Made by a program: the position numbers and the translations under genes. A stretch of DNA of 64,000 nucleotides from Mesaphorura yosii (taxonomy: Eukaryota > Arthropoda > Collembola > Poduromorpha > Tullbergiidae): the NCBI GenBank assembly GCA_009869945.1, contig WIXG01000185.1:92127-156126 (forward strand), in the 5' to 3' direction. Positions 1 to 64,000 of the stretch are shown here, in pieces (positions within the stretch are counted from its first letter, which is position 1; each line of letters opens with the position of its first letter). The notes beneath the pieces are model-generated. The model made no database searches and was not told the DNA's origin. It saw nothing but the letters and a program-made list of their open reading frames with translations.

Positions 1-74
1 ATTATCGACACACAATGTTAATGAATACTTTTGAATAATGGGAAATCGGTCCAAAATATTTCTATAATTATCAG

Positions 75-1257
75 TGACCACAAGCAGATGCAAGAGATCA
101 AGCTCAACGACTTTGATTCGTTGAAGTCTGCTAAACTTTTTCATGACTCCTCGGTTACAATAATCATACACGGCTTCAGCACCAACTTCAGCGAGCCCAG
201 ATTGTCAACGCAAGTTTTGAAAAATGGTATAGTACTGATTATGATAGTGGTGGTATTCGACATGGGCATTAATTTAGAGCGTGCAATTTTCCTTCAGCCT
301 ATCTGCTCGGTGGCTACCCGAACATCATCGCCGTAGATTGGTACAAGCTGGCGCAATTGCCAAACGTTACGGGAGATTTGATTGAGCTCAAAAGCTATAC
401 ATTTGCCGTTGGAAATGTACCAAAAGTTGGACGGACGGTTGCCAAGTTCTGTCAATTCCTACTGAAAAGTCGTGCCGTATCAAGTCCGAGCCAGATTCAC
501 CTCGTTGGACACAGTTTGGGATCGCACGTGAGCGGAGTAGCGGGTTCAACCTTTAGGACACTTACGACTGGGGCTGGAACGGGAAATACGGCAATCGGAC
601 GCATCACAGGGTTGGATCCTGCCTTTCCAGAATACTACGAGAAATATGGCAACAAATCACGACGACTTGACAAAACCGATGCTCGATTCGTAGATGTGGT
701 TCATACGAATATTGGCATGCTGGGCTACCCTTTCCCTTGTGGACACGTGGACTTTTACGTGAATGGAGGCGGCCCCTTCCAGCCATATTGCCTGACTCCG
801 ATGCAAGGAGATCCGGATATTTTCTACAATGAGGGTCAGCCTGCACTTGTTCGTTAGTCTTTAGGCAGTCCAATACAATTCATAAAATAGTGAATTCTGC
901 CTGTATTAGCAATCACTGGCAGCTGCAGCCACAGAAGAGCGTACTGGTTTTTTGCCCAAACGATATCAAACGAAGACAAGTACTATGGATGCCAATGCCA
1001 GCAGCAAGTCCTCCAATCGAACGACACAACGACTCCGGTTGATTACAAGTGCAATCGAATTGCGACGGAGACCAGACTCTGTTTTCGGAAGACATTATTT
1101 GGCCAGTACGTGTCGGGCAAGTGAGTGTTGAGACAAGTCACAAGCCAGTAAGACGTTAAGGCAAATCCGTCAAGAGAATATATTTTGTGTTAACAGGGCT
1201 CGTGGATCTTACGATGTAGAAATTAGCCTAAAGAACCCGTCAAAGTACTACGAGTAA
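75..1257 (+). CDS. Pancreatic-type neutral lipase, 5' partial
   Basis: Secreted triacylglycerol/phospholipid lipase of the pancreatic lipase family; the 5' exons with signal peptide lie before the window. Exons by frame and splice sites: <75-226, 298-834, 911-1120, 1197-1257. The catalytic serine is in GHSLGSH (exon 2), the aspartate in GLDPAFPEY and the histidine in [11 protein letters not shown], so the triad is complete. After the core come [12 protein letters not shown] and a Cys-rich tail ending in KYYE; there is no C-terminal PLAT domain, unlike the minus-strand lipase at 12.5-16.3 kb. AATAAA follows at 1309-1314. The first exon start at 75 rests on an acceptor at 72-74 and on a stop codon just upstream in frame. 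The family call is firm; substrate preference (lipid or phospholipid) cannot be told. Confidence 0.9.
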
Positions 1258-1324
1258 TAGACCGGTTACACCTGTTCACAGATTTCCGCCTTGTAACTGC
1301 GAAATTGCAATAAATCTTGAGCAG

Positions 1325-1423
1325 CTAAACAGTTTCTTTGCCACCAGAAGTACAGAGGGACGCAATTCCAGCCACGACTAAAATGATTACAAGAGCGCAG
1401 ACGGCTGCCAAAAGTATTCCCAT
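1325..1423 (-). CDS. 32-residue single-span membrane microprotein A
   Basis: Short ORF (99 bases with TAG) running towards the lipase 3' end. It begins MGILLAAVCALVII, continues as an unbroken hydrophobic stretch to about residue 23, then a short polar tail ending KETV. The sequence before the start, agaaATGGG, matches that of the second 32-residue ORF at 3894-3992. Both have the same length, MG start, single predicted membrane helix and an acidic-Thr-aliphatic C-terminus. No AATAAA was found close downstream on this strand. I recognise no family; sarcolamban-like and other micropeptides are of similar size but not of similar sequence. Existence as a gene is supported mainly by resemblance to the second copy. 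Confidence 0.45.
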   Translation of the reverse strand: MGILLAAVCALVIILVVAGIASLCTSGGKETV

Positions 1424-2501
1424 TTCTGACCACGGCTTGTCAAATCCAAATGATAGGTGTTACGCAATCCGGAAAATAGAGAGTACAATGACCATTGACG
1501 ACGATAAATTGGATTCCTGCTTCTTGCTCCAACGTACCGTTTCTGTGTAACGTGGAACTGCGAATACGAGTTCGACTCACAATTTTATGCTAATTAGGTC
1601 GTTGAGCTAAAAGACCACTCATGAATCGTAACATTGCATAATTTCTGCTAATTGCTGATTTTCTGCTCTTCTATTCAAACGATTAATTGCTCGTTAATTT
1701 CTAGTTACTGTCAATACACTGGCTGAGTGTACATGGCCATCGAGCCATGCAACGCCAGGAGGAGACTCCACTTCACACTAATTAAAACAAATTTTATTCT
1801 CGTTAGAAGTGTTGTAAGTCAATAAGCATAACATTTGTTTTCTGAGACAGTAAATTGTTTAATATGACATGAAGAGATAAGTGTAATACACTCTTAATCT
1901 AAACACAAGTTAAAATTAATTAATCTATGGCTTGACTTAAACCCTGGGTTTTTGCTGCGTAGTGAAGGACTGCGGGGGCGGTGGAAATCAAAAACATGGA
2001 CTGATGAACGGCACACGAGTGAACTGACGATTGAGCACCTTTGAAAGAAAACGAAATTAGTTAAAAGTCAAGTCATGGGCCTTTTAGCATTAATCTCTGC
2101 AAGGTATTGTTTGGGATTTGGATACAATAAACCAAACGCAATCGCCCGTGCTAATGGCCTCCGTTGTTTGTGAAAAGCGTATCATTGTCTACTTCATGGA
2201 ATTGTCCTCGCCCTTCAATAAACTCCAATTCCATTTGCGAAGGTATTTCCAGCAGTATCTAACCACAACTATCAGCACGTATCTGTTTGACCTCCTTTCC
2301 AAGACGAGACATTTCTTATTATTTGAAGTACTCTAACTCTTAGCATTTATCCTCAAGTTCATCTTTGTTGGTTTGGGCGCCAGATAAGGTGTCCGTCATT
2401 AGAATAATAAATGTGTGGGATATTTCTCACGAAGGGCTTACAAAGGAATTGGAATCTCATCAAGAAAGACGTGGCCACCTGAAATTGAATTCATCTCAAT
2501 C
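1424..2501. other. Non-coding stretch between microprotein A and defensin-like gene
   Basis: AT-rich sequence. A possible 5' UTR intron of microprotein A lies at its left edge on the minus strand (candidate acceptors end in cag just before the ATG). The short ORFs here have no codon bias, domain or splice context I could support. The right end should hold the promoter of the defensin-like gene, but I see no clear TATA box. Confidence 0.5.
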
Positions 2502-3547
2502 ATGAAGTCGGTGCAAATGTATTTTCCACTTGCCGTCATTCTGTACGGATGTTTCAGTGTTGTTACAATTGGTAAGTCTTTAGGCTATTAAGCTAGGCCA
2601 AGATGAATTCTTTTTCATTTGATCTTGGCCCGAGGTGCCGAATTAACTTGTCTATTTTCATAGTGGATCAAGCCAACGGGTACTTTGCCAGAGCCTTGCC
2701 CGGAATCAAATGTATTCATAGCTACCCGGAGGGGAAATTGGCCTGCGATGACGGCAACTGCAATTTCAATGACCCAGACAACGTTTTTAAGCTGGCCTGC
2801 AACACTGATTGTAAAGCCCAACATGGGAGTACGCACGGGTATTGCCTAGAGTCAGACATTTGCAACTGTGGCCCACCAGTCTACGGTAAGTTTGCTCAGA
2901 AACTCCGCTAACCTAAATTATGGACATTACCACGGTCGCTTGACTTATCTGATACGGTTGAATCAGGCGCAAAAATATTTTCTCCATTTCTTCAATTTCT
3001 TGGGTTTCCAAGCAAAGAGGATTAAATGGTGGAGGTGGTTAAATTTTTCATTGAGAATTCCCCTTGCTTGTTAAAAATTTTTAACCAGCCCAAAAACGAA
3101 ACAAACATTTTTTTCTTCAGCATGACTCAACCGTATCAATAAATTGGTCCTACCAACCTTGGACATTACATTGAATTGAGACATGTTATGTTGCACAATC
3201 AACAGGCAAGATACCGATGCCTCTACAATGCATCAACATTTCGCAGGCAGAGCTCTACCAAACTATCTGTGAAGAAGATTGCAAATGTACACACAACAAA
3301 ATCGGAGGAGGATGCAACTTTTGGACAAAGGCATGCGAATGCGGACCAACTAACCAGAAACCCGTAAGAACATAAAGTCAATTAGTAAGGAATATGTGAC
3401 AAGGACACATGCGGAACGAAATTCTCGTTATTTTGTGATTGACAGACCCTTGACTGCCCGTACACGACTGCTAATGATTACTTCAAGAAGTTAATAGAGA
3501 GATACACCAGCCTGGGATTGCCAGTCTTGAAAATTCTGTCAGGCTAA
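2502..3547 (+). CDS. Secreted two-domain defensin-like Cys-rich protein
   Basis: Exons 2502-2571, 2664-2885, 3206-3363, 3446-3547; all phases join. Residues 1-23 are a signal peptide (MKSVQMYFPLAVILYGCF). Two Cys-rich modules follow. The first ends CNTDCKAQHGSTHGYCLES then CNC; the second ends CEEDCKCTHNKIGGGCNFW then CEC. Both show C-x3-C, a Gly-rich turn, C, and C-x-C, the cysteine-stabilised alpha-beta (CS-alpha-beta) signature of invertebrate defensins. A C-terminal tail with one more Cys (LDCPYTTANDYF) closes the protein. AATAAA lies at 3599-3604. Fold assignment rests on Cys spacing only; a role as antimicrobial peptide, signalling peptide or structural protein is open. Two defensin-type modules in one chain separated by an intron suggest internal duplication. 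Confidence 0.7.
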
Positions 3548-3893
3548 TCACATTTCTCAACGATTGATTCCGTAAAGAAATCTTTGAAATCATTATCTAA
3601 TAAATCTTGTGGTGAAAGAAAGCGGATGTTTCTTGCTTGCGTTAATTATCGTGTTCTATGCCCGTATTTATTAACTCTTTTGCTGACTCATGTAGCATAA
3701 TTATGCGAGACTAGCAAACCGGGAAAACATTAGCACAAAAACTAGCCACAATTATCAAATAGGAATTTAGTATCAATCAGTCATCTGAACAATAAACAGC
3801 CATATCTTTGGTAAGCTTGCATTCACGTTACTTTCTAGGCTGAATTCTTGAGTCAAACGTTAATTTTCCCATATAGGTTTCAAGTCAATAGAA

Positions 3894-3992
3894 ATGGGGG
3901 TTTGGCTAGTCTTGCTGATCTCAATTTGTGTGCTTGGAGTCGCGTTGGCGTTCCTATCTTGCTTGACTACACACCGTGCTGAAACTTTGTAA
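3894..3992 (+). CDS. 32-residue single-span membrane microprotein B
   Basis: A compact complete-looking gene: 5' UTR intron 3811-3876 (gtaagc...atatag), ATG at 3894, TAA at 3990-3992, AATAAA at 4006-4011. The product starts MGVWLVLLISICVLGV, is hydrophobic to about residue 24 and ends RAETL. It shares length, MG start, a single predicted helix and the Glu-Thr-aliphatic end with microprotein A at 1325-1423. The acidic residue at position -2 with an aliphatic last residue would fit a class III PDZ ligand, which is inference. The intron and polyA signal tightly around so short an ORF argue that it is translated. No known family recognised. Confidence 0.6.
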   Translation: MGVWLVLLISICVLGVALAFLSCLTTHRAETL

Positions 3993-4209
3993 ATTATTAA
4001 TCTGAAATAAATTCATATGTAGAAGAAGTCGACAGTGAGTCAGTTGAGAGTCACTAAACTTGTCGTTTAGAAATGAAGAATATGTTCTGAAGTACATGAA
4101 GTTAACTCCAATCTATACAACGACAGCAGCAGAGACGGACAAGCAATAACTAAATTCAGAATTGGAAATAAAACCCATGAACGATCAAAGGGCCAATGGA
4201 CACTGACCT

Positions 4210-4812
4210 TTAACGACGACGACCGCGCCTCCCGCTGCAACCGCGTTCTTTGCCGCTAACTTTACGCTTGATATTTTCTCGATATTCAGCTATCTTCTGT
4301 TTATAGTTCGTCACTTCATGTCCCTCAAAACCCTCGATAGTGCTGAACACGTTCTCCCGAAAAATCAATTTGCCAGACAATAATTCGATAGCTTCTTTGG
4401 CCGCACCTTCAGGTTCCAAGCATAAGACTACGGATGTGTCTTCGCGTTGAAAGTCCACAAAGGCAATCTGAATCGAAAATGCGCATGTAACTGTGTATGT
4501 TTTGCTTTTGAAAATTAATGGGTGGTTACACTGCTGCTGTTTATTTTACCTTGAGTTTTTCTTCCGGCACCGCCGCATACCACTTTTCCTGCAGAAGAAT
4601 CTCCATGGAATTGTAGTCACTTTAGCAAGAACATCTTTTAATAACTCCACGGCGTTCTTTTCATCTTCCGGTTTGGGATCCTCTTTGGGATGTTCGGCAT
4701 TAGGCACTCTGGGTTATCATTGCGCATTGCGTACTTCTTTTCGACCTTTAGCGTCTTCTCTTCCTGGTAGTGCGTCTGGAGAATTCAAGTCTAAAGCTTT
4801 CAGTGATCTAAG
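4210..4812 (-). pseudogene. La-type RNA-binding protein (xRRM) remnant
   Basis: On the minus strand 4210-4474 reads IAFVDFQREDTSVVLC, AAKEAIELLSGKL, YKQKIAEYRENIKRK and a basic Gly/Arg tail. This is the C-terminal xRRM of La/LARP proteins (compare the usual I-x-F-V-D-F RNP-like strand and the KK-I-E-D helix). A plausible intron separates it from 4551-4812. There the reading switches frame between LLKDVLAKV and EILLQEKWYAAVPEEKLK and meets TGA TAA near 4711-4716. No La motif, RRM1 or start codon is found upstream. I read it as a decayed or partial copy; a functional gene with an exon structure I failed to resolve remains possible. Confidence 0.45.
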
Positions 4813-4852
4813 TAAGTTTGGGATTATACAAGACAGCTGTTTCTTATTTCAG

Positions 4853-5114
4853 GCAAGAATCGGCTTGAGCATCAGCGAAGAAGACGGGAGATGGAGACGA
4901 ACTATGTCGCTTCTTCGGAGCTTGAACAGAATTAGTGAAGAAGAAATGGTTGCACCCGACGCATACCGCCAGTCAGTTTACGGCGGTCAGCCTGGCGACG
5001 CGGGTGGGACTGGTTCTGTCGCTCCTGCTAGCAAAGCAATCGAAGAGCCACTGAAGGAGGCTGACCTTGTTAACATCAATCCGGAGCTGTCCAGCAACGA
5101 GTCAAAGAGGATGA
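4853..5114 (+). other. Coding-like block of unknown identity
   Basis: An open block bounded by a fair acceptor (ttatttcag before 4853) and a donor at 5115 (GAAGAG-G-gtaagg). It contains an ATG at 4903 (MSLLRSLNRISEEEMVAP) and ends ELSSNESKRMKKQYEE. Codon use looks coding, but no domain is recognisable and no following exon is clear; the next acceptor (before 5385) leads into only 13 residues. It overlaps the opposite-strand La remnant region at its left. It may be an orphan exon in this gene graveyard rather than a working gene. Confidence 0.25.
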
Positions 5115-5435
5115 AGAAGCAGTATGAAGAGGGTAAGGCGACTGCAGTGCATCAGCCATGTTTAATGCCGAGAATTAGCCTTGTGAATCAGTTTATTTTA
5201 TTTTGTTTCTGAGTTATCTGTACGCTTATGCTGTCTAAAGTATCTCTTTTGTTTCTTGACATTGGTCTTATTCCAAACAAAATCATAAATAAAAGGCGTT
5301 TAATAAATTTGTACTGTTGACCGGACTCGCATCTTGTCTAAGTATTGTACGTAAGTAGATTTATTTATCACTTTCATTTCAGGATTTAGAATACGACTTT
5401 CATTTAATAATTTTACGAATTGAATTTGTCGACCA

Positions 5436-5609
5436 TAACTCGCAAGGTCAACGACAGCAATAACTAAATGGTCCGGAGCAGGTGTCACAAGAAGTATTTA
5501 TGACTCCCATCGAGCCATCAACAAAGGAGTCATGAAATATTTGTCGAAAGAACCGATCTCAGTTTTAGACAGTTGAAATGTTGGATTTTCGGCAACCGCC
5601 GGCAGTAAG
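5436..5609 (+). pseudogene. Broken copy of exon 13 of the downstream CLCA-kinase gene
   Basis: From about 5436 to 5609 the sequence follows 10836-11010 (exon 13 and its donor) with many substitutions: cgcaaggtcaacgacagcaa is identical, followed by recognisable gagcaggtg, tcccatcgagcca and ttggattttcg blocks. The frame is broken by taa soon after the identical segment. Only this exon and the start of the following intron seem copied. It marks a past partial duplication of the receptor gene whose intact copy starts 1.7 kb downstream. Confidence 0.8.
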
Positions 5610-5850
5610 TGCGAAATCTACGAAGGTAACAACCATCTCATGATAGAGAACAAGTTATTATAAAATGACTGTTGGGTGAAATAAAGGTGAAGATCATGAC
5701 CATTCCATCATTAAACAAGGTATCGCCATTAGAGTGGCGTGAATGGTGTCATTGCCAAGTGATAAGAACTGATATGAACTATATGTAAATAAAGAGCGTA
5801 TCCTCGACTCGATACTTTTGAATTTAGTATCTAATTGGATCTGACAGACG

Positions 5851-6960
5851 ATGGTTCGCCCCGCGGGGAGTTTTAACATGGTGTCGAAATTGACAATCCT
5901 AATCCATTGCCTTGCGATTACATTCGAGATAGGCCTGGCCACATCCACAAGCAGCTCGGTCTATTCAGTGAGTTCAACAAATGTCCGTTCGATTTATTCT
6001 TTAACTAAACTCGTTCATCTACTTAGGAAAACTCTTGTGACCCGAACCTCGAAGACGCCAAACAGAACACCACGACTGATCCACGCCGTGCAGACTCGAA
6101 GTACTGCGTGATGTACGGAATTTGCGACAATGAGGCAGGCTTGCCTTGTGAAAAACATAACTTCCCACCATCGTTGTTATATGGATCTCAAGCTGGTCGC
6201 TTTTGCTCCGAAATCCTGACGGATCCCTGGTCGTCTGAAGTATGCTGCGACGAAAATCAAACCGATAAGCTGACACAATTGCTCTACATGCCGGAGAGTT
6301 TGCTTGGCAAATGTCCGTCCTGCTTCAATAATCTTGTCCGTACCCTCTGCCTCATTTCCTGCTCCGCAAACCAGTCGCAATGGATGCAAGTAAGAACCAT
6401 ATCCGGTTCGGCCGTGGAGGGTGTCGCCGTATACATTTCTCCAGAGTATGCCAATGAAGTGTACGAAAGCTGCAAAGACGTCAATCTCGTCGTAACAGGA
6501 AAGCCCATGACGGACCATTTATGCGGACGAAATGAGAACTCGTCTACCTGCAATGCAGAAAAGTGGTTCACGTGGATTGGAAACCCAACAAATGGACTCA
6601 CACACTTTCAGATTGATTTCGAGTTTGGAACCGTGCCTGGAGGCATGACACTATTCAGTGACCAGTATTCAAAGTGTTTTCAGGCTCCCAATGTAAGACA
6701 ATAATTCTCCTAGAACGACAGTTTAATTTCTGATTGTAATTTTTGCGTAGAGTCAGACGAAAGCATGCGCATGTGCCGACTGTCCAGGCAGCTGCTTTGA
6801 AACTACGGAGCCGACAACTGAGTCAGATTCGACTGAGTCCACCGAGGATTCAGAGTCTTCAGGCACTGACGTCATGTGGAAACGAACGCACACCGTCACC
6901 GTCATCGTCACTCTGTGTCTTGTTGGTTTGACAGTGTTCGTGAAATATTTGTTTGAATGA
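5851..6960 (+). CDS. NPC1 N-terminal-domain-only protein with C-terminal membrane anchor
   Basis: Exons 5851-5967, 6027-6692, 6751-6960; 330 residues. A signal peptide (better from the second Met, MVSKLTILIHCLAITFEIG) precedes a complete NPC1 sterol-binding N-terminal domain: CVMYGICDN, CPSCFNNLVRTLCLISCS and the closing CACADCPGSC correspond to conserved blocks of that domain. A Thr/Ser/Glu linker (about residues 276-300), one hydrophobic helix and KYLFE then stop. Full NPC1 has about 1,280 residues with 13 membrane spans and a sterol-sensing domain; none of that follows, and AATAAA is at 6989-6994. By family knowledge the domain binds the sterol 3-hydroxyl end; here it would sit on the lumenal or outer face of a membrane. 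Sterol capture or lipid uptake is inferred. Confidence 0.88.
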
Positions 6961-7187
6961 ACAATGCCCAGTACAAATCATTGGCACGAATAAAATACTT
7001 TTAGCGGATTGATCACTTTGTGTATTCAGCGTGCAAAGTGCAAAGTATCAAATCAAGTGCTGATAAGAATACTATCAGATAAATTCTGAAAGTGTTTTGC
7101 TTGTGAACATGTTCGCAAATTTACAACATCAGATTTCAATTAGACAGACATCCGAACAGACTTACATCCGTGAGAAGTCGCATATCT

Positions 7188-7193
7188 TATATA
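7188..7193 (+). promoter_or_regulatory. TATA box of CLCA-kinase gene
   Basis: tatata within cttatatacgc, 83 bases before the ATG at 7271. This leaves about 50 bases of 5' leader if transcription starts 25-30 bases downstream. Confidence 0.5.
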
Positions 7194-7270
7194 CGCTTGA
7201 GTTCGCTCTGTTCATCCAAAGTGCAAATACCTAGACCGTGGCCTTCACTCAACTGGAGAAGGCGATCAAA

Positions 7271-10200
7271 ATGAAAGAATGCTGGGCGGAGTCCGTACGT
7301 GTGTGCCTGTGCATCGTCTTCCTCACGACAAGTTCAACCTGTGTGATATTGGACCAAGGTGGAGGATACCATGTTACCATCGGCATTGACAAGAATGCTA
7401 GTGAACAAGTCAAGGAGCCTCGTGACTACGTTGACAATCTCAAGGTGAGTAATTAGAAAAAAATATCACTGCTACTTGACTTGAACGCTTTCCCAAATCA
7501 TTAATCATTTTGGTTCAATATATAGCGCATTCTTAAAGACTTCTCCAATGCGCTTTGGATATCCACAAATACGCGTTTTCATGTCAAGTCTGCCCACATC
7601 GCAGTTCCAGAATCCTGGGCCAAGGACCTTGGCGCAAAGGATGCAGCCTCGTAAGTTGACAGGAAGCGAATTATTCGTCTTAACAGAACTATCACCGATA
7701 CTCATGTGGTCGTCTCTAATCTAAACGCTTCATTGGTATCAGAGTCTCTTACAACACTGCCGACATTGTGATTTCGCAATCCACCAGCGTTCCTCACACC
7801 GAAATCTATTACCCTTGTGGCAAGGCTGGGCTCAGAATCCACCTGCCTATTGAGTTCATTGACTCCAATGATCACCTAATGTATGGACCACAAGGCATGT
7901 TTCAGTGACGTTATAAGTTACGAGTTTCAGTTTCTACTTAGAATTCTTTTACATAGCAAAGGGCCTGCTGAATCTGTGGCTACGATATCGGTTTGGTATT
8001 TGGGAGGAGCACGGATACCCGGGCCATACACTCACGCCTTACGTTTATCAAGCCAATTCTGTGGACCATTCTCCATGGGAGCTTACAAGCTGCAACAATA
8101 GTCGTCTCTACGGAGAATTTTTAAAACCGTGAGTTTCTGAGAACATTTTAACATGAGGGAATTGTCTAACCAAAAATTCCATAGAGTCACATTTGTTTCA
8201 GGATTATTGCAAATGAGAATGATCAAACTTCACGAAATGAAACTTGCAGCATAGACGGAACGGCCTTTATGGACAAAGCATGCCGATTCCATCCGGACGA
8301 AGAGAGTTGGAATAACGCGACTTCGTCCATCATGAACTTTCACTGGTTGGACTCGGTTGTTGCATTGTGTGACAACGACACTCACAATAAGTATGTACCC
8401 AGTCGACAGAATCTGTTCTGCGACCATCGAAGTGCTTGGGAAGTCATCCGCTCCAGTTTGGACTTCAAGACCCTGGAAAAACCACAAGATGCTGAAAACA
8501 TTCCTCACCAGTTGCCGGCGATCGGGTTCAATGTCGTAACCGAGAACAAAAAGCCACTATTTTACATTTTGCTGGACAGTGGGTCGCCGTACGTATTGGT
8601 AACCATTCTTTGTAGTACACTACGAACCCCACTCAGATTGTGTCGATGCAGGGGACGAATTCATTTTCTCAGGTTAATAGCACGATGTACAAGGTGTGGC
8701 AGGAGGAGCTCACGCACATGATCAAGCAAGTCGATCCCAACGTCATCGGTAAATTTGTGACATATCCGGTTGCTCTTCCTGCTTTCGGCATTATCCAAAC
8801 AGAATTAGAAGAAAGAGTGGGTTGGATGAGAATGGACTCAGAGGCAAAGGACCGATTTATTAAGTAAGTCGAAAAAGTGGTATTGTGACTAGGAAGCTGT
8901 TCTCATTTTTACTACTAGAGCTCTAGATTTTCGAAATGGGTCGAATCCTGTCCAGTACGACTTTCGAGTGGCTCTCGCGGAATCTCTGGAAGAATTGAAA
9001 GAACGCAATCATCCACACGGTACTGTTCTCTTGATGTTGCGAGTCGATGATTTCTTCATCGGAGGTGAGGCACTGTTGACTTCCGCTTCATTGCACTCGA
9101 GCCTGCTTGCAGTTGCGATCTTAAAGGGAGAACTTTGTTTAAATAATAGGTATGTCAACTGCATTTGAGGAAGATTTCATCGTCGACCTGAAAATGTACG
9201 GCATCCAGTTGTTCGAGGTTCAAGTTCAGCGAAGAAAGATGGACATGTGGCACAATCCGAGGCTGGAATACATGGCACTCGAATCTGGAGGCATCAGCAA
9301 GCTTTTTGAAATCGAGTACGAGGAAGGCGATTCTGCCGCAAGCGGAGAAGCTGCCCGTCAAAACTTGACTGAAGTTGTGAACTCTGTTCTGAATGCACTG
9401 GAGAATAGAATCCCGAAGCACAGACAGTTTAGTTTGGTGGGTTGGAAAGAGTGAAGCTGTAAATAGTTAAGAATCTATTCTTAATACTTCGTCTTGTTAG
9501 ATCTACAGGGGAGCCCTGCAGCACATGGAAAATAATCATCTTCTGATTCCAAAACGAGAGGATATAGAACTGCTTCATGTTTACGTAACTTCTCTTGAGT
9601 ACAACGTCGATTACATTCGGTTTCAATTGCCTGATGCAGAGGGCCCATTCAAGAGTAGACCGCAATGGGGAACAGATACCGAAAACGATTGGAGACTTGG
9701 CTTCACGTATTCGAAAGTCTTCAACGTTTCGACGATGCAGGTGAGCTATTGGCCTTCATTCGTGATGTTGGCACGTCACTGACAACCATTTCAGAAATCA
9801 GTGAAACTTGTCAGGATTACGACTTCTGGGCGTGGGAACTTTACGTCATCATGACTGATCCTCAGTACCATGATGGCGAGAATGGAGCCATAATAGTTTA
9901 TGGATCGAATCCTGCGGGTCTTGCGACACCAAAACAGTCATCCCAAAATGTGAACGCAGAAATATCCACGTCTGCAGACTACAACAAGTATTTTTCATGT
10001 CTGAATGAAATGAATGCCGAGCCGTTGTCAATATTTGTCAAACTGACTGGAGAAAACGGACAGCCCATAATTATAAACACTGACGCTACTTCGACTGGTT
10101 TGGGAGATCAGATTGATGTGCAGAAGCAGCCCAAACTCGTTGTGCAGCTGGTCCATCAGTTGCGAGCCGACGACATGCTTGTAGCAATCTTGAATGACGG

Positions 10201-12446
10201 AGGACACGGTCCGGATTTAATTGCTGGCGACGGCGTCTATTCTGCTTACATTTATCCAAAAGATGGACCATACCGGGTATTCCTTAACTTCTATGACAGT
10301 GGAGGTAAATTGATCCGGTCGCTATTTTGTTGCTCACTGCACCCGTATTTACTAATATATGGCAAAATCAGAGTCCAAGCCCGAGCAAGTCGTCAAAAGC
10401 ACGTATCCAGTTGGGACATTACTATCCAAGCAGCAAAATGAAATGGAAATCACTGTAAATGGAACAACTCTGAAAACTCCGTACAGTTTTTACGCTGGCA
10501 CTCCCTCAAATGTGCATGTCACAAAGGGTTGTTACGGAAAGGTAATTATACTCGTACGAAAATCTGGGGAAAAGAATAATGCTTGCCGGATTGTAGAGGT
10601 ACATTTCACGAGTTCGGGATGTGAGTGCTACAGTGACTGGAAATGAAACTAACGTGGTGCGACTGTCTTTCAGCGTTCCTTTGCTCATGATTTCAGGAAA
10701 ACAAAATGGAATAGAAACTGAAGGTGGGATTTCAGATAACTCCCCACGAAGTGAACAACTTCGAAGTAACTTGCTATTTCATTCTAATTAACGTAGACCC
10801 TGACCGGGCGGAGGACGGGTACTACATGATCATGATTCGCAAGGTCAACGACAGCAACAGCCTACTGAATGATCCAGAGCAGGTGCCTCAAGAAATATTC
10901 ATGATTCCCATCGAGCCAGCCGGACGGATTCATGAAATTCTCGTCTGGAGAAACAGTAATCATTTCTTGACAGTCGAATTACTGGATTTTCGACAGCCAC
11001 CAACAGTAAGTAAGATGCAACCACCATTGGGTTGGAGTTACCCTGAACCGATTAATGAACTTCTGTGTCGGTATCTGTAAAATGTAACCACAGAAATCCG
11101 CTGCGTCAAACATCGCCTCGATTATTGGCTGGCCAGTCCAGGAAGAAAATCCGGGTTCCGGACCCATCCGGACTGGCTGTGACGTCACATGCATTGTTTC
11201 AATTTGCGTGGGATGTGGCCTGGCAATTATGGCCCTCTTTGCAAGTTCGTTGGTGCTCTGGAGGAAAACTCGTTCACAGAAAAGACAGATTCATCAGCTG
11301 ACACGAAGCGAAATTCGGGAGTTCAGATTCGGAGTTCAGGTGTCCCATCCACGGAGTGAAGTCGAAGCAGCTCCAAGCGACTACTCCTACAGCTCAGACT
11401 TCATTCAATCTCTGCCATATGACAGCAAATACGAAATCCCAAGCAACAAACTGTACATTGATAAAACTGAATTGCTCGGATCGGGCATGTTTGCCAACGT
11501 GTTTAAAGGCTACGTCGTCAACATGCCCGGAACTGCTGGAAAAGTCCTCATCGTCGCAGTAAAAACTATAAAACCTAACATGGAGAAAGACTACTTCAAG
11601 GTATTGCTGACAGAAGTCAAGCTCATGACGCACATCGGCTCCTCCAACCCGAACGTCGTGAGACTGATAGGCGCATTCACCAAAAATATCAGAAAATGTG
11701 AAGTTTTTATGGCCATTGAGTTCTGTTCGAAGGGGAATCTCCTCGCCTACTTGCGAAAATTGACGGGATGGAAGTTCAAGAACTTGATTGACGCAATGGG
11801 CAACCTGCAGATACAAAAGATGGAGCTGGACGAGGACGAAGTGTCCACTTTGAATTTGATCAAGTGGGCGCGCGAAATCGCCCATGGAATGGAGTACCTT
11901 GGTCAAAGGAGAATCGTTCACGGGGACCTAGCGGCAAGAAATATTTTGCTCGATGACAAGCTTATCGCCAAAGTGAGTGATTTCGGACTTTCCAAGCAGC
12001 TCGTCCAGTACAACAAGTACACTGTTGAGAACGCAGGCGGTCTTTTCCCTTGGAAATGGCTCGCGCCCGAAACACTTCAGTTCTTCAAATTCTCAGTGGG
12101 CTCTGACATTTGGGCGTATGGAGTAACTCTGTGGGAGATCTTCAGCCTCGGTCAAATTCCGTACCCAGGAATCAACTGGAGCCCAGCCTTCGTCAATCAA
12201 CTCGAGAACGACGGCCTGCGTCTTCTGAAACCGACTTTTGCAACCCAGACAATTTACCAGGTGATGCTTGACTGTTGGAAGCTCGACCCGTATGAGAGGC
12301 CTGGATTTTACCGACTGAAGGCAACATTGGACCGAATGATGGTACTCGTCTCGCCGGACGAATACATGAACTTGTCTCCCTTCTCAGTCGAGTATAAGAA
12401 TGTGAGTAGGATTTATTCGGCACAATACATGAATATAAAAGTATAA
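7271..12446 (+). CDS. Receptor tyrosine kinase with CLCA-type ectodomain
   Basis: Fourteen exons: 7271-7444, 7526-7650, 7743-7894, 7957-8128, 8202-8592, 8616-8863, 8919-9064, 9150-9436, 9501-9740, 9815-10304, 10372-10541, 10597-10723, 10797-11005, 11094-12446; 1,427 residues in one open frame. Signal peptide; residues about 35-330 match the CLCA N-terminal region. The family HExxH protease site is replaced (LLNLWLRYRFGIWEE aligns to it), and the VWA metal site is degenerate (LLDSGSP). DGVYSAYIYPKDGPYRVFL and RVRDVSATVTGNETNVVRLS are the CLCA beta-sandwich and Fn3-like parts. One membrane helix lies near 1009-1032. The kinase (about 1095-1395) has GSGMFANVFKG, VAVK, a class III/V-like insert, HGDLAARN, SDFG and LAPE, so it looks active. 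Tail tyrosines YMNL and YMNI fit Grb2 SH2 sites. Intron 3 is GC-AG. The whole membrane/kinase half is a single exon. Confidence 0.85.
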
Positions 12447-12508
12447 AAATGCTGTCTGTTAATGAAACGCTAACAAAACTTACGCAATAAATTAGTACTA
12501 TTTAGTAG

Positions 12509-15500
12509 TTAGCAATGCCTGTCAAGAGTCACGTGCCCACCGCTCGTGATACCCGTGTATTTGGTTCCAATTTCCCCGCACAGTGAATATCTTCTTCTAC
12601 CCGTGCTTGGGCTGCCTGCCACCGTTGCTGCCGCCGTTCTATTGGAAGTGGGTTCTGAGTCAGGATCCGTTCTGTTTCCGCTCAACATTGCGTCGCGAAA
12701 CAGAGTCTCCTCAGACTCCTCAGCAGCGTCGCCGTCGTACTCATTGATTGAATCGATGTCAATAACTTCGACGCGCTTCACAAATAGTTTATTGTTGCAT
12801 ATGAATCGCCAACATTGCGCCATGACGTCCAAATAGTTGTTGTTGTACTTCCACTCAACTTGCACCTGCGTAGTACGGTCAGTGTTCACATTTGTGTGGA
12901 TTTTATTGAATTGTCGCATTCGATCATCTCGACGGGCAAAATGTCAAATGTGTACGGCTTTACTTACGTCCAGAAGTGCCCCAATGGGCTTACTGTTCTG
13001 AATCATGAAGGTGAGATTTGTGCCATGTTGGATTCTTAAATTCCTGAATTGCATAAATGCATAATACACTCATTAGCATGCAAGCTTATAAACTCCCAGG
13101 CCGCCCAGGCGTGTAAATTCCTTACTCTGACGGCGTGAGATTAATATTCTTGATGGTCATCTCCGAGCCCTTGAGGCTCATCCGGACTTTGCCCGTCACC
13201 CAAGGCGCGGCGTGTCGTGGGTACGCCAGTTGCAAGTTTATGCGATAGTGATACACTGTAACAAGTACCATTAAATACGTATTAGTGAACCAACGTACAT
13301 TTAATTACAAAAACAAATTAAGTGCAGTGGCAGAGCCAATATTGCCAATTGAGAACGTACCGCAGTAAGGTATTGACTTGGCCGTGGTTAAGTAAAAGCG
13401 GACAAGACTGCGATTCCCAACTGCATATTTATCAGATTCGATTCCCATTTTGGCACAAAGTGATCCGTCAGAGCCACATGAATGGCATTTGCCCTGTGTG
13501 ACATGCATAATGTACGCTTCACTGATAAAGTAGTCATATTGGGAATTGCGAAGGACGAAGAAGCATGCCTGCACGTACCATGAGATATGTATCGTAGTCT
13601 GGGCAGCGATGGGCTACGAAAGGACACGTCGTGAGCAGCGACTCAATGAAGTAGTAAATCGCTCGATGATGATTGCATGCAAATATTTCTCGCTGGACTT
13701 GATCCAGCCCATGCGCGTTGATCAGATTCATCGGATTCTTGGCCAGATCGCATCCTGGCTGTTCCTTACCATTATTCGGATAGAAATCAATGTGACCGCA
13801 TGGTTGGATCATTCCGTAGCCTGCAACCTTTCTTGTATAAAACCAATCTAAATGGTAAATACAAACCAGTGCGAAATCTTACCACCAAGAAGTATCGTTC
13901 GTCCATCAGTGTGAATGACGTCTACGAAAGCCGCGTCCGAAGGGTCAAGCCTCACGAATGGCGGCATATTTTGGAAATACGGCTCAGCCGGATCGAGCCC
14001 CGTTATTCTTCCCAGGCCAGCTATTTTCTGCCCCGCGTAGCCCGCAATGTGAGAACCCAAACTATGCCCAATTAAGTGAATGTCTTTGGGCTGGACGTTG
14101 AATTCGTTCTGTGTACAGCGTAAACAATGTGATGCCACACTAACTTAGCAAGGTTCATGAAACAGAGCAAAATAATGATAGCGCCCGCCTGGACTTACCA
14201 TTAAGAACTTGACGAAATGCGCCAATTCGAGCCCCACGACTCGTGTGTTGGCGGTGGCCTGCGTGTAGAAGGAAAGAGACCCGCCGCCCCAGTCAACGGC
14301 AAAGACGTTGACGTCAGAGTGCGTCGTGAGCTGCTGCGACAGCTTGACAACCCACGAACTGAAGCCCGTGTCGATGAATCCATGAATCACAAACTTGACG
14401 GGCAGTTGTGGCTGGAAGCCGGACTCAAGCAAGCTGCTGCGGTTGAGATGAACTTCGACTGGCTGCCAAGAAGACGATCAAGCACGCATAAATATTGCAG
14501 ATTACGCATAACTTGCTTAATTCACGGTCTGATTCTTATACAGTTATCATTGCACGTTACGTTACGTACAAATTAAGAGGCAACAATTCATCACCATTTG
14601 TTGCGCCGCTTCGTCGCGTACCGTCTTCCCCCGTAATTGTGATTACCATTCATTAGTACAGTTATCAGCGCACTGCGTTTTCAGTTGCAGACCTGCCTTG
14701 CATTTTCGTAGACTTTCAAGATTGAATCACTCACTGAGGGCTTTCCCTTTTCATTATTCGATGCCTGCCTCGACTAAACTTGTACACCCAATTGCTCAGT
14801 TAAATGTCAAATTGTGCAATAATTTACATCGCGTCGCATAAATTATGCAGATTGCTGAACGGTGAAGAAATTTCGCTGCTGCAGTGCAGTCGAATGTCGA
14901 AAGCTTGAAGCCTAGCTCAAGTCCTTGAAATCCTTCTGCGCTGTGCGTAAAATGTGAGTCTCTGAAGCCTGAAGCTGAAGACGAGGAAGACGAGGAAGAC
15001 GCAATAAGCAAGATCCGCTTAATTATCCCGCAATCAATTAAATGCGCAGGGGACTGAGACTTGACTTACATCAGTGACACGTTTTCGTGTGTACAGAATG
15101 AATCGCGTGTGTATTTTGTGTCTATCGAGCGGCAGCAGATTGAGCGGACGGTGCAGAATGTCGAACCACTCGTCAGTAATTTCGATGCAGCCCAGTTCGT
15201 CGTAGCATTTGATCTGGTTGGATGGAATTTGCTCCTGGAACGCAATTTCACCCGCTCCGGAACCGAAGCCCGAGCCTGTTTCTTGTTCCTCCTCCTCCGG
15301 AATCATTCCGTCTCCTGCGCCCATCCCCTCGTTCTGGAACGGATCATTGTCGTCATCATCAACCACTGCCGGGCCGTTGACGTTGCCAGGCCCGATCGCA
15401 TTATTGCCACTAGCACTTGGCTTTGTGCTGGTAAAAATACTGTTACTCGAGTGTGCCGTGTTGTGATCGAACACAGCAACGCCTGTCGAGAAGGAACGCA

Positions 15501-16262
15501 AGAGTCCATAAATTAACCAAGAGCAAATCAGCGAGTCATTCAATTTTCAGTGTTTGTTTTGATAGCAGTCAATAATTTATTGCCCTATTGTTAGTCTCCT
15601 GCCTCAAACCGCATTGCCTTGTGTGGATAACGGTTCGTTTCGCGAGACGAGCGGCAGTCAGCTGATATTTTGAGCTTTTCGCAACATGTGCAGCCATAAA
15701 AGAGTGGAGAGATTTTCTTTTGTTCTCAGACTCAATATTCTGTTGGTCTAAACTGAGACCGAGACTGACGTCCCGTCTCAGCGCCATGAAACTAATCACA
15801 ACAAAAGATGACTACAGCAGACCGCAATTAACGGAAAATTTGCGTCTGAGCCGAGAGATATTTTGGTTTGTTTTATGTGTAAAAATAGCCAAGAAATAAT
15901 GCGTGCGTCAGGTCTCACTTATTAATTACAAGATAAAGTCGTCCCGCCTTACACATTAGCATGTAGACGGATGCCCGGTCGCGTGCAGTGCAAATTCAAT
16001 AATTAAAAAATTTCTCTTCGAGTTTAAAAATATTCTAGCTGGTTAGGCGACTGACTGATTGATTGACGGACGGCGTACCTGAGCGCGTGGGATGGTTTGC
16101 GCTGCGCGAAGACCGAGCCGTAAACTCGTTGAGCTGGTTGATGGCCTCTTCGATCAGTCGCCAGTTCAGAAAGAGTCCGTTCGTGCAGGTGGAGTACTTC
16201 CACACGGTGAGCAGGATGAAGATGAGGACGTGGCGTCGGATCGCGAAATCAATCAGCTTCAT
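12509..16262 (-). CDS. Pancreatic lipase-related protein with PLAT domain
   Basis: Exons (minus order) 16262-16079, 15482-15070, 14462-14199, 14108-13883, 13820-13579, 13493-13361, 13255-13126, 13043-12968, 12865-12509; 674 residues. Signal peptide ([13 protein letters not shown]) and a long acidic linker ([18 protein letters not shown]) precede the lipase core, which starts [16 protein letters not shown]. Catalytic residues: Ser in [13 protein letters not shown], Asp in GLDPAEPYF, His in [11 protein letters not shown]. The C-terminal exons give a PLAT/C2-like sandwich ([12 protein letters not shown] through [15 protein letters not shown]) and a polar tail. Family members hydrolyse tri- or galacto-/phospholipids outside the cell; PLAT binds lipid or a colipase-type partner. 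The acidic linker before the core is unusual. Introns 1 and 2 are large here (about 600 bases each) and show no other gene. Confidence 0.92.
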
Positions 16263-19200
16263 CTTCCTGTTTGCAGGCTCTGTACCACCGAATTGGGACG
16301 AGGATTGGCAGCAGAGTCACAGTCACGGTGTCATTTTCACTTTCAGGCTGCGACTGCACACACAATAAAGCGACGCTGTCGCACTTTAGTCACTCATTAC
16401 AACTGCACTAATTAAGTCGGACGCCGTGTTTAGTGTTTATGCACTTGGGCCTTGAACTGGCGTGCGCGATCTTAGTTCTCAGCCCCACAAACAACTGTTT
16501 ACTGTTTACTTCGCCGAACGCAGATAGCGCTTAAAATGCAACGTGAGACTGAAGATGTTCTCAATCAATTAGCATTAGTACGAGAGGCCACACAACGCAA
16601 CACACAAGTAGAAACGCATTGTGCTTGCAGGTGCAGCGACAGCGTGTGAAGAGAACGAGCAGAAGGGAGAGAAGCTGAGAAAAATGAAAATAAGGTCAAT
16701 GCAAAAATTGCAGTTTAAATTCGCCAATACTCTGAAACTCTAAATGCACAGCACTGTTCTGCCTGCGTAAAGAACTCGGCTTTTGCTTATGCTATTTGGT
16801 TGAAAAAGTTGTTTTGTCCCTCGTCACTTGCTCCTGAACCGCACTATGCAGTAAAATGTAAAATCCAAATTTTACACAAATAAAACGTAGCAAAATACTT
16901 TACAAGAGTCTGAGTGAAAAACAAGAGTTAACTGCAGTTATCTCGTCAGTCAACGTGGACGAATGCGAATTAGACTAAAGTAACGATGGGCTGAATTCAA
17001 TCTTATTTATACGCGGCGATCGCGAGGCTAGGCGAGGAGAGGAGAGGATGCGCTACGCACCTGCCGATGATCGTCCAAGCCAAGATGACGGCAAAGATGC
17101 GATGTGCGATGCACGTTGACTGGTTCTATTATGTCTGAACCATTTATACGACTTTTAATTGCAATTAACATAACAGGACTCTGGCTTGGCTTGGCTTAAC
17201 TTGGCTTAACTTGACTTGACTAGGCGAGGCTATAATTAGTAAATTCATGACCGAACGTCGATCAATTCCAAGATTAACTCTAACTGTAAATGCACATGTT
17301 GCATTGCAAATTGCATTGAATTGACGAATTTTGAGGCAAGGCAATGGTTAGCAATTACAGCTGGCGTTTGCTGTATCCAAGCTCAAGTTCAAAGGCACAT
17401 GCTAAAAATAACAGAATTTTATCTCTTCCTGTGCGATAACTTGGGTAATCATTCGTTTGCGACAAACACGCTAAGGCAAATGGCAGTTAGTCTCTCGACT
17501 GTGAAATTAAACCTCCTAAATTCTCTTCGTCTTCGTCGTCGTGAATGGCAGAAATAAGAAATTGTACAGTTGTACAGTCGTAAAATGAAGATTCACAATT
17601 CACGGATTGGTGAATGGGCGAATTGATTGCCGTAATTTGCGTAATTATGCTGAGTCAAGACTCAAGACTGCCAGCCAGCCAGCCGGCTACGCTGAGACAA
17701 AAGAATTGGAAAAATTAAATCTTCGATGCGAGTTTTGACATTGACTTTTGTCTCATGCGGAAGGAGTTTGTAGTTTATGATGTGAAACGTATCTTTTACG
17801 GCGATCTCGTCGGTTTGAGTCATTCAGATGCATTCAATTCAGGGAAAGGGATGGAACCAAAAAGGATCGCGTCCTGTTGAAGGCTACCTGGAATTCTGTT
17901 ATTGATTGAATTTCAGTTCATTTCATCATTTGTGCGCACACTGACAAAAGAAAAGAGGGGAAACTCTTGCAATTTGCACAAAGGGAATTGAACTTGTAAA
18001 ATCTGCAGTCTGCTGCCTACCAACCCAGGCCGTTCCACAATGAGACTTGTCGTTGCAAATTGAGGATTGCAAAGCCTAAAATAGGTACTCGCCGTTTAAT
18101 ACTTGTTTTTATTGCTCTCACTACAAAAATACAGTCGTGTACTCTGAGTCGAAAATTACGACCGCCTTCAACGTACGACGTCAAACCCTTTGCAGACAGG
18201 CCATAGCCATGGCGAAGGCATGGCTTCGGTCCGAGCCTATCATTATTATTACACCTTCCATGCCAAGTCCAAGACGAGACGGCGAGAAAAGCTGAGTTAT
18301 GATGATCCCAGCAAATGGGAACGCAATATCAACGAAATAATAATTAGCTTTTGAATAGTTTCTGTTTAGTTTGCAATTTCTCACGCTTATCGCTCTTCGA
18401 ATTCGTATCAGAATTGATTCTGCATGTATGCGATGGCAAAAGAACCGTGCCATGATTCAAGAGGCCGTAGCAGCTGTCAGATCTTTCTCATTAACTGCTG
18501 AGGTTATAATTTTTATATTTTGCACAATGGTTGGGTCGGTTTCACCACAACAAAACAGAATTCATTCATCCGTCGCCCATAAAATCGCAAATGGCAAATA
18601 GCAGACTCATAAAAATGCGCGACTCTCATAATGGGGCGACTGAGCAGTGCAAAAATGGACATAAATCAAACGTTTCCCTTGCAGGCAGCCAGAAGAGCAG
18701 GGTTTTATTCCTTTCTGTGGAGCCCTTCATCTATTGCGACAGAACTGCGGCGAGACAAGGCAGGAGAACCGGGACGAGACGAGATGAGTTGATGATTTCT
18801 CATTATTACGAACGAGTTGCATTGCTTTTTACGCGCATTAGTGCAAAAGAGAAGGGTTCAATTTGCTAAAATATTCCTACAACAGCCGAAAGTGAAACTC
18901 GGCTCGGGTCGTGAAACTCATAAACTCAGACTGCAATTCTGCAATCCGACTGTATTGTTCAGAGAAGACGCTCAGTGTGTTCCATAAGATCAACATCAAC
19001 ACAAGACGACTGTGAGTGTTCCTGAAGTTGGAATTCGACTCGGTTTGCAGCCGTGAACTGTGAAAGATCCCAGGTAAGACCGAATTTGTTATTTTCGCTG
19101 GAGCTTGAGCCTGCATCAAAAGCCATACTTCACGGGCGCAGTCGGTAAATCCTGTTGTTTGTCCATTTCTCTTCGTAAAGTACGCATCGCACTCGTAACA

Positions 19201-19402
19201 GACCAAAAGTGTTCAACATCGGCAAATTTATGGCCACTAGTCTCGGCTTATCTTGCTCATAATTTCCCTCTGTTTGTCCAGCTGTCCCACGGCCTTAAAT
19301 TGGAAAACAATTCAAAAACATTCCAAATCTACTCATTTTGCAAATACTTGTCTGCGCTTGACGCCCGTACTTCAGCTTCACATTCGCTATATTCAAAGAA
19401 AG
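16263..19402. other. Divergent intergenic region between lipase and glucoamylase-like genes
   Basis: About 3.1 kb, the shared upstream region of the minus-strand lipase and plus-strand glucoamylase-like gene. It is AT-rich with low-complexity patches, including a CTTGG/CTTGA run near 17181-17220 and aggcgaggagaggagagg near 17030. No ORF with coding character. Likely promoters and leader exons; the 5' UTR exon of the glucoamylase-like gene ends at 19402. Confidence 0.6.
17181..17220. repeat. Short degenerate CTTGG/CTTGA tandem repeat
   Basis: ctggcttggcttggcttaac followed by cttggcttaa and cttgacttgac: about seven units of 5-10 bases with small changes, probably replication slippage. Confidence 0.6.
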
Positions 19403-19470
19403 GTTAGCCAACTGTGCTTCCTGTCTCTTTGTACTGCCTAATTTTCATCCAAAATTTTAGACTGACTGAG

Positions 19471-20892
19471 ATGGCCATTCTGCGATTCGCACCATTCCTT
19501 TGTTTTCTGCTTGCTTCGAGCGGCTTCTCCGGGACAACGGAGCCATCGCCATCAACAACCGAAGAAAGCGGAGTTGGCTGGCTTGCCATGACTGAACCAT
19601 CCAAGCCGAGAGTCAGCCAAGAAGACGAAGAATTTCTGGACGAAGTTGAGCGAGCCGCCTTCTATTTCTTCTGGGTAAACGCCCACCCTGAGACTGGACT
19701 CGTCCTCGATCGCGTGAACGCGATTCGCGGGAGTGACACCCGCGAAACAGCTAGCATCTCTGCCACCGCATTCGGCCTCGTTGCCCTTGCGATCGGGTAC
19801 GAGCGCGAGTACGAAGACCGGGACGAGATCTTCAAGCGCATCGAGCTCACAATGCAATACTTTGCTGATCGTGAAGTGGACGGCCACGAAGGGTTCTTCT
19901 ACCACCTCGTCAACGCCAGCAACGGAGAACGAGTGTGGAACTCAGAAATCTCCTCCATCGATATGGCGCTTCTCGTGGCTGCAGCGCTGACCGTCGGACA
20001 TTACTTTGAGAAATACGATCAGATCATCGGGATGGCCGAGCAGATCTTCGACGATGTGAACTACAAGTGGATGCTGAACGAAACCAATGTGCTGCGCATG
20101 ACTTGGACGCCCGAGCACGAGTTTGGAGAGCCTGCATGGGACCGGTACTCTGAGCTTATGGTCCTGCTTCTGCAGGGAGTTGGCTCGCTCACAAATCCCA
20201 TTCCACCCGAGACCTGGCACGCGATATCGCGCAACATGACAACGTACGAGAACTACACGTACATTGATGGTCATGGCCCGCTTTTCAGACATCAGTATTC
20301 GCACGCCTTTATCGACTTCCGTGGACGACATGATAAGTACGCCGACTACTTTGAGAACTCGGTGCTGGCCACCAAGGCACACAAAGCGTACTGCGTCAAC
20401 GAACTGAGCCAAACCCACCCGTCGTACGGTGAAAATTTTTGGGGTGTCATGGCTCCGCACTCTCCTTACAACCACGACGCATGGAGCGGACCACAGATTT
20501 ACGGGCACCCGGCCGGAGAGATTGTGCCTTGTGTCGCAGGTGGCTCGATTCCATTCCTGCCGAAGGAAACGATCGCTGTCTTGCGCAACGTGCGCTACAA
20601 CTTCAAGCACCTGGCCTGGGGTGAGTATGGATTCGTCGACGCTTTCAACCCGCAGAGCGAGTGGACCGACGAGGACGTCATCGGAGCTAACGTCGGGATC
20701 ACCATGCTGATGGCCGAAAACTACCGCACGGAGTTTGTCTGGAAGCACTACATGGCAGACGAGCACGTGGAGAGATCTATGCGACTGGTCGGGTTTTCTG
20801 ATGCAGGATGCCTGCAAGCGGCTTGGTTTCTGGCGCTGATCATCGCGATTGCCATCAGCCTCGCGCATTATATCACTGGCTGCAATTTTTAA
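19471..20892 (+). CDS. Intronless glucoamylase-like glycoside hydrolase (bacterial-type, PF10091-like)
   Basis: One uninterrupted 473-residue frame, the only long gene here with an intron-free coding region. Signal peptide MAILRFAPFLCFLLASSGF. From residue about 50 it follows the bacterial glucoamylase-like domain: FLDEVERAAFYFFWVNAHPE, TGLVLDRV, SATAFGLVALAIGYER, GFFYHLVN, WNSEISSIDMALLVAAAL, WDRYSELMVLLLQGVGS, GPLFRHQYSHAFIDFRGR, DYFENSVLATKAHKAYC, YGENFWGV and GFVDAFNP. By family knowledge such enzymes act on glucans; substrate here is unknown. A hydrophobic C-terminal helix (AAWFLALIIAIAISLAHY) suggests membrane or GPI-type anchoring. A 5' UTR intron (19403-19460, gttagc...ttttag) just before the ATG shows eukaryotic expression. 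Possible AATAAA at 21035-21040. Best explained as horizontal transfer from bacteria, then domesticated. Confidence 0.85.
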   Translation: MAILRFAPFLCFLLASSGFSGTTEPSPSTTEESGVGWLAMTEPSKPRVSQEDEEFLDEVERAAFYFFWVNAHPETGLVLDRVNAIRGSDTRETASISATAFGLVALAIGYEREYEDRDEIFKRIELTMQYFADREVDGHEGFFYHLVNASNGERVWNSEISSIDMALLVAAALTVGHYFEKYDQIIGMAEQIFDDVNYKWMLNETNVLRMTWTPEHEFGEPAWDRYSELMVLLLQGVGSLTNPIPPETWHAISRNMTTYENYTYIDGHGPLFRHQYSHAFIDFRGRHDKYADYFENSVLATKAHKAYCVNELSQTHPSYGENFWGVMAPHSPYNHDAWSGPQIYGHPAGEIVPCVAGGSIPFLPKETIAVLRNVRYNFKHLAWGEYGFVDAFNPQSEWTDEDVIGANVGITMLMAENYRTEFVWKHYMADEHVERSMRLVGFSDAGCLQAAWFLALIIAIAISLAHYITGCNF

Positions 20893-21408
20893 ACCAATTT
20901 TGTCATGCTGTCATCGTGTCGAGCCTCTGAATGAGAGCTGCATTAATTTTTTTTTTGTTCTCCAGTAAGTCGAATGGCAAACAAGTTACTTAAATAATGA
21001 CAAATGTACTTGTCAACTATTTTTATCGTGTGGGAATAAAGGTGAAGGGCTTAAATTGGGATTTTTGCAACATACCACTTTTGTCGTTTCATAATTCCCG
21101 TGAGCTCAGATTTCATATTTCAGCACACGAGGAATTCTCAACTTTCGAGTGGTTGTCACCTGCCAACTGCGCGCAGCATCAAATCGGCTGCAGAACTTGA
21201 CCATTGCTCGGCTCATTGTCACTGTCAATAGCAAATCCCCAGCAATTTAACAGGAAAATCCATGGGCTTGCATGAACTTGTGGTTGGTTGATTCGAGAAT
21301 GTTTGTCGTGATTGCAGGAAAGATAAAGTCCTAGTTCAGTTGACAAGTTGAGGCACGGTAGGTTTCATTGTCTTTTTTGACATCGAAGAGTAGACAGCAA
21401 TATAGAAC
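20893..21408. other. 3' UTR and promoter interval
   Basis: Holds the 3' end of the glucoamylase-like gene (aataaa 21035-21040) and the start region of the carboxylesterase. ttcagttg at 21335-21342, preceded by gataaag, resembles the arthropod TCAGT initiator about 70 bases before the next ATG. No coding sequence seen. Confidence 0.5.
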
Positions 21409-23496
21409 ATGGCACGCATTGCACTTCCTCTGTGTGTTCTGTTCGCCAGCGGGTTGGCCCTCTCCGCGGCAGTGGAGACGAAATTCGACTTGAACACGTT
21501 GGAGTCGATGGTCAAATCGCTGGGCAGAGCCATCGGACACCACGACGACGGGGCGCCTGGCACGCGAGAAGATGTGTTCGTGACTATCCGAAACGGAACG
21601 CTTCGAGGCTTCACCGGAGTGTCGACCAACAACACCAGAACCGTTTACAAATACAAAGGGATCCCTTACGCTCAACCACCAGTGGGCTCGCTCAGATTCC
21701 ATCCGCCCCAGCCCCTCGTCGACGGATGGGGCGATGAGATCCGGGATGCGACCCAGACTCCGCCCGCATGCGCCCAGTTTTTAACCGCCCTGACACCGCC
21801 CAGCGAGGACTGTCTGTACCTGAACGTGTACACTCCAAAGGCACCCGAAGACACGGCGGAGAAACTGCCAGTCATGTTCTTCATTCACGGTGGCGGGTTC
21901 ATATTCGGTGACTCGGTGCTTTACGGACCGGCTCGTCTCCTGCAGCAGGATGTCGTCTTTGTGACCATTCACTACAGACTTGGGGCACTGGGTACGTGAA
22001 AACTTTCCGATGTACTAGCAGAAGCAGAATGCTTATTGTATACATTGGCAGGATTTTTGTCCACTGGCGACGGAGTCGTGCCAGGCAATAACGGCATGAA
22101 GGACATCGTTCAAGGTTTGCGATGGGTTCGGGACAATATCGAGGCATTTGGCGGTGACCCAAATCAGGTCACCGTCTTCGGGGAGTCCGCAGGCGCCGTC
22201 GCCTCCATTCTGCTCCTTCTTTCGCCAATGTCAAACGGCCTCTTCCATCGCGTCATTGCTCAGTCAGGCACTCCACTCACCGCCTGGGGAATGGACATCC
22301 ATCCGTGGGAGTCGGCACAAAAATACGCGGCAAGAGTCAACTGCCCTACAGACACCAGCACAAGACTCGTGTACTGCTTGAGAGAAAAGCCGTGGCAGGA
22401 ACTGGCAGAGGCAAACTTCTGGCAAATTGTAAGTATTTTCGTGCGCAATCCGAGAGACGTGGGTTCCAATCCTTTACGAGCCATTTAATATTGTTTCCAT
22501 GTTCGGTCACCTTCCAGGCCAACAATGTGGCCAATCTCTACTTGAACTTTGACACAACAACACCCGTCATTGAGCCCGACTTCCCCGGAGCATTCTTGAC
22601 ACGAGATCCACTGGTCATCATGAGAGATGGACCCGTTCCAGATATTCCAGTTATGATGTAAGATTGTGGAGAAATCCCGCAAGAGCTTACAGCATTCCTT
22701 CTTCATTCATAATTTTAACTTCCATTTGATTCAGTGGAGCGTTGCAACACGAAGCATCGATCGTTCTCGGAGCAGCATACTCTTTGAATCTTCAACCAAA
22801 TAACAGAACTGATGACCCGTACTTTATCCGTGAGGAGCTGCTGCCCACATTGGTCAAGGCGCTGGGACCAGACGAGGTTGAGACGAGTGGGGCTCCGCTC
22901 ACAAATGCAGTCGCTCTCGCTTTCCTGCCGATCCCGATGCCCGACAACTTCACGTTAGTCATGGAAGGCTTGGTTGACATGTTGAGCGTGGCGCTTTTTA
23001 AGGCGCCCGTTCAACGCACGGCCGACTTCCTCAGTCGGCGACTGTCAAACGTATACCTCTACTCAATGGAGTACTACGGCTTCAACTCGCTCTGGACATT
23101 CCTCTTTGACATGCTTTCGGCGATTGGAGGAGCAAAGCCGCCTCCATTCAAACACGGGATGATGCATGCGGACGACCTGCAGTACCTTTTCACCCTTCCA
23201 GCAGTCATTGTGGGCAACGACAGGAGATTTTCAGACAAGCTAGTCAAAATCTGGACCGACATGGCAAAGACAGGGTAAGCCAATTGCTTTGGCAGTTCGA
23301 ATAGAAGTAAAGAAGCAAGCGGATAGTGATAATTTGATTCGTGTGCAGAAATCCAACTCCCAATCCGTCCACTGAGATTCCAGCGTGGCCAAGGTTCCAG
23401 CTTTCCGATCAGCAGTACTACCGACTGGCACTGCAGCCTGAAGTTCGGGCCAATTACGCGGCTTCTTGGCGAAAAGGGTATTCCGACATGAATTAA
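21409..23496 (+). CDS. Secreted type-B carboxylesterase
   Basis: Exons 21409-21991, 22052-22428, 22518-22657, 22735-23274, 23349-23496; 595 residues. Signal peptide MARIALPLCVLFASGLALSA. The alpha/beta-hydrolase signatures of the cholinesterase/carboxylesterase family are present: YKGIPYAQPPVGSLRF, EDCLYLNVYTPK, oxyanion-hole HGGGF, nucleophile GESAGA, acid residue in GALQHEAS, and base His in HGMMHADDLQYLF. It is therefore likely active. No C-terminal anchor or collagen-tail motif is seen; a secreted ester-hydrolase role in digestion, detoxification or hormone turnover is possible but not decided by sequence. AATAAA at 23546-23551. Confidence 0.93.
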
Positions 23497-23732
23497 GGAC
23501 AGACCGCTCAAATAACGTTGTGTAAATCAAGATTAAACCGGGCTAAATAAAATTGATCATGATCAGAAAGGTCAAATTGTTTCTTTGGCATTTTAAATTG
23601 CTCACAATGGTACTAGAGAAGAAATAACAATGTTGAAGAATTTTCAACTAAAGCCATATAGACTTCATAATTTCAGAGTTTGGGCCGGAATCTTCGGCTC
23701 TTGCTTCGCTGCAGGCACAGATCAAAACATAT

Positions 23733-26700
23733 CTAACCGCCCCAGCCGGTGCCAGCCGATGAATGGCTGATGGTTGTCCACCCTTGCGGGCTTGGTGAGC
23801 GGCTGACACCCGCTCCACCACTGCCCGGGCGATTGGGCCAATTCCAAGCTCCTCCGCTGCTATTCGGGAAGTTTGTTCCTCCACCGCCAAAACTCGGCTG
23901 ATTGGGTTGACTCCACCAGGGTCCACTCCCACCTGAGCCAGTCGGAGGTTGACGCTGACGACTTGGCTGTCTCGGCGGCTGTCCAAAATCAATCGGCCCA
24001 CGGCCACCGTTCGCCATTTGCGAGGGCGAAGGTGGCCTTGACGTGCTGGGTGAACTGCTTGTCGAAGACGGTCTGCTTTCGGCCGGTATTACCTCGATGC
24101 CTGATGGGGCGCCACCTTCTCTCACAGTTGTTTGGTCGATGTGAAAAATACGAACCTGAAGTAAGCTCCACTGTAATCTCGACTTCAAGACGGAAGTCTG
24201 CCCGCTAAGTTACTTTTTACCTGTGTCGCTTTGGAATTGGGGACCCCACGAATGAAATGGTCCAGATCCTTGACTACTGCATTGCCCTCACGTCTTCCAT
24301 GCCGATCGAAAGGGTATCCCATTGCACGAGCGTCGGGGTAAAGTTCATCCAAAAGTCCACAGTACGAGATTGACTCCTTGCAGCCTTGACGCTGGCCTTC
24401 AGTGGTCCGATTCTTTCTCGCCACTGCATCCTTCGTCGCATCCGTCACAATAACGTACAGATCAAAGACGACTCCAGTTGCGCTTCCCTTCGGAAGAAGC
24501 AGGTGTTGTGGCCAACCGCATCCACAAACAGATTGCGAAGCCGTCGGGCTCTCAGCCTGTCGTTCCAACTCACGGAAACTTTGCTCCCAGGGAATCGTGA
24601 CTGAAGAGTCCTCCGAAGATCTGTTGATTACGTTGTCACCTTGTCTCACTGAAACCAAACAATGAAATTACCAAAGCTCATTCAAAGAAATGAACACCGA
24701 TAAATTACGGGTAGTTGCGAATTTGTCCATCTCAAAGAAGAGTAGGCGCTGTTCCTGGTACGTGAATCTTGCTTTATGTTCGTTGAATCTCGGTGCCATG
24801 AAAATTCGAACGGTCCCTTGTCTTTGCGGGCCAGCATTGTTCACCTGAACAGTTCACAAATTAATATAGCGTCGGAGGAAGTACGAATTAGCTGGCTAAT
24901 TTCTAGGGCGACGTCCTAACTTACAAGTATTCTGTAAGAAAAGTTCTCATGGTTCAAGTGAGTGACGCGAGCCCACACAGGGCCAAGGTTGTTCATGTTT
25001 GTCCGTCCAAAATCGACGCCACGGGACAAATCAATGTCGCTTTGCATCCAGCTTGTGTACAACGTATTTCTCTCGCCTCTGTTTGGAGTTTGGACCGAAA
25101 TCTCTGAAACTTTGATGCCTTGCCATCCAAGCTGTGAGTAAATCATAAGGTGTCATAACTTTCCGGCATAGATGTGTACAGTACCTCATCGGAAGTGTAT
25201 GGTTTAATTGTCCCCTTGTACTTGTCGAAGATGTTATCAATGTATTTGTGCCAACGATAGAACACCGGATCTCGCATGGCCGTCGATGAATCGCCCATAA
25301 CACCAATGTTTTCCTATTGTCAATTTTGAATGTAACAGAAGAGGAATGTGAGACAGCTCACGATGCGTTGGAATGCACGCAGCACAAAATTTTATGGCTA
25401 CTGACTTACTTTGTGTCTGAATTTCGGGTCGTGTGAACACGCGATGAGAATATGCCCATCGTTGTGAAAATCTCCGTAAAATTGTCTATTTGGAGTCAAG
25501 TCCGAAGCTTCGACAAGATCGCCAAGCACATCGATGCCTTTCTCGACGGTCAGTTGAATCCGTTCATTATTCTGAGCCTGCCCAGTCACCATCGCCGATT
25601 ATTAAAACCATTAACTCGAAAATTGTTGCAAATTACCCCAATCACGACTCCGGTGTCGATTGCCTCAAGAATACGATCACGCCACTTTTTCATATTTTCT
25701 ATCTCAGCCTGAAATGGGGCACGTGTATCTGCCATTCGCTCGACGCTCTAAGGACAAGCAACCGATTACTCCTGATGAATGCATCTGCTACTGAACGCTG
25801 ATTGTATTAAGAAAATGCACGCACGGAAAGCTTGGTATTTTCCTGTCTGGCGCCCCAAACTCGCCCAGAATTTGTGTTGTACAATTTGGGGAAGTATCCC
25901 TCAGCAATCGCTTCGCTAATATCCTCGAGACGTCTAGTGCGGGCCAACCCATTGCAGAGACGCTCAGCTTCGTATCTGAATTATAAAGGAACAGCATTAC
26001 TTTCTTAGTAACTTTCCAGCCTCGCGCCTAATGTCACTAATGCGTACCTTGCCAGCATGTCATGGTGCATGTAGTAGAATAATTCTCCTTTTCTGTCCCG
26101 TTCTCCCTTCGCTGAAGTTGTGGGGTAAATCAAATGCCAGTGCCAATGATGAGAGTTCACGCCCAAATCTTCACGCCAGTAGGACACGAGATTCTCCGGG
26201 TTTGAATCATTGCCAGTAAAATTGCGGTCCACCATAATCAGTGACTGTAAATGCAAGGTAGAAGTATAAATGTTATTCGAGTACAAAGTTAATCTTTCTG
26301 AATGTCAGAACCACGTGGGCTTACGCGATCCTGCTGAGGTATGATCGCCTGCTTCTGGGCCGTACGAATGACATCTGGGCTCAAGAATTGGTCGGGTGCA
26401 ATTTCCCAGAAGGCTGGAATTCGAAATCCTTTCATATCAGTCCGGCGGAGGCAGGACGAGGCAAACGCAAAGATAAACAGTCTGGGATTTATCATCTCGC
26501 TGTCTCGACACGTGCAGCTCATGGACAGGAAGTCCTCCAGATTTGATTGTTCTACAAGAAAAGAGTGATAAGCAAAGTCATTATAATAGCATGGAAGAAG
26601 CGAGTCGATGAATGGTTTTAGTTTGACTTACGCATTAGAATCTTTTTGAGTTCTTCAGCCGCTTGTCGATGCGACGGTACGAAGTACGAGAAAATGGCGC

Positions 26701-27018
26701 TTTTGGGGCACGATCTTCCAATGTTCCCTAGGTTTGGCTTTTGTCGAGGCGCTTGCACCGTGAAGGCGGTTGCACCGGAGCCCATTGTTTTCCTAAACTC
26801 GTTCGCAGCATGTTGAAGACTGGCTGACTGCAGTCAAAGTAAAACGGACCTGAAGTTAAGAATGAATGGAAGTCTTGCTTCGACGAACGCCATCAACTCA
26901 CCAGACTATCGATGGGGACATTGTAGTACATGTTATTTGCGCCTCGAGGACCGAAGTACAGCGGTTCCCCGACACGCTCAAACAAGTACATAAATTGAGA
27001 TTGCAGATTTTGATTCAT
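23733..27018 (-). CDS. Prophenoloxidase with Gly/Pro/Ser-rich C-terminal tail
   Basis: Exons (minus order) 27018-26902, 26827-26632, 26551-26325, 26244-26048, 25975-25825, 25747-25637, 25577-25410, 25313-25185, 25131-24925, 24844-24709, 24648-24221, 24155-23733; 829 residues. Type-3 copper oxidase of the arthropod hemocyanin superfamily; by family it oxidises phenols for melanisation and sclerotisation. CuA ligands: HHWHWHLIYP and YYMHHDM; CuB: FYGDFHNDGH and FYRWHKYID, so all six histidines are present. The C-terminal third has CGCGWPQHLLLPKG and YPDARAMGYPFDR, diagnostic for the family. No signal peptide, as usual. Usual length is about 690; the last exon adds some 130 residues rich in Gly, Pro, Ser and Trp (FGQPPRQPSRQRQPP, WSQPNQPSFGGGGT), which is atypical. 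Confidence 0.93.
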
Positions 27019-28007
27019 TTTGAATTGATGGTGGCCCTGATCTTTAAAATGGATAAGATGATATTAACTTTACAAGACTCCTGACGTCTGATTTTTTTAT
27101 TCTCGAACCCTGTTGCTTGGTAGCCTGAACGGACGAAGTTCTCCCAATTCTTGTCTACCAGCGAAGAATTTGCTGAATGACTTGCTGGAAGTTTGTTAGG
27201 TGCCGCAGCAGTTTTTGCATTTCATAAATAGAGGAAGGAAACGAACAAAAATTAGCTATCGTGTATTTCCGCACAAAGCGCAGTTTAAGTCTCTTCTTTA
27301 GTCGAGTGGTGACGGAATCACAAGAACAATGTAGTCATCAGTCGGCGTTGGTTTCAGCATCCTTCTTCATGTACCTTCGTTCGCTTTGACCACTTTGCAG
27401 CGTTTTAATTTTGAGCTCTACTCGAATCAAATCGTTATTATGAAGTCTGGTAACAACCTCCAGGAAAACTGCGGTGCAAAAATTTATTTTCGGCATCGAC
27501 GGATTTCCGCCTGAACTCTAAGTCATAGACAATTGCATGGAAACTACAATTCGATGCTGCTGTGAATAAATTTCCAATTGCAGCTAAGGCCCTTTCCATT
27601 GAAGTAACCAGACTCGTGTTGAGGTCTGAGATACCCACACGGCTACAAACGTGGAAACTCAAACCGAAAAATTGTGATGGGGCATATAATGAATGTCTGA
27701 AGCACGCACGGAATGACTATGAAAAATAATGGAAAAGTTTGACCTCGTCAAGAAGACCATGTGGAGAATTTTATCGTCTTTATTTTGAAAACGCTGACAT
27801 AGAAAGACAACTTGTTTTCGTACTGTTACGAGTCCGAAGGTTATAGTTCAGCACTGCCATTATTATTATTATCATATAACTTTCGCGTGTTATGTCGGGT
27901 TTGCTCTCGCGGCGAGATTCCTTTGAAACCTTTCCTATATGCAGTAGTTAACATGACAAGGGCAGACATCTATACTAACTGAATCATATGCCACGTCATG
28001 CCTAAGT
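27019..28007. other. Intergenic region upstream of prophenoloxidase
   Basis: About 1 kb between two minus-strand genes. The right part is the 3' UTR of the SLC22 gene; a minus-strand AATAAA lies at 27784-27779. The left part should be the prophenoloxidase promoter; ctatttatg on the minus strand near 27225 is a weak TATA candidate. Short ORFs lack coding features. Confidence 0.5.
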
Positions 28008-30228
28008 CTATTGCACAAAATTTTTAAGAGGCTTGCCATAAGTTTCTTGCAAGAACACAGACACCAAGGCCGAGGCTACCGTAAAGCCACAGAATATGAA
28101 GTATGGAAGTGATGCTGAAACTAAATACAAACGCATTTCATTAGACTTTGGACTCGTGTCGTATAACACATTTTTCTACTACTTTCTTACAAGTAGCGAG
28201 ATAGACGAGCTGTGGCGCCAGAACTCCTCCGATGTTTGCCACGAGCCAGCATATTCCGAGACAAGATGTGCGAACTACAGTCGGAAATGCTTCTGCTGTG
28301 AAGCAGGCCACGATGCCCCACGCACCAGCGACTCCAAACCGCCCGAGGAAAGAGAGCACGGTGATGAGGGTTGGGTACTCTGCCATTCCAACGGTCAACT
28401 CAACCATCACAATGGCAACCAGAAAGACAGAACCGATGAGCAGACACATGCAGTACGTCTTCTTACGTCCAATGCTGAACCGCAAACAAATCTCAATTAA
28501 AATGACAGACAGGCGTATTTATTCATTGTTGTGGTGACTTACCAATTGCTGAACAGGGCACCGGAGGGGAATGCGGGCAGGTCGACAAGTCCAAGAAGGA
28601 AGCCGTTCAAGTACGGGCTCCCAGTCAAGCTCTTCGTGTTAAATGTGATTCCGTAGTACACAAGCGCAACCGAGAACCATCCCAACAGAAACAGTATCAG
28701 CGACAGGCACAATTGGGGGTTCTTGAGGACTCCAAGAAGCTGGAAACCACCCTTGCCTTCCTCGTCATTTTTTCTCTCGTCGAGAACGTCCCTCTGCAGT
28801 TTCACAATTGTCTCGTACTCAACAGGTTCCCTGAAATTCCATCTCGCGATCTGCTTGAGGGCCTTGGTGGCTTCTTTCGTTCTGCTCTGACAAAGTAGCC
28901 ATCTCGGGCTTTCAGGAACTAATCTGGAAGGAATCATACAATAACAATTAGGCTTCACAGAACAAGAGACAGAGATTTAATGACGAAAATTCTTTACGGG
29001 TATGTAATCAAAATAAGAATCGCTGGTGCGCCAGAAACAATGTTGAGAATTCTCCAGGACCGAATGTTGTATGCAAGCAGGGCAAGCAGCATTTCACCAA
29101 CGCACCAAATGCTCACACAACCAGCGATCGTCCGGTAACTTGGTGTCAGGAATTCAATCAAGTAAATGTTGAAGACCACGTAGAATCCTGAAACAAATGC
29201 AGCAGTGATATTAATCGTTCTTTTTTTTCATAAAGTGAATATATACCTCCGGCAGAGAGTCCCGCCAAGAATCTTGCAACCCCGTACGTGTAGACATCGA
29301 TGGCTAGCCCAGACGCTAAGCCGAATATTGCCATTAGCAAGGAGGTCAGGTAGTAGCATTTCTTTCGACCGTATCTGAAGGAAAGAGACACTTCATTGCA
29401 TTTGTTCCAAGCCAAATGAAGCTAACGACCGTCAATCATTCTTACTGATCTGCGAATAATGACCCCAGTATGGAACCGATCATCATGCCGGCCATCTGAA
29501 TACTTGTGAAGGTGTCCGTAACCCAAGCTCGGTCACATATCAGGTTCCACTACACATTCACAACAAGTTTCCGAATTAACACGCGCAAAATGAGAATTCT
29601 CTGTGCTATTATTGCTGTCATACCTCTTGAACGACGGACCCGCTGTATTGCTCATCACTCACGGGCACAATGCTCGCGCAGCCGCTGGAGCAGAGGATGG
29701 GGTCGGTCCCGAGAACGATTCTGTCGCCTTGCTCTATAGTATCTGTGCTGTTGATTCCTTTGCAAACAAACCGCACATTGTTGGATCCAGTGAAGACAGG
29801 GGCAACTGAGATCATCGACGCAGGAATTTCTGGTAGCAGCATTATCAGTGTGACCCAAAATTGGAACCATGAATAGCCTCCTAAAGTGGAAGAGGCCGAA
29901 AGTTATTGCAATCAAGCCGAGTAATGCGAGTAGACATAATAAACAGAAGTGAAATGCGGCTTTGTTTACCCAAGTCCGCATAAACATCTTCAAGTCTTGT
30001 AACCGGAACGCCCTCAGCTGGAACAGAGGCGAGTGAATTAAAATTTGCATCTGTCGTGTCAGGGAGTTTGTTTTTCAGAGTCGATGCTTGTTCGCTAATT
30101 CGCCTCACGTTCTGGTACTTTGCTAAGATGTCCTGACCGTTGGATTCCACATTGGCTCCAGTTGCTCCAGAATACCTTCGATTGTTGCGATTTTGATTCT
30201 GATGCAAAGTATCTCTGCCAGTTTCCAT
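28008..30228 (-). CDS. SLC22 (organic cation/anion)-type MFS transporter
   Basis: Exons (minus order) 30228-29970, 29880-29624, 29549-29446, 29374-29247, 29187-28998, 28923-28543, 28474-28191, 28114-28008; 569 residues. Major-facilitator protein of the plasma membrane. The cytosolic N-terminus (about 85 residues) ends EDVYADLGGYSWFQF, followed by the large first loop with several Cys, as in organic cation transporters. Then come WNLICDRAWVTD, the loop motif YGRKKCYYL, the family hallmark VPESPRWLL, the second GRKKTY after span 7, and a C-terminal QETYGKPLKNF. About 12 spans fit. Substrate cannot be predicted. A non-coding first exon is likely: an acceptor (ttaacctcag) lies about 33 bases before the chosen ATG. 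Confidence 0.9.
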
Positions 30229-30925
30229 TGCAAATACGCGTATTTGCTCTTTGCTGTGCACTGAGGTTAAAGTCTACCCTGTAACAATGCCAATTTCTAA
30301 AGTTGCTACTTCTACTTATACGCTACAATCATAATCAGAAATTATTAGATTAGAATTACAATAAATTAAATTAATTCCGACTCCTCATTTCCATTTGACG
30401 GACGATAAAACTTCAGTCTCGGTTCCAGCTCGGGTGTCAATCAGAAATCGAAACTATGACGAACTAATTTCAATCAGCTGCGATGAACATTGCCGGCACA
30501 TGTTGCAGAAACTGAAATGTTTTTGTGCCTCAATTCAAAACCAAATCAACTGCTGTTGAGCACTCCGCGTAATGCAAATTAATTAAAATTAAAATGCAGT
30601 GAGGCCGCTCACGCCTCTAATGTAAATTGACATGCATATGGAATCGTGTCTTGTCTGTATCATGGAACCAGCTAATATGCAATTGCGTCGAAGTATGACT
30701 AAATTCCAAATGCCTTCGTATTGATTAATTCGCAAGGTTAAAGTCCTTTATTCCATTGCGAAAATGCCATGCGCCCTTCTCAGAATCCACTTGCACGATC
30801 TCACCCCTCCCCCGGCAAAATACGTTAACATTTGCTTCCGATTCCAGCATTACACGTGAACACTGAAATATGAGTCATGTTGAACATAAATGCTGATTTC
30901 GTTGTGGAACCAGCTGTCAGAACGC
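30229..30925. other. Interval between SLC22 and NHA genes
   Basis: Leader and promoter of the SLC22 gene and short 3' flank of the antiporter gene, both on the minus strand. AT-rich; no ORF or repeat of note. Confidence 0.5.
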
Positions 30926-33165
30926 CTAATTTCTTGACAGAAATCGTCTTCCCGTGAAAATTACACCTAATTCACCGATCGGCGCTGTGAACAGAATTGT
31001 TAAAACAGCCAAGGCCAGGATGGTTTGACCATACTTCTCCGCCTCGGGTCCTTTGTTATGAGATCGTACCATATCCAATGCGATTGGTCCAATTGCGGCC
31101 TGTAACAAAGGCACGTATAACGATTATGAATAAAAACAACCTCATGTGACGAAATTTAACAAGCTTCACAAACCTGAACTGTAGCTTTCGGAACCCAAGC
31201 GATGGCCGCGAATAATTTCTCACGTGTATTCAGGTTGGCCTTCGACACCATCACAAACACAGTCAACACTCGAACCTGAAAGCAGATTAACTGTGCTCTT
31301 AAAATATGCGATGGTCCGAGTAGTTCAATTACACTTACGATGAGGCCCAAAGATATACACACAAGACCCTTGAGTATGGTATCAACATTCAAAGAGAGGA
31401 TATCAATTTGGCAGCCAATCACTCCGAAAAGCAGGGGCTCAAAAACCAACCAAAAGAGTAAAAATATTTTGGACACAGGATCCTACAACGTGGCAAATTT
31501 TTTTTTATAAACACCAATATCTCGTATTTAAAAGTTAGAATAGAAGCGAGGCTTACTGGAGTTTCAGCTACATCTCGAGCACGCCAAATTGTGGCCGCAG
31601 TGAACGCTGAGAGGAGGCAGCCTAGCGCTCCAGCGCCAGAAAATCCCGCCTTGCTCAGCCCAATGACCGATATTATTCCACCACCAAATGTGAACAAAAG
31701 TCTTACAACCATTGTATCCGTGTCAGCCTATTTGAAAACCATTCTCATGACAAAAAATAGTCCTCATGCTTTATACACGGATAAAGGGTTCCAATTAGCG
31801 CGTGTCTTACCTTTTGTCTTGAGCTAAAAATCATTCCAAGAAGAAATCCCCAACAAAGGCCGTAACCCAGTCCAAGAAGTACCTGTAGTGGACCTTGCAG
31901 TATGGAGAACGCAAGCGTGCCTTCGGCGAGAACAAAGTTGAGAACTACACCAAACAATGAAATGGCAATGACATTATCCAAACTGGCGGATGCAATGATG
32001 ATTGTTGGAATTCCTTTGCTCATGCCGTAACCAGCCTGCTTGAGCTCCAAAAGTCTAGGCACGACGACTGCTGGGGAGACGGGCGCCAGCACACAACTAA
32101 AAGTCAGAGAAGCCAAAGATAAAGACACGTAACGATGTTTGTTTAAGTTTCGTGTCTCGTCTCAACTTACCCGAGCAATAAGCCCCAAACCCACGACATG
32201 TCCAAGATGAGGTACGCCAAGACCGCGACTGACACAGCTTCCAGAACGGTTGGAAAGAATGCGAAGCGTAAAATCAGACCTTTGAAGTCAAGTAAAACTT
32301 TGGCATCCAAACCAAGTCCAGCTCGGGTAAGAATTACAGCAAGTGCAGTTTGCCTAAAATATTTCAAAAGAGGTCAGTATGGTACGTTGATGCTTTTGTG
32401 TTGGTATTTTAATGAAATGTGAGGTATATCACCTAATTGGTGCAGACCAATCCAGATTCAAATCTTTTCCATAATCAATGTACGGGGCATTTCTTAGCGC
32501 TAGCCCAAGCCCCAGCATTCCAATCATCGGTGGCAGATGGACAACCTCCAACAAGGAACCTAGCACAAAAACAGAACACTCATTAAAATTAATACACATA
32601 TTTAGTACGTGACTGCAGTGGTTCCTTTACCAAGTACGCGTCCGGCACATGCTAATAAAATGAGAACGAAAATAGAACCATGTGGCAGGGCGTCGTTGCC
32701 AATTAAAATAAATAAAGTCAACCAAATCCAAATTGGTAGGAGGATAAATGAGAAGAGTTTGTAGACTCGAGGGTACAAATGAGATGAAGTGATCCAGTGT
32801 ACAAAGGATGACGATGAAGAGGGCTGAGGACTGAAACCGGAGCTTCCATTCTTATGAGGCTTGTCCCTTTCTTCAGGGCAAATCACAATGTCTTCCAGCG
32901 TCTCGTTCTGGTTTCTCTGATACGAATGATACTGATGCCCATCCGAGTGTCCGGGCCTTGAGATACATAAAATTAAGCACATAATTTAGGAATCAAAATA
33001 AAGAAGAGGGCCGGACAAAGACACATGATGAGACACATACGAGTCGCCCAGTGACAATTGCGAGGAAGTCTTGGCTTGAGCGTTCATAATAACCAGATCC
33101 GTGCCTCCTCCCGCAGGAGAAGTGTCCATGCTGCAGTAATTTGGTGGCTGGGGATGCGATTTCAT
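30926..33165 (-). CDS. NHA/SLC9B-type cation/proton antiporter, Asp-Asn at DD site
   Basis: Exons (minus order) 33165-33041, 32956-32631, 32559-32433, 32353-32171, 32096-31811, 31727-31557, 31482-31339, 31275-31174, 31099-30926; 545 residues, close to the usual NHA length. CPA2-type membrane antiporter: hydrophilic N-terminus with a Ser run, then the conserved HLPPMIGMLGLGLALRN, LTRAGLGLDAKVL, APVSPAVVVPRLLEL, LFGVIGCQIDIL, and AWVPKATVQAAIGPIALD. The ion-binding segment reads ASASLDNVIAISLFG: the second Asp of the canonical pair is Asn. Electrogenic NHA/NhaA relatives have two Asp, so coupling or ion choice may be altered. In Drosophila one of two NHA paralogs is also substituted at this motif (from memory). 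Confidence 0.9.
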
Positions 33166-34360
33166 CTTGTCTGTATGTCTTGGCAGCTTTCTAACAAGCG
33201 TTACTCAGGATTAAATGTCTCAGCGGCTCACATCTTGATTCTCAGGTTCAGGTTCACAGCAACCTCACGACCTCAAGATTCGCGATAGACCAATGAGTCC
33301 ACAAGACCGGCCGCCCTCCGTGAATTCGCTAGTCGTGCCGTGCAACGTGAGACACGATCGACTCCGGTGATGAAGGTCAACACAAGTATTAAATTATTCA
33401 GTAAAGCCAATGATCAAAAACACAATGAACAGATGGCCCACGCTCATGCTAATTGATTCGCTTGATGTTTTGCAATTTTGCAAGCAAGCTCACTTGTCAC
33501 AGTCACAACAAAAGTCATGCAAAATGTTTCAATGGAATTTGACTCGTGCACATCCTCTCCTCTCTTTGACTGAACTTTGAAATGGACAATAATGAACTAG
33601 CCCTCAAACAACCGCAAAGCCAAAGTACAAAAACCCCCATTAACAGAAATCTCTTAACGACTTATTTTCGAATGTAACTGATTTTAAATGCGACGTTTAC
33701 TAACGTTTAATGTGTTGTCTGCTTCTGTGGTAGGAGTGATGACAGCGTGAGTATCATAAACACAAATATTTACATAATTCCGTACCCGAAACTGTTGCTA
33801 TATTGCCCTTGTTATCGTTTGGGATGGGATATTCTTGCCTTATCTTCGTTTTGTTCCCGTAGCGCATTGTTAAATATTCCCGATTACTTCGTCCCTAAAT
33901 ACGTACTACTCAGGCCTCAGGCAAATTCTAAAAGTAAAATTATCGCAAAACAATTCAACATCAATAGCATAGTGGACGCAAGAAAAATGAGACAAAGGCG
34001 ATGGTCTAATTCAATGGTCCCAATTTAGAGAATCATGCATTTAGTAGTACTTCACAGAGAGCTTATATAATTAGCGACATAACTATTGACATAATTTTTC
34101 ATAACAAGTACAAATATTAACGTAATACGCTTTCGAGATTAGCTCTAACTTTACGCTTTTTAGACTGTTGAAATTTAAACCTCATTTTGAATTTCGCGAA
34201 TTCCGTTATACGAATTGGAATGACCAAGTGTTCTGAAACAAAGATCTTATCTTTAAACATTTTCTAGCTTTTGCTTAGCAATTTTAAGATGCGGTTACTT
34301 TAAAGAATTAGAGTGGAATCGTAGACGTTACACTCAAGTAATGGATGTTCCTCTACGTCT
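33166..34360. other. Intergenic region
   Basis: About 1.2 kb: antiporter leader and promoter on the minus strand at the left, 3' flank of the next minus-strand gene at the right. AT-rich; no supported feature. Confidence 0.5.
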
Positions 34361-35974
34361 TTAACGTTTCACCTTCTTCGAGAACATGGACGGCCAAAAA
34401 TACAGCCAGGAGCCTGCAAGTCTGGCTTCAGCAGAACAACCAGGGGCTAAATGTTCTTCCCGCGACGGATGTCCAATTTCCTCCGTTTTCTCATTGTTAC
34501 TCTCAATGTCGTCGGCATTTCCAAATCGTCTGTACTGGGTTTTTCCCAACAATGCGAGAAATCTATTCTTCAGCTGAAATTTAATGGTTGGGCGGGCTTC
34601 AGATAAAGTATGACTGATTCGCGAATACCAGCCGCGCGCTATGGCTTACCTGGCTTAGTCCACTCAAGAAACTCATCTTGAAGTGCCAATGCCGCCGTTC
34701 ATTTTGTTTGGAAGTTTCTGCTAGTGGCGCATAGTTCTTTGTACCTTGTCTAATTCTGAGCATTGTTAATGTGCGACGCAGAAGGCTTCTATTCGGAATT
34801 TGATTTGAAGAAACTGGATTCACAGAATGATTCACAGGAGTAGCTTTTAGAGCTGCTAACGCTTCCTTTTTCCGCTTCTCATTAATTATGTACGTAGTGA
34901 TACTGTCAGCAAAAAATTAACTAATTTCACTTCCGTTTCCTATTACTAGAATGAGAGGAATGAAGGCGAATTACGTACGTTTCCCTATTTCGAAGTTCCT
35001 TTAAGTGCAGATACAAAGTAACCAATGTCTTTGACTTGCACGGTTCACCACTGTTGAGCCGGAACGGATCGTAGTTGATGCCACAAGCTTCTAGGTGCTC
35101 GAATTCATTAAAGATGCTGTTGCTGTTACCCTGCAGTACAAGACAATACAAAATTACATATACGTTTCAGGTCAGTGACTGATTAAATGAAAGTTTAAGA
35201 GCTTACAACTTTGTGACGCATGTGTTCTTTATAGAGGTCTTCGACTTTGTTTACAGCCAACTGACACTTTTCATAATCTTCTTGGCTGAAAATTGGTCTT
35301 CCCTGGTCGTCAACGAGACCTCCTTCTTTGAGTTCAGCAATTTCCCCTGAGATGAATTTTTCTAGAACTTTCGGATCCTGGAAGTATGGTACAATTCTAT
35401 GAAATGGACGAAGGACCGAGAAGTTATTTCATGTTATTAATTTACATATGCTTGTTGTTCATCAAACTGTCTACGTTCAGCAGGTGAAGTATCCGCCCAG
35501 TAAATTGATTCAGCTGAAATTGCTACTGCCGAAATTTCCAAATTATGTGGCCTAGAAAGATTCCGAAAGGATGTATCAGTAGGAACTACGCGAATTGTTA
35601 TCCACGCTCAATAGTATTTAGGAAGAAGCTTACTCTGGAGGATCAAACTGGTACACGTTTCTCTGACTGTCGTCAGATCTACCGGTCAGGATAGAAACGT
35701 TATTCGCATTTTCCACGGGCTCTCGAATCAGATGACAGGAAGGAGTCGACGGATCCAGATGACAGGAAATAAATGACCTATTTTGACTGCTTCCCATTCC
35801 CTGCGATTCCACAATTCTGCTTGTATTGGTGATCCCTTGATTCCCATCCACATCGCCATTTTCTGGAGATAACTGAATTACGATGTCTTGGCCATGTGTT
35901 ATCAGTGGTGTTACATCCTGCAGCGCGTGAGCAGCCTCGTAGACTGTCCAGAACTTCACACAATCTTCTGTCAT
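34361..35974 (-). CDS. Uncharacterised protein of 411 residues
   Basis: Exons (minus order) 35974-35634, 35551-35446, 35377-35207, 35130-34979, 34902-34650, 34573-34361; all phases close. No signal peptide or membrane span. The N-terminal third is polar (DGNQGITNTSRIVES). The middle is better conserved-looking: SIYWADTSPAERRQFDEQQA, KVLEKFISGEIAELKEGGL, YEKCQLAVNKVEDLYKEHM, IFNEFEHLEACGINYDPF and LYLHLKELRNRE, largely helical and charged. A basic stretch follows (NEKRKKEALAALK, SLLRRTLTMLRIR). The reading frame stays open about 20 codons upstream of the chosen ATG to an acceptor, so the start could lie in another exon. I do not recognise the family; a cytosolic or nuclear scaffold-type protein is a guess. 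Confidence 0.7.
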
Positions 35975-37678
35975 ATCTGCCGGAGCCGTAGCGTGTTCAC
36001 CATCGCCAGCACCGCCGGCTTCAATGTCCAAACCAATATGCCTATAACCTTTACTGTCTATTTGTGAGATTTTGCTAAGCAGTACAAGTTTTTATAGTAC
36101 TAGCTAGAAATAGTGATGATTGACTTTATATCCTGCTAAAGACCTAGCCTACCTGCAACAAAATATTATTCGCTCGATATTATTCAATATGTAGTTTCTC
36201 TGATAAGATATCGTTAAAGACAGTGAAACTATCTAAGCAATCTAGTCATTACTTAATTAATGAAATAGCACTGTTAACCAAAGACTCCTATTTGAGCACA
36301 GATTGCAGTTTTGAGCAAACAATTTGTGAAATAAATCGCAATGCATTTTGTCCTCACACGAACCAAGAAGAGCTTTTTTTACTTTAAAGGATTGAGAAGA
36401 GTGAAGGAATGTGCAAGATGTTGCCGAAAACCTGTACAATGCAATTTATGTACTCCCGTCTTCAAAGGTTGTTGGACGAAAATTCCAAGTAATAATCGAG
36501 ACAAAGTGCCACAGTGACCAAAAATTGCCAAAGAATTTCATAGCGACGTGCTGAATAGATCCTAAATTAAATAAATTTCTATGTAATCTGTTGCTTCGGT
36601 CTTCATCATTTCTCGTAAAGTGCCACTGTTACATTAATCTGCGATCCGTCAACTCTTTCCATCGATGAGAGTTGGGCCGCAGTATCGGGATCGTTGAAGA
36701 CGCCACAAGCACAGTATCCACACCGCTGACGAGTAAGGCTGATGCCAAACCTCGCCCTGGTCACACCCGTCCCCTATCAAGTTAACTAAACTTCTGTCGG
36801 GATTTTGCAAAGCCATCAGAATTTATCGCCTCATCTCATCGCATTACCCATCGCCTCACATGCCATTTATCGAATTCTTGGCTTTGAGTTGGCGTTGGCA
36901 CTCCTCCTTCGTACTCTCACTGACAATGGCCTAGAAAACGGTACGAGCCGAGATACCAAGATGAATGCGTCAAAGGGAATTTGCTTGCAAGTACGAGTAA
37001 GCTGAGTAAGAATGAAAGGTCATCAAAAGTCAAGTCAAGTGAATTTCTCGCCAGTCTTCTCCCGCATTGCCGCTGTGTTCTGTTCAATTAGCCAACTACA
37101 AGAAGAGCCATTGTACAAGCTTTTTATAATTTTGCAAAGTTTATTTTCGTTGCCCGCTTTGCGTAGCTTACTACGTTCGTGTACCAGATTTAGATCCGAC
37201 TTTTTGCAAAGATGCGGCCGAGCCACGACTTCAACTCCAAACTCTGTCTCTGTAGGATGCGAAAGAACGACAGCCCGCTTTTTGAGTCAGCAGAGATCAA
37301 GAGCGAGATGAAAATGAGTGTGGAAAAAATTTGCAAACATCCAAAAAAAGAATCTTTAAAAATAGAATTTGTGTCTTCTCGATCCTGTTTCTCATTTGGC
37401 ACAGATTCCGCTGTAGCTTTGTCTCAGCTATTCCTTGCTCGAGCCCTGCTCGTCTGCCAGCAAGAATTTGCAGTCAGAAAAGTGGACTGGTAGAGTAGCT
37501 GAGCTGAAGATTGACGAACGGTTCGCTGTTGTTGGTGCAGCAGCAGCAGCAGCGGTCAGTCATTGTCAGCGTCCAGGACCAAAGACTGTGTCAAATGTCC
37601 GCAGATCCGCATCAGTAGCGCAGGTGTTCGTCTTGACCCTTGACCCGGTTGAGGGTGGTGCATGACTGTGTATGAACC
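35975..37678. other. Intergenic region upstream of thioredoxin-repeat gene
   Basis: About 1.7 kb between divergent genes. Minus-strand leader of the uncharacterised gene at the left (possible donor gcag/gtaggc near 36152), then AT-rich DNA, then the more GC-rich upstream region of the thioredoxin-repeat gene with a CAG-type run (gcagcagcagcagc near 37539-37552). No coding feature supported. Confidence 0.5.
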
Positions 37679-40600
37679 ATGAAGACTTCAAAGAACTGTA
37701 CCTGGAGGAGCTGGACGTCGCCCCAAGCCTGCCTTTTGGTATTCTCAATCGTCCTCCTAGTCAGCAGTACCTGGGCTCTCGGAGGCAAGAAGAGTTCGGG
37801 TGGCGGTGGCTCGGAAGGCGTCATCGAAGACATCAACGCCCGTGAACTCACGAAGCTGCTGGAGAAAGATTTCGTTGCGGTTCTCTGGTGTAAGAATCCG
37901 TTTTCATTTATTCTGACCTTCGCCTTGAAATAACGCATAACGGTGTGTATGAAATATTCACAGATACAAAGAATTGCAAACTTTGTGATTCTGCCCTGCA
38001 AGCCTTGGAACTAATTGATGACCAAACTGATCAATATGGTGTTCATTTTGTTAAAATCAATGATAAGCGACTTGCCAAGACTTACGGAATTACGGAGTAT
38101 CCCACGTTAACTTATTTTCGTAGTAAGGAACTTATTCAATTCAATGGCGACTTGGAAAACGGAGAGAGCGTCCTAGAATTTCTTATCAGCCTGCAGACCA
38201 TGGCGGACAGAATTGAAGAGGCAAGCAATCTCTCAATCACCAGCTACAATGCCAAAACGAGACCAGTACTGAACCTATTTTTGTGCACAACAGGTATTTG
38301 CTCGTGGAGGAGGCCTTGACCGTGTGATAAATGAAAATCAATTCATTGCAGTCCTGTTTTGCCCTTCGCACACCGTTTGTAAAGAAAAAAGTATGTTTAA
38401 TTTAATCAATGTAAAGTAAGTCTCTGTTCCGTTAGCTTGATTTTTGTCTGTCAATTATTAATCAGGCACAAGATCTGACTGCAAGAAATGCGATAAGGCT
38501 TTGCGAGAATTGGAAAACATTGACGACGAGGCGGATGAACTCGGAATTGCATTCGTTAAGATTCATGATGATGAGCTGGCCGATGAATACAACCTGATTA
38601 ACAATCTCCCTGCATTGGTGTATTATCGTAACAAAATTCCAATTGTATTTGAAGGTGATCTAACAAAAGGTGAGGGTTATCTAATCTAATCTGGTGACAT
38701 TTTCACTTATTCTGAGCTCTTAATTTGCATCGGTTTGTCTTTGTGTTTCTTATGCTTACAGAGGAGCAAGTCCTCGAGTGGTTGATAAAGAACAAGGCTG
38801 GTGAAGGTGATGAAGATGAGGAAATTGAAAGTGTGAGCTACAAGGCTTTGGGTAATGGGCAACCTTGACCTTAAAATAGCATGTAACACACTACAAGGTC
38901 TAATTCTTCATGCGTCTTTTACATTTGTTATTTTAGGAACGCTAATCGATTCTGTCGATCATCTCGTAATTCTGTTCCGTACGCTTTCAGTTCAATTTGT
39001 CTCAAAAATGACTTTATTTTTCATGTACTAATTGGCGCTTACACTTTCAGTGGACTCGAGCGTTCTGTCAACCAGTGCCTTGAAAGATCTCGGTATGTCT
39101 CCTTTAATTGTCTCGGAGTCATGTGGTCGAAGTTTGAAATTTATTGAGCGCAGAGTCAATTGACGACGACTGTTCAAGAAACGGAATCGAGTTTGTGAAA
39201 ACCGAGGACAAACGCGCAGCTAAAGATTTTGGAATCGACTCTCTCCCCACTCTCGTCTACTTCAAAGCAAGAATTCCGAATCTTTATGATGGTTCGTCAA
39301 GACGAATTATTTTGAGTTGCTGAGAGACCACGGTTCATATTGTCTGTTCTTCATGTTCGTTCCAGGCGATCTACGTGATGAAGAAGCTGTGCTGAAGTGG
39401 CTGCTCCATCAAAAGTCGTCTGACGAGATCGAGGAAGTCTCTAAGGAAATGCTCCAGTCTTTGACGAAGGAGAAATTCTTGCTGGTTCTTTTCTGTAAGC
39501 CCGTGATTTTGACTTTTGCATGAGTGACGACCTGAACAGCGCCCAGTGCACAAATGCACTGCACTCATCTTTCAGACTCTGAAGACAACACAGATGTGCT
39601 TGTGGACTTGGAGAATATTGACGATGAACTCGATGCTCAGTCGGTTCCGTTTGTGAAGACGGATGACCTAGACGCGGCAGCGGAATACGGAATTGACACT
39701 CTGCCAAGGTGACTCACAATCCTTCTCTGCACTGGTAAATGTTACTGGGATTGACTCCTGCTCTCGTTCCGTTGTAGACTTGTATATTTTGAGAACTCAA
39801 TCCCGTCAATTTATGACGGCGATCTGTCGAAAGAAGAAAAGGTTCTGGAATGGGTTTTGCATCAAATCAGCAATGACGAAATCGAGGAAGTCTCCAACGC
39901 CATGCTTGAGAAGCTTATAACAAACAATAGACAGCTTGCGGTCGTCTTCGGTAAGTTCCGCGCCATAAATCGAACTCCGAAGCATTTGAATGTACAAGTG
40001 ATGTATTCCCCGTGAAAAGCCCCGACGCCCCTGCACCACGCAAACTTCAGCCCGGTCCATTGCCAATTCTCGTTGTCGTTGCGGTTCTTCTTGTTTCTAA
40101 TGGCTGCGATTTCTGGCTCTTATATTTGTTGACTCACAGTTACAATTAAAACCCATCCATCAGTTATTTTTATTTTATGGTTTCTATTTATTTTTTCTTT
40201 CATTTCCAAATGTATGCAATTAAAGCGGAGCACGATGATGTTGCTGTACTATTTTGTAAGCCTTTCGCTTCTTATCATCTTCTTATCTCAGACTAACTTC
40301 TCTAACTTAATTTAACTATTACACTTTTTTTCCTCAGTTGCGAAAACGTACATTACCCACTAACCAGTCACCTCGAGAATTCTTTTCGTTTCTTTCAGCT
40401 TCTTTTCGGTTAACCGTGGACACTAACTTTATTTCACTAGTTGAATGGCAGTCCGCCATGTGTGAACTAACTCCTACTCACAATGAGTCTAGACGCGTGA
40501 TCCACTTAGGCACTTGCAGTTAGAGGTTTGTGACGTCCTCTGATATCCAACGATTCCATTTCGTCCCGTTCTATTTTGCATTCCACGCAGACGATAAGAG

Positions 40601-43600
40601 CTCCAGGAAATCGCAAAAGATCATTGAGAAACTCGAAACCATCGATGAGGAATGCGATAAGGTAAATAGACTCAAGGATTTGCCTCTTCGGAACAAATGG
40701 AACTATTTTTTTTTCACAGCATGGAATCATATTTGTCAAAATCTCAGACGAAGTGAAGGTAAAGGAGCTTGGAATCCAAATTCCGTCACTCGTCTACTTT
40801 GAGAATCGTGTGCCACATTTGTACGAGGGTGACTTGTCTGACGAAGAAAACGTGAGCGGACAATCTCCAATTGCGAAGCTGATCACATTCGAAGCAAACT
40901 TTATATTTCTGGTACAGGTTCTTGCTTGGTTACTCCACCAACTGAATGAGGATGAAATCGAGGAGGTTACCGATGAAATGCTGGACTCGCTCATTGCCAA
41001 TAATTTGTACGTCGCAGCTTTATTCTGTAAGTTTTAAAGAAATCATCAGGTCTACCTGAGTTCTGCTGCTGCTGTTTCGATTCACGTTATTATGCAGACG
41101 ATAAGGATGACAAAGCCGACCTTCGTATCCTCACAGAACTGGAAACCATCGGTTAGCTCCAACAAATTGAAACTACATTTGAACGTGAGTAATTTACTCA
41201 AGGTAGCCTATTATTCAAATATTTATTAATTCAACAGACGACGAATGTGACCAGCACGGAATCATTTTTGTGAAGATTGACGATGACAAGGAAGCACTCG
41301 AGTACGGGTTTGAAGCGAAGGAGCTTCCTGTTCTTGTCTATTTTGAAAACCGTGTCCCAAGTGTTTACGAAGGTGATCTGAACAATGAACAGGAAGTACT
41401 AAACTGGCTCGTGGAGCAACGGTAAGACCGTGAATCCCGTTAGGACCAAAACGCTCGAAGATTGTATTAAGTTCTGGCCACTCTCAATTCTTTGCAGGCA
41501 CACAGACACAATTGAAAGCATCAACGATGAAATCCTCCAGAAAGTTTTGAACACACATCAGTTCGTAGCTGTTTATTTCAGTAAGGTCGAACCCCCGCAA
41601 TAGAAGTTCAAGTACCAGACCAAAACATAAACTTTTCGTAGGTGGGCCATGTGACGACAACGACAAAGATTCCAAGTGCACGTCAATTCTGGACCAGTTG
41701 GAATCTCTTGATGATGACATCGATGAAGCAGGCATTCAAATGGTTACTACAGAAGACACGGAATACGGAAATAAGATTCACATCAAGACGTATCCTGCAC
41801 TTGTCATGTTCCGTAATGGCGACCCACTTTTCTTCACTGGTGATCTGACAGATGAAGATGAGGTGCTGACCTGGCTCACAGACGAGGAGACATTAGAACT
41901 TCCGGATCAGATTGAAGAAGTTAATCTGAAACTGTTACAAAAGATGCTGGAAATGCACGACGATGTTATCGTTTATTTTTGTAAGTACAAATTGAACAAA
42001 ATCCATATCGATACCATTTAGCACACTTTTAATATAGTACTACCGTTTCATAGACCACGCTACGGACAAGAAGTCGCAAAAGATTCTGCAAGAATTGGAG
42101 TAAGTTAGCAAATAATAACAAAAGTCTAGATGAAATCTCACGACGCAAACTTTGTTCACTCCAGAAATATTGACGATGATGCCGACAAAGAAGACATTGC
42201 ATTTCTCAAGATTTCTGATGAGTCAATGCTGAAAGAGTATGACTTAGAACCGCTGCCTGCTATCGTCTACTTCAGAGAAAAGTTTCCGCAAATCTATCCT
42301 GGCAGCGATCTTACGAAGGAAGAAGCAGTGAGTCCACAGTTTGCATTACTCTCCGCTTTCAGCAATTCAACGAGACGCAAAGTTATAATTTGCGATGAAT
42401 CACACACTTTTCAGATTTTGGATTGGGTACTGAAGTTGAAAAAGGCTCCACGAGATGTTATCGTCGAAGTTGATCGGAGGACATTGCGAATGCTCTTGGA
42501 TGAATTGGATTCAGTGGCAATCTTCTTCTGTAGGCACTTGCAAGCAACGTTGGAATAAATTGTTTAGTGGCGAATTTACAGAGAGATTTCGACTATTTTT
42601 AGATGAAGATACTTGTGATTCAACTTGTGATGAAATTTTGCACGAACTGGAGGATATAGATGATGATGCACAACAAGCAGGTGAGAAGAGAATTTTAGCA
42701 TTGGACTTCGCAGCACTTAATATATGAATTGATTTTAATGTGCGTTTCGCAACTTCAGGAATTCATTTTGTAAAGACCACGGATTTGACCGTAGCTGAGG
42801 AACTCGGAATTCACGACTTTCCGAAGCTGGTCTACTACCAGGACGGTCTGCCCACTGTGTACAAAGGTAAGCGTGCATGCCGCCCAATGTTCGCTTTCCG
42901 TTGTGGCTAGCTAGAGTAATGGTTGTCTGAGCGTAAGGGAAAACTTAGGTGAGCTGGACGACGAGAGGGCGATACTCAGCTGGATGCGGAAAATACACGC
43001 GATTGCAGAAGGCATAAACAAAGGTGACCATTTCCCTCGAATGTAGATCTTCAGTGCTATCGTCCTAAGTTTACTGCGCCATGATTGCAGAACCCACGAA
43101 GTGTCTTCTGCTGTCCATCAAGGAAGAACTGGGAGCGACGAATGAGTACCGATGTTGCCCACCGAGCCTTGACATGTGTGCAGGTATGGTTAAAATCGGC
43201 ACCCCCGGGGGCGATTGTCCCTGTAAAGCGACGAAGAATATTCCAAAACCAACGGACGACGACAACCAAGACGAAGACGACGATGATGACGATGACCACA
43301 ATTCGGAAGAGGATGAGGTGGAAGCTATGCGCAAGGAAGAGGAAGAGGAGGCTGAGCTCCAGCGGAGGCAGTATGTGCGGCAGCGCATTTTGGCAACCGG
43401 AAAACTCTCTTCAGGTTAATTCCCCCGGGGGTGTCTTCTTTACCATGACATACTCAGTATCTTATTCACAATTGCCGCTGAAGAATCTGACACTAACGCA
43501 GAGCATTTCTTTTTGTTTCGGTTGTGCGCAGGTCCAAGTGGGAAGAAATCATCGCCCTCTCCGGCGTCCAGCTCAACCTCCTGGATGAAACGGTTTCTCG

Positions 43601-43620
43601 CCAGAGTGTTCAATAATTAA
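37679..43620 (+). CDS. Giant thioredoxin-repeat protein, short soluble form with acidic tail
   Basis: Uses exons 1-24 as in the long form, then terminal exons 42949-43023, 43091-43414, 43532-43620; 1,171 residues and nine thioredoxin folds. Exon 42949 begins GT-GAG-CTG-GAC (GELDDE) and the long-form exon 43867 begins GT-GAA-CTG-GAT (GELDEE). Both fit the same upstream donor and phase and the same place in fold nine. After that fold the short form has Cys-rich CCPPSLDMC and GGDCPCK, an acidic run (DEDDDDDDDHNSEEDE), charged helix and a small basic end RFLARVFNN. Its own AATAAA is at 43697-43702. No membrane anchor, so lumenal or secreted. Alternative reading: two adjacent genes, but the right part then lacks a start, signal peptide and first half-domain. 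Confidence 0.7.
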
Positions 43621-46600
43621 ATTACAGACGTTAAATTCTTGTTACAAATTATTTGCTGCTCAAAACAATTCAAAACTTGTTGCTGTCTCTGTGTTGAATA
43701 AATTATCAACCACAAAACAGCGTTCTCCTACAATAGCTCTGAAAGTTTAGGACCCTTTCGGCTAGACAACAGTGTGTAGAATAGTGCGGCTTTTCTGTCT
43801 CCTTACTTTCTAGATCCAAATTGAACACTTACATTGATAATACGCCGAAACACAAACGCTTTTTAGGTGAACTGGATGAAGAAGTGCTGGAGTACCTCAT
43901 CTATCAAAGACACTACGAAGCCCTCCCAACTCTGCACCGCTCAGACCTGGAAGACCTGCTCGGAGATTCAGACTATTTGGCCGTGCTATTTTGTAAGTTA
44001 CCTTTTCGTCCCTGAAGAGAAAAGTCTAGCTAAAATTGGTACTGCCTTTTCCAGACACAAATTTCAGCGATACTGCGTCTGGTCGTGCGCTTCGACGGGC
44101 TTGCATAATCGCAGAAGAAGCTGCTGAATTCGGGATTCCCGTTGCCAAGATGAATGACAACATAATTGCCAAGAAATTCAACGTACGAGAACCACCAGGC
44201 CTTATTTTGTTCAGAAGAGGAAGACATTTAAAGTATGACGAAGACCTGGAAGACGAGGAAGAAATGTTGGGTAGGACAAGGCCAAATAATGTTAAGCGTT
44301 TAGTTTATATTAATATTTTTGTTGTATCGTCAGATTGGCTTACTGCACCAGAAAATATGATTCTCAACGATCAGGTAAAGCTGAATTTTCGAACTTTCTC
44401 AACTACTTCTTTTCTTGTGATCGTTACTGCATTTTACAGATAGAAGTTGTCAACAGAAGAATGCTGGATCGGATGAGAGAAATGACAGGTTGATTGCTAT
44501 CACGCATATTGACGAATACGGCTTTCATCGCCAGAATTTCCGTGACATATTTTTCTTAATTTTTAGATCATCTGGCGGTGCTATTCTTTAGTGACACAGA
44601 ATGTAAACAGTGTGAGCGAGTCGTGTCTTCCCTTGAAGAGGTCATTTTCAATTAATTTCGTGCATACTGCTTAATCGAGATCTTCATCTTTTCTTATTTT
44701 GTGACAGATTGACGACGAAGCGGACGCGGCTGGAGTTGCTTTCGTTCGAATTGACGACTGGGGCCTGGCAAAATCGTTTGGAGTTCACGCGCTTCCAGCT
44801 CTGCTTTATTTCAGGTACGCAATTCTTTAAGCTACGAAATTGTAACCAAGGTGCTTTGAAGTTGTAACGAGATTTGTTGTTCTTTAGGTTGGGATCGGAA
44901 GAACCAGTTATTTATGCTGGTGATTTGAGGTCCTCGCAAAGGATTCTGGAATGGCTGCTGATGAGGAAGGATCCAAGCGGTATCGCTATTATGGAAATGT
45001 CCGGACAAGAACTCGATGAAATGGTCAATGACTCCGAAGGAGAACCCGTCGTGGTCTATATTTGTGAGTAAATTCCACAAAGACATTCGTCTCTTCAGGT
45101 TCTGATTAAGAAAGCACACTTTAGATAATAAGACAGAATGTTCAGCTTGTGAGCCGGAAAAGCATTCCAGGCGTCGGAAGCAAGGTGATGAGCTGAGCCC
45201 AGAACAAGAACGAGAGAAACTTCGTCTTTGTCAGCTATGCAGTGAGAGGATGGAGAAACTGGAAAATGTGGATGACGAGGTCGCCAGAAGACACGGAGTG
45301 AAATTTCTCCGTACACCCGATGTAGAATTTGCTGAGAAGTTGGGAGTCGAGTATCCTGCTTTGGTGTACTTTGAGAATGGAGTTGCAAGTGTGTACGAGG
45401 GCGGGTACGAGGAAGAAGATATCATTCACTGGATTGTGGAACATAAAACAGAAGAAATGATTGAGCTGGTGACAAGAGGTTAGAGAACACAATTTTGTCA
45501 AGCTTACAATGGCCTAAATGTGCCATTTCTGCCTTTCAGGAATGCTCGAGCAACTACTGTTAGATAAGCATTATCTTGCCGTCTTTTTTTGTAAGTGTGA
45601 GCGAATATTTCGTACATAAAAACATTCTCCAGTTTTTATAATTTTGTGCAGACAAGCAGCCATGTCGGGCTTGTGACACGATTCTCATGGAGGTTGGAAA
45701 TTGAACAAAAATTGATGGTGGAACGATTTAATTTCTAATTCTAATTTTGTAACATTTTATCCTCGTGTTAGCTGGAAAAAATTGATGACGAGTGCGATTT
45801 ATTCGGTATCTCGATGGTCAAGATAGCGGACCCGCAACTTGCTAAACGGTATATCGACAGTTTTGGCGAGAAGTGTCGGCTCTAAATTGACTCGACTTGC
45901 TTTCTAATTCAGGTATGGAATAACAACGTTTCCTGCACTGCTTTACTTCCGGAACGGGAACCCTTTGCTCTTTGAGGGAGACATGAAGAATGAAGAGTCG
46001 GGTAAAATGATTTAAATATTTAAAATGTTAAAATTTCGTATCCTAATAAATATGGCATACCCAATTTTATTTAAATAGTGTTGGAATGGCTAACCGATGA
46101 TGACAATCGCGAGCTGCCTGATGAAATTGAAGTAAGTCTGATATTAAAATGCAGAAATCATAACAGATTCGAAATTCGAATGATTGCAGGCTGTCAATCA
46201 ACGAATGTTGGAACGACTAATCGACAATTCGAAGAGTCCATTTTTGGCTGTATTTTTTTGTAAGTGAAATGTGCTGATTTTCTCGTATTCTTGCGATTAC
46301 TGAGAGTGTCTGATTACGCAGATGACGAGGAGGAATGCTCTGCCGAGTGTGAAACCATTATGTCCGTATTGGGTACGTGCATGGTTACTATTTTGACTGG
46401 CTGTACGTAAATGAAGTATTTATTCATTTGTTACAGAGGAGATTGACGATGAAGCAGATTCCTACGGTAAATTCCATCTCATGTGACTCTTTGAACTTTT
46501 GAAATACAAAATTTGCTGAATACGTTTGCAATTACAGGAATTGACATGGTCAAAGTCACGGAAGGAAACGTCGCTGCAGAATTTGGAATCATGCAGATTC

Positions 46601-47180
46601 CTACCCTGGCCTACTTCCGACGAGGAACTGCGCTAATCTATGAAGGAGATTTAACAGACCCCTCCGAAATACTTGGTTGGCTTACTTCAAATGAGGCGTT
46701 TGAGCTCCCCGGCGAGATTGAAGAAGTGAATCGAAGAATGCTCGAGAAGATTTTGGATGACTCAGACTTTGTGGCAGTCTACTTCTGTAAGCAAAGCTTT
46801 CTCTCACTGAAAATTGCCGGAAACCTGATTTGTAAAATTTTTCTGGCGCAGATGAAGACGACCCGCGATCGTTGGAAATTCTCGAGGAGCTGGAACGCAT
46901 TGATTCCGAGACGGACAACCTGGACATCGTGTTTGTGCGCATTCAAGACACAAAGTACGCCAAGAAGTGGGGTGTCACCAAAATTCCAGCTCTTGTGTAC
47001 TTTCGACGAAAATTCCCAAGCATATACAAAGGCGCACTTGACGATGAACTCACGATTCTGGAGTGGCTGCAGAAAAATCGATACAAGCAACCTGAACTTA
47101 GTTTGTTTATGGTTAGTCTAGCCACTCTCAGCCTGGGATTTGTAATTTACACGATCTTCATTTTGGTTTGCCTGAAATAA
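37679..47180 (+). CDS. Giant thioredoxin-repeat protein, long membrane-anchored form
   Basis: Shared exons 1-24: 37679-37889, 37964-38220, 38294-38390, 38466-38669, 38762-38851, 38937-38978, 39051-39092, 39154-39291, 39366-39494, 39576-39708, 39778-39950, 40226-40255, 40591-40661, 40720-40851, 40918-41026, 41098-41151, 41238-41421, 41498-41580, 41642-41980, 42054-42099, 42165-42327, 42415-42529, 42603-42680, 42759-42866. Long-form exons 25-42: 43867-43992, 44055-44270, 44334-44374, 44440-44488, 44567-44640, 44708-44814, 44888-45063, 45125-45478, 45540-45590, 45652-45692, 45772-45848, 45913-46001, 46079-46131, 46190-46259, 46322-46372, 46437-46466, 46538-46786, 46852-47180. Total 1,736 residues. 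Signal peptide, then 15 thioredoxin folds; each ends in a strand-turn like PSVYEGDLNNEQEVLNWL joined by an acidic EIEEV linker. CxxC survives in some (CKLC, CKKC, CKQC, CQLC, CRAC), is CxxxC in two and lost in others. C-terminal helix MVSLATLSLGFVIYTIFILV. PDI/calsequestrin-like; ER or surface folding, or calcium buffering, is inferred. AATAAA 47176-47181. Confidence 0.82.
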
Positions 47181-47589
47181 AGCTGCAGATTTTTTGTTGT
47201 GATGCGTACTCTCGTTCTTAATTGCTCTCACTCTGATGTGGGCACTTTCCTCAGGGCAGGTTGAAGGTAAAATATGGGCTTTACAGCAATCAAGGTGATC
47301 CCAATCAGTCAATTGAATCCCAAATCACATTCTCAAGAGCTGTTAATTAAATATTGCAAAATTACACAACGTCAATGGTGCATTGCCAGATGATCTGCGT
47401 GGTTTATTGAGATTCGCATATCACGTAAATTGTTTGTGCTCTTTGAGCAGTTTACTGATACGGACGATTGTCGGCGTAAGTGCAAGGGCAGACATGACAA
47501 CACTCATAGCAGTTGTGGGAAAAGTTTTAACCTGCCCGGTCACCATAATTTTAGTCTAGAGTTTTTTCAAGGGGGCTTCCGAATTCGAA

Positions 47590-50500
47590 ATGATGGATAC
47601 GTAAGTCCGTCGCGGAAGTCTTATTTTTTCAATAGGAAGAAAAATCATATGCGAATGTTGCTTTTTCAGACGTACGAAAGCTCTCTTCGCTGGAGTCGCA
47701 GTACTCGGAGCGTTGTCGGTAGGACTTTTGATTGGGGTCATCGTTTTAGCCACGAAAGGTAGGTGATGTCATCTTAAAATTCCCTGCATACGAGGTCTCA
47801 ACGGCTTCCTCGGGCTAAGGTACTCATAACATTTGCAGGTGACGATGATTGTCCGATGCCAGATCCTATAACGACACAACCACCACCAATTACAACGCCA
47901 GAACCGACGATAACCACCACATCAGCAACAACAACGGATCCTCCGCCGTTGGAGGTTTGCTACAGTGTGGAATGTCTGGAAACAGCGGCAGGGTTGATGC
48001 GTGCCATGAACACCAGTGTAAACCCTTGTGAGAATTTCTACGAGTTCTCGTGCGGTGGTTGGGTCCGGAACAATCCAATTCCAGGCGCATTCAGCTCATG
48101 GAATCGTTTCAATATCCTTCGCGATGAGCTCAACAACAAACTCGTTGGTGCGTTTGTGCTTGCGTCAGTTTGAGCGTTGTGCCATGAAATGATTAAGCTG
48201 GGAATTCTCACAATTCCCTTGGATTCACGGATTCGCTAAATATTGAGTGAGAATAATAGTGTGCACTCGATTTTCATGTTTCAGAGATCTTATCAGCTCC
48301 AGCTAATCCTGCCTTGCCCGAACCGCTTCAGATGGGGAAAACATATTACAGCAGTTGTATCGAGCAAGGTAACAGGGCTTTGTCTGATACCATAAGAATG
48401 CCATTAAATCAATTTTCAATTGAAACTATAAGGCACTTTAAGTGCCGGGCAATAAATAAATTTTGCATTATGTATTGTCAGATTCCAATGGTACCATAAA
48501 AGAAGAGGATTTGGGAACCTTCATCGACGAATTGCTTGCGCAGAGCGATGTGACTAATTTGGGCACACTTCTCGGAATCTTGCGCAGAGAAGCCGGAGTA
48601 AATTTTTTCATCAGCACATCCGTCTCGGTTGATGAAGAAGCGTCGTCTAACCACACAATTTATGTAATACTCATGTCGGGCCTCATGTCAGCAGCTTCTC
48701 TACTAACTCTTTCATTTGCAGGTTGATCAACCAAGTCTCGGCATGAGCAGGAGTTATTTGGTGGCCAATCCAAACCATAGCCTCATCGAGAACTACACGA
48801 CTCTTGTGACTGATATTTGGAATTTGGTGTACCCTGAAGCTCCAATCAATTTCAGCGCAATTGTCGAATTCGAACAGCGACTGGCAAGAGTGAGACAGAA
48901 ACAAATCATTCTAGACTGAATCAAAGTCCTTACCCTCGCTTTAATTGAACATCACATATACAACTGTTCCCCACCAGATCACAACCTCAGAGGAAAATCG
49001 AAGAAACCGTACCGAGCTGTACAACCCGTTGAGTCTGGAGCAGCTTTCTGGTCTTACAAACCATGATGTGAGTCGAAGAACCAGGAAATTGTCCTGGTGG
49101 GGACAAGTATTACTTTTAGTCGTTTTTTATCTAGAGACTCGATTGGACAAGCTATTTCACTGAAGTTTTCAGCGGAGCAGACGTAAACATTCCAGCGATT
49201 CTGAACGGGCAGTTCATTGTGCGCGACTTGCACTATTTTGGCAATCTGACCGACATTCTTGCAACTGAAGAAGAAACATTGAGTGAGCACACCAAATTCC
49301 GGACTTATTGCGTATGCTATTCTTCAACTCTTGTGTTCCCACAGCAAACTACTTGAAATGGCGTCTCATGTACAACTACGGAAATGACTACAGCCGTCAA
49401 CTGCGTAATGCCATCTTCGAATTCACTCGAGCGAGCCAAGGGACACAAACACCACCGACAAAGTGAGTCGGAGGTATTTTTCTCACTTTATATTCTTTTT
49501 ACTGTAACATTGACCTTGATTTAGGGAAATGCGATGCGCTGATAAAGCGAACGCGTTCTTCGGAATGGCCATATCATACAGCTACGTTCAAGAAACATTC
49601 GGAGGGGATTTCGAGGAGCAGATGACGGAGATGATCACAAACATTCGTGCTGCCTTCCACGCAATTCTGGACGGAGTTGACTGGTTTGGGGAGGAAGAAA
49701 CTAGGGCCAAGGCGAAGACCAAGTTGGACCTCATAAAACCATTCTTGGGTTTTCCAACCTGGCTTCTTAACGAGGAGCACACCGAACTGAAGGAATATTA
49801 TGCTGGGGTAGGCTTGACCAGAACACTGGTTAAAAATAAAAATTCGAGATTTTATTTCTGTTTATTAGCTGACTCTTGGAACTCCGTCCACGGACCACTT
49901 CGCCAATCAGAGATCAATCACCATGTGGAGAGTGAGAGACAACTTGAAGCTGGTCGAGCAGGAGCGAGATCCGGAAAAGTAAGTTCTTCTTTAATTTTTT
50001 AGTGTTCAAATAGAAGTATGAGCTGAGGATTTGGGATTTGTCTGTTGATTTCAGGTGGAATACCGACCCAACAATTGTCAACGCTTTTTATTCGTCAACC
50101 TCCAATTCTATAAGTAAGCATGGAAGGAATTACGAGTTCTGAGGACAAGAATTCCACTTGCACATTTATCTTTTAGCGTTTCCAGCCGGGATCCTTCAAC
50201 CACCGTTCTACTACACGCCGGCCCCTATTCAGTAAGTTTTAGACGTACAAAGTAGTCAGGCTTCGTTGAAAATACTATTCTAGTGCAATTTTGCGGTTGA
50301 ATTTCTTGCATGGAAATCTGCAGAGCATTAAACTACGGTGCGATTGGAATGGTCATTGGGCATGAAATTACGCACGGTTTTGACGACCGCGGACGTCAAA
50401 GCGATGGGTACGGCAATTTGATTCCTTGGTGGGACGAGGGCACAGTTGAGGCGTACACAGAGAAGGCGCAGTGCTTCGTTGACCAGTACAGGAATTACAT

Positions 50501-51017
50501 CGCTGAAGAGTTGTTCGAATTCCCTGGAGCTCCAGTTCATGTGAGTAATAATTCAGCAAGCCAGCCTCCGCATCATTCAGATTTCAACATAACACTTTTC
50601 CATCCAGTTAAATGGCATCAATACCCTCGGTGAGAATGTGGCCGACAATGGAGGACTCCGAGAATCGTTTTTGGCGTACAGAGCATACATTGAGACAAAT
50701 GGACGTGAAGCAATGCTTCCCGGATTGAACTACACTCCGGAGCAGCTCTTTTTCCTATCCTTCTCACAGGTATCGAAGTTCAAAGAAGGCGTTGCTTGAA
50801 GTAACCGTTGGAAATGACAATTTATTCACACAAGCGTAAATGTTTCCAGATTTGGTGCGGCTCATGGACTCTGAATGGCCTGTACAATCAAATTCTAACT
50901 GGGGTACACAGTCCTAACAGATTCCGCGTGCGTGGTGTGATTGACAATTCAGTAGAGTTTGCCGAGACGTGGAACTGTCCGCCGCCTTCCACTGAGCGAG
51001 CATGTCGTATCTGGTAA
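47590..51017 (+). CDS. M13 (neprilysin/ECE-type) zinc metallopeptidase
   Basis: Sixteen exons: 47590-47600, 47670-47758, 47839-48147, 48285-48368, 48482-48663, 48722-48889, 48978-49067, 49135-49282, 49345-49462, 49525-49807, 49869-49978, 50055-50113, 50177-50231, 50324-50540, 50608-50769, 50850-51017; 750 residues, usual for the family. Type II membrane protein: short cytosolic MMDTRTK, one helix ([19 protein letters not shown]), a Thr/Pro stalk, then the ectopeptidase. It starts [18 protein letters not shown]. Zinc site GHEITHGFD, third ligand in GENVADNGG, substrate-binding [14 protein letters not shown], and C-terminal CRIW are all present, so an active peptidase cutting small peptides at the cell surface is expected. 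The first coding exon has only 11 bases. AATAAA 51164-51169. Confidence 0.93.
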
Positions 51018-51625
51018 ATCAAAAGCGGTCTGGCCTGGCATGGCCGTGCAAGTACCTTGAAATGAAACCTGTAATGCTTTTGATTTATGTGCTTCCAACC
51101 GTCATTTACGAATTCCAGTCTTTTATGTAAGCCATGTTCCTTTAAAAAATGTAATCTGTTTTTAATAAACAACTGTTAAATCGTCTTCTCTGCATTTAAT
51201 TGGGTTTTCGTACATGTGGTTTGTCGATTACGCCTGCGTGACGATTACAGCGGTAAAAAATCACCTCCATCATTCCAGGATCTTTCAGACAGTGATCGCA
51301 GTGTGCGAGCTCGTAATCCTAATCTGTCGGGGTCCGAGGTTCGTGATGATGAGACGAGTTGTGGTTTTGTCGTAATGAACCGGAGTGCGTCATTATAAAT
51401 CTTGATCCTTCATCTTGGCTACTTGACGTCTATCTGCTGCCAATTAAAATTATTAATTACGATTACGGTACCGCTGCCTTGATTTTTATGACAGTCTTCG
51501 TGTCTATAAATTCGCCTCCCACTCAAGGCGGGCTGGATAGACTCAAATTCGGACTGCTTGCATTCACATTTAATTGATTCTATTGTGATTTGCATTGTTT
51601 GGGGCTCAAGATTCTACTTCCAATC
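51018..51625. other. 3' UTR of M13 gene and promoter of pacifastin-type gene
   Basis: First about 160 bases are the M13 3' UTR with its polyA signal at 51164-51169. The remainder leads to the next ATG at 51626. No ORF or clear TATA box supported. Confidence 0.5.
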
Positions 51626-52140
51626 ATGGCTTTCTTCAGGAATCAAATTTCTTTGCTGCTTCTTGCCCTGCTTGGCTGCACGTTCGTCACGGCGGTACCC
51701 AAGTTTCCCTTCGCGTCTTCAGGTTCTGGTGCAGCGACACCTCCACCAAATGCTCCGACGGGTAAGTGCACTGTGCTCAATATTGGGAAGGCTTTCTGAA
51801 ATTTTATCTGAATTGTAAAACCTACATTCCATTCTTTTCAGCGCTTTGTCCGATGGGTCTGGCGTTCAAGGCCGACTGTAACAACTGCTTCTGCAACCCG
51901 AGCACCGGAGTCACTGGCTGCACGCTGATGGCGTGTCCCACACCAGAGCCAATGGCCTTCTACCAGAACGTGGCGCCCAAGCCCGCTGGTGGATCGACAA
52001 CTGTGCAGGCAGTTCCACGACCAAGCCGGGCCGACGCAGCTACGGCTAAGCTCAGAGCCCCGCCCGTAGATCCCGTGGCACAAATTGCACCAGCCGCACC
52101 TGCTGCAGAGGAGGACGAAGAGGAAGATGCGTCCGAGTAG
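51626..52140 (+). CDS. Secreted single-domain pacifastin-type protein
   Basis: Exons 51626-51761 and 51842-52140; 144 residues. Signal peptide (NQISLLLLALLGCTFVTA), a short Pro/Ser/Gly linker, then one six-Cys module: CPMGLAFKADCNNCFCN, then GVTGC and TLMAC. The C-N-x-C-x-C and C-T-x-x-x-C spacing matches the pacifastin light-chain inhibitor domain, an arthropod serine-protease inhibitor fold that by family knowledge can restrain prophenoloxidase-activating proteases. One residue pair (GC-TLMAC) is in the reactive-loop area. The C-terminal 80 residues are Ala/Pro-rich with an acidic end (EEDEEEDASE), longer than a bare inhibitor needs. AATAAA at 52242-52247. Confidence 0.8.
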
Positions 52141-55100
52141 AGAAGAATTCTTGTATTGTATTGATAGTTAAGTATTAATTTCATCAATGATCCTGCTGCC
52201 TGTTAGTTCTGTTTTCCTGCTTCCAACATTCCAATCGTATAAATAAAACCAGTGCTTGGTTTATGATTCATTCATTCCAGGAAGCGTCTCATGGTGCCCC
52301 GCTCTCAAGCTACGTTTAAGTGTTGCAAAAATCTCAATCAAGTTGCGCGTAAGCTGCATACAATTGGATGTATTGCAGAAGTTTCAATTACGCAACCAGC
52401 GGCATGCAATTAAGTACGATTAATAATTTTCGACTCGCTTTTCCTTGTGAAGCCGTGACTCAAGAACAAGCCAATCTCAAGCCCTGACTCAGTTCATTAT
52501 GAATTCTTTCAGCTGAAGCAATAGAAACCCATGGTGAATGATTCAAATTCTCTTAATCATAGTCGGCAATTCACAACTCTACTTTGCTCTTCTATATATG
52601 ATATTTGCGTAATAAACCGGGCTCTGACTCTGATTAATGACAGTTCGGCGACTTCGGCCCCAGTACCGGTTTTGGACTTTGCCGTAATCTGCTCCACAAT
52701 TCGTCACTTGGCTTGACTTGGTTACTGGTTCATTAGTACCCGCACTCATTCATCGTAAGCATCGCTTGGCTTGTTAAGATTCGAAATTCAGTCCGTCTCG
52801 TCTGGGCTCCTGTACAGTGCAATGTGGTGAGTGAACGTGGTTCAAGGTTAACGTCAGAAAAGAATCCGTCCTTTCTTCTGTCTTCTGCGGTCTGCACACT
52901 GCCGTCCAGCAGCAGCATTGGTTTTTTACTGGGGGAATCCATGAACACAGGCGAGACAAAGGAAACAGACTCGTGTTTGGTGTTTCGCGTGCGAGCGAGC
53001 GAAGGAATTGAAATCCATGCCCAGTGCAAGTTCACAACATTGACACAAAGAAGAAAACACTAAATTTAAATAGTATTAATTTAATGCCGGCTTAACTTGT
53101 CGGCGCGCCGAAACTCCATCGCAACCGCGTCCGCCCGCCGGTCCGACAAAGTATTTACGATACGACATGTGTATTCCAAAATAGTATTACCGTATCTATT
53201 GTGACGTGTGACCCCCAACGTGTGGCCTTTACTCGTAATCATAATCATATTTAATTGTATTGCAACTTACACACATAGCATAACGTGAACTTGATCTTGA
53301 TCTTGAACGTGAAATTCGCTCGCTCTCGCATTAGCTGTACTTAATTGTAATTTGAAATTATACCCAAGTCTTCAAAGTAACTTGCTCCACGCTCGCACAT
53401 CGCACGCGGCCGACTGCATTGACAAAGTACAAATTGTATTCAGCAACAGCAAGATTCATCAGTGATTTCAGAAATACGTGTATCGTAGAAGATTATCGTA
53501 TCGTAAGTCTAAAGTATTAATACAGCACTTATTTACTACATAAGCCAAAGTCAAAGTATTACTTCATACTGGTTGGACAACGTCCAATCCTTTCCGATTG
53601 CCATTCGTATACTACACAACATTGTCTAACATTGTACCTGTCAGGTCATTATTCATGTGAACGATGTAACCTGTTAGCAGTTAGCACAGTACTTAATCAT
53701 TATCATTGAGTCTGACCTTTTGTCACGTCTTATGGTCATTTACTGTAGGCGTAGTTGTACTGCCCTGTTGTGAAAGGGCCAAGGAGCCAGTCACAGAAAG
53801 ACAGACTATAGCACTACGCCAGGGTAGGTCAAGTGCAAGGCCAACTGCACTGGTTTTTGTACTTTTGTACTGAATTTGTTAAGACTTAACTGAAACAAGG
53901 CATATCGACAGAGTAGACTTGACTTGACTTGGAAAACAAGAATTAGCAATCAATCCTCCTGGAAATCTGCATTTTCGACAACCTTTCAGCCTTCCTCAAT
54001 CGCGCAACAAAACAAGAAGCAATCTTCATCACTCACCATACCCCCATCGCATTGCTTCATGCGCTTAGTTTACATCCACATGCACATGATATGAACGTCA
54101 TTCAACCAAAACTCAAGTAGGCAACCCGCAACACAAGACTGACTTTCATTAAGACTTCGGCGTCTACACGCTGCATGATAATTTGATAATCAATCAATTT
54201 GGAAGGCGGCCGACTGAATTCGACTCGATTCAAGGACAGGTAAGCAATCGGTCCTTTTGCTGCCTCGTGGAGCTGTACCTGTCGCATTTTCACGAGTCTA
54301 GTGGCTTATTTCTTTGTCTGAAACAACAGCTTTATTATGATTATAAGGCATAAGGGGTCAGCGTCATTCCCTTCATTATTGTCGGGTCATGTTAATTCAT
54401 GCAACCGTAAAGATAAAGAAAAAGAAACAAATAGCCTGGCAAGAGAGGGGACATTCATTATGTGTGGTTGGCGGCACATGTCACTTGGCTTTGGAAGTAG
54501 TTGAGCTGAGTAGCGCGTTCCTGTTTCTTCTGATTCTCTGCTTTTCTCGAACATTTTTCATTCGTTGTATTGTAATCCGGGCTGATCAATTTTTCCGTCG
54601 ATTCTGTTCCAAGTCGCTTCCGAAAACCAGTATTCGTTCATACGTTCTTGAGGTTCTTGCAAAATTGACAAAATTTAAAGTGTTAACTTAATGGTGCATT
54701 TCGACGTCTGTCCAGTTTTCCTGTCTTTGGTCTTCTATTCAATTCCGGCATCGGTGAGTTATCAGTTGTCAGTATACTATACTAATCTCGTTAGTCATGC
54801 ATGAAGTCAGCAACTTAAATTGTAAGGGAACCAAGAATGGCGATAGATAGATTGCCAAGATTGCTCGCATTCGCAATGATTCACATTGACTAGATAGTTG
54901 TCCATATCTTATTTAGTTGGAGGCAGTTTGTACGCAAAAATCTCGAAAACTGAGAGATACAGAAACCGATTGCACCGTCTTAATGCCCACATCCGTCCGA
55001 GCATTCTTAGCTATAATTTACTCTGGTTTCGGACAAAATAAAAAATCCTGGCATTTTCGGATCATCTACCCCTTAATCGGCACCGGGTTGTTTCTGCGCG

Positions 55101-56482
55101 ATAATCTCGAAAACTGTGAGGGATACGCAGAAACCAATTTAACAGTCGCAGAATTTCTTCCCATCCTCTCCATTCTTATAAATATACTTTAAAAGATCTC
55201 GACTGTATCCTTCGCTTTTACTGAATTCTGTTAATGGCGTGCTTGTCATGATGCTATCATTGTTGTCGCCGGGTACTCGGTGACAAAGGCCACTAGTTTC
55301 AACCTTAATCATCAAAATAATGAATCACTGTTACGAAGGCCTTCGAAGCTTTTTTCGATGCTGCGAAGGAATAGTTTCGGAGTTCAAAGCAGATCAAAAT
55401 GGCAAATCTTGGAAAAAATCTTCATTTACATTTTGTTATGATTCATAGCGTGCTCGTATTAATCAGAGTCAGAATTGTTCTAGTATCTCCCGAATGCTGA
55501 TCTTGCAAAATTGTCACACCCTTGAGTTGAGTCGGAATGCATGCATGCAATTAGCTCGTGTTATGTAAACAGGCTCAGGCGCAGAGTAGATGCGACGGTG
55601 CAGTGGCACGAGGCTGGGGCGTTGAGCTTCGTTGTTCTTTAAAGTTGATGCGTCGCACTGACTGAAGAAAGAAAGAACCACAGGATTATTTTGTACGAGG
55701 AAAAAGATAAGGAAATTACGATTCTCTGTTTATTAGTATCAATGCATGATGAGCCCGAATCCGAGCCATGGTACTATTCGAATGGATTGAACTTACTTCT
55801 AAGGAAATTAGATATGTCATTTCTTGTCTCTTGCTTCAGTGGTTTAAGATTATTATCGTCATTACGCTCTCTGGTTTCGTTGTGTTCGCTTCACGTCTCA
55901 TGTGTCGGCTTCATGTCCCTGCAGTCCGCCCAAGGACTCCTGCACTGCACTAGCTTGTCGTTTGTCATGGAAATCTGATCCATAAAAATAATGATGGTAT
56001 CGTAATAATCCTGAGTACATCTTGCACGGTGCCGCCACAGCTACTGTGGATTGTGACGAGGCATAAAATTCTAATTGAGACGTCTAGAACCATAAAACCA
56101 AGTAAACTGCGACCTGTGAGTGAGCAGCGAGCAACCGCCTCACAACATTCTCATTATACTCCATATTTGAATAGAGTTAAATGAAGTGGATTTACATTGA
56201 TGTTTTTGATGTTGCGGAATACTAAAGTCGTAACTTTCATCCAATTCCTTTCCGTCGTTCCTTTGTCTGGAATTGTGCGCCCAGTCTTTAGGCACTCGTA
56301 CGTGGATCAAGACCTGCCATTTGCTTTGCTGTTCTCATACCATTCTCTGTTCTTTTCCTTTTTCCAGAATAATAAATAATTGCAATAGCAATTCTCGTTT
56401 GGGACTCGAACAATCTGCAAGTTCGTGCATTTCACTCTGACAAACTCGACTGATCTCCTGGAATTACAACATTCTGATCAAA
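52141..56482. other. 4.3 kb non-coding region
   Basis: The longest gene-free stretch. After the pacifastin-type 3' UTR it is AT-rich with scattered simple-sequence patches (cttgacttgacttgg near 53920) and a pair of diverged repeats at 54938 and 55103. ORFs up to about 100 codons lack signal peptides, domains or splice context. Could hold enhancers or an untranslated RNA, but I see nothing definite. Confidence 0.5.
54938..55138 (+). repeat. Two diverged direct repeats, about 165 bases apart
   Basis: 54938-54970 (aatctcgaaaactgagagat, acagaaaccgatt) and 55103-55138 (aatctcgaaaactgtgaggg, atacgcagaaaccaatt) share a 30-35 base motif with few changes. They may be a diverged tandem duplication or remnants of a dispersed repeat. 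Confidence 0.6.
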
Positions 56483-58677
56483 ATGTCTGACCGTATGCGG
56501 CTTTTCAAGAACGCGGGGAAGGATAGTCATGTAAGTTTGCTTGCTTTTCCATACTTTCTCTATACAATTGTGCTTAAAAAATCTCATTTGCCTTATTCAT
56601 GATTGCTTGCATAACTTGTATTTCAGGAGTTGAGACGCCGTCGTAATGACGCTACTGTTGAACTCCGTAAATCCCGTAAGGACGAACAATTGACTAAACG
56701 TCGGAACATCAACACAGATGAAATGAAGCAGATGGAGCAGGAGTTGGTTCAGGATTCTCCTCCTAGTCTCATGGATGGCAACCCACAAATTAGCTTCATT
56801 ACTTTAGGAAAAATCGCGGGTGATATTTTCAGGTGAGTTATTTGGTGCTTTTATAGCCTATACATTGTATATTAATTTATTGAATTTGGAATGCAGCGGT
56901 GACGCAAAGCAAGAGTTCATTGCGTGCCAGATGGCTCGTAAAATTCTAAGTCGTGAACGCAATCCACCCATCGACTCAATCATTCAAGCAGGCATCGTCC
57001 CGAAGTGTATTGATCTGTTGAAATCTCCGAATCCGGACACTCAATTTGAAGCGGCCTGGATCATTACCAACATTGCATCTGGAAACTCCACTCAGACAAA
57101 TTACATCATTACGGAGGGTGCCGTTGACCCATTGATTGAGTTACTCCGTTCAAAAAATTCTTGCCTGGTTGAACAAGCAGTTTGGGCACTCGGAAATATT
57201 GCTGGTGATGGGTCACGACTTCGTGACATGTTGATCAACAAGGGAGTTGTTCCTCCACTGGTTTCGCTCGCCAAAGCACCAGGCAGCGTGAGCCCTTAAT
57301 TAATTTTGCACCTGCACTTTATTGCAATTCGTACGGCATAAGTTAATTTTTACAGCCTTCCTTTCTGCGCAATGTCACTTGGACGATCTCGAATCTTTGT
57401 CGTGGGAAGCAACCATCGCCACCGATGGAAGCAATTATTCAACTCCTTCCTGCTTTGGCGCGCTTGATTAAGTCGGACGATCCTGAAGTCATTTGTAAGC
57501 GGCATACCTTACCAACTATGAAAATGCAAACACGAATCATGTGAATCGGATCCTTTTATTCTTTGAATGCAGCTGATGCTTGCTGGGCACTTTCCTATTT
57601 GACTGATGGTCCAAACGAAAAGATAGAACAAGTTTTGAAGGCCACTGTTGTTCCTCGCATTGTTCAACTATTAGCCTCCACTGAAACTACCATTGTTACG
57701 CCCTGTCTTCGCGCAATTGGAAACATTGTCACAGGAAATGATTTACAGGCACGTGCACGACAATGGAAGCTGATACCCCTGGACTTGTAATCTATTATCT
57801 ATCTAATATTCACTCGATTACCCTTTTTTATTAGACTGACGTAGTCTTGGCGGCTGGTCCTGTTGTTCAGACTTTGGGACACCTTCTTAAGTCCCCAAGG
57901 GTCAATATTTCGAAGGAGGCGGCATGGGCCATTTCAAACATCACTGCTGGCACAATTAGTCAGATAAACCAAGTCATCAAAGGAGGTCTGATCCCCATTC
58001 TCATAAGTGTCATTCACGATGTAAGTGTAATTTCTTAATAAGCTTGTCGGCCCAAATAATGACGACGACTTTATCTCAACTTCATGTGCAGGGTGACGTC
58101 CGAGCCAAGAAGGAAGCCATTTGGTGTATTACAAATATCACTTCTGGAGGAACGGTTGACCACATTGTATACTTGTGCCAGAATCATGTCATTCCAGCGA
58201 TTTGTGCCTTGTTCAAATGCAAGGATTTGCGCACTGTCGTGGTTGCCATGGATGGATTGGAGAACATCCTGAAGGTGAGGATTCATGTCGACAATGCTGA
58301 ACTTCTATTTCTAATTAATGGAAGTAGTTTGGATAAATACTAAATTGTTAACATTTTTGAAGGGTGCTGCTGAAGTTGGAGAACTGGAAAAGATTCAGGT
58401 GGCTATTGAAGAGTGCGGTGGCCTCGATTCATTGGAACAGCTTCAAAATCATGAGAATGAAACTATCTACGACAAGGCTTACTACTTGATTGACAAGTAC
58501 TTCAACGACGAGGTAAGAGAGGTCAAGATAAGATAAACATTTTAATTGTGGTACTCAGCATTTCTTAACTTTCAGGTTGATGTGCACGCTGCTGAAATGT
58601 TGCCTCCAATCAGCAATGAAGCTGGAAATTATGAGATGCAAGTTCCGCCGCCACCGGCATCTGGATTCAACCTTTGA
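56483..58677 (+). CDS. Importin subunit alpha (karyopherin alpha)
   Basis: Nine exons: 56483-56530, 56627-56832, 56897-57287, 57356-57494, 57573-57748, 57835-58020, 58092-58274, 58363-58512, 58576-58677; 526 residues, as usual. Nuclear-import adaptor that binds cargo NLS through armadillo repeats and importin beta through the N-terminal IBB. The IBB is basic ([20 protein letters not shown]). The Arm array carries the ladder W-xxx-N pairs that bind [68 protein letters not shown] and [13 protein letters not shown]. The acidic C-terminal repeat binds the export factor. Between exons 5 and 6 the donor is GC (CAG/gcacgt). AATAAA at 59123-59128. Which paralog (alpha 1, 3 or 5 type) is not decided. 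Confidence 0.96.
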
Positions 58678-61073
58678 TTCCAAAAGTCATCGCTACTCGT
58701 CACGAAAAAATCTCAATCACTGCCATAAGTATCAGCTTTCTTCAACTAAACCTTACCTATGCCTTACCTTTAATGTGAAACTAAACTTAACAAGTACTTC
58801 GTAACTTCAACTCTACCTAATCATTAGGCTACCACATTTATGTAACTCCATTCAAACTTCAAGTCTTTTTAACCATTTTAAGTATTTAACGCAGTACTTA
58901 ATTTCAAACTTACAACAACTGTATTTTGCTGTAACCTTTTCAAGTGAAATTAAGTATTTCCGATTTTCGATTTGGCAGTAAACCGTCTAAGCGCAATGTG
59001 TGGTCTCCTACTACCACCTTAATACTTCAACAAGTTTTCAACGCCTTTCCTAATAGGTAAGCAGATAACACGCTAACATGAGTATATGTCTCGAACCTTT
59101 GAATTTAAAACAAAATTCATGGAATAAAGCATTTTGAATTAAACATGCAGTTTCGCACCACCACCTACTCTCAAATTATTAACGAATGAATTTGTAAAGA
59201 GATTCACAGATTTCTCCTGCACAAGCCCCAGTCATCGCATCGTCTTGTTTTGTTATGTGTTTATGTTGCTGCTTCCTTCCTGTGAAATATTCATAAATCC
59301 ATACATAAACAAACACGACGACTTTCGTGTGCGCGTGCCAAAAGTGCGACCTAATCTGGAAACAAGTGTTTCAGTATTCGTAAATAAAGCTTCTTGCATC
59401 CCTGCAGCGAGAGCGGCACTCCATTTCTCCATTGCATGACTCCATGCATTATAAAAATCCAGTATCCAGAAGTGATGCGAGTCTTTGTCGTATCCTTGTA
59501 ATGAAATGAAATTGTCCGCTGCTGTCTCATGAATGTCATAAAATATTAGCTCTGTACATTATCATTATTGTATGGGCAGGACCATGGCGTGCCGTGGCTT
59601 TATGGCCGTGGCTCTGCTGGAGAGGAAATACTCACAGCGAAGAAGGAAAAGGAGAAAGTTCGTTTCTTTGCTTGGCTGCTGCGGTCGCTGCCAAAAAATG
59701 TAAGATGCTCAAGTGTATAATGTAAATGTAAATGTGTTTTCTACATGAAAGTAAAAGCCTCACTTCCAAGCCCGCCTCATGTTCACGGTCACAACTCCAC
59801 TGCTGACAAGAGGCAGTTTTAATTCCGCAGAGTCGTCCTAAGCGTCTCCGAGCTAATAATCTCATGTTTATGGATTTTTTAGGAAAGCAGCGGACAGCGG
59901 ACTCAGCTTGACCCTGCGAATGGACCAAGCCAGTCGGGCCAGCATCTTCTCCAGTATAATTATAACTGACAATTCGCGATGCCTCCGCGTACCTGAACCT
60001 TGAACTCGTCTTTCCGCCAGTCTAGTTTGAAGGAATCAATTTCTGTTCATCGTTTTACGCACTCTTTTGTCCACAGCCACGATCTTGATACGGTCAACAC
60101 AAGCACAGTCACCTCGTTATTCAAGTGCTCTAAGCCTATGGGTTGTTGGTTCCAAATTCCAAGAGTGGGATTCAAGCATTCTAGAGAAAGAAGCCAGTCA
60201 GCCAGCATTCAGACAGTGTTGTACACCTCCGTGCTCGTGTTCCAGGAGGAAGGAAGACAACCGACTGCAACCGAGACACGTCTCAGTTCAGTTCAGAGAG
60301 CATGCAGCGTTCAACGTGCGTGTGTTTTCTGTCTTGTATTTGAAGAAATTTTGTCCGCGTTCTTCTTTCTCGTGTGCCATTCTGAGTTTCTGACTGTAAA
60401 TGTAAATAATCCGCGGGACACATCGAGAACTGCTGAAGTCTGAGCTTTTCTTAATCTGACATCTTGACATCTGCAATTCTATGTCAAACACGAAGGAGTC
60501 AATTATTCCAGGCAGAATAACAGAAACGTCGTAGTGAATTCCTAATTTGTTGGCAAAAGAGATCAAGGAGTTCGAGAACGAAATTCACATTTCTAGACCC
60601 ATTTGTTGCTCAACACGTTGTGATTATTATTCTTGATCTCTCACCCACAGCAGCTTTACACAGAACGTAAACATCTTCTCCACGACCGCGGACTGCCACG
60701 CTCACGTGAAAGGAAAGAGGCAAGAAGAAGGCAACGGCAGCAAGTGAAAGAAAAATATACAAGCCAAGCGAAGTGAAAGTGTGTGGTTGTGTTATTGAAT
60801 TGCTGGCGCTTGATCTTTCATCTGTGTTTGCTCCGTGCACTAATTGAGGATAAATCATTATCCCTGTGCTAAGATCTTCCTTAATGGCCGCGCAATCTTT
60901 CACGCATGCATGAACAACTCCGTGAGACTTGTTTACTCGCTACAGAGTTAATGAGGTTTATCTGCATCACGTTCGCATCCACATCAGTGACGGAAGCACG
61001 CACACGGCTCATTTACCCTCATTAGCACTCTGGAACAGTCTCACTCGTCCACGGCTCGATTCTTGTGGATAAA
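58678..61073. other. Importin alpha 3' UTR and upstream region of arrestin gene
   Basis: About 450 bases of importin 3' UTR to the polyA signal at 59123-59128, then some 1.9 kb without supported genes. Several ORFs of 60-150 codons occur on both strands (for example 60000-60443) but have no domain or coding bias. Probably promoter and leader DNA of the arrestin-domain gene. Confidence 0.5.
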
Positions 61074-62978
61074 ATGAGCCTGACGGCGTTCGAAATCAAG
61101 CTCGACAATACGCACCAGTCGTACTTTGCCGGGCAAATCGTTTCCGGCAAGATTATCATTGGCCTAAACCGAACCAAGAAGGTCAAAGGTGTCAAGCTGA
61201 AGCTGATTGGCAAGGCCAAGACCCACTGGCAGGAGAATCGCGGCAAGACTTCGACGACAGTGTCCGAGTCGGAGTACTACATCGATGAGAAAGTGTACTT
61301 GTTTGGTTATGGTGAGTCATTTCTCATTGTTTCATTTCAGCCTGATGCAGCTGGTGCTGGAGAGGTGGCTTGGAATGTTGCAAACTCAATTCATTTGCAC
61401 TGCAACTTTGTTATTTAAAATTTTCAGACGAGTCCAACACAGAAGTCTTTCTTCCACAAGGCTGGAATGAGTATCCATTCTGGTTTGAGCTACCCCAGAA
61501 TATTCCATCATCCTTCGAAATGAAGCACGGTTACGTCAAATACTATTTAGAAGTCATCATGTCACGAGAGTCAACTTTCAAGTTTGATCGCAAGCTCACC
61601 AAACTCTTCACTGTCAACGCTTTGCTCGACCTGAATGCGAATAACTTCACAGGAAGTGAATCATCCGCAGTCGACTCTGGTGCCCAGGCTCAATTTACAG
61701 CGACAAGCGCATCGGAGAGTACGAGTACAAATGAGATGCCGACCTCACTCGTGAATGTTTGGAATGCAAGACACGAAATCGAACTTTCTAATGAGAAGTT
61801 TCTATGCTGCTGCTGCTGCACATCCGGGCCAATCAGTTTCCTACTCAAAATCCCGAAAACTGGTTATGTGCCTGGCGAGAGCATCGCATTCCGGCTGCAA
61901 CTCAGTAACGCGAGTCAGCGGAATATCGATCTGGTCACTCTCACACTGGCACAGGTAAAATGCACGGAACGATTCTATTCATAAATGTCTTTGTCAAACA
62001 CGCTTTGCCTTGAATTTATAGTATTCGACATTTTACGCCAAGAAGGAGTCGAAGCAAGTCACCACTGAAATTCTAACTATAAATGGCCCGAAACTGGAAA
62101 GCGGTCAGACTGACGTTGTCTGGGAAGATGACTGCAAGCTCACAATCCCTCCGGTGCCGCCCACCAACTTAGGCGGAGGATGCAATATTATCACTGTGGA
62201 GTACTTTGTTAAGGTAATTTATAGGAAACTGTTGTAGTCAAATTATTCAAGTACGAATCACTTATTACAACTTTAATTTTTAATCTCAGGTGGAACTTGA
62301 CATTCCCGGCGGCATCTCCCTCAAGGGCAAAGTCCCGGTCATCATTGGGACGATTCCACTGCGAGCGAGCAGCGACGAAAATGGAACTACTGCGAATGGT
62401 GGTGGCGCTGTTGTGGACCAGCCACGACGAGTCGGAGGCAACGATACACCGTACACGTCGTCATCGCCGAATCGGCCCAGGTCCTCGGCTCAGTTGCACT
62501 TGGCTGTGCATGCGGATGCTGGATCGGAGAAGGGGGCCGGACCTATTCTTGCAGGATATCCCAACCTCCGTAAGTTTAAAATCAAAGCATTACCGAAAAT
62601 GCTGCATAGCAGTGGAAAACATGAACGCTTGACACCTGTTTACTTTTTGCAGCGCCACCAACATACGAAGAAGCTGTGTTCTCATACTCTGCAAAACAAC
62701 GACAAGAAGACGGGATGGACGAAGACGAGCAGGGCGACGACGATGAAAACGACGGTCGTCCTCCCGACTACAAGAATGCAACTAAGGCTGCCGGCGGTAA
62801 CGGAACAGGGGTGGATGGCGAAGAGAATCAGAGCGATGACGAGGAGGGGGCCGAGGGAGGCGGAGGCGACAAAGACAGGAGTGGTGATGGAGATCAGCAG
62901 CAAAGTTCGGCTGCTAGAAGAAGCAGCGTCTACTTTGTGCCGAAATACGTGACCTACAAGCATTTGGGATCGAAATGA
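61074..62978 (+). CDS. Arrestin domain-containing protein (alpha-arrestin)
   Basis: Exons 61074-61311, 61428-61954, 62022-62213, 62290-62569, 62653-62978; 520 residues. Cytosolic trafficking adaptor: the N-terminal arrestin lobe begins FEIKLDNTHQSYFAGQIVSG and includes VKGVKLKLIGKAKTHW; the C-lobe includes LLKIPKTGYVPGESIAFRLQ and ITVEYFVKVELDIPGG. Two PPxY motifs, PPTYEEAVF and PPDYKNAT, would recruit NEDD4-type ubiquitin ligases, as in ARRDC/TXNIP relatives. A run of five Cys (FLCCCCCTSGP) at the interlobe could be palmitoylated, which is inference. The tail is very acidic and Gly-rich. The first lobe contains an extra Ser/Thr-rich insertion (ESTSTNEMP). Confidence 0.93.
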
Positions 62979-63930
62979 GTCGTTTATTCCAATAATTTCG
63001 CCTATGGCTTACGGCTTATTGCGAAATTGTACGATTAATTGCTTGCTTCCATTGTAAAATTCTTATATACTGCTTAACGAAAAGATTGAGCTTCTGTACT
63101 ATTCCAAAGTGATTAGAATGCTTTAAGATGTCCAATGCTTTTGCTTTATTAGACCAGATTTTTAATATCAACATACATATATTACACGACAAAGATTTTA
63201 GAAAAACTATAGATTACAATAATCTTATTTTCGAACGTATGTACAAGCTTGTTGGCGATAACTAATGACATGAATTTATTATTGTTATGGTGCACGCTTG
63301 TTGTCATCCTTCCTCCTCCTCTTTGACATAATCATAACCATAATTCTATACTTTACCTGTGGCAAATAAAGAATTTATTCTACTTCCAACCTCGATCAAC
63401 AAGACCATGGGCTATCGGAACAATTATTGCCAACTAGCGGCTGGGTCTTGCGCGCCTGCGCGCGCGTGAATTTTCTAGTTCTTGACTTGCATTTCCATAT
63501 TACATACATACAGGTTTTGATAAATGAAAATTGAAATGAGGATGATAATAAGACATGATTTGTTTAATGCTGTGACTGCGTATGCATTCAATTTCGTACT
63601 TTTTTCTTGTGTGAATGTGATAATGTACTAAAGTTCAGAATGGTGTAGAAGAAGTAAACAATATTTGAATATTAGATACGAATCGTGCCGGGTTTTAAGG
63701 GATTTATGACTAAATTAGCATGTCAGACGTCTGTCTCGTCTCTTGTCTCGACAAAATCGGGCATCGAACCCAGTTCGTGTATCATGAAATATGTTTACAT
63801 ACTGCATGAACTGAGTTGTGAACCCGATTCTGTGATATTTCAGACAAATTCAGTACTATTTTTAACCACAATTACTTTCATTTCGGTGTACGTAAGTTTG
63901 ACTTTGTCCAGCCGACTACTCCCAACATGG
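62979..63930. other. Arrestin gene 3' UTR and intergenic DNA
   Basis: A possible AATAAA lies at 63365-63370. An alternating purine-pyrimidine GC tract (cgcgcctgcgcgcgcgtg) is at 63451-63468. No coding region is supported. Confidence 0.5.
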
Positions 63931-63931
63931 G

Positions 63932-63938
63932 TATAAAA
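63932..63938 (+). promoter_or_regulatory. TATA box of a gene beginning beyond the window
   Basis: tataaaa within gggtataaaaagg, a strong consensus. The expected start site is about 30 bases downstream, and the last 60 bases of the window would be leader. No ATG-started ORF follows before the window ends. Confidence 0.6.
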
Positions 63939-64000
63939 AGGAGCGATTTAGCCGATAACTTTCCCATTCTTCGTTTACCAATCATTCAACCATTCGACAC

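Follow-up and report, generated by a model that had tools for sequence, protein, structure and literature searches.

Two groups of described proteins lie closest to the gene reported here. In the CLCA family, CLCA2 is known as a type I anchored protein (PMC10669480), and loss of the HExxH motif, CLCA pseudo-proteases and the domain architectures of the family have been described (PMC3650047); the accessible portion of the latter article mentions no kinase fusion, and the word "kinase" occurs there five times, four times for histidine kinases of bacteria and once in the title of a reference. Ectodomain shuffling is likewise known among tyrosine kinases, where the PDGFR, VEGFR and FGFR kinases constitute the FPVR subgroup (PMC8662651); the terms chloride, kelch, tardigrade and arthropod are absent from the main text of that paper as accessible. 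Among the best-ranked titles and abstract beginnings of a search of the open literature, no CLCA-kinase fusion appeared; unpublished or automatic annotations of one are possible.

The gene occupies positions 7271-12446 on the plus strand of the window, i.e. the whole analyzed stretch of 64,000 nucleotides (G000:C185:92127-156126) from a host genome of 93 Mb. With a probability of roughly 75%, we read its product as a type I single-pass receptor tyrosine kinase with a ligand-sensing ectodomain derived from a CLCA pseudo-protease, which would have originated in a single fusion and then been duplicated.

Gene model and domain composition

Independent rebuilding of the splice chain, aided by the paralogs described below, yielded 14 coding exons that begin with the ATG at 7271, end with the stop codon at 12446 and give 1417 amino acids free of stops; the continuous 14-exon frame proposed by the sequence-only reading was thus reproduced. 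Twelve introns are of the GT-AG type and one (after 7894) is GC-AG, with lengths between 53 and 92 nt. The start of exon 4 was set to 7957 and not to position 7942 of the automatic chain, because 7957 yields the sequence of the paralogs. A frameshift at exon 10, where an acceptor 20 nt upstream runs into a stop, was rejected; the paralogs C37 and C387 share the downstream frame. An ab initio gene finder trained on these CLCA genes recovered 10 of the 14 window exons exactly, and the last exon differed by the stop codon only. Exon 14 (11094-12446), which follows a phase 0 intron, encodes the membrane helix, the juxtamembrane part, the kinase and the tail (450 residues plus stop); past the stop, a candidate polyadenylation signal AATAAA is found at 12486-12491. 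19-residue segments with a mean Kyte-Doolittle value above 1.6 exist at two places only, with starts at residues 8-11 and 994-1006. These correspond to a signal peptide (aa 1-24, end approximate; 7271-7342) and to the single transmembrane helix (aa 995-1020; 11175-11252), in accordance with the one helix claimed before. The modeled polypeptide combines a signal peptide, an ectodomain and one membrane helix, as is characteristic of receptor tyrosine kinases.

Residues 27-298 (exons 1-5; 7349-8472) form the zincin-like, Cys-rich CLCA N-terminal domain (Pfam PF08434, E 9.7e-41; NCBIfam hCaCC, E 3.2e-34, below the cut-off for the full length); its Pfam score of 140.4 bits lie far above the curated Pfam cut-off of 25.6, which corroborates the earlier assignment of this region. 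The vestigial protease active site is the segment LNLWLRYRFGIWEEHGY (aa 155-171; 7968-8018), located by conservation and by the alignment of the CLCA rows. The proposed loss of HExxH holds for all five CLCA-kinase genes of the genome, which read NLWLR or SLWLR at this place. The region where a CLCA protein would have its VWA domain (aa ~320-545; 8536-9406) was assigned by its position and by its alignment with kinase-less CLCA relatives; profile searches with Pfam, NCBIfam and PDB detected no VWA domain in any of the five rows or in their profile, and the "degenerate VWA" announced previously, to which the supposedly lost metal site would belong, has no profile match. The following beta-sandwich-like part (aa ~546-800; 9407-10376) contains a DGVYS motif and was delimited by the ectodomain alignment with kinase-less CLCAs; the only match of the later ectodomain is a short one to NCBIfam choice_anch_X (aa 760-791, E 2.8e-5), which scored 23.8 bits in the full protein (cut-off 25) and 25.1 bits in a piece of it. 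The same alignment gave a weak Pfam Filamin match in three of five rows (best E 2e-4) and an NCBIfam hCaCC match in three of five (best E 3.6e-7); the three hCaCC rows do not include that of the window protein. Exons 11-13 encode the membrane-proximal ectodomain (aa ~800-967; 10374-11005), which is present in the five paralogs. A comparison of the ectodomain with PDB sequences gave one match at chance level, and the Pfam matches of the window protein include no immunoglobulin family of the kind that marks PDGFR/VEGFR ectodomains. The notion that a whole CLCA protein forms the extracellular part is borne out in part only: the N-terminal domain is followed by a CLCA-like ectodomain, but the full-length CLCA1 model TIGR00868 was matched over its first third only (positions 10-286 of 863; 117.8 bits, below the cut-off of 900.85), and a VWA domain is missing from the matches.

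The window contains further coding segments. Exons at 6027-6960 encode an NPC1 N-terminal domain (Pfam E 1.3e-38) and, behind it, a segment rich in Ser and Thr and then a hydrophobic end; the second of these exons matched no Pfam family. Downstream of the CLCA-kinase gene, lipase-family exons (Pfam PF00151) are found at 13848-14477 on the minus strand, and hemocyanin-family matches (PF00372) at 25227-26247 on the minus strand (G000:C185:117353-118373). In the host genome as a whole, 66 cuticle-domain matches and 26 hemocyanin-family matches, many of the latter being pieces of exons, indicate a probable arthropod; a search for COX1 gave no match there.

Five loci with both halves

The Pfam CLCA model matches 21 places in the host genome. 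When kinase and ectodomain were searched separately, the matches coincided at five loci, namely C185 (the window gene), C37, C387, C604, and C610. The spliced models of the four further loci show 44-47% identity to the window protein over 1331-1358 residues, nearly end to end, and none of the plain models contains a stop or frameshift; a chance architecture is thereby excluded. A frameshift-tolerant alignment altered only C604 (one X, a gain of 2 score units), whose first exons are weakly supported; this version was used in both kinase trees, in the first CLCA tree (14 rows) and in the tblastn search for relics, the plain model in the pN/pS and intron comparisons and in the later CLCA trees. 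Introns at residues 59, ~100, 151, 411, and 799 are common to all five genes (the one at ~100 is offset by one column in C604), and the intron at residue 968 is shared by C185, C37, and C387. Upstream of the window gene, the plus strand at 5389-5640 retains a degraded remnant of exon 13 from a second copy; it matches aa 903-979 with 43% identity (tblastn E 3e-12) and is interrupted by in-frame stops.

These loci bear directly on whether the window holds one gene or two, i.e. a secreted CLCA protein and a separate kinase joined across 11005/11094 only by splicing on paper. Reading into intron 13 leads to a stop at 11078-11080, so that a CLCA-only message is conceivable. However, the order of the parts is identical at all five loci, and in two of them no intron separates the CLCA and kinase parts: a single exon of C610 (L012:5516-7174) extends from about window residue 856 to the tail and comprises the CLCA C-terminal part, the helix and the kinase, and a single exon of C604 (L011:6624-8068) unites the same parts from about residue 902 on. 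Moreover, the open frame of exon 14 begins at 11088, its first methionine sits inside the membrane helix, and no such helix exists within the CLCA part; for these reasons neither half alone would be a complete receptor. The trees given below, which return one clade for the five with either half, argue in the same direction. On this genomic and thus indirect evidence, two adjacent genes are very improbable, and this reading was rejected on the exons of C604 and C610. That CLCA ectodomain and tyrosine kinase constitute one predicted protein is supported by the five loci, the shared exons and the agreeing trees.

Phylogenies were computed separately for both parts. The five CLCA-kinases form one clade in the kinase trees (support 100/100 with 28 and then with 34 kinases) and in the CLCA trees (99/100 with 14 rows, 100/100 with 12 rows, 99/100 for the N-terminal part with 14 rows). 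Each of the five trees joins C604 with C610. The CLCA trees place C185 as the first branch, and so, with weak support (89/16), does the tree of 28 kinases; in the 34-kinase tree its place is unresolved. One CLCA row, C1_160k, which also entered the ectodomain alignment with kinase-less CLCAs, is a composite that spans 6.6 kb and is made of the tandem genes C1:167k and C1:160k; repeating the CLCA tree without this row, and then with its first 300 residues, gave the same result, the longer repeat tree also being computed without C5. As the five fall into one clade in both sets of trees, a single fusion followed by duplications fits best and is the simplest account. The branch order among the five varies between trees in the place of C37 and C387, so that co-duplication is unproven node by node.

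Ten other CLCA loci (four on C1 and one each on C373, C5, C268, C230, C29, and C35) have no kinase beside them among the matches listed. The HExxH place was read in nine of them, C1:161k being left out. It is lost in the four kinase-less rows that group with the CLCA-kinases; the other five retain HE but read HExxK (the five models of the HEW type are trustworthy over about 240 residues only). Since HExxH is absent from the five CLCA-kinases and from four kinase-less relatives, the protease was probably dead before the fusion, i.e. lost before the kinase was gained. Just downstream of C1_172k and C373 there are open frames, left outside the spliced models, that terminate with a hydrophobic helix followed by a short tail; the open frame downstream of C1_61k has a hydrophobic end.

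The kinase module and its other ectodomains

The tyrosine kinase domain spans residues 1091-1378 (11463-12326; Pfam PK_Tyr_Ser-Thr, E 7.3e-72), with the glycine loop from 1095, K1124, HGDLAARN from 1243, DFG at 1263, and APE at 1291. The catalytic motifs, said to be intact, are so with respect to Lys, Glu, the catalytic Asp, Asn, DFG, and APE, including the AARN, DFG and APE motifs of tyrosine kinases; the arginine of HRD, which active RD kinases possess, is not, as all five CLCA-kinases read HGD. This exchange could mean an altered or weak kinase activity. The C-terminal tail (12339-12443) carries EYMNL at 1390, EYKNV at 1400, and QYMNI at 1411, which makes three YxN sites (YMNL, YKNV, YMNI) instead of the two counted earlier; only EYxxL is kept across the five paralogs. 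Among the best 60 of 829 matches of a 226-residue kinase part to solved structures, the nearest single-copy kinases are PDGFRA, followed by VEGFR1/2 and FGFR1; the top row is an EGFR chain holding two kinase copies. In FGFR1 and FGFR2 chains, the alignment with C610 continues across its EYxxL stretch, and the FGFR tyrosine at this place docks an SH2 protein. A search of viral contigs gave no relative of the kinase. Judged from these similarities, the kinase is of the PDGFR/VEGFR/FGFR-like kind, apart from its non-RD loop.

In a sample of 34 kinases of the host genome, picked mostly by similarity to the window kinase and hence no census, 31 show G, A, or S instead of the arginine (HGD, HAD, HSD), which we take as a sign of a large lineage expansion. 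HRD is kept in C653, C83, and C1126; the latter falls among the non-RD kinases, C653 and C83 stand apart (100/98). Other ectodomains occur within this group, for which the ab initio models are partly wrong. C654 (L025:4331-6493:+) unites Kelch repeats, a helix and the kinase within one open frame, and Kelch is also present in the modeled kinase protein of C1099 (L026). In C535 (L022:1196-2599:-), one open frame comprises the C-terminal half of a C-type lysozyme (Pfam E 2.4e-9; PDB lysozymes E 2.8e-19), a helix and the kinase; it has an asparagine where the lysozymes of two alignments have the aspartate of STDYG, which is catalytic in lysozyme. Immunoglobulin matches above the cut-off lie in the open frame of the C328 kinase and in the exon adjoining that of C489; a weaker one, under the cut-off, lies in the modeled protein of C636. 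By these assignments, the non-RD kinase expansion carries at least four kinds of front, CLCA among them. A wider generalization is tentative and rather doubtful: one non-RD kinase module may have been mounted repeatedly on dead or borrowed secreted proteins (CLCA, lysozyme, Kelch, Ig), generating pseudo-enzyme sensors which would read former substrates, e.g. microbial walls or mucus.

Proposed receptor, alternatives and known systems

Selection was compared in kinase, CLCA_N domain and the rest of the ectodomain; in every region, all 10 pairs have a pN lower than pS. The contrast is clearest in the kinase (pN 0.14-0.22, pS 0.69-0.89), followed by CLCA_N (0.19-0.35 and 0.62-0.86), and least in the middle ectodomain, where constraint is weakly measured because synonymous sites are near or at saturation (rest of the ectodomain: 0.31-0.49 and 0.63-0.76). 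Around the lost active site, 29 of the 50 columns of residues 151-200 are invariant, compared with 3-24 in the other ectodomain blocks up to residue 950; six CLCA_N cysteines are invariant in the five paralogs. From this pattern we infer that the dead cleft is kept as a binding or structural surface.

According to the proposed mechanism, a putative ligand or neighboring molecule would bind the dead protease cleft and the Cys-rich domain and thereby bring two receptors together; the paired kinases would phosphorylate one another in spite of their HGD loop, which is of the non-RD type, and an SH2 protein would dock at the EYxxL tyrosine conserved in the tail. The fusion would be a single event, in which the short tail of a CLCA protein anchored in the membrane gave way to a kinase exon from the non-RD, PDGFR/VEGFR/FGFR-like expansion of this genome; duplication of the fused gene would then have produced the five-member family.

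An unlikely variant is that of an adhesion receptor, whose CLCA ectodomains would bind each other or the matrix, the kinase reporting contact and not a soluble ligand. A large ectodomain of several domains, each copy having 6-17 N-glycosylation sequons, would suit this function, and the kinase-less relatives also seem to be membrane-anchored; a specific partner agrees better with ectodomain conservation being strongest at a single spot, the former active site. Blocks between residues 301 and 650 reach only 17-34% identity. Still less probable is a decoy or pseudokinase scaffold, whose kinase would have lost catalysis or kept it for regulation only, with the CLCA part titrating a partner. Both the HGD in all five genes and the lost protease residues could be read in this way. 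Against it speak the retained catalytic residues and the kinase being the most constrained region; furthermore, a non-RD loop is usual among the sampled kinases of this genome, which makes it less likely that they have all lost their function. The ligand-sensing receptor is therefore the reading that we prefer.

Known receptor-kinase ectodomains are few in kind, and a five-gene CLCA-fronted family beside lysozyme- and Kelch-fronted kinases allows one to trace, within one genome, how domains were shuffled onto a single kinase module. Here a recognition surface seems to have been retained from an inactive enzyme, with conservation peaking at its lost active site; if so, the family shows how animals can make new receptors from used-up enzymes. 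Of the "new receptor class" postulated by the sequence-only reading, the architecture remains, whereas the kinase itself belongs with a familiar type.

Compared with the CLCA family (human CLCA1 and CLCA2), the window protein has in common the CLCA_N domain, the downstream beta-sandwich motif, the type I anchoring and, as far as described there, the loss of HExxH; it differs by its tyrosine kinase and by lacking a detectable VWA domain. PDGFR, VEGFR, and FGFR are nearest to it by kinase sequence among solved structures, but it has HGD for HRD and a CLCA ectodomain for the immunoglobulin domains. The Ig-, Kelch- and lysozyme-fronted proteins of the host genome (C328, C489, and C636; C654 and C1099; C535) belong to the same kinase expansion and have an HGD or HAD loop, whereas their ectodomains are unrelated to that of the CLCA-kinases.
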